A stretch of DNA of 41,947 nt from a virus, in IMG/VR virus record IMGVR_UViG_3300012005_000017, positions 1-41,947 of that record. One strand, written 5' to 3'. A model generated the notes under the pieces. The model had not been told where the DNA came from and ran no database searches. It saw only the letters and a list, made by a program, of their open reading frames with translations. The position numbers and the translations under genes were made by a program. How positions within the stretch are numbered: position 1 is the first letter of the stretch; each line of letters opens with the position of its first letter. Below, in pieces: positions 1 to 41,947 of this stretch.

Positions 1-1494
1 AGGTGTTTGTATAGAGCTTGTCGGGTCATAATAGCTTTTGGTGATGCCGTTAATCTGATTAACGGTTGGATTAGGATATGTGCCGTTTAAATCCCCCCCG
101 GCAGTTCCGGTTGGAGGCCCTCCTGCCGCTATTAAATGTTTTACCCAATATAACGGAGGTAGAGATAGGCTGTCCAACTTACCTTTATGGTAAGATGCCG
201 TATCTGCAATTCGGTATCCAACACTATCAATATGATCTATTCCCCATAATCCTTTAGTCCCGTTAACTAACTGAACCTGTTTAACCCGTGCCGATGCATC
301 GGCGTAAAAGAGCTGTGCCCCTAATCCAACCCCAACCTCCGAGGTTGAACCATCCGTGTTATTAATCAGTACATCAAATACATCAGGTGCGATAGTTGTG
401 AATATCTGGTTTCCAGCTAAGTCGTCCCCATTAATGGAAAGTGTGTGGTTTTTAAGGGTTACCGTTCTATTGGAGGCATGTATGCTGTCATCTACCGTAT
501 AAATATTTCCAGTTGCAATCACTATATCCCCGCCCCCCAACAGCGACGTTGAATTAATCGTTTTGATGGGTGTATCCCCGCCACCCGCTTCTAATAGGTT
601 GCCGGATGTTGCTCCTGATTTAATGAAGGATGCGCCCGTGATGCTCCCGTGAAACATATTGGCAGTAACAGAGGTATTACCATATACCATTTGATTGGAT
701 GCAGTTACCTGCGCCCCATTACCAAGTGCTGTCGAATTGGTTATACTGTCACGGGTACTTGTTGCGTTATTACCAATAAGTGTTAAATAGGTAACGGAAT
801 CAAGTACAACTATTGGATTATACCCGGCTTGAAATCCAATTGCCGTATTGTGCCCCCCGTTTATGTCTTTCTGTAAAGCACCGGCACCCCATACGGCATT
901 TTGTGATGCGGCTTTTGCGGCATACATTGACACGTAGCCCCCGGTTGTATTTTGGATGCCGGTAGTGATATTATGTAAGGGCGCATTTGATATAGAACCG
1001 CCTATGCGCACACTTTCGGTATCTATTCCTGTCCCTATCCTTGCCCCATGCACCGTTATATCGGTTGTAGCAATCAATTTGGCAACTTTAGCTGTATCAT
1101 ACCATGAATTAGCTATTTGATGTGAGGAATATTGGTTTTGAATGAAGTTTCCGGCGCCCGCAACTCTCTTCCAGGTGGATGAAAGGCAGTTATAGGTCAT
1201 AAGCACCGTATCCACGCCGGGATTAACAACGTAGAACAGCGCCCCGCATTTAACGCTGTCCGGCACATAAGCCGGAAACCCGGGCGTAAGGCCATGCGGC
1301 ACGCCCATAAAGAAATGGGAGAGCGTCGCCCTGTCGGCCATTACGAGGTTCGAGGAGGTGCGGTTTACCGGCGGGAACTGCTGGGCCTTTGAGCTGAAAG
1401 CAGAAAGCAGAAAGCAGAAAGCAAGGAAGAACGCGGGGAAAAAGCTTTGGACTTTCCGCTTTCTGCTTTTAGCTAAAAAAAGTGATTTTTTCAT
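1..1494 (-). CDS. Tail fibre protein, 5' portion (continues across the circle join)
   Basis: An open frame runs from ATG at 1494 to the left edge without a stop. It begins MKKSLFLAKSRKRK and contains fibre-like segments such as GNNATSTRDS, LGNGAQVTASNQMVYG and GTAGGDLNGTYPNPT. The last of these is typical of Bacteroidota tail or adhesin fibres. Continued through the 98-bp overlap, the frame enters 41849 and ends at 40624, giving about 905 aa. The N-terminus resembles a Sec signal peptide: basic residues, then the hydrophobic run FFLAFCFLLSAF, then SSKAQQ. Most of it is encoded by a dispersed inverted repeat (1392-1474). The start lies 3 bp after the stop of the 632-aa gene, so the two are probably co-transcribed. 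Role (inference): receptor-binding or side fibre at the tail tip. Whether the hydrophobic leader is used is unknown. Confidence 0.85.
   Translation of the reverse strand, partial: MKKSLFLAKSRKRKVQSFFPAFFLAFCFLLSAFSSKAQQFPPVNRTSSNLVMADRATLSHFFMGVPHGLTPGFPAYVPDSVKCGALFYVVNPGVDTVLMTYNCLSSTWKRVAGAGNFIQNQYSSHQIANSWYDTAKVAKLIATTDITVHGARIGTGIDTESVRIGGSISNAPLHNITTGIQNTTGGYVSMYAAKAASQNAVWGAGALQKDINGGHNTAIGFQAGYNPIVVLDSVTYLTLIGNNATSTRDSITNSTALGNGAQVTASNQMVYGNTSVTANMFHGSITGASFIKSGATSGNLLEAGGGDTPIKTINSTSLLGGGDIVIATGNIYTVDDSIHASNRTVTLKNHTLSINGDDLAGNQIFTTIAPDVFDVLINNTDGSTSEVGVGLGAQLFYADASARVKQVQLVNGTKGLWGIDHIDSVGYRIADTASYHKGKLDSLSLPPLYWVKHLIAAGGPPTGTAGGDLNGTYPNPTVNQINGITKSYYDPTSSIQTP
3..100. repeat. Left copy of 98-bp terminal direct repeat (circle overlap)
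   Basis: Bases 3-100 are identical to bases 41850-41947. Bases 1-2 (AG) do not match the bases before the right copy (CT), as expected for a frayed contig end. The tail-fibre reading frame is the same in both copies, so joining them gives one uninterrupted gene. The simplest reading is an assembly overlap of a circular or circularly permuted genome of about 41,847 bp. A true short terminal repeat, or a repeat between two fibre genes, is less likely. Confidence 0.9.
1392..1474 (-). repeat. Dispersed AGCTRAAAGC inverted repeat inside the fibre gene
   Basis: On the minus strand this begins AGCTAAAAGCAGAAAGCGG, passes through CCAAAGCTTTTT and ends in GCTTTCTGC units and TTTCAGCT. The arms are complementary, so it can fold into a long hairpin. 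Related copies with the same core and orientation lie at 35740-35856 and 38199-38268, both intergenic. Here the element is in frame and supplies the basic and hydrophobic part of the fibre N-terminus. Confidence 0.8.
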
Positions 1495-1497
1495 TTG

Positions 1498-3396
1498 TTA
1501 TGGGGTTAATATGTCTGGCCAAATGATTAATTGATCGCCGGCGGTGAGCACAAAGCCTGGCACCAGGATGGTAAAGCTGCCGGCGCCTTCGTTATAGGAA
1601 ATGTCGGCAGTGCGGAAATATAAGCCCATCTGGGTAGTCCAAATTCTGTAGCCCGGCGGAACGGTAAGCACTGAAGGCGCTGTATAAACCTGCTGTCCGC
1701 CGACAATGGATAAATGGATATCGCCGGCTTCCACAACGATATAGCCGCCGCCACTAAGATCCGGAGGGACGCTGTTCGGTATCGGCGAACCGGCTTCGGT
1801 TATAAGCTCAGTCAGGGGATCGTCTGCAAGCCCGGCGTCTTCTGTCCAAACATCCTGTTCGTATTTCGGGTAATATTCGAAGCTGCTTGCAAACACGTTC
1901 ACGCCGTCAGCAGCATCCTTCAGGTTTTTGGTATTTAAGCCGATGGGAATGAGCGTTTCGGAAGCCGGCATGTAGATATATATCCGTCCGGAGAGCATGA
2001 AATCGCGCAGGAGATCTGTGTTTCGTTTGCCGGAGCGGTCGTACCCGATGTTTACCGTAAACTTATCCTGAATAAAAATATTCGTTTCCAGGAAGTCGCC
2101 CTGTATGGCCGCTGTATTACGGTCAAGCGATAACTGGGCGTCGGTTTTTGTGCGGTCGAATTCGCCCTGGGCTTTGCCTACCGTGGCAATAGTTTGATAA
2201 GCGCCGTAACTGTTTTCATACACAAAATAACGCGGGAACTCGCGAAACATATAATCTACCACGAAACAATAGGTATCGGTAATATAGGCGTCGTCCGCGT
2301 TTTTTACCCGGACGGTATAATAAACCGGCAGCTTGTCAAGCGCCTGGCGCCCGGTGATCCCAAGCATATTAAAGCCGGCCTGGAATTGGAATTTTTGATA
2401 GGGAGCAATTACAAGCGCCGTAACGCTGTCGAATGTGAGCGTAGTTTCGTCGCTGTTGTAAACGATCACTTCGGCGGTAGCCGTAACGGGCGCATCGGTT
2501 AAATTGATGAACGAAAGCCATTCGGGCTGTTCTTTTGTTGCCAATTTAGTCTTACTTCCCTGGCGCATGAAGCGGTTTTGCGTGGCATCGCCGGTAACAG
2601 GGCACAGCTCGGCCACAATGTCCCGGAGCAATGCCGGCTGCATTCCTAGGCCGCCCAGGGCCGCGTAAAGCAAGCCGGTTGTGTTTATTTTTTGAACGGA
2701 AGGAACCGCGCCGAAAAACTCCGCGTATTTTATGAAATACGCCCGCAAGCTGCTGAGGTATTGCGCCTGCAGCGCTGTTAAAATGGGCGTGTCAAACTCA
2801 TCGGGCTGTGTTAACCAGGAATGCAGCGCCTCGTGGATGTCGACGCTGGTAATACCGGTGAGCGGCTCGTCCAGCGGCACGTTGGCGGTAAATGCCTGGT
2901 CGAACCCGCCGGATAAATTAGCGATCCATATCTCGATATGGTGCATGAAGTTTACCACCGGGGCATCGTCAACGCCGGCAGTGGTGAACCCGGAGGTTAG
3001 TCCTGTAGAGAAAGTAAAATCAGCACCGGGCACCCTTGCTGTAAAGATCAGCCGCGGATGGGCGCCGGTGATATCGGCGCTTACGATAAATGCCGCATCG
3101 ATAAAGAAATTAGCCTGAAAATACGGCACCAGGCCCTCAACATAGGCATTGCTGCCATCTCCGGTTGGGAACTGGTTGCCGGTATCATCAGGTATGGCTT
3201 CGGCCGTCATGGTCACGCCATTGATTAGCCAGGACAAAACAACCTGGGCGCCTCCAATAACTGCGGCGTCAAATTCAAAATAATTTACAGCAATAGCAGG
3301 CGCAGCGGCGAGATAGTCATCGCTTATAACTTTCAGCCAAATTGGGTTCTTGCTGAAGGCGATATTAGGTAAGGGGGTAGAGAGGACTGCGGCCAT
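1498..3396 (-). CDS. Putative tail structural protein (632 aa)
   Basis: The protein is acidic and rich in aromatic and beta-type sequence, with no signal peptide. The N-terminus contains FSKNPIWLKVIS and the C-terminus ends GDQLIIWPDILTP. I recognise it only as the large tail protein type found beside fibres in Bacteroidota siphophages. The middle, around YENSYGAYQTIATVGKA, looks like a structural beta domain. It is transcribed after 3462-3941 and just before the long fibre gene, with 3 bp between its stop and the fibre ATG. A baseplate or tail-tip component is the best inference. The exact role is not known. Confidence 0.65.
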   Translation of the reverse strand: MAAVLSTPLPNIAFSKNPIWLKVISDDYLAAAPAIAVNYFEFDAAVIGGAQVVLSWLINGVTMTAEAIPDDTGNQFPTGDGSNAYVEGLVPYFQANFFIDAAFIVSADITGAHPRLIFTARVPGADFTFSTGLTSGFTTAGVDDAPVVNFMHHIEIWIANLSGGFDQAFTANVPLDEPLTGITSVDIHEALHSWLTQPDEFDTPILTALQAQYLSSLRAYFIKYAEFFGAVPSVQKINTTGLLYAALGGLGMQPALLRDIVAELCPVTGDATQNRFMRQGSKTKLATKEQPEWLSFINLTDAPVTATAEVIVYNSDETTLTFDSVTALVIAPYQKFQFQAGFNMLGITGRQALDKLPVYYTVRVKNADDAYITDTYCFVVDYMFREFPRYFVYENSYGAYQTIATVGKAQGEFDRTKTDAQLSLDRNTAAIQGDFLETNIFIQDKFTVNIGYDRSGKRNTDLLRDFMLSGRIYIYMPASETLIPIGLNTKNLKDAADGVNVFASSFEYYPKYEQDVWTEDAGLADDPLTELITEAGSPIPNSVPPDLSGGGYIVVEAGDIHLSIVGGQQVYTAPSVLTVPPGYRIWTTQMGLYFRTADISYNEGAGSFTILVPGFVLTAGDQLIIWPDILTP

Positions 3397-3461
3397 GTTG
3401 TGAAGGTCGCGGCTGGCAGATTATTTTAAAACGACAGGGAATGATGTGCGGAGGAGCGCGT

Positions 3462-3941
3462 TTAAAGCCAATGTGTCGAATCAACCTCCCAGGCGAAAGC
3501 GTCGATGAGGTTGAACATTACGGCCTGTCCGTAAAAGTCGTCGGTCATGGGGCCTACAGGCTGCACGGTTATGGTTTCCTGCTGTACGCCGGTGATCAGT
3601 GTATGGCGGTCCTCTATAATGCGGGTGACGAAGTCGTTAGCAATCACTTCACAGTCATTTTGCGCGGTTACCACATCGGCTTCCGTTTTACGGGCGCATT
3701 TCCGCAAAATAAAGAAACAAACCATTTTTTCCCAGTTGTAATTTTCGGCAAGCGGCGGTAAAAGCTTTTTGTCCGGGGTAACCAAAACCAAAATTACAGG
3801 GCTTTTGCAGGTGCGTATAAAATCATCAGCGCTCTTATCGGTATGCACGCCAACAAACGCCTTATTTGTTGGCGAATCCTGTAATGCAGGATGAATGGCC
3901 GCGTAGCCCTGAAAATAGGCCGCTAATTGGTTAAATGTCAT
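3462..3941 (-). CDS. Hypothetical tail protein (159 aa), possibly tail terminator-like
   Basis: A soluble alpha/beta protein starting MTFNQLAAYFQGYA, with the core ARKTEADVVTAQNDC and ending EVDSTHWL. It overlaps the upstream 274-aa gene by 11 bp, which suggests translational coupling. Its size and its place in the tail module would suit a tail completion or terminator protein, but no diagnostic motif is visible. That role is a guess from context. Confidence 0.55.
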   Translation of the reverse strand: MTFNQLAAYFQGYAAIHPALQDSPTNKAFVGVHTDKSADDFIRTCKSPVILVLVTPDKKLLPPLAENYNWEKMVCFFILRKCARKTEADVVTAQNDCEVIANDFVTRIIEDRHTLITGVQQETITVQPVGPMTDDFYGQAVMFNLIDAFAWEVDSTHWL

Positions 3942-4755
3942 ATTCCAGTTTTAATTTTGCCATTTTTTTGTTATTGCGCTCCATAGAAAACAGGCAGCTG
4001 TGCAGTAACTCTTCGTCAAGGACACTATCGCCTGTATATTTAGGATCGGCGCGCAGATCGTCGTAAATGTCCAGCCATCCGGGCGCTTCTTCGCCGCTTT
4101 CGTTTTCCTTTTTTTCGGGAAAAGTAACAGGGTAGCTGTCGATGATCATCTTCCTGCAGGAGGCATAAAACAGGTAAATCCCGTAAATTACCTTGTCGGG
4201 CAGCGCTGCCATTAGCTTTGTACGGGATTTTAGCAGCTGGTCGTTAAATTTTTCGCGTTTATCGCCCTTCCAGGTATGATGATCCGGGTTAAAAGCATCG
4301 CCAACGCCCGCGGGCCTGTAGAGGACAGCAGCCAGCTGGTGCAGCTGGTGAATGTCTTCAGCTTCTGAATAATTTACAAAAAAGGTATCGGCAGCACACC
4401 ATTCGGCAAACCTTAAGTTTTCCAACTCATCAGCCGGGCCGATGAAGTCTATTTCATTTATCCGGATAACGGGCTGCAGATTTATTTTGAGGTCGAGTTT
4501 ATCAAAAACCCAATCAACCAGGGGAAGCAGATCGTATAATTCTTCCGGCTGCAGGTTAACTTCCGGCCAGGCCTTGTGCGCCAAAATAGCGAACGATGCC
4601 AGCGTTTTATGATACCTGTCGCCCTTCCCGGTGAGATAGATCATGGCCAGGACGGGATAAACGCCCGGTTCAACCTCGTCCCACTTTGAGGCAATAAGAA
4701 ATGACACCCGTTTTTGGGCGCCATTTTCTTGTATATCTATCTCTACCTGGTTCAA
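3931..4755 (-). CDS. Hypothetical phage protein (274 aa)
   Basis: Mostly helical, beginning MNQVEIDIQENGAQK. The middle holds LRFAEWCAADTFFVNY and RPAGVGDAFNPDHH, and a Lys/Glu-rich stretch follows (FPEKKENESGEE). This pattern is familiar from Bacteroidota phage tail modules, where such proteins have no assigned function. It lies between a small helical protein (4761-5258) and 3462-3941, and its stop overlaps the start of the latter. A tail assembly role is inferred from position only. Confidence 0.55.
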   Translation of the reverse strand: MNQVEIDIQENGAQKRVSFLIASKWDEVEPGVYPVLAMIYLTGKGDRYHKTLASFAILAHKAWPEVNLQPEELYDLLPLVDWVFDKLDLKINLQPVIRINEIDFIGPADELENLRFAEWCAADTFFVNYSEAEDIHQLHQLAAVLYRPAGVGDAFNPDHHTWKGDKREKFNDQLLKSRTKLMAALPDKVIYGIYLFYASCRKMIIDSYPVTFPEKKENESGEEAPGWLDIYDDLRADPKYTGDSVLDEELLHSCLFSMERNNKKMAKLKLEYDI

Positions 4756-4760
4756 TTGAT

Positions 4761-5258
4761 CTACAGTTTTGCGATAAGCGGTTTTATAATTACCTGGTAG
4801 ATCAGCTCGGCAGAAGAAACGATCTTCTGCACGGTAGATTCGGGAGATATGATGATGGTTAATTCCGTGCCTATCGACTGGCTGGCCAGCTTCCAGAAGT
4901 TGCCCGAAAATTGACTCATATGGGCAACCAATAGGTTCAGGCCGTCTGTCAGCGTTAGCGGTACCTGGGCTTGTACGGCCTTGATGTTGTTGAGCAGGAT
5001 ATCGATAAAACCGTGAAGGTTATCGAGATCAAGGGCGGGAAAGGCTTTCTGGATCATCGGGATGATCAGCGCACCGTCCTTATCAAGGTTTGCATTAACC
5101 ACGGCTAAGACGCCGTATCCCCAATTGGCGGCCTGTTTTTCAGCATCAGTAAGCGTGTCATACACCTTTTCTGCGGCGTTAAATTCGCCTTCTATCCATG
5201 TTCCGAACTGCACGACGGCTTTCTCTACGTCCTGCTCAATGTTTTGTACGATATTCAT
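4761..5258 (-). CDS. Hypothetical helical protein (165 aa)
   Basis: An acidic, mostly helical protein beginning MNIVQNIEQDVEKAV, with alternating amphipathic segments and the hydrophobic C-terminal stretch SSAELIYQVIIKPLIAKL. There is no clear membrane helix or catalytic motif. It follows the holin-like genes and precedes the tail genes. The gap to the preceding gene is filled by the ATTAGTGA tandem repeat. It could belong to the lysis group or to the tail module; I cannot tell which. Confidence 0.5.
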   Translation of the reverse strand: MNIVQNIEQDVEKAVVQFGTWIEGEFNAAEKVYDTLTDAEKQAANWGYGVLAVVNANLDKDGALIIPMIQKAFPALDLDNLHGFIDILLNNIKAVQAQVPLTLTDGLNLLVAHMSQFSGNFWKLASQSIGTELTIIISPESTVQKIVSSAELIYQVIIKPLIAKL

Positions 5259-5262
5259 AAAA

Positions 5263-5307
5263 ATTAGTGAATTAGTGAATTAGTGAATTAGTGAATTAGT
5301 GAATTAA
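5263..5307. repeat. ATTAGTGA tandem repeat (about five units)
   Basis: An 8-bp unit, ATTAGTGA, is repeated about five times and fills the space between the stop of 5304-5579 (its TAA is in the repeat) and the ATG of 4761-5258. Related arrays lie at 14935, 16384, 18381, 27372 and 38174. Confidence 0.9.
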
Positions 5308-5579
5308 TGTTTGTTGATCGTTTTACTTATCAGTTCGATGATCTGCTGTATAAAGGTGAGGCTGCCGTATCCTCCAAGGCCAATGGAGCCGACGAGTATC
5401 CATTTCCATTTTGTTATGAAATCCTCAACGCTGTCGAGGCGGATCTCAATCTTATCCAGCCTTTTTTGATAGCCAACGGGGTTGAAGTCATCGCCCAAAA
5501 TAGCGTTCCTGATTTCTGTCATACCTTTTGACAGGTCGTCGATACGTTTATTGAGGCTCTTTAAGTCGTTGACTTCCAT
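5304..5579 (-). CDS. Small membrane protein, XhlA/holin-like (91 aa)
   Basis: The N-terminal half is a charged coiled coil (LKSLNKRIDDLSKGM, KRLDKIEIRLDSVE). One hydrophobic helix follows (WILVGSIGLGGYGSLTF). A coiled coil plus one C-terminal transmembrane segment is the layout of haemolysin XhlA-like and small holin proteins. It lies next to another membrane protein (5593-6048) and close to the CHAP endolysin (6068-6577), so a lysis role at the inner membrane is likely. There is no family-defining motif; a spanin-like accessory protein is an alternative. Confidence 0.6.
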   Translation of the reverse strand: MEVNDLKSLNKRIDDLSKGMTEIRNAILGDDFNPVGYQKRLDKIEIRLDSVEDFITKWKWILVGSIGLGGYGSLTFIQQIIELISKTINKH

Positions 5580-5592
5580 CGTTGGTTGGGTT

Positions 5593-6048
5593 TTATACTA
5601 AAGATAGTTTTGGGCCTGTGTTCGCATCGCTGGCGGCCGATGCTTCCTGGTTTGAATTAAGATCCACAATTGCAGCCGGAGCGGGTGCCGGAACTGTTTG
5701 CGCGACATAGCTGATCAATGTGGCCACATCGGTAGTCGTCGGCTGCGCGGCGAGCGTGTCCTTTATTCCTTCGACCTGGTTTAGCAGGTGCGGAATCAAA
5801 TCAGCAATGCCTGATAAAATATCAGGGGCCGCTGCGACCGCTGCGATGTCTTTTTGAGCGAATTGGGAAAAAAAGGCTATCCCGATAGCTAATCCGGATA
5901 AACCGGTTATAAGTTCCGGCGATATGCCTTGCTGGGTTTTTATATGCTGTAAATAAGCAAGTAAAATAAGCGATAACACCTGGGCTGTACGTTCGAAAAC
6001 AGGAATGTCGCTAAAAAAACGTTTGAAGAATGAGACAGTTGCATTCAT
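5593..6048 (-). CDS. Putative holin (151 aa)
   Basis: Two hydrophobic segments lie near the N-terminus: VLSLILLAYLQHI at about residues 24-36, and LITGLSGLAIGIAFFSQF at about 46-63. A cytoplasmic-type tail rich in Ala and Pro follows. Two helices of this size directly downstream of the endolysin gene suggest a holin that permeabilises the inner membrane to release the lysin. The Ala/Pro-rich tail (PAPAPAAIVD) is longer than in classical holins. The assignment rests on topology and neighbours. Confidence 0.55.
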   Translation of the reverse strand: MNATVSFFKRFFSDIPVFERTAQVLSLILLAYLQHIKTQQGISPELITGLSGLAIGIAFFSQFAQKDIAAVAAAPDILSGIADLIPHLLNQVEGIKDTLAAQPTTTDVATLISYVAQTVPAPAPAAIVDLNSNQEASAASDANTGPKLSLV

Positions 6049-6067
6049 GATGTTCTATTTTAAAGGG

Positions 6068-6577
6068 TTAAATTTCAATTGGATGAATAAATCCGGCCAC
6101 GTTTAAGCCGGTAGGGTTAAATGGCTTTCCGAGCTCATGTGTTTTTGCGGCCACTTCATAGCCGTCGCGGCTTCCGTCTGTGTTGGTATTGCCTTCTACA
6201 GTCATAAAAATATTTCCCTGGACTGCATCAACAATACCGGCATGGCCTTCAGGTCCATGGCCTTCCAGGAAGATCGCCGTCGCACCCGGTACCGGGACCA
6301 TGTTTACCGTAAAATATTTATCTGTCTGGCAATTTTGCAGAGTGCTCAGCGCGCCCCCATTCATCAGGCGTTTCACTTTTGCGTCAAATAGGGTATCGCC
6401 ATAAGCTTCTACCCAGCATTGTTTCGCGAAATAGCCGCACCAGGGCTGGCCTTTTTCCCATCCGCGTTCGACCATCTTAGCCAAAAATGAAGGATCCTTA
6501 AACCCGCCGTTAGGCTGTATTTCCTGTTGGCCGATATAGCCTTTCGCGATTGCGATAATTTTTTCTGCTCTTGTCAT
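6068..6577 (-). CDS. CHAP-domain endolysin (169 aa)
   Basis: A peptidoglycan hydrolase of the CHAP (NlpC/P60-related) type. Cys47 in GQPWCGYFAKQC fits the nucleophile, His112 in GPEGHAGIVD the catalytic base, and the Glu/Asn in TVEGNTN (residues 127-132) the third polar residue. The length matches a single catalytic domain with no separate cell-wall-binding module. There is no signal peptide, so a holin is needed for export, consistent with the holin-like genes just downstream. The start overlaps the stop of 6574-7557 by 4 bp (ATGA). Confidence 0.85.
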   Translation of the reverse strand: MTRAEKIIAIAKGYIGQQEIQPNGGFKDPSFLAKMVERGWEKGQPWCGYFAKQCWVEAYGDTLFDAKVKRLMNGGALSTLQNCQTDKYFTVNMVPVPGATAIFLEGHGPEGHAGIVDAVQGNIFMTVEGNTNTDGSRDGYEVAAKTHELGKPFNPTGLNVAGFIHPIEI

Positions 6578-7557
6578 ACTCCGTAAAATGATTTGTCGGT
6601 TGTGTTTATGATAGTCATCTGGCTGGCCTGCTGTGCCGGTACAACGTAATCCGGGTACAGATCAGGATTAGCCGTCAGCTCTTCGGCCAGCTTATAAAAA
6701 ATACGATTGGCATCGGTAGTAAGCTGGGTTATTATAGCCTGAAACTTATCCAGCAGCGCCTGTTCTTTTGTCTCGATATTGATGGTGCGGCCTACCAGGT
6801 TGATCGATACGCCGTTTTCGGTAAGATCCAGCGAGTATTGCATCATTCCCTTCGCGATCGTGTGCAGCGCTATGCCCGGACAGATGTAATCAGTCAGCAA
6901 TGTTTTGTAATTATCGCTGAGCGTATCCGCCTTTTGGGCTGTTTTTAAGGCGTCAAACAGCGGTTTACCGATCACATCACGAAGAATAAAGTTCTCTACG
7001 TTCCTGATTATGGGCGCTATGGTGAGGTATACCAGCCGGCTTTGCTTAATGGCATAATATTTCGAAAACTCTATTGCTGAAGGGATAAAATAGCTGCGGT
7101 ATTCCTGGTAAGCCGGGCTTGCGGCCCAGGCGGTGAACACATTTCTTTTACTGTCTAAAAAAGCAAGCAAATCTTCTAATGCATCAAAACCGGCTTGCGA
7201 AAAGCTGTCGCGCGCGTTCCGTTCCTGGTACTGGTAGGCTGTTTTTTGGCTATCTGATTCGGAACGGCGCACACCTGACTCGCTGATCACCACGGAAAGC
7301 CTGGTAACAGCCACGGCCATGGCAATATTCGCTACAGCTTCCTGGCTCAGGTCGATGAGGTTTTGCTCGTCATCGCTGATGGTATCGACAGTATCATTGT
7401 AAGCATTAAGCAACTCGGCATACTGTGCATCGCCAAGTACCGGTACCAGGTGGCGGCGCTCGGCAGTGCGGATGGATGGCATGATCACGCTGATATCCGT
7501 TAATGCATTAGCTTCAACGTAGGTGGTCAATTCGGCTATGGTTTTAATTATCGGCAT
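6574..7557 (-). CDS. DUF6712-like head-tail structural protein with duplicated halves (327 aa)
   Basis: It resembles the phage structural family seen after the portal gene in Bacteroidota phages (DUF6712-like; assignment from memory). The sequence shows two similar halves. ISVIMPSIRTAERRHLVPVLG (from about residue 22) is echoed by LTIAPIIRNVENFILRDVIG (from about residue 178). Both are followed by a short helix with Y/F-x-x-L and an acidic residue. An internal duplication is the simplest explanation. The start shares one base with the portal stop at 7557 and its stop overlaps the endolysin start. A head-tail adaptor role is inferred from position. Confidence 0.65.
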   Translation of the reverse strand: MPIIKTIAELTTYVEANALTDISVIMPSIRTAERRHLVPVLGDAQYAELLNAYNDTVDTISDDEQNLIDLSQEAVANIAMAVAVTRLSVVISESGVRRSESDSQKTAYQYQERNARDSFSQAGFDALEDLLAFLDSKRNVFTAWAASPAYQEYRSYFIPSAIEFSKYYAIKQSRLVYLTIAPIIRNVENFILRDVIGKPLFDALKTAQKADTLSDNYKTLLTDYICPGIALHTIAKGMMQYSLDLTENGVSINLVGRTINIETKEQALLDKFQAIITQLTTDANRIFYKLAEELTANPDLYPDYVVPAQQASQMTIINTTDKSFYGV

Positions 7558-8939
7558 TAGCTTAATTGTTTTTCGGTGCCTTTGCCCTGGTCGAGGGTAG
7601 TGAGCACCTGGTCAACGGTTCGTAATTGAATTGTGGGATCATACCCGTTATAATCCCGCACAAATGGCCACCAGCTATATAAAATGTTGCGGTCGCCGGA
7701 TGAACTGGCGATCATTGTCAGCCACGCCTCGCGGATAGAGCTGCCGCCATTGTTGCCGCCGCCGGTGTTCGCTCCGCCTGGTACGCCCAGGCCAAAAATT
7801 GCCGGGTTTATACCGATGGAGAAAAGTATCTGCGCTGTTGTGGCTGTATCGACATTGTTCCAGGCATCATACTTCATTTTGTTATCAAGGGGGATTATTT
7901 CCCATCCGGCTATCTCCTTACCGGTAACAGGATCGACAGCGTAATGGCTGATAAACGCTTTCATCTGGTTGTCTTTTCCGCTTAAAAACTGGTCGATCTC
8001 ATTCAGTTTCGCGTTTACGATCGCATCCTTTTCCGGTTGTTTTTTCCGGTCCCAATCAGGATAAAGGCCAATCCAGTAGCTGATGGGAATACGGATGTGG
8101 TATTGGATGGTTTTGCCGTTTTTTATGATGGCGGCAACCATGGCCGGGATGTCGTTCGCGTTTTGAAGCGTGCCGTTTAGCCTTAGTGATTCGTGAATGG
8201 TGACAGGGTAATAATCATTGAGCACATCGTAACTAACTACCGGGAAGACATAGCGGAATTCCTTGTCATACCGCACCCGGTCGACCTCCAGGTAAGCCAT
8301 TACGGCGTCAATTGCTTTAATTTCTTCAAATCCGCTGATATACGGGAACGGCCAGTTGGCGGAGCGGAACACAGAATCTATCCGTCCCAGGTTGACGTCC
8401 ATCGGCGCGAAGCGGAATTTTGCGGCTTTATCATGGGCTACCATGGATATTGCGCTCCTGTCCTCATTTAATAGGAATATCGGAAAGAACATTCCCCAGT
8501 AGACAAAGTCGGTGATGCAGCGGCCGCGGAAGATATCGATATTTGAGCGCCGGAGAAATTCGTTTATCTCCTGATCATCCAAAACAACCTCAACAATCTC
8601 CTTTTGCGCATCGTCGTCGTAACCGGTTACGCGTACCGGCACTACGTTCTTACCGTAAAGCATATCGGTTTTTAACTTGAGACCGCGGGATGCTACGCCA
8701 TTTTTACGAAAATCGGCAATAGCCAGCAAAGGATAGTTATTTCCGGGACCCCACATTACCCAGGGATACATGCCGGGAAAGTTCTCGAGAATTGAAGGTG
8801 TGACAGCGCCCGCGGACTCTGCCGGAGCGGCTGCAGGTGAACCATAGGCGGAGCCGCTCATCACGAAGGGACTGCCGGAGATATAGCCCATGATCGGGTA
8901 GCCTGCTGCGTTATATTGAATGTTTGATATCATGGGCAA
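7557..8939 (-). CDS. Phage portal protein (460 aa)
   Basis: The portal forms the dodecameric DNA entry ring at one capsid vertex. Supporting features are the N-terminal PWVMWGPGNNYP, the central helical region, and the C-terminal segment INPAIFGLGVPGG followed by GGSSIREAWLTM. That last arrangement (N-P-x-I-x-G, then a Gly/Asn-rich loop, then S-x-R-E) is characteristic of Bacteroidota phage portals. The length is normal for the family. The ATG overlaps the end of the upstream small gene by 10 bp. TerL lies upstream, separated by the plus-strand cassette. Confidence 0.82.
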   Translation of the reverse strand: MPMISNIQYNAAGYPIMGYISGSPFVMSGSAYGSPAAAPAESAGAVTPSILENFPGMYPWVMWGPGNNYPLLAIADFRKNGVASRGLKLKTDMLYGKNVVPVRVTGYDDDAQKEIVEVVLDDQEINEFLRRSNIDIFRGRCITDFVYWGMFFPIFLLNEDRSAISMVAHDKAAKFRFAPMDVNLGRIDSVFRSANWPFPYISGFEEIKAIDAVMAYLEVDRVRYDKEFRYVFPVVSYDVLNDYYPVTIHESLRLNGTLQNANDIPAMVAAIIKNGKTIQYHIRIPISYWIGLYPDWDRKKQPEKDAIVNAKLNEIDQFLSGKDNQMKAFISHYAVDPVTGKEIAGWEIIPLDNKMKYDAWNNVDTATTAQILFSIGINPAIFGLGVPGGANTGGGNNGGSSIREAWLTMIASSSGDRNILYSWWPFVRDYNGYDPTIQLRTVDQVLTTLDQGKGTEKQLS

Positions 8940-9202
8940 ACGGTCATGTTGTTAATTTCGAAAGCCAGGCGCAGGTGAAAGGCTGTTTTTTTGCCGTTTT
9001 CGTCCACCAGGCCGCGCATTTCATGATCTGCACAGTGGTAGGGAAGTCCGCATTTTTTTACATTCTCTACCTTTATCCAGTTACCGCCTTTGCGTTTGTT
9101 GCGGTTGCAGTCGAGATAAACAAGGCTGACGGTGTTTTTGCCGGTCTCGTGATCGGCAGCTTCCAGCAGTTTTATCATTTCGCGGTAACTGATCGTGCTC
9201 AT
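8930..9202 (-). CDS. Hypothetical phage protein upstream of portal (90 aa)
   Basis: The frame is open from a GTG at 9253, but the ATG at 9202 (MSTISYREMIKLL) is a better start because the upstream extension is short and non-standard. The protein has VSLVYLDCNRNKRKGG and two Cys in CGLPYHCADHE, and ends FEINNMTVCP. The cysteines might bind a metal. It overlaps the portal start by 10 bp. No function recognised. Confidence 0.6.
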   Translation of the reverse strand: MSTISYREMIKLLEAADHETGKNTVSLVYLDCNRNKRKGGNWIKVENVKKCGLPYHCADHEMRGLVDENGKKTAFHLRLAFEINNMTVCP

Positions 9203-9286
9203 CGATATAAATATGCGCAGGAGGGCAAACGCTAAAAACGACAGGCGCTGCACGTTTTAAATACTTGCTTATTTGAAAGTTTTAAT

Positions 9287-9565
9287 ATGGTTTTGGGCAT
9301 GACGAAAGAAGGACATTCGGCGAAGCTGATCTATAACAGTAAAAGCGAGGAGGTAACTTGGGTATGGACGACAAAGGAGGCATTTGCAAAGCTGATCAGT
9401 AAACGCGGCTGGTATAACGATTTAGGTATAGGCTATGCCGCCGGTTCGAGCGTGGCCAAAAGGTTCAAAGATGGGGAGAAGATCAGTACCGATAAGCTGG
9501 AGGAGATTTTGGAGAAGGCGGGGTATAAGGTTTTGCAGGAGAAGTTGTGGGAGAAACCGGTATGA
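9287..9565 (+). CDS. Small HTH-like DNA-binding protein in an inserted cassette (92 aa)
   Basis: This is one of the few plus-strand genes. The second half, AGSSVAKRFKDGEKISTDKL then EEILEKAGYKV, looks like an XRE-type helix-turn-helix with the last helices of such domains. The N-terminal part (LIYNSKSEEVTWVW) is a short beta region. ATG at 9287 or 9299 could be used. It overlaps the next gene by ATGA at 9562-9565, so the two are coupled. It lies between TerL and portal in the opposite orientation to the late operon. A moron-type regulator or an antitoxin-like partner is plausible, but this is not proven. Confidence 0.6.
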   Translation: MVLGMTKEGHSAKLIYNSKSEEVTWVWTTKEAFAKLISKRGWYNDLGIGYAAGSSVAKRFKDGEKISTDKLEEILEKAGYKVLQEKLWEKPV

Positions 9566-9783
9566 GCGCAGATGTAAAAACCAAATATACTTTGATGGGT
9601 ATTACTCATTTTCAAGTCTTAATAGAAAGCAAGCTTATCCCTGTTACTGTAGAAAATTTTGAAAGGGCAAAAAAACAGCAAGAGAAGTTCTACGGGGTTT
9701 GTTATATTTCTTCTGACGGCGAGACAATGACACTTTTACCTTCTGACAAAATCCTACAAACCTGGTCCGACGGCAATTGGTAG
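9562..9783 (+). CDS. Small hypothetical protein, partner of the HTH gene (73 aa)
   Basis: The start ATG at 9562 overlaps the stop of the preceding gene (ATGA); an in-frame ATG at 9547 is the alternative. The protein begins MSADVKTKYTLMGITHF and ends DKILQTWSDGNW. It is soluble and not recognised. Tight coupling to an HTH gene and its plus-strand orientation suggest a two-gene accessory unit (regulatory pair or toxin-antitoxin-like). No toxin motif is visible. Confidence 0.5.
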   Translation: MSADVKTKYTLMGITHFQVLIESKLIPVTVENFERAKKQQEKFYGVCYISSDGETMTLLPSDKILQTWSDGNW

Positions 9784-10120
9784 ACGAGCACTTTTTCTTT
9801 GCTACTTTCATGTTTTAATTAATTGATTATTAACTATTTATTTATATAAATATAGCTAAACACTTTCATTTATGCAAGTATTTAGGCGTAAATAAATGCT
9901 TTTTTCAAAAATATTTCTTTTTGGAGTTGTAACGATGTGGTGTTATGGATATTAGAAGTTTCTATTTGCTGTAATCTTGTCAAATGTGTTTTTCTGGCCC
10001 CCGCCGAGCCCTGTACAAAAAGGGCAATTGCGCTTTTTTTTGACACCGGAATATGACAGGCCGATTTTTTTGAGGGACGGTTTTTTGGACGTGCCCCTTT
10101 GAGCATTTGGAAGTGTGGCT
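9784..10120. other. Intergenic stretch, AT-rich, no confident gene
   Basis: About 337 bp between the plus-strand cassette and the TerL stop. The first 110 bp are very AT-rich. A minus-strand frame of 74 codons (10106-9882) lies 15 bp after TerL, but its sequence is low-complexity and Lys-rich and is not recognised. No clear terminator for the plus-strand cassette was seen. Confidence 0.5.
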
Positions 10121-11644
10121 TTATCTCATTTGCGTTGGCGGCATCCAGACGCTCGCCTTGAGGAGGTGGCCGTACTTGAAGTAAGCAAGCATGTCGATAG
10201 CGTCGGAGATGTGCGTGGTATAGCGTTGGTCGAGGTGATCTTTCTTCTCGTCTGTCTTGACCTTCTCAATGCCGTGCCCGCCTTCGCGGGCTTCGGCGTT
10301 GCTCATGGATTCAATACCAAATTTGCAGTTGTGTTTGTTCCAGCAGAATCGCGGCAGGTTGCTGTGGTTGTTCCGCATCGCTACGGCCCAGAAGTTATAC
10401 TTGTCAACGTGAAATGGCGCGGCGCCGTAATACTTTGGTATCACATTCCAGCCCCGTTTAGTTAAGGTGTCTTTAACTATTTCGGCATAAGTTTTTGGGA
10501 TGTTGCCGCCGCGGCCCATTGCTGTCTGATCATACCAGTAAAACACGTCGCGGCAGGTTGACCATGTGTAATAGTCGCACCATTGGTTTACCAGGTCTTC
10601 CGTCAGCTTTGGTGAGTCGACGCTAAAGGCGCTTATGAATTTACAGGTGTTCAATGTTTCCTGGGCGGTAACGATGCAATTGAACTTTCCATAATCTAAA
10701 GCGATATCCATTGGTAATCCTGGTATATGATCGCCGTCCTGCCTGCAGTCAAGGTGTTTAAAATCGAGCAGGTTATAACCGTTTTTGTCTACGATTCCTT
10801 CCAGGTAATCATTGTTATAGGCCGTATATGTGTGACCGCCGTAAACGACATCCTTGTCGCTGAACAATGGATAAAAGCCGCCTTTCAACGCCCGCGGGCG
10901 TTTGTTATCAATTTCGATAGCATATTCATACGGCGACATGATCCGCTTTTGATCGGCGAACCATCCTGCCGGCAGATTTTCGGCATTAATGTGCGAGCTC
11001 GCGCGGATGTAGATTATTTCTTCAGGGTGAAGCAACGCTTCTTCCTGGTATTTATACATGAATTTCCCGGTTTGCGTCCGGGGGATTGATGATGTATAAG
11101 TTTGGTTCCGGTAACGCCGGCATTTTTCAAACCTCGCTTTTTGTCCGCGGACAGTGGCCAGCGTTTCAGATTGAAACTTGATTGGATCCAGCAGCGCGAA
11201 TTCATCGGCCATGCCTGATGCAGTGTTTAAGCCTCTTGAATTAACATCCTGACTAAGGATGAGATATGTTGCCCCGTTGTACCAATAGATCGCGCGGCCG
11301 TAATCTAAAGGCGGTTCATACGCTTCCGGCCAGCGCCATTTAGCAGGCGGTTTTTTACAGACGAAGAAATGCAGGTCCTTTTTATAACCAAGCGATTCGA
11401 GCGACTGAATGGTTGACGGTAACGTCCTGGTTAATGCCTGCTGGTAGGTTGCCGCCTGAAGAAAGTTAGTGGATCTGGGCATATCATGCACCACATCTAT
11501 CATTTCATCAGCTAACACGGTTGATTTTCCAACGCCGCGGCCGCCTTCAATAACTTTAACCGGCTGCTTGGCTTTGCGAACCATTAGCTGCATCAGGTTG
11601 CGGCTAATGCGTTTGCGGGGAAGGTTTAATTCAGGAAGGATCAT
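10121..11644 (-). CDS. terL: Terminase large subunit (507 aa)
   Basis: The packaging motor: an N-terminal ATPase pumps DNA into the prohead and a C-terminal nuclease cuts it. Walker A is GGRGVGKS at residues 34-41, and the acidic GMADEFALLD (about 144-153) fits Walker B. The RNase H-like nuclease has Asp317 in DIALDYGKF and the acidic pair Asp481/Asp484 in HISDAIDMLAYF. The length is normal. It overlaps the small subunit by 14 bp. The downstream portal gene is separated from it by the inverted cassette at 9287-9783. Confidence 0.92.
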   Translation of the reverse strand: MILPELNLPRKRISRNLMQLMVRKAKQPVKVIEGGRGVGKSTVLADEMIDVVHDMPRSTNFLQAATYQQALTRTLPSTIQSLESLGYKKDLHFFVCKKPPAKWRWPEAYEPPLDYGRAIYWYNGATYLILSQDVNSRGLNTASGMADEFALLDPIKFQSETLATVRGQKARFEKCRRYRNQTYTSSIPRTQTGKFMYKYQEEALLHPEEIIYIRASSHINAENLPAGWFADQKRIMSPYEYAIEIDNKRPRALKGGFYPLFSDKDVVYGGHTYTAYNNDYLEGIVDKNGYNLLDFKHLDCRQDGDHIPGLPMDIALDYGKFNCIVTAQETLNTCKFISAFSVDSPKLTEDLVNQWCDYYTWSTCRDVFYWYDQTAMGRGGNIPKTYAEIVKDTLTKRGWNVIPKYYGAAPFHVDKYNFWAVAMRNNHSNLPRFCWNKHNCKFGIESMSNAEAREGGHGIEKVKTDEKKDHLDQRYTTHISDAIDMLAYFKYGHLLKASVWMPPTQMR

Positions 11645-12215
11645 CTAATACCTCCGCATCTTCAGCCATTGCGTTCATTACATTGCCCATCAGCATGTCG
11701 AGATCCACGCTGCCTTTTGAAACCAAAACATCCAGCATTTGCATTGTTTTCGCATCGCCCAAAATTTCGATGATATGTTGCTGCAGCATTTCAGGGTCAA
11801 AGCTCTCCGGATCTTCTTTGGTCGATTTTTCGATGTATTCCTTAGCGCCCAGAATCATGGTTTTCGGGTCGTTCTGATCGCGGGCCATATTAATCGCGTC
11901 CTGGATCACGCTGAGGCCATAATCTAAAGCCGCTTGCTTACTTACTTTGTTTACATCGCCGAAAATATCACGGCCTTCAATAATGTAGCGCCTGGCTGTC
12001 GACTGGCTGATCACGTCCCCGCTGTTCTTTGACATTTTAACCAGGATATTTACGGCATCGGGCATGGAATTATAATTCCGCATCAGCGTATAGCCATCCA
12101 TGTAATACTTCAGCAGCTGCTGCTGTTTGGCAGAAAGCGTTTCAATATCGCCGTCAGGATCCTTGAGGTAGGATATGATTCCATCTTTGTTTGTATCGCG
12201 GTCAAGCAGTTTCAT
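11631..12215 (-). CDS. terS: Terminase small subunit-like protein (194 aa)
   Basis: An acidic helical protein placed directly before TerL and overlapping it by 14 bp. The segment SQSTARRYIIEGRDIFGDVN resembles a DNA-recognition helix plus linker, as in Bacteroidota phage small terminases. AALDYGLSVIQDAINMAR and the following helices fit an oligomerisation domain. Expected role: recognising the packaging site and recruiting TerL. The assignment rests on position, size and general resemblance. Confidence 0.72.
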   Translation of the reverse strand: MKLLDRDTNKDGIISYLKDPDGDIETLSAKQQQLLKYYMDGYTLMRNYNSMPDAVNILVKMSKNSGDVISQSTARRYIIEGRDIFGDVNKVSKQAALDYGLSVIQDAINMARDQNDPKTMILGAKEYIEKSTKEDPESFDPEMLQQHIIEILGDAKTMQMLDVLVSKGSVDLDMLMGNVMNAMAEDAEVLDDPS

Positions 12216-12268
12216 GTTTTCTTCTTGTCGTTTTGCGCCGCCTGGCAGCGCTTACCAGGTCGCTATTT

Positions 12269-12964
12269 TTAAACAATCCTGGCATTTTCTATTCTTTTTT
12301 TTGCGAGTTCCAATATGGTTTCGCGTTCGCGGATACGGGCAAGCACTTTATTTTTCATGCGGCCATCAGCCATGCCGGGCAGTTTAGCCTTATCCTTTGA
12401 CAGATAGGTGGGAAAATTTTTCATAATGGCGGTTAACTCGGGCATGTTTAATTCCTCGATAGTTTTGGATGCCGCCTCTATTACTTTGCCGGCTACTTTG
12501 CCTGTTGCCTGGAAGTCTTTTATAACCGACCAGTTTTGATTGATCTTGTCACGCTGATCAAGCAGCAGCAGCGCCATTTCCAGGCGATGTTGCTGAGAGC
12601 CGGTAATCCGGATCTGATGGTGCAATAATTCGCTATGCGATTTTAGCCGGCTGTTTTCGGTGTACAGGTCCTTGATCTCGCCGGGCGCTGCGTCCCATTC
12701 ATTGTCGGTGAGCGAGTATATCCGCGGACTGAAGGGCATGTCTTTAACCGCGGGGATCAGTATCGGCGTGGATACAGAAGATTCCGCCAGTGTTGGGTTT
12801 AGTTTTTGCAGGGTTTCTATAAGCCTGGATAAATGATAGGCGCTTTTGCCATTGGCGAACAATACGCGCAGCATTTTGCTTGCCCCGAACTGATCATGCA
12901 ATAGTACCCCCGTTGCGTAGTCTTTTTCCCGTTGGTTTAACCAGGCTGTGATAGATGCGTTCAT
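12269..12964 (-). CDS. Hypothetical phage protein upstream of terminase (231 aa)
   Basis: The frame extends to 13012 by a TTG, but the extra residues (FRNQKSDFRNQ) only translate the GATTTCGGA repeat. The ATG at 12964 (MNASITAWLNQREKDYATG) is therefore chosen. The N-terminal pattern, W-L-x-x-R-x-Y-x-x-G-V followed by L-L-H-x-x-F-G, is familiar from Bacteroidota prophages, next to terminase genes. The rest is helical and basic, ending in LARIRERETILELAKKRIE. Function unknown; a DNA-packaging or head-assembly accessory role is possible. Confidence 0.6.
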   Translation of the reverse strand: MNASITAWLNQREKDYATGVLLHDQFGASKMLRVLFANGKSAYHLSRLIETLQKLNPTLAESSVSTPILIPAVKDMPFSPRIYSLTDNEWDAAPGEIKDLYTENSRLKSHSELLHHQIRITGSQQHRLEMALLLLDQRDKINQNWSVIKDFQATGKVAGKVIEAASKTIEELNMPELTAIMKNFPTYLSKDKAKLPGMADGRMKNKVLARIRERETILELAKKRIENARIV

Positions 12965-13278
12965 TTGATTTCGGAAGTCGGATTTTTGATTTCGGAATTT
13001 GCAAAAAGGCAACTGCTGTTTAAACGACAGGCAGAATTTCGGATTTCGGATGTTCGATTTCGGATTTGAGATCTGTTACCTTTCTGGAGATTTTTGTAAC
13101 AGTTTTTGCGTTAGCGATAGGAATGGATACCGGCCTGATGCGTAAGGCCTGCAGGCGTATGAATGGATAGCGCGGCCGAAGGCAACGCCCAAAAAGAGGT
13201 AAAAGGCGAAAGGCGAAAGGTTAAAGATTTTAGCTATAAATCAGCTATAAAAATGTGCGCCAAAAAATGGCCTTGTGA
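12965..13278. repeat. Intergenic GATTTCGGA-type repeats
   Basis: A 314-bp gap. Two clusters of GATTTCGGA/GAATTTCGGA units lie at about 12965-13000 and 13033-13070. A short AAAGGCG repeat occurs near 13199-13225. The same family is found at 17858-17895 and, in frame, inside 13748-14107. No gene is visible in the remainder. Confidence 0.75.
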
Positions 13279-13542
13279 TCAATTCGTGTTTTTTTGTACT
13301 CTACCATTTTCCTGTACCAACCAGCAAATTTTATTTGAGGTGCTATGGATGAAATCAAAATCTTTATAACACAATACCTGGTATACATCCTCGGTTGAAT
13401 AGAGTTCGGAGGGGTAAACAGACTGCAGGCGCTGGAAAATATCGCTTGTACTGTATAAATGAGGCAAAGCTATATCATCAGCTTTCTTAAAAAACTTATC
13501 CAGGATGTTCACCAGTTTAATTTGCTCTGCCGTTAAGTCCAT
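13279..13542 (-). CDS. Small hypothetical protein (87 aa)
   Basis: Begins at ATG 13542 (MDLTAEQIKLVNILDKFF). A TTG at 13572 would add ten residues that run into the inverted repeat, so it is not preferred. The protein is helical, with the paired phrases LYSTSDIFQRLQSVYP and LYSTEDVYQVLCYKDF, which suggests a small internal duplication. It is the first gene after the terminator at 13690-13720 and precedes the terminase genes. Function unknown. Confidence 0.55.
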   Translation of the reverse strand: MDLTAEQIKLVNILDKFFKKADDIALPHLYSTSDIFQRLQSVYPSELYSTEDVYQVLCYKDFDFIHSTSNKICWLVQENGRVQKNTN

Positions 13543-13562
13543 TTTATGAATGGTAAGGGATT

Positions 13563-13677
13563 GCACGTACAATGCCTGCGCATCGCGGTAGGCGGTATTC
13601 AGTTTATTCCCGCCAGCCCCTTACCAAGTTTTGAAGCTTGATACAGGCCGCGATGCATTAAAGAACATTGTACGTGC
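13563..13677. repeat. Nested inverted repeat upstream of the terminase gene group
   Basis: The outer arms are GCACGTACAATG (13563-13574) and CATTGTACGTGC (13666-13677), a perfect 12-bp inverted repeat. Inside them are GCATCGCGG (13580-13588) and CCGCGATGC (13648-13656), a perfect 9-bp pair. A further GGCGG/CCGCC pair lies near 13591-13613. The whole can fold into a cruciform or long stem. Candidate roles are packaging site, replication element or RNA structure; none is proven. Confidence 0.85.
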
Positions 13678-13689
13678 GGGACAAACATA

Positions 13690-13720
13690 CAAAAAAAGCC
13701 GCCCTGTAAAAAGGCGGCTC
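13690..13720 (-). terminator. Rho-independent terminator after the head operon
   Basis: On the minus strand the stem AGCCGCC/GGCGGCT (13713-13719 pairing with 13697-13703) is followed by a run of seven T (13697-13691). It lies 28 bp after the stop of 13748-14107 and closes the head-gene transcript. Confidence 0.85.
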
Positions 13721-13747
13721 ATCAACTAAAAATAAAACAGGAAAGAA

Positions 13748-14107
13748 CTACGCTGTCTCAGCTGCGGGGGCTGTTCCTGGTTGGCTCCCGGCTACTTCAG
13801 GGTTAGGATTTTTGATTTCGGGTTTCGAATTTTCGCTTTCGGAATTAGACTCATCCAAATCTTCTGTCGCCGATGTTACAGCAGCTTCCTCGACCTCTGC
13901 CGTCACAGCGGGTTTTCCCGGCGCCTTTGCCGGTGTTTTTAACACCAGGTAAGGAAAGCCGCGGGCGACCAGCTTATCGGCTTTGTCAAGGCTAATGGCT
14001 GTCAGGTCGACAATGCCAAAGCCTGGGATCGCATAAGCGCCGGGCGCTATGTTGAGCAGGTCGTATTTTGCGGCTACGTTTGCGGACAGTGTTTTTATTA
14101 TTACCAT
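13748..14107 (-). CDS. Small head-region protein with variable acidic tail (119 aa)
   Basis: The first 60 residues are compact (APGAYAIPGFGIVDLTAISL, then ADKLVARGFPYLVLK) and resemble small proteins found after capsid genes. The last half is low complexity (ESNSESENSKPEIKNPNPE), because the GATTTCGGA repeat family is read in frame at about 13808-13850. It is the last gene before the terminator at 13690. A decoration or connector role is possible but unproven. Confidence 0.55.
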   Translation of the reverse strand: MVIIKTLSANVAAKYDLLNIAPGAYAIPGFGIVDLTAISLDKADKLVARGFPYLVLKTPAKAPGKPAVTAEVEEAAVTSATEDLDESNSESENSKPEIKNPNPEVAGSQPGTAPAAETA

Positions 14108-14166
14108 GATTTCACCGATTTTTTTAAAGTTCGATTACACCGATTTTTAAGGTTTGATTGCACCGA
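14108..14166. repeat. GATT-caCCGATTTT intergenic repeat
   Basis: Three imperfect copies of GATTTCACCGATTTT-like sequence fill the space between two head genes. A further pair lies at about 35672-35700 upstream of the tape-measure gene. It belongs to the set of short dispersed repeats seen at gene boundaries in this genome. Confidence 0.65.
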
Positions 14167-14925
14167 TTATTCGGTCGGATCCAATGGCAATGGCGATAAG
14201 AGCGTCGGGCATGGAATCGCGGCATAAGCCTTATACGAATGCTTTTGGTTATTACCGTCCGCAACCTTTGTACCGCCGTCCCTTTCGGCGGTCTCCAGGC
14301 GCGCAGGATATCCCTGTGATCCTACCACTTTCATGGTGCCGTTAAGTTCCGCCACAACTATGATCACCGGCTTATTGGCTGTATAGGCGATTGCGCCCGC
14401 GAGCTCGTCGTTATTGCCGGCATTCTGGAAGTTAGCGGTATTTTCAAAGGCTTTGGAATCCGTTGGCCCCACCAGCAGTGATTTTACCTGGCCGGTTTCT
14501 TCCGTGCAGGGAAATGGATGGAAAAATTTTCCGGCCTGCATTACGAATAAATCCGCGAGAGGGATCGTAACCAACTCACCAAAGGTCACCGCCGCTAAAA
14601 AATCGGGGCTTAATGCGACAGGGTAAGTCAATATATCCTCTTCAAATGCGTAATAGTGCTTTTTCTCCAGGCCCGCAATATTTTTCGGGTTAGGATTTCG
14701 AACAATAGCCTTTGCCGTTATCGCCATCAGGAAGCTTGCCTTTGGGAAAACGTCAGTAACGAACGATGATGCGCCGACGATCAGCGCCGCTCCGGCCCCT
14801 GACCAATTGGCCTGCGCGTTGGTCAGGCCGTATATATCACCGGCGATATGCCGCATAAACAGCCCGGCGCCGACGGCCATCACAATGACCGCCAGTATGG
14901 AAAGAATTTTTAATAAAAATTTCAT
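14167..14925 (-). CDS. Structural protein with N-terminal hydrophobic helices (252 aa)
   Basis: The N-terminus is a membrane-type segment (LLKILSILAVIVMAVGAGLF). A second hydrophobic stretch lies around GAGAALIVGASSFV. The C-terminal half contains ADLFVMQAGKFF, NNDELAGAIAYTANK and MKVVGSQGYPARLET. The last pattern (loop, then a G-x-x-x-Y-P-A strand) resembles phage tail-tube or similar beta-rich structural proteins of Bacteroidota. It lies between the capsid group and 13748-14107. Why a head-region protein carries membrane helices is unclear. Confidence 0.6.
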   Translation of the reverse strand: MKFLLKILSILAVIVMAVGAGLFMRHIAGDIYGLTNAQANWSGAGAALIVGASSFVTDVFPKASFLMAITAKAIVRNPNPKNIAGLEKKHYYAFEEDILTYPVALSPDFLAAVTFGELVTIPLADLFVMQAGKFFHPFPCTEETGQVKSLLVGPTDSKAFENTANFQNAGNNDELAGAIAYTANKPVIIVVAELNGTMKVVGSQGYPARLETAERDGGTKVADGNNQKHSYKAYAAIPCPTLLSPLPLDPTE

Positions 14926-14934
14926 GAGTGAAAC

Positions 14935-14979
14935 AATTAGTGAATTAGTGAATTAGTGAATTAATGAATTAGAGAATGA
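14935..14979. repeat. ATTAGTGA tandem repeat
   Basis: About four ATTAGTGA units, one degenerate, lie between 14167-14925 and 14995-15354. Same family as 5263-5307. Confidence 0.85.
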
Positions 14980-14994
14980 CTAAATGTTATTCAA

Positions 14995-15354
14995 TTATTC
15001 TTCCGACAGCGTAAAAATCCCGGACTTAACGCCGATCAGCCGGGCAACGATGGTATCATCCTTGACGATGTCTTCAATTGTTAAATCCATGCCGGCGATA
15101 TTGTATTTACGGCCGGACGGTGTTGTATACCGCTGGTCGTTTACTATTACCGAAAGCGTTGTTTTACCAGCTGTCGAAGTGGCGAAGGAAAGCTCTTTGC
15201 TCAGGCGCTCGATTTCGGCGGCTGATTCATCCTCCAATTTTTGGTAGGCGGCCAATTGGTCTGTTATTCCGCCTTTTAAAGCGGTTATTTTAGCTTCAGG
15301 CGTTGCAAGCGCATCAGTGCTTGCGAAGAATGCCTCTATTTTAGTGTTATCCAT
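14995..15354 (-). CDS. Small head protein downstream of the major capsid gene (119 aa)
   Basis: It begins MDNTKIEAFFASTDALA. A coiled-coil region (YQKLEDESAAEIERLSKELS) is followed by a small beta domain (LSVIVNDQRYTTPSGRKYNI). Such proteins are common beside the capsid gene in Bacteroidota phages but have no assigned function. It follows the major capsid gene after a palindromic spacer. Confidence 0.55.
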   Translation of the reverse strand: MDNTKIEAFFASTDALATPEAKITALKGGITDQLAAYQKLEDESAAEIERLSKELSFATSTAGKTTLSVIVNDQRYTTPSGRKYNIAGMDLTIEDIVKDDTIVARLIGVKSGIFTLSEE

Positions 15355-15367
15355 GTCAAATTATTAA

Positions 15368-15389
15368 GCCCCCGATAGCTATCGGGGGC
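15368..15389. repeat. 22-bp perfect palindrome (CCCGATAGCTATCGGG core)
   Basis: A perfect 11+11 palindrome with core CCCGATAGCTATCGGG between the capsid gene and 14995-15354. It could act as a weak terminator or processing stem on the minus strand, where TTAATAATTT follows. This core is a common dispersed palindrome in Bacteroidota genomes (recalled, not searched). Confidence 0.8.
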
Positions 15390-15409
15390 AGGGTTTACGA
15401 TTCAGTTAA

Positions 15410-16372
15410 TTATACCAGGTCCTCGGCGTTGGTGAAAATAATCTCGGGGATATGGAAGCCCACGCCTAACCACCAGTCGCTGTAAAGGCTTAATATCCTT
15501 TTGATGGATTCAAGCTTGAAAAGCTGCTGATTTTGGGTTTTCTTGCGGAAATAACAAACGTTCCATTTTGGGGTACACCATATTTTCCCGGCGCCGGCCA
15601 TAGATGGGAGGCCCATGATCCCAAGGTTTGTGTCGGCGACAGTAGCGTCTATTGCCGGACCCTGGTTAATGTCCTTCCCGTATTTTGCACGTTTCCCGCG
15701 CAAAGCCCGGCGCTGAATGCCCTGGTCAACGCCGATAACCATCGGGATGTTCCAGTATTTTTTCCCGATGCGGTCGGCGAATAATTCAAAATAATCATAA
15801 ACGTCCAGGTCGGTGCCTCCGACAGGGATCGCGCCGATATCAGCGATCGGAGCGGTGCGCCCTAATGTGATATTATTGTTTATGATCTTCCTGATGCCGT
15901 CCATGGCTGTGCCCGAAGCGCCGGCAACGCCGGGAGCCGGTGTGGCAGCAACGCCGCCGTATATTTCGTACAGCTCAATATCCTCCTGCACTTTAGGCAA
16001 TACCCAAACCTCGAGGTACCAGCGAATAAACGGCCATGCCGCAGGATCAACATCCGGGCCTGTAAGGAAACCCAGCCAGGTTGCTTCTAAAGTAGAAGGA
16101 TCCTGTTCGAGGTCAACCTTTTGTTTAAATAGCTGTATCTCGATAGGCTTAAAGGTTAAATTTCCAAGCGGCGTCCATCCAATCTGGAATGGCTGCACTG
16201 CGCGGTCAAACTGGCTTTCCGCGCCGCGGTACCTGGTTTCGTCAGTTACCATCGGCGTTAGCATTGTTTCGGTAGTGGCAGGGAAATTGAGCTGCTTTAC
16301 CAGGCGGTTCATGTTCTGGCCGCCGTTTATATAATAGGCGCCGAACTCGGCAATAATTTCGGTTATATCCAT
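15410..16372 (-). CDS. Major capsid protein (320 aa)
   Basis: HK97-fold type shell protein, inferred from size, position directly after the S49 protease and sequence style. Noted segments are NFPATTETMLTPMVTDETRY, PAAWPFIRWYLEVWVLPK, TDLDVYDYFELFADRIGK (spine-helix-like), and the C-terminal SIKRILSLYSDWWLGVGFH with IIFTN. The domain GVDQGIQRRALRG is typical of capsid A-domains in Bacteroidota phages. There is no N-terminal delta domain, fitting a separate scaffold fused to the protease. Confidence 0.8.
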   Translation of the reverse strand: MDITEIIAEFGAYYINGGQNMNRLVKQLNFPATTETMLTPMVTDETRYRGAESQFDRAVQPFQIGWTPLGNLTFKPIEIQLFKQKVDLEQDPSTLEATWLGFLTGPDVDPAAWPFIRWYLEVWVLPKVQEDIELYEIYGGVAATPAPGVAGASGTAMDGIRKIINNNITLGRTAPIADIGAIPVGGTDLDVYDYFELFADRIGKKYWNIPMVIGVDQGIQRRALRGKRAKYGKDINQGPAIDATVADTNLGIMGLPSMAGAGKIWCTPKWNVCYFRKKTQNQQLFKLESIKRILSLYSDWWLGVGFHIPEIIFTNAEDLV

Positions 16373-16383
16373 TATGGTAAGTA

Positions 16384-16424
16384 TGAATTAGTGAATTAGT
16401 GAATTAGTGAATTAGTGAATTAAT
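16384..16424. repeat. ATTAGTGA tandem repeat (about five units)
   Basis: Fills the gap between the stop of the S49 protease gene (the TAA is contributed by the repeat) and the major capsid ATG. It lies immediately in front of the most highly expressed structural gene. Confidence 0.9.
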
Positions 16425-17814
16425 TTTTCGCGAAAAGCGGGTTAGTTAATATGCCCTGGTTATGGGACAGTGAATTAATGATTTTTGCCGAGGCCTGCTC
16501 TGGTGTTTCTGCCAGCGGGTCGGTTTTGCCGACGATAGGCGCAGCCGCTGCCGGGCCTTTGGCAACCTTGATTTTCAAGGCCGCATTTTCGGCGGTGATG
16601 GTGCCAACGTTTGCGGTAAGGTCAAGAACGCTTTGGCTGGCTGTGGCAAGCTCGCCGGTTAGCCTGGTAACTTCTGTTGAGGCTGTCGCCGCTTCAGTTA
16701 CCAGGGATTCGGGAAATAAACCTACTGCCGTTATCCCGGCCTCGGTTAATTCCGCATTCACCGCGTCTAACTCCTCCTGAGTAAACGCGGTGTCGCCCCC
16801 GAGGGCTGTTAGAAATGCTGTGGTTTTTGGGAACATATTTAAATTTTGTATTGTGCTTGATGTTTTTGGCTTAGGTTTTGCAGCCAGCTCCCGCACCCGG
16901 GCTACGGCTCCTTTAAGTGTGCCGGCAGCGTCGACCATTCCCAGGCTAAGCGCCTCATTCCCGAAGAAAGTTTCGCCCTGCAGTATTGCTTTGTTATTGC
17001 TCAGCGCTTTGCCGCGGAGCATTTTAACATCGCCCATAAAATCGTCGTTGATCGGGTCAAGCATCTTCGCGATGATCGGCTTGTAATTGCCTTTCTGCGC
17101 CTGGATATGGGTTTGGTTTTTTAAGCTCGATGCTGTGGCATAGATGTCATGGAATACGACGCCTTGTTTTTCGAAGTACGGCCGCACATCGGCGAAGCTG
17201 ATCATCGTGCCTATACTGCCGATAATTGCTTTCGGGTGCTGGTACCAAACTTCTGTGCCGTAGATGGCCAGGTAATAAGCCGCGCTGCAAAGAAAGTCGC
17301 CTGCCAAAACAATGAGCGGCTTTTGCTGTGCGAAATTCTTAATCGCGTCCGCCAACGGCTTCACTGCGAAATATTCGCCGCCGCCGCTTTCAATTTCAAA
17401 TACGCAGCCTATACAGTTTGAATCAGTTGCAAGGCTATTGAGTTCCTGCGCATAATCAGATGTGCCGCGGGGCCCGCAAAACTGGGAGTATTTTATAACC
17501 GGGCCGCGCAAACGCATATGGGCCACACTTCCTTCGGTTAAGGTGTTTTCGTTGGCCTCGTCGTTATCATCCGGATCATTAGGATCCACGAGGTCATCGT
17601 TACCGTCTTCGTCATCGTCAGGAAGGCTATTGGAGTCATCCTCAAGTTTTATAAACCTGGTTTTGTTACGTTGGCGCCACTGGCTTTTATTGGTTTCTGG
17701 AAACGGGTTTTGCCCCTGCAGCAGTGCAACTACCGCACTGGAATAGGTTAAAGCATATTCAAAATTAATAGCCCATGGCTGCAGTAAAATGCGGTCTCTC
17801 AAATCCATTAACAC
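16420..17814 (-). CDS. S49 capsid maturation protease with C-terminal scaffold (464 aa)
   Basis: An SppA/lambda gpC-like serine protease that processes the prohead, fused to a scaffold. The protease domain spans about residues 95-320. IESGGGEYFAVKPLADAI resembles the SppA core, Ser177 in GDFLCSAAYYLAIYG is the likely nucleophile, and GSIGTMISFADVRPYFEKQG contains the segment that carries the catalytic Lys in this family. An acidic linker (DDSNSLPDDDEDGNDD, about 59-75) precedes it. The C-terminus (about 330-464) is coiled-coil and Ala/Thr-rich, as expected of a scaffold. The capsid gene follows at once. Confidence 0.85.
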   Translation of the reverse strand: MLMDLRDRILLQPWAINFEYALTYSSAVVALLQGQNPFPETNKSQWRQRNKTRFIKLEDDSNSLPDDDEDGNDDLVDPNDPDDNDEANENTLTEGSVAHMRLRGPVIKYSQFCGPRGTSDYAQELNSLATDSNCIGCVFEIESGGGEYFAVKPLADAIKNFAQQKPLIVLAGDFLCSAAYYLAIYGTEVWYQHPKAIIGSIGTMISFADVRPYFEKQGVVFHDIYATASSLKNQTHIQAQKGNYKPIIAKMLDPINDDFMGDVKMLRGKALSNNKAILQGETFFGNEALSLGMVDAAGTLKGAVARVRELAAKPKPKTSSTIQNLNMFPKTTAFLTALGGDTAFTQEELDAVNAELTEAGITAVGLFPESLVTEAATASTEVTRLTGELATASQSVLDLTANVGTITAENAALKIKVAKGPAAAAPIVGKTDPLAETPEQASAKIINSLSHNQGILTNPLFAKN

Positions 17815-17857
17815 AATGGTAACCGGAGCGCCGCCGTTTTAAAACGACCGTTTTAAC

Positions 17858-17895
17858 AGATTTCGGATTTCGAATGTTCGATTTCTGATTTATTT
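17858..17895. repeat. GATTTCGGA-type repeat
   Basis: Contains GATTTCGGATTTCGAATG and GATTTCTGATTTA between 17897-18373 and the S49 gene. A 12-bp palindrome, CGTTTTAAAACG, lies just to its left at 17835-17846. Confidence 0.75.
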
Positions 17896-17896
17896 T

Positions 17897-18373
17897 TTAG
17901 GCCGAATACCGTGGCGCGCGAAGCCTGCTTTGCCCTGTGAACGCGAATGAATACCCTTTGTTATCAGTTCCGGCCCGTTTGCCTGAGTCGAAGTCGGCGG
18001 TAAAAACGAGCGGCGCATTGTAACCCACCAGGCGAAGGATGCCATTATTGTCGGTAGTGAGCACCAGGTAACGGCTAAACCGCATTTCTTCCATCCGGTT
18101 GATCAGCTCGTCTGAATCCCCTGGCATATAGCCGGAAATATTCCAGTCGTAAAAACCGCCGTTGCTGTCGTCGGTATGTTTTTCAGAAAAAGAAAGCTGA
18201 TCGGTCGTCGAATACCCCTTTAAATATTGTGACCCGGCGACAAATGTTACCGGCGTGATAATGTTCTTTTGGGAAATTGACGGCAGCGCCGCTATATTTT
18301 GATATGGACTGAAACTGAAAAGCTGCAGGCCTGCGAAATTGGAGACAGGGTTAGCAGGAAAATCGGTGATCAT
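17897..18373 (-). CDS. Phage structural protein (158 aa)
   Basis: A beta-rich protein beginning MITDFPANPVSNFAG and ending FTGQSRLRAPRYSA. The segments RYLVLTTDNNGILRLVGYN and GTDNKGYSFAFTG match the style of tail-tube or small structural proteins of Bacteroidota phages, where a D-x-x-G-x-L-x-x-x-G loop precedes a 'DNKGY' turn. It precedes the capsid protease. It could be a major tail or head-completion protein; the sequence alone does not decide. Confidence 0.55.
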   Translation of the reverse strand: MITDFPANPVSNFAGLQLFSFSPYQNIAALPSISQKNIITPVTFVAGSQYLKGYSTTDQLSFSEKHTDDSNGGFYDWNISGYMPGDSDELINRMEEMRFSRYLVLTTDNNGILRLVGYNAPLVFTADFDSGKRAGTDNKGYSFAFTGQSRLRAPRYSA

Positions 18374-18380
18374 TTTAATT

Positions 18381-18410
18381 TTGAATTAGTGAATTATTGA
18401 ATTAGTGAGG
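18381..18410. repeat. ATTAGTGA-type repeat
   Basis: Two and a half degenerate units (GAATTAGTGAATTATTGAAT) immediately upstream of the ATG of 17897-18373. Same family as 5263-5307. Confidence 0.8.
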
Positions 18411-18475
18411 TAAATAACACATCGAAAACTTCTTTTTTATCGACATTTTCCCCATTGATTATTTTAGCCTCATTA

Positions 18476-18937
18476 TCAGGCATTTAAGCGGCTTCTATAC
18501 CGCTCGTAACGTTTTTGCATTGTTTTGAGCGTCAGATCGTCTTCCGACAGGTGAAAAATATCGCGAAAATCAAAAAAAGCATGATCAAATTTTGCGCTGC
18601 ATACCTGCGTTTGCACGTCTACAAAAAAGTAAAAATCCTGGTCGATCATCAGTTCAGCCAGCCGGTTAAAATCGTATTGTTTTTTCGGGTGAATATACCA
18701 GCCATGACGGCTCCAAAGATCTTCACTTAGTCCGAGTGTTAATTTTTCGGAATAGATAGCAGGGTTGAGCTCTTTGCAGACTATTGCCGGGTATGCCTGC
18801 TTCATCCTGGACAGGCAATTATGCAGGAATATCCCGAAGCTGTTCGTGCGCGAAACTACGAACGGTGTGATATCGTGCTTATGGGCGACATATTTTTTAA
18901 CGGCGGGCGATACGGCAATGCTGATCTCAATGTTCAT
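18476..18937 (-). CDS. Hypothetical phage protein, first gene after the control region (153 aa)
   Basis: The ATG at 18937 (MNIEISIAVSPAVKKYVAHK) is preferred over a longer frame reaching 19021. The protein is basic and helical, with VVSRTNSFGIFLHNCL near the N-terminus, FDFRDIFHLSEDDLTLKTM near the end and a basic C-terminus (KRYERYRSRLN). This layout (short beta start, S-x-x-x-x-x-G-x-F-L, then an acidic 'EDDxxLxxLxKxYxRY' end) recurs in Bacteroidota phages. The DNA-binding-like ends and the position at the start of the late genes suggest a regulator, but this is inference. Confidence 0.55.
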   Translation of the reverse strand: MNIEISIAVSPAVKKYVAHKHDITPFVVSRTNSFGIFLHNCLSRMKQAYPAIVCKELNPAIYSEKLTLGLSEDLWSRHGWYIHPKKQYDFNRLAELMIDQDFYFFVDVQTQVCSAKFDHAFFDFRDIFHLSEDDLTLKTMQKRYERYRSRLNA

Positions 18938-19107
18938 TCTTAATCCTGGGTGCATTAAACATGCAGAAAAATTTACATTAAAAAAATATAACAACTGATA
19001 TTTTCCGGCCAATATTATCATATATGCCCATATATCGCAGCTGCCGGGCGTTTTTTGTAATTACGCAAACCTGTGGCGCCTCAAGAATCCATCAAAAATT
19101 CTGTGTT

Positions 19108-19333
19108 TTTGTAATGGTTTTTAAACCATTGATAATCAGAGGCTTTATTCATTACAAACTATAAAAATATTTGTAACGATCTGATACTAAGTTTGTAATG
19201 GAAAAAACCGTTACAATCTTTTTGTAATAGCTTTTTTTGCTTTAAAGAAAATAAATCTTTTTTGTAAATACCTTAAGTTTTTGCTTTTCAGTCGGTTAAT
19301 ATAGAATTTTAATTTTTATTACAGAATTACAAA
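19108..19333. repeat. TTTGTAAYG motif array (iteron- or operator-like)
   Basis: About eight TTTGTAA-type motifs occur in 225 bp. Forward copies start near 19108, 19169, 19191, 19221 and 19261. Reverse copies (CATTACAAA or ATTACAAAT) lie near 19150, 19209 and 19324. Several extend to TTTGTAATGG or TTTGTAACG. The density in an otherwise AT-rich gap suggests binding sites for a replication initiator or regulator. Confidence 0.7.
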
Positions 19334-19402
19334 TAAATAGTAAACAATTAACAAGGGGATTGAAAGGGGAAAATAGCGCCCTGTCGGCGCAATATTAATA
19401 GG

Positions 19403-19427
19403 TATGAGGCTCGTACCTCGCCTCATA
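19403..19427. other. Hairpin TATGAGGC/GCCTCATA
   Basis: A perfect 8-bp stem (19403-19410 with 19420-19427) and 9-nt loop, 13 bp to the right of another perfect stem GCGCC/GGCGC (19376-19390). No T-run follows on either strand, so these are not ordinary terminators. Confidence 0.7.
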
Positions 19428-19460
19428 GTTTGTTCAGTACGATGAGGATTGGGGGAAGTG

Positions 19461-19560
19461 GGCAGTTGGCAGTAGCAGTTGGCAGTTGAAGAAGGTTAAG
19501 GGGAGCGCGAGGGGGACTTGGAAGAAATAGGCAGTTGGCAGTAGCAGTTAGCAGTTGAAG
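19461..19560. repeat. Pair of 31-bp direct repeats (GGCAGTTGGCAGTAGCAG...)
   Basis: Copies at 19461-19491 and 19530-19560 start with GGCAGTTGGCAGTAGCAG and end GCAGTTGAAG, with one difference between them. Each copy is itself built from CAGTTGG/CAGTAG units. Function unknown. Confidence 0.85.
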
Positions 19561-19590
19561 GGTGTGAACTTAACCGCCTGAGAATGGCGT

Positions 19591-19617
19591 AAAAGAAAAA
19601 AGACCGGGCAACCGGTC
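19591..19617 (-). terminator. Rho-independent terminator of the early operon
   Basis: On the minus strand the stem GACCGG/CCGGTC with a TTGC-type loop (19617-19602) is followed by a T-rich tract (19601-19591). It is the first terminator after 19711-19974, so the TR-like sequence at 19674-19712 lies in the 3' untranslated end of the early transcript. Confidence 0.85.
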
Positions 19618-19673
19618 GTATATCAAAAGCTAAGGAAGTATACAGGGCCTGCGCTGCTTAATATCATTCAAGC

Positions 19674-19712
19674 AAGTTGGGCGCTGAGGTTCGTGTTCGT
19701 GTTCGTGTAATT
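19674..19712 (-). other. Template-repeat-like sequence (candidate DGR TR)
   Basis: A 39-nt minus-strand block rich in AAC and ACG codons (core ACGAACACGAACACGAAC, then CTCAGCGCC) aligns without gaps, in codon register, to 20455-20493 and 20084-20122. It differs from the first at 10 positions, all A in this block, and from the second at 12, eleven of them A. It has 15 A in 39 nt. It overlaps the stop of 19711-19974 and lies before the terminator. A template repeat of a diversity-generating retroelement is the favoured reading. A third, unselected or decayed variable copy is the alternative. Confidence 0.6.
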
Positions 19713-19974
19713 AATAAACGTGTGGGTTAAATGACGGCGCCTCACCAAGATAGTAATACTTGCCATCAACATGTATGGCTGTTTCGTAAAACCGTATGCC
19801 ATATTTTTCCCGATTACACTCTCCATTTTGATTCCATTTTTGATCAACATAATTTGAGGCTACATATCCACAACCGATATGGTGATAAAACAACTCGTCT
19901 ATTTCATCCATTGGCTTTAAAAATTCATCAAATGACAAATCTTCTTGTTTTTCAAAATCTTCTAAAGTTTTCAT
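19711..19974 (-). CDS. Small acidic hypothetical protein, last early gene (87 aa)
   Basis: It begins MKTLEDFEKQEDLSFDEF, is acidic, and ends GKYYYLGEAPSFNPHVY. The final segment is loosely similar to the 'KYYAWFEWSPSL' stretch of the hypervariable protein upstream. It is possible, though weakly supported, that this gene is a diverged or frameshifted relative. Its stop overlaps the template-like block at 19674-19712. No function recognised. Confidence 0.55.
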   Translation of the reverse strand: MKTLEDFEKQEDLSFDEFLKPMDEIDELFYHHIGCGYVASNYVDQKWNQNGECNREKYGIRFYETAIHVDGKYYYLGEAPSFNPHVY

Positions 19975-20005
19975 TTAGGGTTAATAAGTATATAGTTACG
20001 TAATA

Positions 20006-20365
20006 TTATAAGCGGTGCAAATCGTTTATGAGGTCAATATTATCCTTGGTAAATTTTTCAGCCGTGTTCCGGTCTTCGAACCAAAAGCGGGCGCCGAGGT
20101 ACGCGCTCGTGACCGTGCAAACCGTGAGCCGGAACACCAAAGCACCAAGCGAAGGAGACCATTGTAACCAGCCAGTATATTTATATTGGCTATAGTTACT
20201 AAAGTCAGGTACCCATTCGCCGTTGGTGGCTTTTTCTATGATTTCAAGTTTGTAACCGGCGATTATGCGCTTCGCAGTGATCTCCGGCAATCCTTCAACT
20301 CCAGGTAATAGATCCGGACTGATGCCTATTTTTTTGCAGGCGGCTTCAAAAGGTGTTTTTTTCAT
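20006..20365 (-). CDS. Hypervariable WSPSLG-family protein B (119 aa)
   Basis: The N-terminal half (FEAACKKIGISPDLLPGVEG, then KRIIAGYKLEIIEKATNGEW) is the conserved domain of a family I recall from Bacteroidota phages and conjugative elements. There it is followed by an aromatic 'W/F-x-x-S-x-S-x-G' segment, a highly variable stretch and a 'GxRLxF' end. Here the conserved WSPSLGALVF leads into variable residues RLTVCTVTSAY, then LGAR. The C-terminal helix is AEKFTKDNIDLINDL. There is no signal peptide. DNA flanking the variable part is identical to that of the neighbour 20371-20862, while the rest of the two genes has diverged. Function unknown; it is expressed with the early genes. Confidence 0.75.
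   Translation of the reverse strand: MKKTPFEAACKKIGISPDLLPGVEGLPEITAKRIIAGYKLEIIEKATNGEWVPDFSNYSQYKYTGWLQWSPSLGALVFRLTVCTVTSAYLGARFWFEDRNTAEKFTKDNIDLINDLHRL
20084..20131 (-). other. Variable segment B (candidate DGR VR)
   Basis: This segment encodes R-L-T-V-C-T-V-T-S-A-Y-LGAR-F. Compared codon by codon with 20455-20502, the codons before LGAR are either identical or differ only in positions 1 and 2 (examples: GTC/AAC, AGC/GAC, TAC/GGC). The left flank (20139-20163, 25 nt) and the right flank (20087-20099, 13 nt) are identical in the two genes. The part aligned to the template-like block is 20084-20122. Confidence 0.65.
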
Positions 20366-20370
20366 GGAGA

Positions 20371-20862
20371 TTAGATTTGAGGGTTTAAAAATTCATTCCA
20401 TTCAGTGTTAAATGTTTTGGCGATGTATACCATTTTTGCGTCCGTGTTCGTGCAAAGGCGGGCGCCGAGGCCCGCGTCCGTGTTCGTGAAAAACGCGTCC
20501 CCGAACACAAAAGCACCAAGCGAAGGAGACCATTCAAACCACGCGTAATATTTGGCTTCATTGTCGGTGTAATCAGGCTCCCATATCGAGCCGTCTTCTT
20601 TCCTGTTAAATTCATCAAAAATAATCTGCAGCTTAAAGTTACCGTTCGATGAAACATGCTTTTTTGTTTTAGGATAGGGGAACGGCAATGAGGCGACCGG
20701 GTCGATGCCGGCAGCGCTGCAAACGTCAGTATAGCTTTTAAATATATCTATGGGATTTGCATAAGTAAGCCCGAACGCTGTCGCCAGCGCTTTTTTTAGT
20801 TCGCCTGTCGCCTCGTTATGGGCTTTCATGGCGTTTTCTTTGTTGATCTGTAGTGTTTCCAT
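20371..20862 (-). CDS. Hypervariable WSPSLG-family protein A (163 aa)
   Basis: Paralogue of 20006-20365 with a longer N-terminus (METLQINKENAMKAHNEATG). Alignable parts are the central KLQIIFDEFNRKEDGSIWEP, the aromatic YYAWFEWSPSLGAFVF, the variable stretch GDAFFTNTDAG, then LGARL and a C-terminal helix (MVYIAKTFNTEWNEFL). It contains a second copy of TNTDA after LGARLC; the underlying ACGAACACGGACGC is duplicated. It ends 6 bp before the start of the paralogue, so they form a pair. Function unknown; the hypervariable part suggests binding to a changing partner. Confidence 0.75.
   Translation of the reverse strand: METLQINKENAMKAHNEATGELKKALATAFGLTYANPIDIFKSYTDVCSAAGIDPVASLPFPYPKTKKHVSSNGNFKLQIIFDEFNRKEDGSIWEPDYTDNEAKYYAWFEWSPSLGAFVFGDAFFTNTDAGLGARLCTNTDAKMVYIAKTFNTEWNEFLNPQI
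20455..20502 (-). other. Variable segment A (candidate DGR VR)
   Basis: Variable codons encoding G-D-A-F-F-T-N-T-D-A-G before the conserved LGAR. The part aligned to the template-like block (20455-20493) differs from it only where the block has A: for example AAC to GAC, ACG to GCG, AAC to GGC, CAA to CGC. Left flank 20510-20534 and right flank 20458-20470 are identical to gene B. Confidence 0.65.
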
Positions 20863-20891
20863 TGTTATTGTTTTTTAATTGATTACTTAGT

Positions 20892-21164
20892 TTACATATT
20901 AGCCGCTCTTTGAAAGGATGTCTTACTCGTTCGCCGCAGCTTGCCTCCTTTCACCAGGTTAACTACTTCCACGTAATCGCGAAGCGTCGCATCTTCGCTG
21001 TTCATTTCCAATAGTTCCAGCTTTTCAATATCACCGGTGCCCCAATTGGTTTCGCACCTGGTGATCACAAATACGCGGGCAGGCGTTTCGCAACTCTGCA
21101 GCCAGGTATGTTTCGACAGCAGCGATTTGTAGGTATAGTGCTGTGGATCGCTTTCGTCTTTCAT
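20892..21164 (-). CDS. Small hypothetical early protein (90 aa)
   Basis: It begins MKDESDPQHYTYKSLLS and ends SKTSFQRAANM. It has a central beta-type stretch (ARVFVITRCETNWG) and a basic C-terminal region. The start overlaps the stop of 21161-21346 by ATGA. It is not recognised; it is part of the compact run of short early genes. Confidence 0.5.
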   Translation of the reverse strand: MKDESDPQHYTYKSLLSKHTWLQSCETPARVFVITRCETNWGTGDIEKLELLEMNSEDATLRDYVEVVNLVKGGKLRRTSKTSFQRAANM

Positions 21165-21346
21165 AGCTCATCCCTCCTTGTAGCGCCGAACGTTAAATAA
21201 AACATGCCGAAGAAAAACAATAAGATCAGGGTTAAGATAACCTTGCCGATAATTAACCAGGCATTGACGGTGATCATACCCAGCAGCTGGTAGATCAAAT
21301 AGCCCGTGGCTGCGAAAACCGCCCGGCGGAGAAGTCCTCGTTTCAT
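21161..21346 (-). CDS. Small membrane protein (61 aa)
   Basis: Two predicted membrane helices: VFAATGYLIYQLLGMITV and WLIIGKVILTLILLFFFGMF. The ends are basic (MKRGLLRR, TRRDEL). ATGA overlaps occur at both ends (21343-21346 and 21161-21164). An inner-membrane early protein; superinfection exclusion is one possibility, with no direct evidence. Confidence 0.55.
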   Translation of the reverse strand: MKRGLLRRAVFAATGYLIYQLLGMITVNAWLIIGKVILTLILLFFFGMFYLTFGATRRDEL

Positions 21347-21669
21347 TGGCCGCCCCCTTTCTGATCCGCGCGCTGCACGAACATCTTAAACTGGCAGATG
21401 CTGAAATTATTGACATCGAGCAAAATATCAGGGTACCAGTATTTCGCATTACCTGCCTTCGTTTCGGTTCGCCAGGCAACAGTAACCGGATGGCACCGGG
21501 GGAACATGCCGTTTATACACATAATGCCACGGTAAATTCTTGTCCTAAATGCATTGATCTCCGTGGCCGGTATGATCTTTCGCTCCTCCTTGCGAAGATA
21601 TTCATGTATCGCCGCCTCCAGCTTGTTTTTTGGCGAATACCAATAAGAGATGTAGGTGAAGTAATTCAT
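21343..21669 (-). CDS. Hypothetical early protein (108 aa)
   Basis: It begins MNYFTYISYWYSPKNKLE, is basic, and contains RTRIYRGIMCINGMFPRCHP and ILLDVNNFSICQFKMF. Coupled by ATGA to both neighbours. Not recognised. Confidence 0.5.
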   Translation of the reverse strand: MNYFTYISYWYSPKNKLEAAIHEYLRKEERKIIPATEINAFRTRIYRGIMCINGMFPRCHPVTVAWRTETKAGNAKYWYPDILLDVNNFSICQFKMFVQRADQKGGGQ

Positions 21670-21872
21670 GGCTTTACCTCCTCTTCTTTTAGTTCCGAAA
21701 CATCGTTAGGGTGGTAAGGTGCATCCCATTTTACCCCAACCCTTCTCACGTGGATATAATAAACATATTCCTGTCCGTTGAGTGTATTTTCTTCCATTTT
21801 TGTGATCGTGCCCGGCTTGCCGTCGGCCATAACGATGGCGCCCACTTTCATCCACGTTTCTTTCTTTCTCAT
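21666..21872 (-). CDS. Small hypothetical early protein (68 aa)
   Basis: A short beta-type protein: VGAIVMADGKPGTITKMEEN, then EYVYYIHVRR, then a Glu/Lys-rich tail. The VxxxxxxGxxGTI pattern looks like a small SH3-like fold often seen in short phage proteins. Coupled to neighbours by ATGA. Function unknown. Confidence 0.5.
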   Translation of the reverse strand: MRKKETWMKVGAIVMADGKPGTITKMEENTLNGQEYVYYIHVRRVGVKWDAPYHPNDVSELKEEEVKP

Positions 21873-22186
21873 AACTCCGCCCCCTTTCCGCTCCCGGCCG
21901 TTACCCTCACGAAATCCCTCCGCTCAAAAACATAGACGCCCGGCTTAACTTCAAAGCCGTTCTTCAGTAGTTTGGCGATCATTTCGGCGTTGTATTGCTT
22001 TTTAAACCTGGCTTGCATGTCGCAAACCAATTGCTCCTCGGTGAGCTTTAACCGGGGCAGCTCCTGCCGCTCGGTAAATAATTCATTAAAATACGCATGC
22101 ACATCTTGCCATACGTTGTTTGGCGACAGATCGCCGGGCTCGCCGCCATAATAGCGCGGGTAGGTGGTTAGTTCTTTAGTTTCCAT
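21869..22186 (-). CDS. Hypothetical early protein (105 aa)
   Basis: It begins METKELTTYPRYYGGEPG. The middle is helical (LTEEQLVCDMQARFKKQYN) and ends in EVKPGVYVFERRDFVRV. The ATG is preceded by the repeated linker AAAAACTCAAAATATG. Not recognised. Confidence 0.5.
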   Translation of the reverse strand: METKELTTYPRYYGGEPGDLSPNNVWQDVHAYFNELFTERQELPRLKLTEEQLVCDMQARFKKQYNAEMIAKLLKNGFEVKPGVYVFERRDFVRVTAGSGKGAEL

Positions 22187-22206
22187 ATTTTGAGTTTTTA
22201 AGTTGC
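22183..22206 (-). repeat. Repeated gene-start linker, copy 1
   Basis: A 24-bp block ending AAAAACTCAAAATATGG on the minus strand includes the start codon of 21869-22186. An identical block lies at 22939-22962 and a near-identical one at 22633-22657. It probably supplies an A-rich ribosome-binding leader. Confidence 0.8.
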
Positions 22207-22635
22207 TTGGTTGATAAAATCAAATTGTTCCTGAATTGATTGGACGTTCTCGAGAAGATCGGTATACCGTTCGTGCCACGGGGAAATCATTTTTCGCATA
22301 AGGCCCAAATCCTCCCCTTTCGCATAAAGTCCGATTATAAACACACCGCGCCCGAAAGCGGCGCCCACTTCTGCGCAGGCATCTTTACCTGATGGGCCAT
22401 AATATATGACCAGGTCGGCGGTCATAGCGCCATAGACATCAAACTCAAAAGACTGGTCGGCTTGTTTTGTGTTTATCCATTCGTCAAACACAAATTCTTT
22501 AGTTACGTGGTTATGTGTCTCACCATAATTATTTTCAACCCATGAGACGACTTCGTGCCCTTTTTCTCTTAAAAGAGCCGTTAACATTTCGACGCCGTGC
22601 TGATTTTTCCAGCTTGATGCAATGTAAATTTTCAT
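22198..22635 (-). CDS. Nucleoside 2-deoxyribosyltransferase-like protein (145 aa)
   Basis: The start MKIYIASSWKNQHGVEML and the segment ADLVIYYGPSGKDACAEVGAA match the nucleoside 2-deoxyribosyltransferase superfamily (Rossmann-like fold). There the family motif places a catalytic Glu after a G-x-x-x-x-x-E pattern; Glu89 fits this role. Members act on the N-glycosidic bond of deoxynucleosides or related nucleotides. In a phage early operon this could alter nucleotide pools or signalling nucleotides (inference). It is flanked by the repeated linker and ends ...QAT. Whether it is an active transferase or a binding-only relative is unknown. Confidence 0.65.
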   Translation of the reverse strand: MKIYIASSWKNQHGVEMLTALLREKGHEVVSWVENNYGETHNHVTKEFVFDEWINTKQADQSFEFDVYGAMTADLVIYYGPSGKDACAEVGAAFGRGVFIIGLYAKGEDLGLMRKMISPWHERYTDLLENVQSIQEQFDFINQAT

Positions 22636-22657
22636 CTATTTTGAGTTTTTAGGTTGC
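22633..22657 (-). repeat. Repeated gene-start linker, copy 2
   Basis: Near-identical to copies at 22183 and 22939 (one substitution and an inserted G before the ATG). It covers the end of 22649-22942 (Ala-Thr-stop) and the start of 22198-22635. Confidence 0.75.
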
Positions 22658-22942
22658 TCTGTGATCTGTTAATAAAATAATCTCCGGATTTGGAAATAGT
22701 TCAAAATTCCAACCATCGTTTCGAAGGCTGTTTACTATTTGTTGCTCGAAAATGAAGTTCTGATCGGTCAGACGCCCCATCTCCTTCGCTTCAATCCCAT
22801 GCTCGCCACCAGAGATATCTAACGATCTCCGATCATCGCAGCCGATGACAATAAACTGCTGGTGTTCATTCAGCGTATACCAGCAGCAAAGAGCAGTAGC
22901 CGGACCGCTGTCGCCCTGTATTTCTATGATTTGTATTGCCAT
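22649..22942 (-). CDS. Hypothetical early protein (97 aa)
   Basis: It begins MAIQIIEIQGDSGPATALCC and contains HQQFIVIGCDDRRSLDISGG; beta-rich and soluble. It ends HRAT, like the neighbour that ends QAT, because both 3' ends lie in the same repeated linker. Not recognised. Confidence 0.5.
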   Translation of the reverse strand: MAIQIIEIQGDSGPATALCCWYTLNEHQQFIVIGCDDRRSLDISGGEHGIEAKEMGRLTDQNFIFEQQIVNSLRNDGWNFELFPNPEIILLTDHRAT

Positions 22943-22962
22943 ATTTTGAGTTTTTAAGTTGC
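22939..22962 (-). repeat. Repeated gene-start linker, copy 3
   Basis: Identical to the copy at 22183-22206 over 24 bp. It lies between the primase-helicase stop and the ATG of 22649-22942. Confidence 0.8.
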
Positions 22963-22965
22963 ATT

Positions 22966-25938
22966 TTAAAATGGCACTACCGATTCGCCCGGCAGCGTCG
23001 TGTTCAATGGTTTATCAAAATCAGTTTGGATGTATATAAGTTCCTTCGACTTCTTAGTCATCAGCTCGAACCAGCTGCCGTCTTTATTGCGCCGGCGCTC
23101 TGTCACGTTCTGAATGATGCGCTTCTTATCCTTGGTGTTGATCAGTTCGGCAGGGTTGTATACGAAGTGGTTAAACCTGCAAAAAGCCCGGAGCGCGCGC
23201 GCAAATCGCTGTGGAGACCATTTACTGCTCTTATGCGTCTCCTCGAATTCTATAAACGCTTCCTCCTTCACCACGAGCCGGTCAATGTTCCCGCTTTGCT
23301 CACTGAAGTAGACCGACGCCCAGCTTTCAAAGTTCTCGCCCATCTCGCTCTGGAGGTTCCGTTTTTCAACGTTATCCATCGGCGGCTCTATCTTTTCCTG
23401 GGTCGATAAAAAGAACTGCAGGCACCGGGCCATGGTATTGAAAAAGTCGTTCCACTCATCGTCGGTAAACTGCGTGAAAAGGTTTTTGCCGAAATCATCC
23501 TTGGGCTCACGGCTCTCGTTGTACTCGCCATTCTCACCCTGCATGTGGTAGTAATCGCTGAATACCGTGTAAAGGATCCTGCGCGCCGTGCTGGGATCGG
23601 TGATCATGCTGAAGTTGGTGAGCCAAGCCATCTTGGCCAGTACCTCGAACGGGATAAAAAAGGGCATACCGTTCTTTGGGTTCACCGTCTGGCCGGTAGT
23701 GATAAATTCAAAAAAGTACCGGAAGCTGAGGTATTTGTCCGCATCGTCGACGATGGTATACCGGTGATGCGGTGTCAGTCCGTGAAAGATATGCGGGTCT
23801 TCCGTTTTACGCGGATTGGTACCGGGGATTACGAATGTCTTTTTCAGTAAATGGGTAATGCCCTGGTTAAATACCAGCGACTTTCCGGATCCTCCGTGAC
23901 TGCGGCCGTCATCATTCAGCTTGCCATCCATGCCGACCACGGCCCAGGCACGGGACCGGTCCTTGTGCCGGTGCAGCAAATAACCGATTGCGAATATCTT
24001 ATTCACCAGGTGAAGCTTTTGCTCCTCCTGTTCCTCAGCAGAAAGAAGGCTCCCGGCAATGTTAAACCGGTTGTTGTTTAAATAAGCCTCCTGCTGATCC
24101 AGCGACAGCGTCTTAATATTTTCCTCCAGTTCCTGGCGCCAGTGGATCCTGCTGGTCTGCACCAGGTAGTTTAAAAACAGGCAGTCTTTCGATTTGATAT
24201 CGATATCCCATCCATGGCCGTCAGGATATTTTTTAATAACAAATGGCGCCTCTTTCACCTTGCAGTTATGTTCGATCACATCCTGTTCCCATACATAGCG
24301 CTTCACGCGGCCGGGCTTGTGTTCCTTTATTTCGCCGGCAGTGATCTCCCAGGTATTGTTATTAAAGAAAAGGAATTGTGTTTGGGCGTCGTAATCCGTA
24401 AAATCTATTTCCGTTTCGTCCAGGTTGCTCAGGGAACTTTCGTTCAGCTGGGTAGATTTGTACAGCGTGTTACGCAGGTCCTTATCCATGCGCCGTTCGC
24501 GCAGGAACTGGTGCATGTAATTCTTAACGCGCACGCCGGTGACTTCCCGCACAATGTTCCCATCTACCTGGATAAAGATATATTCAGCTTTACGTCCCTC
24601 CACGGCCATGCGGTGAAAACCGTTCTTCCGGAGAAAGTTATAAGCCTGCACATTGTCAAAGTCATATTTCCAGCCTACGCGGATCTTGTTTTCCCCACGA
24701 CCGGCATACTCCGGCTGCATTTCCCAAAAGCGGTAGGGCAGCGCATCCTTCACCAGCTCGCGGAAAGCATAGCTGTCAAAATAATTCAGGTAATCGCGCA
24801 GGTCCTTGCAGGGGTTTAGCCGGGTATCTTTCCGGTTTCTTAATTCATCCGGCAGCTCAATCGTATGCAGGTCCAGGTACTGCAGCGCCAGCGCATGGGC
24901 GCTGCGCTTGCCGGTGTCGTCAATATCCTGCAGCTGGTAAACTTTTTTGGCGATCTTCGCCATCTCCGCGAAATCCCAGGGCATCAGCTGAGCCGTTTCA
25001 CTGTTCATCCAGCATACCCAATAACCAAGCAAAGCGGCATTGAGCGCGTCCGATCCGCCACTGACCAACAGCAGCTCATCCAGCTTTTCGGCCCGGCGCT
25101 TTTCTTTTTTAGTATCTTCATCAGCCTGGTCATAATCCTGGTCATCGCTTAATACCTCATCTTCCCGGCGTTTAAACTCATGCCTCGCCTGCTGCAGGCC
25201 GTGAATGAAATCCTTTGGCTTATCCCCATGGTACATAAAACGCATGCCCTTATCCTCATGCCTGGGCTGATATATTTTCTTAAACTTCTTTTTGTCCTTT
25301 GTTTCTTCGTCGATGACAAACATGGGATAAAACTCTGTCGCCGAGAAGGTGAGCGCCTTACGGCCTTTGATGATCGTGTAGCTGATCAGCGGCCAGAAGT
25401 GGTATTTTACCAGTACCGCCCGGATGATATTGTAAGCGCTCTTTTTCTTTTCTTCGCCTTTATCCCAGCCAACGTACCTGAGGCTGTGTTTGCTGAACAG
25501 GGTTTCGATCTCAAAGTCGCTGAACGTTTGCCGGATGTCGAAGATCCATGCGCCTTCTTCTTCGTCGGCCGCGGCTTCGCGCGAACTGAAGGCAGCTTTA
25601 AAAACTTCCGGCTTGTATTCCTCGCCGGTGATATTGTACCGGGCCCCGAGATCCTGGAGCGCCCTCACAAAATCTATCCGGTTTTCATGGGCGTAGCACA
25701 TGATCCCGTTGCGGGTCTGCTGATCGCCGCCGAAATCCGTCACCAGGTAAACCTCGAGGTTTTTCTCGCTGTCGAATATTTTTTTGAGCGAAGCCGACGC
25801 CGTTTTCTCATCCTGTCGGACCTTGAATTTCCTGCCTTTCTGGTCGACAGATTTATACGCGTCCGGATAGAGCGAAAGAATAATATCAAGGCCGCCATTG
25901 GTAGCTTTTAAAATTTCATCGGGTTTAATAAAGCCCAT
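22966..25938 (-). CDS. Primase-helicase (TOPRIM-like primase plus SF3/P-loop helicase) (990 aa)
   Basis: The main phage replication enzyme. The N-terminal part (KRQ-type basic stretch VDQKGRKFKVRQDEKT, then YLVTDFGG) resembles the CHC2-type primase start of Bacteroidota phage replication proteins. A TOPRIM-like segment, LLLVSGGSDALNAALLG, lies at about 287-303. The C-terminal helicase has Walker A GGSGKS at 682-687, followed by acidic Walker B-like YTIVDDADKYLSF and arginine-rich SMITDPSTARRILY. The layout matches DUF5906-type helicases. It unwinds and primes phage DNA. There is no other polymerase gene in the window, so host DNA polymerase is presumably used. Confidence 0.82.
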   Translation of the reverse strand: MGFIKPDEILKATNGGLDIILSLYPDAYKSVDQKGRKFKVRQDEKTASASLKKIFDSEKNLEVYLVTDFGGDQQTRNGIMCYAHENRIDFVRALQDLGARYNITGEEYKPEVFKAAFSSREAAADEEEGAWIFDIRQTFSDFEIETLFSKHSLRYVGWDKGEEKKKSAYNIIRAVLVKYHFWPLISYTIIKGRKALTFSATEFYPMFVIDEETKDKKKFKKIYQPRHEDKGMRFMYHGDKPKDFIHGLQQARHEFKRREDEVLSDDQDYDQADEDTKKEKRRAEKLDELLLVSGGSDALNAALLGYWVCWMNSETAQLMPWDFAEMAKIAKKVYQLQDIDDTGKRSAHALALQYLDLHTIELPDELRNRKDTRLNPCKDLRDYLNYFDSYAFRELVKDALPYRFWEMQPEYAGRGENKIRVGWKYDFDNVQAYNFLRKNGFHRMAVEGRKAEYIFIQVDGNIVREVTGVRVKNYMHQFLRERRMDKDLRNTLYKSTQLNESSLSNLDETEIDFTDYDAQTQFLFFNNNTWEITAGEIKEHKPGRVKRYVWEQDVIEHNCKVKEAPFVIKKYPDGHGWDIDIKSKDCLFLNYLVQTSRIHWRQELEENIKTLSLDQQEAYLNNNRFNIAGSLLSAEEQEEQKLHLVNKIFAIGYLLHRHKDRSRAWAVVGMDGKLNDDGRSHGGSGKSLVFNQGITHLLKKTFVIPGTNPRKTEDPHIFHGLTPHHRYTIVDDADKYLSFRYFFEFITTGQTVNPKNGMPFFIPFEVLAKMAWLTNFSMITDPSTARRILYTVFSDYYHMQGENGEYNESREPKDDFGKNLFTQFTDDEWNDFFNTMARCLQFFLSTQEKIEPPMDNVEKRNLQSEMGENFESWASVYFSEQSGNIDRLVVKEEAFIEFEETHKSSKWSPQRFARALRAFCRFNHFVYNPAELINTKDKKRIIQNVTERRRNKDGSWFELMTKKSKELIYIQTDFDKPLNTTLPGESVVPF

Positions 25939-25979
25939 TTGGGTGTAGCTGGTTTAAATAGTTTGGAAAAAGGGGAAAT

Positions 25980-26219
25980 CTATAATTGCCGGTACCTGTC
26001 CCGGTAGGTGATCGCGAAAAGCCCGACGGCCGCATTATATTCAACATTCAAAGTACCAAGCAAATCCGGATCGGTAGTTACCCTGATCTGATCTTCGAGC
26101 GTCCTGATCTGCTGCCTTAACGCTTCTTTCTGCTGTTCAAAAATGACGGTCGCGGCTTCATCGCCGTCCGGAGGGTGATTGTAAAAGTCGTGTTCGTGAT
26201 AATCGTTGTAATCGTCCAT
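25980..26219 (-). CDS. Small acidic early protein (79 aa)
   Basis: The ATG at 26219 (MDDYNDYHEHDFYNHPP) is chosen because the upstream gene ends at 26222; the longer frame to 26267 would overlap it. A His/Asp-rich start is followed by a coiled coil (QKEALRQQIRTLEDQIRV). Function unknown; it precedes the primase-helicase. Confidence 0.5.
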   Translation of the reverse strand: MDDYNDYHEHDFYNHPPDGDEAATVIFEQQKEALRQQIRTLEDQIRVTTDPDLLGTLNVEYNAAVGLFAITYRDRYRQL

Positions 26220-26221
26220 GG

Positions 26222-26407
26222 TTATAGGTTGGTTTGTGTGGTCACCAGGTAAGTGGGCAGGTAACATTTATAATCAGCATCGTAATGGCAAACGCTGCAA
26301 AACTGCAACAGCCGGTCAGCCTCATTGTATAAAACACCGCAGCCGGGGCATTTCCGTGGTAGATTGAGATTGAGCTCATCAATCACAAAGTCTTTCATTT
26401 TTGACAT
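26222..26407 (-). CDS. Zinc-ribbon-like small protein (61 aa)
   Basis: Two Cys pairs, CPGC (in LPRKCPGCGVLY) and CSVC (in LLQFCSVCHYDAD), about 17 residues apart, form a treble-clef or zinc-ribbon pattern. Such proteins often bind DNA or RNA polymerase. The start is 2 bp after the stop of 26410-26592. Regulatory or replication accessory role by inference. Confidence 0.6.
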   Translation of the reverse strand: MSKMKDFVIDELNLNLPRKCPGCGVLYNEADRLLQFCSVCHYDADYKCYLPTYLVTTQTNL

Positions 26408-26409
26408 AC

Positions 26410-26592
26410 TTAGTTGATTTTAGGATCGTCGTAATAATAGCTGTCCAGCTCCTCATTAAGCTTTGTAAGCTTATTCACCAGGCGAAGCTTGGCAGGCGCT
26501 GCCGTAGTATCCTCAATCTCATTAGCCAGCTTTAACGCCCGTTTCTCAAGGTCAAGCCTGTAGGTTTCGGTTCCTTTTTCTGCTTTGCTCAT
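26410..26592 (-). CDS. Small helical early protein (60 aa)
   Basis: A charged coiled-coil-like protein: MSKAEKGTETYRLDLEKR, then LRLVNKLTKLNEELDSYYYD. The ATG overlaps the stop of the upstream 41-aa frame (ATGA at 26592-26589). Function unknown. Confidence 0.5.
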   Translation of the reverse strand: MSKAEKGTETYRLDLEKRALKLANEIEDTTAAPAKLRLVNKLTKLNEELDSYYYDDPKIN

Positions 26593-26714
26593 TTCCTGGT
26601 GTTTTTATAATCGTTATACCGTTTTTCTTTCCGCTTTTTGTTGAGGTAAGCGGGTACCTCTATTAGCGCCAGCGCTGCAAGCAGGGAGGCGATAACGGCG
26701 ATATATATTATCAT
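26589..26714 (-). CDS. Very small membrane protein (41 aa)
   Basis: A short frame in the gap between two early genes: MIIYIAVIASLLAALALIE, then a basic tail (YLNKKRKEKRYNDYKN). One transmembrane helix followed by positive residues. Its stop overlaps the ATG of 26410-26592 (ATGA), the same coupling seen across this operon, which supports translation. Function unknown. Confidence 0.6.
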   Translation of the reverse strand: MIIYIAVIASLLAALALIEVPAYLNKKRKEKRYNDYKNTRK

Positions 26715-26761
26715 GGTCTAAAGGTTTAATTTTAATCAGGCCTGTAAAACGACTATCAGCT

Positions 26762-27349
26762 TTACAGGAGGTTATGCTTGTTTTTATAGCTGGCAATGGC
26801 CGCGGCAATATCATGGCCATGCTTCACCTGGATAACGGTTTTCGCATTGATCTGGACGGAGGTACAGCCTTCCAGGTGAGGCGTATTGCACACTTTAAAT
26901 ACCCCGGATGCGTGCATCTGTCCTTCAATGATCAGTCCTTCGACAGGCTCAGGACAGGCCGGCGTGGCACCCACCCGGTATTTTTTATTGCGCGATGATT
27001 GCTGCTGCTCGCGCTCTACTTTTTCCCGAAGCAATTCTATCATTCGCTCCCGCTTTTGGGCTAAGAGAAATTCTTTAGCCGCCAGGCGCCTGCGGCGCTC
27101 GCTCAGCCGCTCGTTATCACGGTCGGCCCGGCGTTCGGCTTTGATGAGGTCCCGCGTTTCAATTTGCTCCGGTGTTAGCTTGTGGCGGCCGCCGGCATAA
27201 TTTAGCCTTTTGGCCGGGCGGAGTTTAACTGGCTCGTGTTCGTCCATTGTTTTCACGATGGTTAACGCGGGCCTGCTTATGCTGCTTCCGTAATAAATGT
27301 TTTCGGCATAGCTTAGGCCGGGGTTGTAGGAGGTTTGGGTGTTGTTCAT
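26762..27349 (-). CDS. Basic early protein carrying a PEPVEG-type repeat insertion (195 aa)
   Basis: A central helical, highly basic region (ETRDLIKAERRADRDNERLS, ERRRRLAAKEFLLAQKRER) suggests nucleic-acid binding or a coiled coil. Near residues 131-139 the sequence ACPEPVEGLI is encoded by the dispersed palindrome at 26935-26955. The C-terminal domain (TVIQVKHGHDIAAAIASY) is compact. It lies mid-way in the early operon. The original function is not recognised; the repeat may have altered a surface loop. Confidence 0.55.
   Translation of the reverse strand: MNNTQTSYNPGLSYAENIYYGSSISRPALTIVKTMDEHEPVKLRPAKRLNYAGGRHKLTPEQIETRDLIKAERRADRDNERLSERRRRLAAKEFLLAQKRERMIELLREKVEREQQQSSRNKKYRVGATPACPEPVEGLIIEGQMHASGVFKVCNTPHLEGCTSVQINAKTVIQVKHGHDIAAAIASYKNKHNLL
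26935..26955. repeat. PEPVEG-type dispersed palindrome in a coding region
   Basis: The element has the ends GTCCT/AGGAC and core TCGACAGGCTC. It is a widespread bacterial repeat that, read in one frame, gives 'PEPVEG'. Here that frame is used by 26762-27349, so it is an in-frame insertion. Confidence 0.75.
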
Positions 27350-27371
27350 GTGGTTAGGGGTTTAGAAAGGA

Positions 27372-27400
27372 CGAATTATTGAATTACTGAATTAGTGATT
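27372..27400. repeat. ATTAGTGA-type repeat at a gene end
   Basis: Degenerate units (GAATTATTGAATTACTGAAT) overlap the last codons of 27376-27558 and encode KITNSVIQ. Same family as 5263-5307. Confidence 0.75.
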
Positions 27401-27558
27401 TTCAGCCAAACGCCAAAAACTATGGCGATCAGGACAATGACGAAAAGAATGGCCTCCACCAATGATAGTATCGGGAAAGCCATTTTAAGCATGATAGAGA
27501 AACCGGCGATCATCGTAACGGAAGCCGCGCTGAGAAAAATGAGTGCAAAAATTTTCAT
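27376..27558 (-). CDS. Small membrane protein (60 aa)
   Basis: Two hydrophobic segments: FALIFLSAASVTMIAGFS and AILFVIVLIAIVFGVWL. The last residues come from the ATTAGTGA-type repeat. It is the first gene after the internal terminator at 27585-27614. An inner-membrane early protein, role unknown. Confidence 0.55.
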   Translation of the reverse strand: MKIFALIFLSAASVTMIAGFSIMLKMAFPILSLVEAILFVIVLIAIVFGVWLKITNSVIQ

Positions 27559-27584
27559 GATATGTTTTGTTATTAAGTTGCTTT

Positions 27585-27614
27585 TAAAAAACCCGGAGCC
27601 TCATACGTCCGGGT
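27585..27614 (-). terminator. Internal terminator in the early operon
   Basis: On the minus strand the perfect stem ACCCGGA/TCCGGGT (27614-27591) is followed by six T (27590-27585). It lies between 27641-27880 and 27376-27558, so the first three early genes are separated from the rest. This is the position of an antitermination-controlled or attenuating site. Confidence 0.85.
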
Positions 27615-27640
27615 GTCGCTAAACTGGCAATGCCACAGTG

Positions 27641-27880
27641 CTATTCTTCAAGGGCGAGCAATATCTCGCCGATATCCATAGCGGCCAATTCCCGGTCTAT
27701 CGTGTTTTTCAGCAGCTGCGCGCCTTGTTTTAATATCTTCACGCGAAGGGCTATTTTAGCCTCAATAAGGTCTGATTGAGGACATGGAATAGGAAGGTCA
27801 TCTTTTCCGAATTCAAGTCCTTTAATTTCGAATTGAACGAACTCCAGCTCTTCAATCGCAGCATGTAAAAGGGCGCTCAT
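27641..27880 (-). CDS. Small helical early protein (79 aa)
   Basis: It begins MSALLHAAIEELEFVQFE and is helical throughout (LRVKILKQGAQLLKNTID). Coupled by ATGA to 27877-28296. It is the last gene before the internal terminator. Function unknown. Confidence 0.5.
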   Translation of the reverse strand: MSALLHAAIEELEFVQFEIKGLEFGKDDLPIPCPQSDLIEAKIALRVKILKQGAQLLKNTIDRELAAMDIGEILLALEE

Positions 27881-28296
27881 GCTTTTACGGCCTCCATTTC
27901 CCGGCAGAACTGCAGTATGGGTTCAATGATCTTTTTGTAGTGGCTGTAATGCCTCGACTTTTCGCCGGGCGCTAAAAAGGCAAGTTCGTCCGAATGCCGG
28001 TTTACCCAGGCGCCCACCTGGTTGATGGAATCGCGGCTGCTGCCGCTGAGCACGCTCAGCATGTTAAGGCAGGCCAGCCTGCTATGCGGCCGGTCGGTTA
28101 TGCTGAACACATACGCACGCTGCAACAGCCACGCGGTTAGTTTTTCGATAATGTACAGCCGGTTCCATATCCGGGCTATCCGGATGGCGTGCTGTTCGCT
28201 GGCTACGGTGAGCCTTTGCTTTTTCCCATTTACGGGGGCTGACGTTTCGACCACAAAGTGGTGACTGGGTGTTTCGGTGACCATTATCATAATCAT
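27877..28296 (-). CDS. Hypothetical immediate-early protein (139 aa)
   Basis: The start at 28296 overlaps the stop of the Cro-like gene (ATGA); in-frame ATGs at 28290 and 28284 are alternatives. It begins MIMIMVTETPSHHFVVET, is basic, and contains RIARIWNRLYIIEKLTAWLL and NMLSVLSGSSRDSINQVGAW. Its place between the Cro-like gene and the terminator would suit a regulator or antiterminator, but no known motif supports this. Confidence 0.5.
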   Translation of the reverse strand: MIMIMVTETPSHHFVVETSAPVNGKKQRLTVASEQHAIRIARIWNRLYIIEKLTAWLLQRAYVFSITDRPHSRLACLNMLSVLSGSSRDSINQVGAWVNRHSDELAFLAPGEKSRHYSHYKKIIEPILQFCREMEAVKA

Positions 28297-28514
28297 TCGG
28301 TGGTTTGCAAAGAAGCCAAAGCCCCTTCAAGTTTGTCGGCTATCGCCTTTTTCATTGCGATGGCTGATAATATAACCGCATCATTCCTATTGACCCCGCT
28401 CATGATGTTCCGGATACTTCCGTGGCTCAGGTTGTGTTTGTCGGCAAGTTTCTTACAATAGCCGCGAGGCATATCCGCCCTGATTGCTAATAAATCGTCT
28501 TTAGTAAATGGCAT
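28293..28514 (-). CDS. Cro-like HTH regulator (73 aa)
   Basis: A short helix-turn-helix protein: MPRGYCKKLADKHNLSHGSI is the HTH (helix, turn, recognition helix around SHGSIRNIMSG). The rest (AVILSAIAMKKAIADKLE) is helical. First gene of the leftward early operon, divergent from the repressor across a shared operator. Expected role: turning down repressor synthesis and early expression during lytic growth. Assigned from HTH and position. Confidence 0.7.
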   Translation of the reverse strand: MPFTKDDLLAIRADMPRGYCKKLADKHNLSHGSIRNIMSGVNRNDAVILSAIAMKKAIADKLEGALASLQTTE

Positions 28515-28536
28515 AGTTATAGTTGTGTATTAGTGA

Positions 28537-28617
28537 TGACACTTCAATGTCACAACCGTGACACAATTATGGGACATTAGTGGGACATTTCCAAATATTT
28601 CGGGTAATTTTTGTCCC
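28537..28617. promoter_or_regulatory. Operator region between Cro-like and repressor genes
   Basis: Related half-sites occur repeatedly: TGTCAC-AACC-GTGACA (28548-28563, perfect inverted repeat), TGACA/TGTCA (28537-28552), GGGACAT twice (28571-28577, 28582-28588) and TTGTCCC (28611-28617). The consensus half-site is about GKGACA. The site lies between divergent regulators, as in lambda-type switches. Confidence 0.75.
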
Positions 28618-28643
28618 GTTTAATTGATTTAATTTGTAACAAG

Positions 28644-29012
28644 GTGATACACAGGGGAGAAATTATTGAACAATATATACGTAAACACAGGCTTAACCTT
28701 TCAAAGCTGGCGGAGTCGATGCCATGGACCGTCAAGACAATGTACCGACATTTTAAGGAACCTGACCTGCATTACGACAGGGTTTTGGAATATGCCCGTG
28801 TGCTTGGCTACGATTTTCACAAGGAGATGCCTGAGCTGAAGGCATTCAATTGGCTGCTGAGGGAGCCCGAAGAGATATACCAGGTATCGCCGTCAAAGGG
28901 CGAAAACGAGGCAGAATTTTACCGTAAAAAGTATGAGGAAACGCTTGAAAAGTATAACGATATGCTCGAAAGGTATAATCTTTTGCTTCAAGGCAAGGTG
29001 ACGCAGGATTGA
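28644..29012 (+). CDS. CI-like repressor with HTH and coiled coil (122 aa)
   Basis: A GTG start at 28644 (VIHRGEIIEQYIRKHRLNLS) is preferred; a TTG at 28611 would add a stretch inside the operator. The HTH is LNLSKLAESMPWTVKTMYRH. The next segment (RVLEYARVLGYDFHKEMPEL) is typical of Bacteroidota phage repressors. The C-terminus is a coiled coil (FYRKKYEETLEKYNDMLERY) for oligomerisation. It lacks a LexA-type peptidase domain, so induction would not be by RecA-driven self-cleavage; the antirepressor at 30708 could serve instead (inference). Confidence 0.75.
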   Translation: MIHRGEIIEQYIRKHRLNLSKLAESMPWTVKTMYRHFKEPDLHYDRVLEYARVLGYDFHKEMPELKAFNWLLREPEEIYQVSPSKGENEAEFYRKKYEETLEKYNDMLERYNLLLQGKVTQD

Positions 29013-29014
29013 TA

Positions 29015-29237
29015 TGTTTCGTAAATGTTTCGCAAGGAAATTGTAAATACCGTGGGAATGAATAGGTTATGGGGGTTTTGTTACTCCTATTGGGATCACG
29101 TTAATAAACGAAAACGGCCTCTAAATATACGTGGAGGCTGTTTTTATGTTTCGCACTCGAAAATAGTAACGCCCTTCCAGCCGGTTTTGAGCCACTTATT
29201 ATAAATTGTTTCGCAAATGCTTCCTATTGTTTCGCAA
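29015..29237. promoter_or_regulatory. TGTTTCGCAA repeat cluster, candidate attP arm sites
   Basis: Five same-orientation copies of TGTTTCGYAA-like sequence start at 29015, 29026, 29147, 29207 and 29228; the last abuts the integrase ATG. Repeats of this kind beside a tyrosine integrase gene suggest arm-type binding sites around an attachment core. The core itself is not identified. Confidence 0.6.
29111..29145 (+). terminator. Terminator after the repressor gene
   Basis: The stem ACGGCCTC (29114-29121) with GAGGCTGT (29134-29141, one G-T pair) is followed by TTTTT. It isolates repressor from integrase transcription and lies inside the TGTTTCGCAA cluster. Confidence 0.7.
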
Positions 29238-30421
29238 TGAATAAGAGTGAATTTAACCAGGGCGTCTCCTTTAAGGTCTTCGCCCATGATCATGTAAGGG
29301 CCGATAAGACTAATTCCCTATTTCTCCGGGTGATCATCGAGCGGAAAAAACGCGAGTTTAATTTAAAGACAAGCTGGCCGTCAGCCTTTTTTGATGCCGA
29401 AAGGCAGGAGGCAAAACCGAGACATTCGCGCGACAAAGAGGTGGAAAATGTCAACATGATCATTAACGAAGCCAAGGGCCGGGCAAGCCGGATCAAGCTG
29501 AGGTACTTCACCGATGGCAAGTCGCTTTCATTGGATATTTTTCAAAAGGAATTTGAAAACTATGAGAGCCGAGACAATTTCCTTTTTTACTGGTCGGAGA
29601 AAATTGAGGTACTTTATAGGAAAGGCAACGTCGGCAAGATGACCATGATCAGGCAAAAAACCAACCATTCGAGGTTTAAGCAGTTTTTGGGCAATGCCTC
29701 GTTCTTCTCGATGGGCGATATCACCAATGAGTTGATATTGCACTATCAAAACTGGCTGCGAAAAAAAAAGCTGCTTAAATACAACACCACCACCAACGCG
29801 CTGAAAGGCTTGCAGACCTATGTTAACCATGCCGTAGATGACGGTTTTAAAATTGCTGACCCCTTTAAAAATATTACGCTCAGGTATGTACCTGGTGAGC
29901 GCCAGGCGCTGGACCGTGAAGAAATAGCGAGGCTGCGCGAATTATTGCTCCATCCCGAATTAATGGGACAGGAGCGCGAAGTACTGCGTAAATTTCTTTT
30001 CAGCTGCTATACCGGCATAAGGATAAGCGACAGCGCCCAGGTAAGCAGCGGGATGATAAGAGAGGGTATTTTAAGGCTTGCAACGGTAAAAGGCCGCAAA
30101 TTCGGCAAAGAGGTAAGTATTAATTTACCGGTATATGCGAAAGAACTGATCAATGGCCGTACCGGCCAGCTTTTTGAGGACATTGCCGATCAAACCTGCA
30201 ACGCCTGGCTAAAGATCATCGCCCATAAGGCAGCAATAAAAAAGCGGCTTACTTTTCATGTAAGCCGCGATACTTTCGCGACGCTCTTTATCGAGATGGG
30301 CGGCGATGTCTTTACCTTGAAAGAGATCCTCGGGCACGCCGATATCCGGACTACCCAGATATATATTAAAATGAGCGATCAGCGAAAAGCCGATATGATG
30401 CGCAATTTTGATTCGCTATGA
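29237..30421 (+). CDS. int: Tyrosine recombinase / integrase (394 aa)
   Basis: Site-specific recombinase for integration and excision. All catalytic residues are visible: Arg262 in CYTGIRISD, a Lys in VKGRKFGKE (285-291), His341 and Arg344 in FHVSRDTFATL, His367 in LGHADIRTTQ, and the nucleophile Tyr376 in TQIYIKMSD. The N-terminal part (12-60) is an arm-binding-type domain and residues 100-205 are the core-binding (SAM-like) domain. The type is that of Bacteroidota conjugative and phage integrases. The start is fused to the TGTTTCGCAA cluster. It overlaps the convergent gene 30416-30697 by 6 bp. Confidence 0.93.
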   Translation: MNKSEFNQGVSFKVFAHDHVRADKTNSLFLRVIIERKKREFNLKTSWPSAFFDAERQEAKPRHSRDKEVENVNMIINEAKGRASRIKLRYFTDGKSLSLDIFQKEFENYESRDNFLFYWSEKIEVLYRKGNVGKMTMIRQKTNHSRFKQFLGNASFFSMGDITNELILHYQNWLRKKKLLKYNTTTNALKGLQTYVNHAVDDGFKIADPFKNITLRYVPGERQALDREEIARLRELLLHPELMGQEREVLRKFLFSCYTGIRISDSAQVSSGMIREGILRLATVKGRKFGKEVSINLPVYAKELINGRTGQLFEDIADQTCNAWLKIIAHKAAIKKRLTFHVSRDTFATLFIEMGGDVFTLKEILGHADIRTTQIYIKMSDQRKADMMRNFDSL

Positions 30422-30697
30422 TTCCTGCCGCTGGTAAAGCATCCCTTTAAAAAGCAAATCAATTTCGCGCAAAAACACCAGGTGCCGTTTAAGCGCGCCG
30501 GCATGCCCATCATTGGCTGCGCCGTCAATCACGGCATCTATAATTTCCTGCAGCTCAAAGTCGAGGTCATCGCGGCCGCTAAGCTGCAGCTTGTTGTTGC
30601 AGTTTTCTAAAAATTCGCAAAGCTGCGGGAGCGCCACCTCGTAGGTTTTGCCGCCGCCGGTTACCAGCGTTGCTACTTTGTTTTCGTTTGTATGCAT
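30416..30697 (-). CDS. Hypothetical protein convergent to integrase (93 aa)
   Basis: The ATG at 30697 (MHTNENKVATLVTGGGKTYE) is chosen because the upstream gene ends at 30708. It is a helical acidic protein (LQLSGRDDLDFELQEIID). Co-directional with the antirepressor and perhaps part of the same small unit. Not recognised; an excisionase role is possible but it lacks a clear HTH. Confidence 0.5.
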   Translation of the reverse strand: MHTNENKVATLVTGGGKTYEVALPQLCEFLENCNNKLQLSGRDDLDFELQEIIDAVIDGAANDGHAGALKRHLVFLREIDLLFKGMLYQRQES

Positions 30698-30707
30698 AAT
30701 TTTAAGT

Positions 30708-31211
30708 TTAGGCGGTAATTTTAAGCGTTTTTGCATTTTGCGTTTTATAAAGGCTTATACCGAGCCTGGCGTAGATCAACTCATTCAAAGTTTTTTGATC
30801 ATTCTGTATTTCGTTGCCGAGGGCGCTGTACCGGCTGCGCTTCTCGAGAAGCTGGGCGCTCATCCTTTGTATATCGCTAAGGTCCTCGGATGATCTGAAA
30901 AGGTAATCAAATATCTGCGCCTGGTAGTCGGTCAGCTTTTCGCGGAGGTTTTCCGGCACTAAACGCGGGTTTATCAGTTGGATCCAGCGTAGAAACCCGC
31001 GCTTAGACAGGGTAACACGGGGCCTATCGTCCCCAAACAGCAACATCGACGGGTTTTTTCCCGCCGATGTTTGCAGAATCGGATCGTTTTTAATGTTCCT
31101 TAATTGGTTGTCGTATTCGATTTTAAAGAAATCACATAACGGCTTAATGAAGATATCTTCACCGCTATACTTTATAGTGGTGTCGAACATTTGAAGTGAA
31201 TTTGTTTCCAT
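30708..31211 (-). CDS. P22_AR_N-like antirepressor (167 aa)
   Basis: The ATG at 31211 (METNSLQMFDTTIKYSGEDI) is chosen over a longer frame to 31259. The segment FIKPLCDFFKIEYDNQLRNI and the following MLLFGDDRPRVTLSKRGFLR match the N-terminal domain of phage antirepressors (P22_AR_N type), here standing alone with a helical C-terminus. Antirepressors bind or displace the repressor and trigger induction. It is divergent from 31329-31487 across an AT-rich promoter region. Confidence 0.7.
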   Translation of the reverse strand: METNSLQMFDTTIKYSGEDIFIKPLCDFFKIEYDNQLRNIKNDPILQTSAGKNPSMLLFGDDRPRVTLSKRGFLRWIQLINPRLVPENLREKLTDYQAQIFDYLFRSSEDLSDIQRMSAQLLEKRSRYSALGNEIQNDQKTLNELIYARLGISLYKTQNAKTLKITA

Positions 31212-31328
31212 TTTGTTTTTTTTAGTTTTTTTATATTTTTTTCTGTTACAAATTAACATAAATTAAAATTAAATAACAAATAGAAATTAATTATTTTTTT
31301 TTATAGTAATTTATTTTATTTTTGGATT
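31212..31328. promoter_or_regulatory. AT-rich divergent promoter region
   Basis: 117 bp of extremely AT-rich DNA between the antirepressor and the small RHH-like gene. TATTTTTG at 31317-31324 fits the Bacteroidota -7 consensus TAnnTTTG, but no clear -33 TTTG is seen. TTACAAAT, like the motif array at 19.1-19.3 kb, also occurs here. Confidence 0.4.
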
Positions 31329-31487
31329 GTGAAAAAACTATCAATCGAGATAACCGAGGAAACCCATTTAGAACTATTAAAGGTTCAATTGGATAAAAGA
31401 ATGAAGGAGGGCGTCAAAAAGCCTTTGGCCCAGGTGGCAGCGGATGTGTTGGAGGATTGTTTAGTAACAAAAAAAGCGGCTAAATAG
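31329..31487 (+). CDS. Small ribbon-helix-helix-like protein (52 aa)
   Basis: A GTG-start frame: VKKLSIEITEETHLELLKVQ, then KPLAQVAADVLEDCL. A short basic beta strand followed by two helices matches the Arc/CopG-type RHH fold, so it is probably a DNA-binding regulator. Its stop lies inside the terminator stem (31472-31495). It is divergent from the antirepressor and might regulate it (inference). Confidence 0.6.
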   Translation: MKKLSIEITEETHLELLKVQLDKRMKEGVKKPLAQVAADVLEDCLVTKKAAK

Positions 31488-31495
31488 CCGCTTTT
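31472..31495. terminator. Bidirectional terminator overlapping the RHH stop codon
   Basis: A perfect stem AAAAGCGGCT/AGCCGCTTTT (31472-31481, 31486-31495) with a 4-nt loop, A-run on one side and T-run on the other. It ends both 31329-31487 and the convergent exonuclease gene. Confidence 0.85.
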
Positions 31496-31527
31496 GGAAT
31501 AATTTTGATAAGTTGTTTGGGGGAAAT

Positions 31528-32415
31528 TTATAATAAATCAAGTACTTCCAGCGTTTCCAGAAATTCCGTTTCATCAATCACCGGTAAAAACTTTCTCATA
31601 TTAAACTCCTTTATCTTGTCTATTTTAGCTGGCCCTGGGATATCGCCCATTACTACCAGGGAAGTAGAGTTGCAAATGGACCCGCTCAAAATAGCGCCCA
31701 TTTTACTTACGTACATTTCGGCTTGTGTCCTGGTTATTTTATTAAACTGTCCCGTAACAACAATAGATTTACCTTTAAATGTGTCGGCTTTTATTGTTTC
31801 CGACAAATCGTATATCTTGATACCGGTGAGGTCAGCCAACCTGAGTGGTTTCCACCATATTTCAAAATCACTTTCCTTGTGATCCCTTCCCAAATCATCC
31901 GGAAACACCTTATAATAATGTTCGTCAATACCTAATTTAATAGCCACTTCGGCGCATGCAATAGCATCATACTTTGCGTTATGGCTGTTTTCGACCTTAA
32001 TATCCAATTGCTTGCAGATGTTTATAAGTGAATATTTTTCGACAGACATCACTCTTTTACTGCAAGCTTCCGCACAGTAATATTTAAATTCGGGTAAATC
32101 CAGCTGATACAATTGAAGAACGTTGCGAAGTGCGTGCATATCAAATGACACATTGAATGCGACAACAACGTTACCTGCCAGCATTTCTTTTAGCTCGTTC
32201 CAAATATCACAAAACTCGGGAGCGTTTTTTACATCATTGGCGGAGATGCCATGTTTGTAGGTATTATATGGCGAAAACAATAAATCCTTTGGCTGAATGT
32301 ACCATTCCTTACACTCTGTTATTTGGCCGTTTTCCACGCGGACGGCCGCTGCCTGGCAAATACTTGAAAGATGCTGATTGGCTGTTTCAAAATCAATTGC
32401 TATAAAGTTTTGCAT
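31528..32415 (-). CDS. DnaQ-like 3'-5' exonuclease fused to a BRCT domain (295 aa)
   Basis: A DEDDh exonuclease: Asp8 and Glu10 in IAIDFETAN, Asp92 in FNVSFDMHAL, His145 and Asp150 in SHNAKYDAIAC. The C-terminal domain (about 213-293) has the BRCT pattern FKGKSIVVTGQF, then MGAILSGSICNSTSLVVMG. The pairing is known in bacterial DnaQ-like proteins and could serve repair, replication fidelity or degradation of foreign DNA. It has its own transcription unit between a tail-operon terminator (32463-32490) and the shared terminator at 31472. Confidence 0.82.
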   Translation of the reverse strand: MQNFIAIDFETANQHLSSICQAAAVRVENGQITECKEWYIQPKDLLFSPYNTYKHGISANDVKNAPEFCDIWNELKEMLAGNVVVAFNVSFDMHALRNVLQLYQLDLPEFKYYCAEACSKRVMSVEKYSLINICKQLDIKVENSHNAKYDAIACAEVAIKLGIDEHYYKVFPDDLGRDHKESDFEIWWKPLRLADLTGIKIYDLSETIKADTFKGKSIVVTGQFNKITRTQAEMYVSKMGAILSGSICNSTSLVVMGDIPGPAKIDKIKEFNMRKFLPVIDETEFLETLEVLDLL

Positions 32416-32462
32416 AAGTTTTAAGTTTTTAGTTCCCCAAACCTAAGCAAAAAATGTTCCAA

Positions 32463-32490
32463 TAAAAAAAGCCCCGGCGTTTAACCGGGT
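32463..32490 (-). terminator. Terminator of the tail operon
   Basis: On the minus strand the stem CCCGG/CCGGG (32489-32473) is followed by CTTTTTTT. It lies 20 bp after the stop of 32509-32943 and upstream of the exonuclease gene. Confidence 0.8.
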
Positions 32491-32508
32491 ACAACCAGGA
32501 GTAGTATT

Positions 32509-32943
32509 TTACTGTATTTGTATCGCCTTAATCGCCCTATCCGCTTTAAAGCCTGCAACAATATCAGCCAATTTAGGTACCTGGTCGTCCAGTACCGGGT
32601 TTAGCCATTCTTCAGCGTGCCTGCTGCCGGTGTTCATTTTGCCGAGAGAAAGCGGGTTGGTGGTTTTTGTCACGCCATGCGCATCTACCCAGTGCGAACC
32701 TTTTGAACCGCCCATGCCTTTGCCGGCGCCTTTATGCGCGAATATTAAATACCTTTCAAATTTGAAAGCACCGCTATCTATTTCACCATACGACTGGCGC
32801 GTGCGCGTTTGCAGCGAGTCGAGCCCGTCGCCCGAGCGGCCCGGACTCCGGATCAGTTGCATATACCTTGCCTTTACCGCCCGGAGCGTTTCTGTAAACC
32901 AGCCGGCTACCGCTAAATTTTGTTCGTTTATATTATCTATCAT
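32509..32943 (-). CDS. Phage structural protein, last tail-operon gene (144 aa)
   Basis: It begins MIDNINEQNLAVAGWFTE. The segments YLIFAHKGAGKGMGGSKG, KTTNPLSLGKMNTGSRHA and EEWLNPVLDDQVPKLADIVA are characteristic of a small protein found beside the tape measure in Bacteroidota phages, possibly a tail completion protein. The upstream gap contains GTCATTAGGTCATT units. The assignment is from family resemblance and position. Confidence 0.6.
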   Translation of the reverse strand: MIDNINEQNLAVAGWFTETLRAVKARYMQLIRSPGRSGDGLDSLQTRTRQSYGEIDSGAFKFERYLIFAHKGAGKGMGGSKGSHWVDAHGVTKTTNPLSLGKMNTGSRHAEEWLNPVLDDQVPKLADIVAGFKADRAIKAIQIQ

Positions 32944-32967
32944 TAGGTCATTGAGTCATTAGGTCAT
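32941..32967. repeat. GTCATTAGGTCATT short repeat
   Basis: The units CATTAGGTCATT and CATTGAGTCATT overlap the start of 32509-32943. Another of the gene-boundary micro-repeats. Confidence 0.7.
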
Positions 32968-33004
32968 TTTTTTAACTGCAAACTGTCTGCTGCCCGCTGC
33001 AAAC

Positions 33005-35656
33005 TTATTTAGCGTTGGCGGCGTTCCTGATGGCCGCAACTTTTGCGTCCTCAATTTCCCAGGCACGCCGGGAGATCACTACAGGCCTGGCGTTGATCTT
33101 TGCTTGTTTATCAAAAAGCGCAACGTGATCACTGACCATCGCTTCCAGCCTGTCTAACCTTTGTGATGTTTGACCGCCACCGCTATAACCTCCCTGGCTG
33201 TACGCTTTCGGCATCGCATTGCTATAGCCGCCGTTTTCAAACCGCTTCACCGTGCGGTGCGCCTCTATGGTGTTTACGAAATCGGCGATCTGCGGGTTCT
33301 TCAGTTGCTCGCTGCTGACGATGTATTCCGTCTTGTGGCCTTCACCGGCAATGAAAGGGTTGCCGCTCGAACTGTTTTTAAAGAGCGTAGGACGGTTTAC
33401 CCATCCGGATGGATTGGAATAATCCACGGCCGAATAACCGCCATCGGCATATTTTTTTGTTCCTCCGGAAACATCGCTGATCGCCTGTCCAACCCCTGTG
33501 GCTATAACATCGGCAATCGCCAGGCCTGCGCGCGTCTGGGCTGCGGCCGCTAAAATTGACGCCGGTATCTCCCCGAAGGGTATGGCGGCATATTTTTCAT
33601 AGTAGCCTGCAATTTCAACATCCTTCGAAGTTTCTATTTTGCCGATGGCTATAATTTTTTCTAATGCAAGTTCCGCAAGCATCAGCGCCTTGTTTTGGCC
33701 AAACACCTGCGATAATACGCCAAGGCTATCCATGGCCAGTTGCTGCTTGGCTTCTTCAACAGCTTCCTTAGCTTTTAAAAATTCCTTTTCCTGCTCAAGC
33801 TGTAGTTTTAAATATTCTTTAGCCGCTTCGGCTACGCGTTTTTTATTATCAATTTCATTTTTTGCAAGCTTGTTTTCAGTATCCTGGGTGCTCATTCCAT
33901 ATTGCAGCTGCAGTATATATTCTTTCTCCAATTCTTCCTGTTCCAGCTTATAGAGCTGCGCATCATAAGTTTTTTTGTCGATCAGGTTTTTGTCGTACTG
34001 ATTCTTCAGGTCATCTTTTTTATTTGCATAATGATTTTTGAGTACGCCGGAATCATTTTTATAGAAGGCGTCATTCCCAGCCAATAGCTGGGCCGCCATA
34101 TCATCCGTTTTAAGTTCGCCTATCTGCTTGTTATTGGCAGCTTTATCGGCGCCGGTGGCCTTCCTATTTTTGTTAAGTTCGGTAAGTTTGGCTATCAGCT
34201 TCTTATATTTATCATCGATAATTTTCAACTGCGCGTCCAGGCCGGCAATGGTGCCTTTAGTTGCTGATCCTATCAGTTCGTCAATTTGAAAACGGACATC
34301 CTGCAGCTGCGCCTGGTACTCTTTTAGTTCCCGTGCTTGTTTGGCTTTAGCGTTTTCGCCGGCTTTGATCTCGCTGGCCGATTTGCCGGCGATCGCGTCT
34401 TTTTGCTTTTCAAGCGCATCGATTTGCGCCTGGTGATCTTTCCAGGCTTTGGTTGTCTTATCGACTTCCTTTTGAAGTTTTTGAAGGGCGGCTATTTTCG
34501 TATCGATATATTTTATTGTACCGCTTTTTCCCTCCAACGCCTCCTGTGTCGCAAGGTTAGCACTGCGGTTACGAAGCTCACCCAGGACATTTTGGACAGC
34601 CATCCTTGCACGGCTATTTTCCGTCAATTGGTTAAGTAAATTGGCGCTCTTTGAACCGTCGCCTGAGTCAATATCTTTAGCTACCTGCGCGGCTATTTTC
34701 TTTTGTTCGTCTTTTAATTTTTGCGCGCGGGCGTTGAGGTTCACTATTGCCGCGGCCACCTCGTCATTTTTTAAAGTCTCGAAATTTTTGAATCGTTCCC
34801 GTTCTTTTTTTGTTGCCGCATCTATATCTTTTTTGTCGAGCCCGTCGCCCTGGTCGGGCTTATTAAACGGCAGTCCTGCAAGCCATTCCTTGAAATTTTG
34901 CCACATCGTTTGAGTTTGCAATACTTTGTCGCCGAATGCATCCATGTCCTCGCCGGCATCGCCAAGCCTCCTTTTTATTATGTTGGCGATAGCTTCTATT
35001 CTATCAGGCGTTTTGGATAATTCGGCATTGAACTCTGATGTGGATATACCTAATTCAACAAGGCTTCTGCCGCCTTTTCGGCCAAGTCCTTCAATTAATT
35101 TTTCGGCTATTTCGTCCACGGGTTTCGCCATGTCCCTGGCCCGTTGAGTTGCAAATTCTAAAAGCAACGGTAGTTTTGACAGAGGTACATTAAATTCATT
35201 TGCCTGGACGGCCATCTTTTTGAGATCCAAATCAGCGATCATCCCATGAGAAGCTTGCCTGAGTTTTTCTATCAGCCCCGTTGTGTCTCCGATCCGTTCG
35301 AATGCCCTTTCAACGCCCGAGGCTTTTACCTCAATGTCCACCAACTCCTTCCCAAAAGAAACCAACTCTGCAATACCAAGCCCAATGCCAAGCCCGGCAA
35401 AAACACCGGTAAAATTTTCCTTTAAATCATTAAATGCGCCGCCAACCCCATTTACATCGTTTTTTACCTCCTTCAGGCGGGTGTTAACCGATGAAAGCTG
35501 CTCCGCTTTTTCCTTAAATGCTTGTGTGCCGGGCACCAGCTGGCCGAGCTCATTGTTCAATGTGCGGGCCGTTGCCCTCAGCTGTTTTAGCGTTTGGTCT
35601 GCCTGGTCGCCGTTGATGTAGATGTTTACTGACCTTGATTCTTCTTTTGATGCCAT
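33005..35656 (-). CDS. Tail tape measure protein (883 aa)
   Basis: Long, largely coiled-coil, as expected for the protein that sets tail length and may reach the host membrane. Near residues 85-107 a hydrophobic stretch (FTGVFAGLGIGLGIAELV) is followed by the 'F-G-K-E-L-V' turn typical of tape measures. Much of 270-680 is Lys/Glu/Gln coiled coil (AKELKEYQAQLQDVRFQID). The end contains Gly/Tyr-rich segments (NGGYSNAMPKAYSQGGYSG). The length suggests a short-to-medium siphovirus tail. In transcription order it comes near the end of the tail module. Confidence 0.85.
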   Translation of the reverse strand: MASKEESRSVNIYINGDQADQTLKQLRATARTLNNELGQLVPGTQAFKEKAEQLSSVNTRLKEVKNDVNGVGGAFNDLKENFTGVFAGLGIGLGIAELVSFGKELVDIEVKASGVERAFERIGDTTGLIEKLRQASHGMIADLDLKKMAVQANEFNVPLSKLPLLLEFATQRARDMAKPVDEIAEKLIEGLGRKGGRSLVELGISTSEFNAELSKTPDRIEAIANIIKRRLGDAGEDMDAFGDKVLQTQTMWQNFKEWLAGLPFNKPDQGDGLDKKDIDAATKKERERFKNFETLKNDEVAAAIVNLNARAQKLKDEQKKIAAQVAKDIDSGDGSKSANLLNQLTENSRARMAVQNVLGELRNRSANLATQEALEGKSGTIKYIDTKIAALQKLQKEVDKTTKAWKDHQAQIDALEKQKDAIAGKSASEIKAGENAKAKQARELKEYQAQLQDVRFQIDELIGSATKGTIAGLDAQLKIIDDKYKKLIAKLTELNKNRKATGADKAANNKQIGELKTDDMAAQLLAGNDAFYKNDSGVLKNHYANKKDDLKNQYDKNLIDKKTYDAQLYKLEQEELEKEYILQLQYGMSTQDTENKLAKNEIDNKKRVAEAAKEYLKLQLEQEKEFLKAKEAVEEAKQQLAMDSLGVLSQVFGQNKALMLAELALEKIIAIGKIETSKDVEIAGYYEKYAAIPFGEIPASILAAAAQTRAGLAIADVIATGVGQAISDVSGGTKKYADGGYSAVDYSNPSGWVNRPTLFKNSSSGNPFIAGEGHKTEYIVSSEQLKNPQIADFVNTIEAHRTVKRFENGGYSNAMPKAYSQGGYSGGGQTSQRLDRLEAMVSDHVALFDKQAKINARPVVISRRAWEIEDAKVAAIRNAANAK

Positions 35657-35671
35657 AGGTGTTAGGATTTC

Positions 35672-35700
35672 ACCGATTTTAGGATGATTTCACCGGTTTG
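35672..35700. repeat. GATTTCACCGATTTT-type repeat
   Basis: Two copies upstream of the tape-measure ATG, related to 14108-14166. Confidence 0.65.
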
Positions 35701-35739
35701 AATTTGCCCAGGAATAGGCATAAAAAAAACGACATAGAG

Positions 35740-35856
35740 AGCTAAAAGCTGAAAGCATAAAGCGGAAAGCGAAAAGCGGAAAGCATAAAGCGAAAAGCAA
35801 AAAGCGAAAAGCGGAAAGCTAAAAAGCTTTGGTCTTTCAGCTTTCCGCTTTTAGCT
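35740..35856 (-). repeat. AGCTRAAAGC inverted repeat upstream of tape measure
   Basis: The longest copy of the family. On the minus strand it begins AGCTAAAAGCGGAAAGC and continues through CCAAAGCTTTTT into many GCTTTNYGCTTT units. It can form a long stem. Its first bases supply the stop of 35851-38166 (AGC TAA). Confidence 0.85.
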
Positions 35857-38166
35857 TATTATCGTATAATGCGCACTACTCAGCAATGCGTACACCCAAA
35901 TGATATTCCAGCCGCTGCCGTCGGTATAATTCTCGGCATACGGCGCTGCGGCGTAAAGCGTGGCGACTGTGCCGCTGCAGTCCACATAAGCAAACGTCGG
36001 CCCGGTGACGGTAGTCGTGGACGTGTTGAACGTTTCGGTAGTGCTGTAGCCTACATGCAGCGTAGTTACGCTTTTCGGCACTGTTCCTGCGAGATCACTG
36101 AAGAAGGACACTACCAGGTCGTGAAAGAAGCTATTGGCCTCGGTGGGCATCGTCTCTACAATTTCGGTAGGATTGGCCGTCGAGAACCTTACGTATACCA
36201 AGCCATTATCAAATGGCGGCGGCGGAGGCGTTACCGGTATTACCGGCGTCACCTGCGCGGCATTGTCATTTTGGATCACCGGGTACAGGGTGATCTTTGC
36301 GCCTATCTTTTTCTCATCATGCTGCAGGTCCGCGGCCAGCTGGTCGAGGATGCAGCTGATGCTTGCAAAATTGAAAGGGTCCTTTACCAGGATGCGGCTG
36401 TTTGCCTTTATATCGAGCAGCTTTTTTATGCTGAGCTCCATACCCATTTCGAAAGGCTTCGAGGCCATCAGGAACTGAAAATAAAGCAGCGTGAGCGAGT
36501 AATCTGTATTGCCCGGCGACATGCCCAGCGTCAGGTTTGTATTTAATCCGCCGGCAATGCTTATCGTGTCGGGAGACACCAAGGGGTATTGGAAGCCGCC
36601 GCTGTTCGGAACCATACCGTGCCACACCAGGAACCTCAGCTTGAAATTGTTTTGGTCGGCATAGGCTACCGTGCTGATCTGCGCGAGCGGCACCTGCGCG
36701 GAAATAGGCACGTCAATTTCAGGTATGCGCCATGTGGCCAGTACCGGCGTGGTAAGCAGGGTGTCGACCGCGGCATTCTCCACGATCATGTTTGTGGCCA
36801 CACTGCTGAGGGTGATATCAGTTTCGGTGTCCTGGGTAAGGCTGTCGCCGATCTGGAGCGTGGGCAGCACATCGCCGGAAGGAAAGGATTGATCTTCGCC
36901 GTCCACGCTTTCGCTGATCACGTAGAAAGTGCTGGTATTGGTGGTTTCGCGGTAGCTTTTTATCTGCAACGCCCGAAGATCAGCCGTGCCGTTGGTTTTG
37001 ATAAGGTTCTGCAGGCTTTCGACGGTGCAGACCATATTGGTCATATCAAAATCTATCATCAGCCCGAACCTGGTGCGCATCTCCTTTAAAAAGTCGGCGG
37101 CGCTGATGCCGGGCATGAAAAAACCTATGTCGGCAATTACCGCCGGGCCGACGGCTACGCGGCTCCAGATAACGATCCGGAGAAACCAGTCTTCAGTCAG
37201 CACGCGGCCCTCCATGGCGAAGCCGAAGAAGTCGCAGATCCGTTTTAACATCACCCAGGCAAAAAATAACGGGCTTTGCGTTTGCTTGCGTTCGGACGGA
37301 AAGTTATCGACCAGGAAAGAGCCGTTGCCCAGGGCGTCCATCTGCCATCGGTTGATTACCTGCTCAAAAGGAAATACCAGGTCGGTGTACAAGTCGTCCC
37401 TGGACCTTGTGCCAAGCGGGTTGAGCGGCGCATACCAGGTGTCGCCATCAAACATTACATAGTCGCCGGCGGTTACAATTACCGCGCCTGCTCCGAAGTC
37501 GGGCGTGCCGGAGGCGGTGCAAAGATAACGCCAGCCGCCCAGCGCAGTAGCCGGAAGGATGCCCGTGCCCGAATTATTGTGCAGCACCGGGGAATTGGTG
37601 GCCGCATTATAGTTGCCGGCGCTATAAAGCGCTGTAACTTCCGTGGGCTCGCTCGTATAGGCATTTTTATCCCGGAAAGGGGCGAACACCATAGGCATCG
37701 TTCCGGGAGCTGCCGTTACCGTGCTTTTCATGTACGCGGCCAGTCCGCCGGCAGCTGCTATCACTGTCGAAAAAACTTCAGTGCCAACGATATCAGGCGG
37801 GTTTAGCTGCCACAGCTGTAAATTGCTCAGCTGCGCGCTGATCAGCGTGGCGTCGAAGTAGCAATTGGCCTGCACCGTATCATCCTGTATGGTAAAGCTC
37901 ATCTTTACCTTTTTATAAGGCAGCTTTTCAGCGCCCAGCCTGATCATTACCCACAGCACGCGCAGCTTGCTACTCGTGCTGATATAATGCGCGTTTTTCA
38001 ATGCGGCCCGGTTAGGCGCCAAAGGCATCGCAAAGGGATAGCTGTAGCTGCCGAAGAAATCACCCTGGCCATTAAACATAGTGGTATGCAGCTCAATGGT
38101 GAGCGTACCGTCCTGTGCTAATACCAGGTACTTGCCGGTGGAGATGATCTGGAGAGAAAGGAGCAA
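35851..38166 (-). CDS. Large tail tip / baseplate-type protein (771 aa)
   Basis: A beta-rich protein beginning MLLSLQIISTGKYLVLAQDG. The early part (IELHTTMFNGQGDFFGSYSY) resembles proteins encoded beside the tape measure in Bacteroidota siphophages. A low-complexity hinge TPVIPVTPPPPPFDNG (about 637-652) separates a C-terminal domain ending SSAHYTIIS. Position next to the tape measure and fibres suggests a distal tail or baseplate hub, but no Dit/Tal motif is clear enough to name. Its last codon and stop are within the dispersed inverted repeat. Confidence 0.65.
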   Translation of the reverse strand: MLLSLQIISTGKYLVLAQDGTLTIELHTTMFNGQGDFFGSYSYPFAMPLAPNRAALKNAHYISTSSKLRVLWVMIRLGAEKLPYKKVKMSFTIQDDTVQANCYFDATLISAQLSNLQLWQLNPPDIVGTEVFSTVIAAAGGLAAYMKSTVTAAPGTMPMVFAPFRDKNAYTSEPTEVTALYSAGNYNAATNSPVLHNNSGTGILPATALGGWRYLCTASGTPDFGAGAVIVTAGDYVMFDGDTWYAPLNPLGTRSRDDLYTDLVFPFEQVINRWQMDALGNGSFLVDNFPSERKQTQSPLFFAWVMLKRICDFFGFAMEGRVLTEDWFLRIVIWSRVAVGPAVIADIGFFMPGISAADFLKEMRTRFGLMIDFDMTNMVCTVESLQNLIKTNGTADLRALQIKSYRETTNTSTFYVISESVDGEDQSFPSGDVLPTLQIGDSLTQDTETDITLSSVATNMIVENAAVDTLLTTPVLATWRIPEIDVPISAQVPLAQISTVAYADQNNFKLRFLVWHGMVPNSGGFQYPLVSPDTISIAGGLNTNLTLGMSPGNTDYSLTLLYFQFLMASKPFEMGMELSIKKLLDIKANSRILVKDPFNFASISCILDQLAADLQHDEKKIGAKITLYPVIQNDNAAQVTPVIPVTPPPPPFDNGLVYVRFSTANPTEIVETMPTEANSFFHDLVVSFFSDLAGTVPKSVTTLHVGYSTTETFNTSTTTVTGPTFAYVDCSGTVATLYAAAPYAENYTDGSGWNIIWVYALLSSAHYTIIS

Positions 38167-38173
38167 AGCAGGT

Positions 38174-38198
38174 ATGAATTAGTGAATTAGTGAATTTT
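38174..38198. repeat. ATTAGTGA tandem repeat
   Basis: About three units just upstream of the ATG of 35851-38166, directly joined to the AGCTGAAAGC repeat at 38199. Two repeat families abut here. Confidence 0.8.
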
Positions 38199-38268
38199 TA
38201 GCGGAAAGCTGAAAGCAAAAAGCTGAAAGCAAAAAAAGCTTTGGTCTTTCTGCTTTCCGCTTTCAGCT
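38199..38268 (-). repeat. AGCTRAAAGC inverted repeat after the collagen-like gene
   Basis: On the minus strand it begins AGCTGAAAGCGGAAAGC, includes GACCAAAGCTTTTTTT and ends in GCTTTCAGC units. Same family and orientation as 35740-35856 and 1392-1474. The stem followed by T-rich sequence could weaken transcription between the two tail genes. Confidence 0.85.
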
Positions 38269-38272
38269 CACC

Positions 38273-39133
38273 TCAAGGAGCAATATTTATTAAACCAGTC
38301 ACATCATAAGTAACGGTTCCAACCACGGTCGTGCTTATGGCAATCCCGCTTCCATCCTCTACCGTGATAACCTTATTAAGCGGCAACGTCGTCAGGCCCA
38401 GCGTTGAAACTGTAACTGAATAGGTTTGCCCCGTCCCTGTGGGATCTACATAGCTAAAGTTCAACGATACAGAACTTCCTGTTGTTAACGATAAAATCTT
38501 AATTAAGCCGCCGGGAGCGTAATCATACCAGCCATGATCTGTTTGCGCCCAACCTAAGCCTATTGATGTTGTTTGTGACGAGTAAGAAACCGGTATCACT
38601 AAAGGATTTTGCGGAAGCGCCACCCATGCGCCGTTTACGAATTGAGGGGTATAGTATTGACCAGCCGTTAACGGTAATCCTATCCCATTTGTACCAGCCG
38701 GGCCGGTAGCCCCAACGGGGCCTTGAATACCTTGAGCGCCCGTCGCACCAGTAGCACCTGTAGCACCAGCAGCACCTGTAGCACCAGCCGCACCTATAGC
38801 ACCAGTAGCACCTATAGCACCAGTAGCGCCTGTTAAACCAGTAGCGCCTGTTGCCCCTTTAATATTGTTTCTTAAAGCCCAGCCAATAGATGTTTTTGTA
38901 TAAATATTTAAAGCGGCATAATCGAGGTAAGTGTCCCCTATGTTGCCGGTAGCTAAGGCGGGGACGCCGCTGCCGTTTAAAAAACTTGTGCCGGAGGAGG
39001 GGGGACCCCAATAGTCATTAATGCCGTTTGAGGTCATTACCGAAACGGTGTTGGGCGGCCCGAGAGATAGTTTCTGCGCCGCACAGCTTAAAAGCGTACA
39101 GGCTGTAATGAGTAATAAAGTGATCTTTTTCAT
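38273..39133 (-). CDS. Collagen-like fibre protein with lipoprotein signal (286 aa)
   Basis: The N-terminus [20 protein letters not shown] is a type II signal peptide with lipobox LLSC. Residues 70-92 carry [19 protein letters not shown], a phage/adhesin motif that precedes collagen repeats. Gly-x-y repeats follow (about 93-150; for example GATGATGAAGATGA), then a C-terminal beta domain. Collagen repeats make trimeric stalks in phage fibres. A lipoprotein signal on a phage fibre is unusual: it may anchor the protein at the host envelope or be a relic of a host surface protein. It overlaps the sigma-like gene by ATGA. Confidence 0.75.
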
Positions 39134-39657
39134 GCTGCTATGATTTGTTTATATTCGTTTCCATATTTTTTGTTCATTAATTGCCGTATCCGCAATGCGC
39201 TTGCCTTGACACACTCATGACTAATGTGCAATAATTTAGCAGTTTCTTCGCCCTTCAATCCATTCATAAAATGAGCGTTGAATACTTTATAATTGGTGTT
39301 TTTAAGCTTCACTTCGCCGCGTACCTTTCTCAGAAAATCCCTTAACTCAAAGTCGGGCTGCACTTCTTTCTTTTTGAAATCGTGCCAGTCCGTCAATTCC
39401 ACTGGCTGATTAATGACGGAGCTTTGCCGCTTAAAATCAATCATGGCGTTATGGAGCATCGGATGGAACCATCCCCAAAACTGCAGATCATGGTACCCTT
39501 CAAAAGTGCCCCTGCTGCAGACCAGCGCCAGCTTCAAATCCACATAGCTTAAAAAGTCGCCCGGATTTATAAAGCACTCGAAAGCCTTTGCCTTTGCCAG
39601 CCTTTTTATCTTATCGTAATGTTGGGTTACGAAGTGTTCAAGCGGGATATTTTTCAT
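39130..39657 (-). CDS. Sigma-70/ECF-like factor in the tail cluster (175 aa)
   Basis: The ATG at 39657 ([20 protein letters not shown]) is chosen because the upstream gene ends at 39660. A region-2-like N-terminal half ([17 protein letters not shown], then [18 protein letters not shown]) and a region-4-like HTH end ([20 protein letters not shown], then [10 protein letters not shown]) match the small sigma-factor architecture. It lacks the region-3 part, as ECF factors do. It lies between a fibre gene and the collagen-like gene with ATGA coupling. A phage-specific sigma for late or fibre genes is a reasonable inference. Confidence 0.68.
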
Positions 39658-39659
39658 TG

Positions 39660-40619
39660 TTAATAAATTCTTGCTATAGTACAAGCTGTACTAGTTGAGA
39701 AATATAAATCGAATTGACTCACTCCCGTTGAACCGGAAGGTATAGTTAGTGAGCCGGAATTAAGCAACGTCATACCACTTCCCAAAACGATCGTTACCGT
39801 ATTAGCACCAGCAGTATTATCTATTGTAAAAATAAAAGTGGTTCCAGCCGGGTACCCTATCGCTGTCGCCGTAGGCAAGGTCATTGTAACTGCTGCTGCT
39901 GAAGTAGATGTTAGTGTTCCTGTTGCTAATTGCGTTGTCGTAATAGTCGATGTGGTGTTTATAGCTGTAGGGGATGTTTTATAGGTATTGGCTTGATTAA
40001 ACGTTATTTTGCCCGAAAAAGCGACAGTCCCCCCCACAGTACCGGCAAATGCCGGGTTGCTGCTAAAGACAGCATTGCCAGTTCCGGTAGATGTATTAGC
40101 CGAGATACTTACCACTTGCCATGAAGCCGTCCCTGTGCCGCTGGTAGAAATACAGACAACGTGCATAGTCATCCCGCCCGTTAACGTAGGTGTAAGATTA
40201 TTCGCCCCCGAGGATTGAACGGTTATTATGCCGTTGCCAGGGCCGTTCACGATATAATAATCCTCTCCATTATTTAAAGTTGATACTACGGGCAATCGGA
40301 ATGTTTGCGTTAATGTTCCTGTACAAAATTGCCACCTGTTAGATGATACTGTAAGTGTAGTTGTACCTACTGCCGATGCTGTAGTTGTGTAACCTTGTAA
40401 AACAGCATTGGCAGACATATTACTATTCACGTCCCACACTGCCGGCATATTCGCCGACGGTGTCGATGAAAGTGTTAATGTCGCCTGCTTTCCTGAAAGA
40501 TCAGAAACCAGGTTCTTTACTTGTGATTCGTTGATTTGCGTAATAACAGCCGCCGAAGCAAGCGTTATGTATGCTACAATTATGAATGCAGATAAATGGT
40601 TTTTTATAAACTTTTTCAT
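39660..40619 (-). CDS. Fibre-like protein with N-terminal signal/anchor (319 aa)
   Basis: It begins MKKFIKNHLSAFIIVAYITL then ASAAVITQINESQV, a Sec-type signal or membrane anchor with an A-S-A cleavage-like site. The rest is Ser/Thr/Gly-rich and beta-repetitive (SNRWQFCTGTLTQTF, LTGGMTMHVVCIS, SGSGMTLL-type turns), as in tail fibres and adhesins. It is 4 bp after the fibre gene that crosses the circle join. Together with its neighbours it forms a three-protein fibre set. Confidence 0.68.
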   Translation of the reverse strand: MKKFIKNHLSAFIIVAYITLASAAVITQINESQVKNLVSDLSGKQATLTLSSTPSANMPAVWDVNSNMSANAVLQGYTTTASAVGTTTLTVSSNRWQFCTGTLTQTFRLPVVSTLNNGEDYYIVNGPGNGIITVQSSGANNLTPTLTGGMTMHVVCISTSGTGTASWQVVSISANTSTGTGNAVFSSNPAFAGTVGGTVAFSGKITFNQANTYKTSPTAINTTSTITTTQLATGTLTSTSAAAVTMTLPTATAIGYPAGTTFIFTIDNTAGANTVTIVLGSGMTLLNSGSLTIPSGSTGVSQFDLYFSTSTACTIARIY

Positions 40620-40623
40620 GTTG

Positions 40624-41947
40624 TTATTTTGAATAATCAGATAATAAAATATCGTCCGTAGTTGGAGCGGTTACAAATGTTATTGTGCTTCCAGAAATGG
40701 TATAATCTGTTGTTAGGGCTAATCTCAAACCGTTTTGATACAATCTCACCGTCCCCGATGTCGGTGTGTTCGCAAGGGTGAATGTTACATTACTGCTATT
40801 TACCGTCCCCGACGGTATTTCGCTCCATACAAAGTTTGAAGCGGATAATCCGCCGCCGCTCCCGTTCGCCGCAGCCGTAAGCCTTCCCTTCGCATCATAG
40901 GTGAGGTTACAGCTTGTACATGAGCCTGCGCCTACGCCGGTAGTCGCAAGGGTTGTTGCAAAACTTCCTGTACCACCGCCCGTAATGTCACCCGTTAGCG
41001 TTATTGTCTGGTCCCCTGTATTTGTGCCTGACTGATTGTTTAAAGTTGCTACCGATGTGGTTAACCCTGTTAGGTTAGTAGCTGTTGCCGCATTACCTGT
41101 CGTAGATTGATTAAAAGTTGGGAAAGTATTGCCTGCTCCCGTCAAATCCTTATTTGTCAAAGCCACCGAATTGCTAAGCGTTACCGGAAAGGTTATCGCC
41201 GTATTGCTTGCCGCCGTAATGAGGCCTTTTCCATTTACCGTGAATGTTCCCACGTGCGTCGCATCGCCGAAACTTCCGGCATTGCTGTTTACCGTCGGCA
41301 ATGTCGCCGCAACGCTCCCGCTTCCCGATGCGGTTACGTCCCCGGTGAGCGCGGTTATGCCGCCGCCTGTCGTATATCCATGAGCGGTCAAAAGTGGTAT
41401 GATTGCCTTGGTAAACAGTGTGTCTACCCCAACTGAAACTATACTATCTCCTGGATACCCGCTCTGATCACGGTTCATTAATATATGGTCGTATTTTATA
41501 TTTGATGCCGCCATTGAGCTGACATTAATAGACACATGAGGATTAGGCCACAGCCAAACAGGGCCTCCGATAAACATATTATTAGCCTGAAAATTGCTGA
41601 CAGCCAAATTGCCGACAGAAAAATTAGTACTTGAAATGCTATCTATAGTTTGAAGTCTTGTCCAATGATTATTCCTATTGAACAAATCGTAATAAACAGG
41701 GGCTGCACTTCCTGTGCCTGTTCCTGTTTGGGTTAGAAATTTTTGCGTGGCCGCAGTGTTTCCGGGCAACCTTGTTGCTGTGCCTGATGTTCCACCATAG
41801 ATAATATCTCCTAATGTGGTCATAGGATTTGTTACTTTCCCATTTAACTGTGTTTGTATAGAGCTTGTCGGGTCATAATAGCTTTTGGTGATGCCGTTAA
41901 TCTGATTAACGGTTGGATTAGGATATGTGCCGTTTAAATCCCCCCCG
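40624..41947 (-). CDS. Tail fibre protein, 3' portion (continues from the left end of the window)
   Basis: The frame is open from the right edge to the stop at 40624. An internal ATG at 41823 (MTTLGDIIYGGTSG) is not the true start, because the frame continues upstream as GGDLNGTYPNPT. This sequence is shared with the left end, so the gene is the continuation of 1494-3. The repeat-rich body (LTGDVTASGSGSVAATLP, LTGDITGGGTGSFATTLA) is the common Bacteroidota fibre motif. The C-terminus (NVTFTLANTPTSGTVRLYQN) looks like a knob domain. Full length about 905 aa. Confidence 0.85.
   Translation of the reverse strand, partial: GGDLNGTYPNPTVNQINGITKSYYDPTSSIQTQLNGKVTNPMTTLGDIIYGGTSGTATRLPGNTAATQKFLTQTGTGTGSAAPVYYDLFNRNNHWTRLQTIDSISSTNFSVGNLAVSNFQANNMFIGGPVWLWPNPHVSINVSSMAASNIKYDHILMNRDQSGYPGDSIVSVGVDTLFTKAIIPLLTAHGYTTGGGITALTGDVTASGSGSVAATLPTVNSNAGSFGDATHVGTFTVNGKGLITAASNTAITFPVTLSNSVALTNKDLTGAGNTFPTFNQSTTGNAATATNLTGLTTSVATLNNQSGTNTGDQTITLTGDITGGGTGSFATTLATTGVGAGSCTSCNLTYDAKGRLTAAANGSGGGLSASNFVWSEIPSGTVNSSNVTFTLANTPTSGTVRLYQNGLRLALTTDYTISGSTITFVTAPTTDDILLSDYSK
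41850..41947. repeat. Right copy of the 98-bp terminal direct repeat
   Basis: Identical to bases 3-100. See the left copy. Confidence 0.9.

Follow-up and report, generated by a model that had tools for sequence, protein, structure and literature searches.

The window, i.e. the whole stretch of 41,947 bases that was analysed, appears to be a complete record because its ends overlap by 98 bp (positions 3–100 equal 41850–41947). Its source is a temperate Bacteroidota phage, as assigned from a large terminase about 30% identical to that of Polaribacter phage Leef_1, together with an integrase. Searches of viral contigs with V1, a 990-aa protein and an 87-aa ORF of the window returned no close relatives of the whole phage. 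The features of the locus, which bears the probable relic of a diversity-generating retroelement (DGR), are as follows.

10121–11644, large terminase.
19602–19617, minus strand, terminator-like hairpin GACCGGTTGCCCGGTC followed by T6, 3′ of the relic, where relatives hold the spacer RNA and the RT.
19643–19712, minus strand, the whole probable relic, i.e. the 3′ half of a template repeat (TR) plus the first ~30 nt of a spacer, as delimited by blastn to locus L064 and by RNA model R1.
19674–19712, minus strand, the block, probably the surviving 3′ half of the DGR TR, judged by A-only differences and by TR matches to loci L001 and L064.
19674–19688, minus strand, IMH*-like 3′ end of the TR, CTCAGCGCCCAACTT, counterpart of the IMH-like CTCGGCGCCCGC(C/T)TT in V1 and V2.
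19711–19974, minus strand, unrelated 87-aa ORF, with its stop codon directly next to the relic.
20006–20365, minus strand, V2, 119 aa, matching phrog_11581 (E 5.3e-9).
20084–20155, minus strand, variable repeat (VR) in V2, placed by alignment with full-length TRs and by the V1/V2 identity pattern.
20371–20862, minus strand, V1, a small soluble protein of 163 aa, matching phrog_11581 (E 6.5e-11).
20455–20526, minus strand, VR in V1, aligned with the full-length TRs of L064, L065 and L001; 81% nucleotide identity with the VR in V2.
29237–30421, integrase.

The block, read on the minus strand, comprises the codons AAT and TAC, then ACG AAC three times, then CTC, AGC, GCC, CAA and CTT. It aligns without gaps to 20455–20493 in V1 and to 20084–20122 in V2, exactly at the coordinates and in the codon register that the initial annotation had given. 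Adenine makes up 15 of its 39 bases. All 10 differences from V1 fall at an adenine of the block (hypergeometric p 4.7e-6), as do 11 of the 12 differences from V2 (p 8.5e-6), the exception being CTT>TTT; these counts were recomputed and agree in full with those first noted. V1 and V2 themselves differ at nine positions of the block-homologous stretch, eight of them at block adenines, and the AAC codons of the block correspond to several different N-N-C codons in the two genes. When all 39-mers of the window were compared on both strands, none was close except the block, V1 and V2 themselves. The lowest number of non-A mismatches of any 39-mer in 100 dinucleotide shuffles of the window was 4 to V1 alone, compared with 0 for the block. 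A chance origin of the pattern was rejected, since the minimum against V1 and V2 combined was 10 non-A mismatches in the shuffles and is 1 for the block.

The VRs lie near the C-termini of the two targets, at residues 113–136 of 163 in V1 and 71–94 of 119 in V2. The identity between V1 and V2 is 85% over 11 codons at the VR 5′ end and 81% over the VR, compared with 51% upstream and 58% downstream of it, and a peak of identity between targets over the VR is also present in the loci L064 and L129. Outside the VR, dN is well below dS for both genes in comparison with L129 and L064 (dN 0.28 and dS 1.36 for V1), a substitution pattern by which V1 and V2 still resemble protein-coding genes kept under selection. 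The AlphaFold model of V1 (pLDDT 91.7) is composed of helices, a β-hairpin and C-terminal helices, with helices coming after the VR, and the most variable VR positions among 57 homologues are 121, 125, 127, 129 and 131. No segment of V1 reaches the hydrophobicity of a membrane helix. Foldseek gave no PDB match for the model at E<=0.001, in a comparison whose lectin-fold control model was itself poor (pLDDT 34, probably owing to a four-sequence alignment); in a viral structure library the matches were uncharacterised phage proteins, one of them crAss-like. Neither target has a match in Pfam, V1 has none in phage records, and no further V-like genes were found in the window.

An exact search of IMG/VR viral contigs with a 26-nt template core retrieved L001, a locus of a different phage in which this core is located directly 5′ of a 340-aa RT and 3′ of a homologous target gene. 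Pfam RVT_1 recognises this RT, and the PDB entry closest to it is 8ub7 (E 1e-40), which we take to be the RT of the Bordetella phage DGR. The L001 RT also carries the IGxxxSQ motif, which is typical of DGR RTs (PMC3521204). With this RT as query, 61 viral loci were obtained, most of them with A-only TR/VR differences; with the target family as query, 42 loci were obtained in bacterial genomes, nearly all from Bacteroidota and most arranged as V1-V2-TR-RT. The layout of this Bacteroidota family is V1-V2-template (about 75 nt)-structured spacer RNA-RT. L064 is intact and syntenic with the window (V1-V2-TR-RT), and so is L129 (V1-V2-V3-TR-RT plus one distant target). The latter, from a genome of the family of Pedobacter arcticus (taken as Sphingobacteriaceae), is the closest intact relative found, with 62% amino acid identity to the window in V1 and about 66% in V2. 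A search of the relic DNA against 400 genomes of that family matched only G356. The equivalent of the block is a non-coding template 5′ of the RT in L001, L064, L065, L008 and L129. The RT of L064 (5755–6804, minus strand) has IGNYLSA in place of IGxxxSQ, i.e. no SQ dipeptide. In L155, L156 and L161 the RT starts 524 nt after the TR rather than about 60–110 nt as elsewhere, which suggests that a segment may have been inserted between spacer and RT.

Across 74 TR/VR pairs of the family, 1101 changes are at A and 3 at other bases; the pairs were chosen by a finder requiring mostly A mismatches, so this purity arises partly by construction, whereas the number of pairs and their RT-adjacent position do not. 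In the last ~15 nt of the TR, the differences AGC>GGC, CAC>CGC and CTA>CTT relative to the VR are fixed in almost every locus. The window presents a GC-rich CTCGGCGCCCGC in the VRs against CTCAGCGCCCAAC in the TR, at the same positions that are fixed family-wide. By analogy with the IMH*/IMH of BPP-1 (summarised in PMC12875486), we read this 3′ segment as an IMH*/IMH pair, which would not be rewritten. The four block differences within it (AGC>GGC, two in CAA>CGC, and CTT>TTT) are not counted as independent mutagenesis, those of CAA/CGC and AGC/GGC having been reassigned after the family comparison. Its IMH*/IMH character would account both for the changes common to V1 and V2 at block positions 27, 34 and 35 (numbered from 0), in line with the caution of the initial annotation that the shared changes are not all independent, and for the single non-A difference, CTT in V1 and TTT in V2. 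This exception tracks gene type in relatives too, with GARL in V1-type and GARF in V2-type targets. Outside the segment, the differences at A number 7 of 7 for V1 and 8 of 8 for V2.

The homology exceeds the 39-base block and reaches into spacer sequence, giving a relic of 70 bp (19712–19643 in blastn against L064). It is 84% identical to L064 over 70 nt; to L001 it has an exact 26-nt TR match and 88% identity over 59 nt. At the other end, the homology of the window to full TRs stops at the first codon of the block. The VR 5′ segments of V1 and V2 have no counterpart in the relic, and the window contains no full-length TR. The place of the TR 5′ half in relatives (and of the third target gene in L129) is occupied by the 87-aa ORF, which has no match in Pfam, PHROGs, phage records or viral contigs. 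On the 3′ side, the ~580-bp gap at the expected RT site contains two copies of the repeat GGCAGTTGGCAGTAGCAGTT(G/A)GCAGTTGAAG within 19459–19560.

In an alignment of 26 sequences, the spacer RNA of the family has 12 base pairs in two hairpins, a conserved CCTTGCC-TGGCAAAAA one and GGGCGTTGGTA...GAAAACGACC, and all 12 pairs show two-sided compensatory changes. The covariance model (alignment A7, model R1) scores L064 at 94.7 bits and L094 at 79.8 bits. In the window, about the first 40 positions of R1 align and the following 75 are skipped, and both covarying hairpins of the structured spacer RNA are absent 3′ of the TR. R1 also detects a spacer in the tail-fibre-type DGR locus L017 (33.5 bits). 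The family spacer RNA could be a new Rfam-type family; an Rfam search with queries other than the intact spacer copies found nothing. PF00078 and tblastn searches of the 41,947-base record found no RT. The DGR signature proposed in the initial annotation is thus borne out with respect to origin, given relatives that share the template core, have homologous targets and carry an adjacent DGR-type RT. It does not extend to a working DGR in the window, where the RT and the spacer RNA are missing and the template is represented only by its 3′ half.

Our preferred reading, with a probability of roughly 0.87, is that the block is the TR 3′ half of a compact phage DGR which a deletion or a replacement has put out of action. 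The order of events is reconstructed from the template, the two targets, the DGR family and the losses as observed. Formerly, RNA comprising the TR and the spacer would have been copied by the DGR-type RT of the phage, with random bases placed opposite A, and the resulting cDNA would have taken the place of the variable repeats in V1 and V2. Loss of the RT, of the spacer hairpins and of the 5′ half of the TR would have followed. The 87-aa ORF would now adjoin the 5′ break, and V1 and V2 would be frozen variants. The last rewriting presumably used a full-length template, because the homogenisation of V1 and V2 covers the VR 5′ segment absent from the relic; retrohoming from a full-length TR would explain this, and the present half-TR would not. 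A longer true template elsewhere had been foreseen from the outset as an objection to the block. The shared 5′ segment does point to such a template, but the longer one would be the same template before it was cut. It was apparently the TR of this very lineage, because over 39 nt the non-A bases of V1 and V2 have 0 and 1 mismatches to the relic, compared with 2 to 4 to the TRs of L001, L064, L065 and L008. Speaking against the relic reading, decay of the TR half is slight, which requires either a recent loss or a constraint that still acts on the segment.

The possibility of an RT in the host or in another prophage has to be weighed as well. V1 and V2 would then belong to a non-autonomous DGR, and a co-resident prophage or the host would supply in trans the RT and template RNA by which they are still being rewritten. 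One TR can indeed serve distant targets, as in the crAss-like phage cr52_1 with genes 57 kb apart and in L065 with targets 9 kb from its own TR; one source (2840957180) yielded two DGR-bearing viral records; and L094 and L179 retain a TR and spacer without an adjacent RT. Continued diversification in trans is unlikely: the RT is recruited by the spacer RNA, which is missing here too, so that the window TR has none of the hairpins that an RT would need. Moreover, the non-A bases of the VRs fit the relic of the phage itself, and the TRs of other phages differ at 2 or more of 39 nt. It is just as improbable that the targets, possibly with the shortened template, are serviced in trans and that the RT-less loci of the window, L094, L098, L136, L179 and L189 constitute an unrecognised parasitic or satellite class of DGR.

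The record is an assembled virus contig and a misassembly is possible, in which case an intact DGR would be present in the phage and its RT would have dropped out of the contig. Assemblies can break at VR/TR repeats (PMC8008677), but neither junction here is in VR sequence, an 87-aa ORF, itself coherent, and a terminator flank the relic, and the two contig ends join through the 98-bp overlap, which makes such an artefact very improbable. A third copy of the target gene that has decayed, its adenines being due to an AT bias of the decay, is scarcely credible as the origin of the block and was rejected, although a 60-aa ORF spans the block out of frame and the neighbouring genes are paralogous. 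In the five intact relatives named above, the equivalent of the block is non-coding template sequence 5′ of the RT; the similarity runs past the block into the conserved spacer and not into the 3′ end of a gene; and AAC is replaced by several N-N-C codons, with V1 and V2 also differing from each other at block adenines. This further objection, raised along with the original observation, therefore falls away, and the block is best read as the remnant of a template.

An RT-independent search of viral contigs with the frequent TR 3′ end gave 64 loci, 63 of them with enough downstream sequence. An RT follows the TR in 60 of the 63 and none is adjacent in three (L136, L179 and L189), which are apparent RT deletions. 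L179 retains the whole spacer and the first RT codons, the RT being otherwise missing. The three differ in breakpoint, the DGR stopping inside the spacer RNA or immediately 3′ of it. Among bacterial genomes, L094 (5551–6570) has two targets, a TR and a full spacer without an adjacent RT, in a transposase-bearing prophage of a Chitinophagaceae MAG, which from its ORFs we read as Mu-like; RVT_1 has no match in this 4.6-Mb MAG, which may be incomplete. L098, also from the bacterial genomes and with the same caveat of possible MAG incompleteness, has a TR and lacks spacer and RT.

The BPP-1 DGR (mtd-avd-TR-brt) shares with the window the A-specific transfer from TR to VR and the IMH/IMH* at the 3′ end, and with the family relatives a TR upstream of the RT, a structured spacer in between and an RT of the 8ub7 type (E 1e-40). 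Unlike in BPP-1, the targets are soluble proteins of 119–163 aa instead of a tail fibre, two or three stand in tandem, and the window copy has neither RT nor spacer hairpins. The compact Bacteroidota V1-V2-TR-Sp-RT DGRs (L064, L129 and most of L067–L108) have homologous targets, the TR and the spacer start in common with the window and, unlike it, are intact. In cr52_1 (NC_055888.1), the RT is 52.5% identical to that of L001 and the target gp91 is a homologue of V1 and V2; in contrast to the window, its TR also serves a tail protein, with the small target 57 kb away. The cr52_1 TR (26401–26490; L066, L195 and L002) has 22 A and 0 other differences from the tail gene gp18, and 12 A and 0 other from gp91 (83524–83928).

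DGRs with an inactivated RT and intact repeats have already been described (PMC3521204), so the RT loss in the window is not of a new kind. The window resembles these DiGReF-described cases, and a DGR minus one RT copy, in that the TR/VR repeats outlast the RT; it differs from them in having no RT at all and only half of the TR. The mutation machinery is of a known type and the window copy is a further case. A DGR finder anchored on the RT would miss this locus because the RT is absent and the TR is halved, yet the DGR is recognisable from a 39-base remnant without an RT, and the class is one that RT-anchored surveys miss by design. Through the remnant, a compact DGR family came to light whose spacer RNA is short and strongly covarying and whose targets are paired, small and soluble; it is a convenient system for the minimal needs of a DGR and for the role of targets other than tail fibres. 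The RT-less loci form a natural set for the fate of hypervariable proteins once diversification stops.
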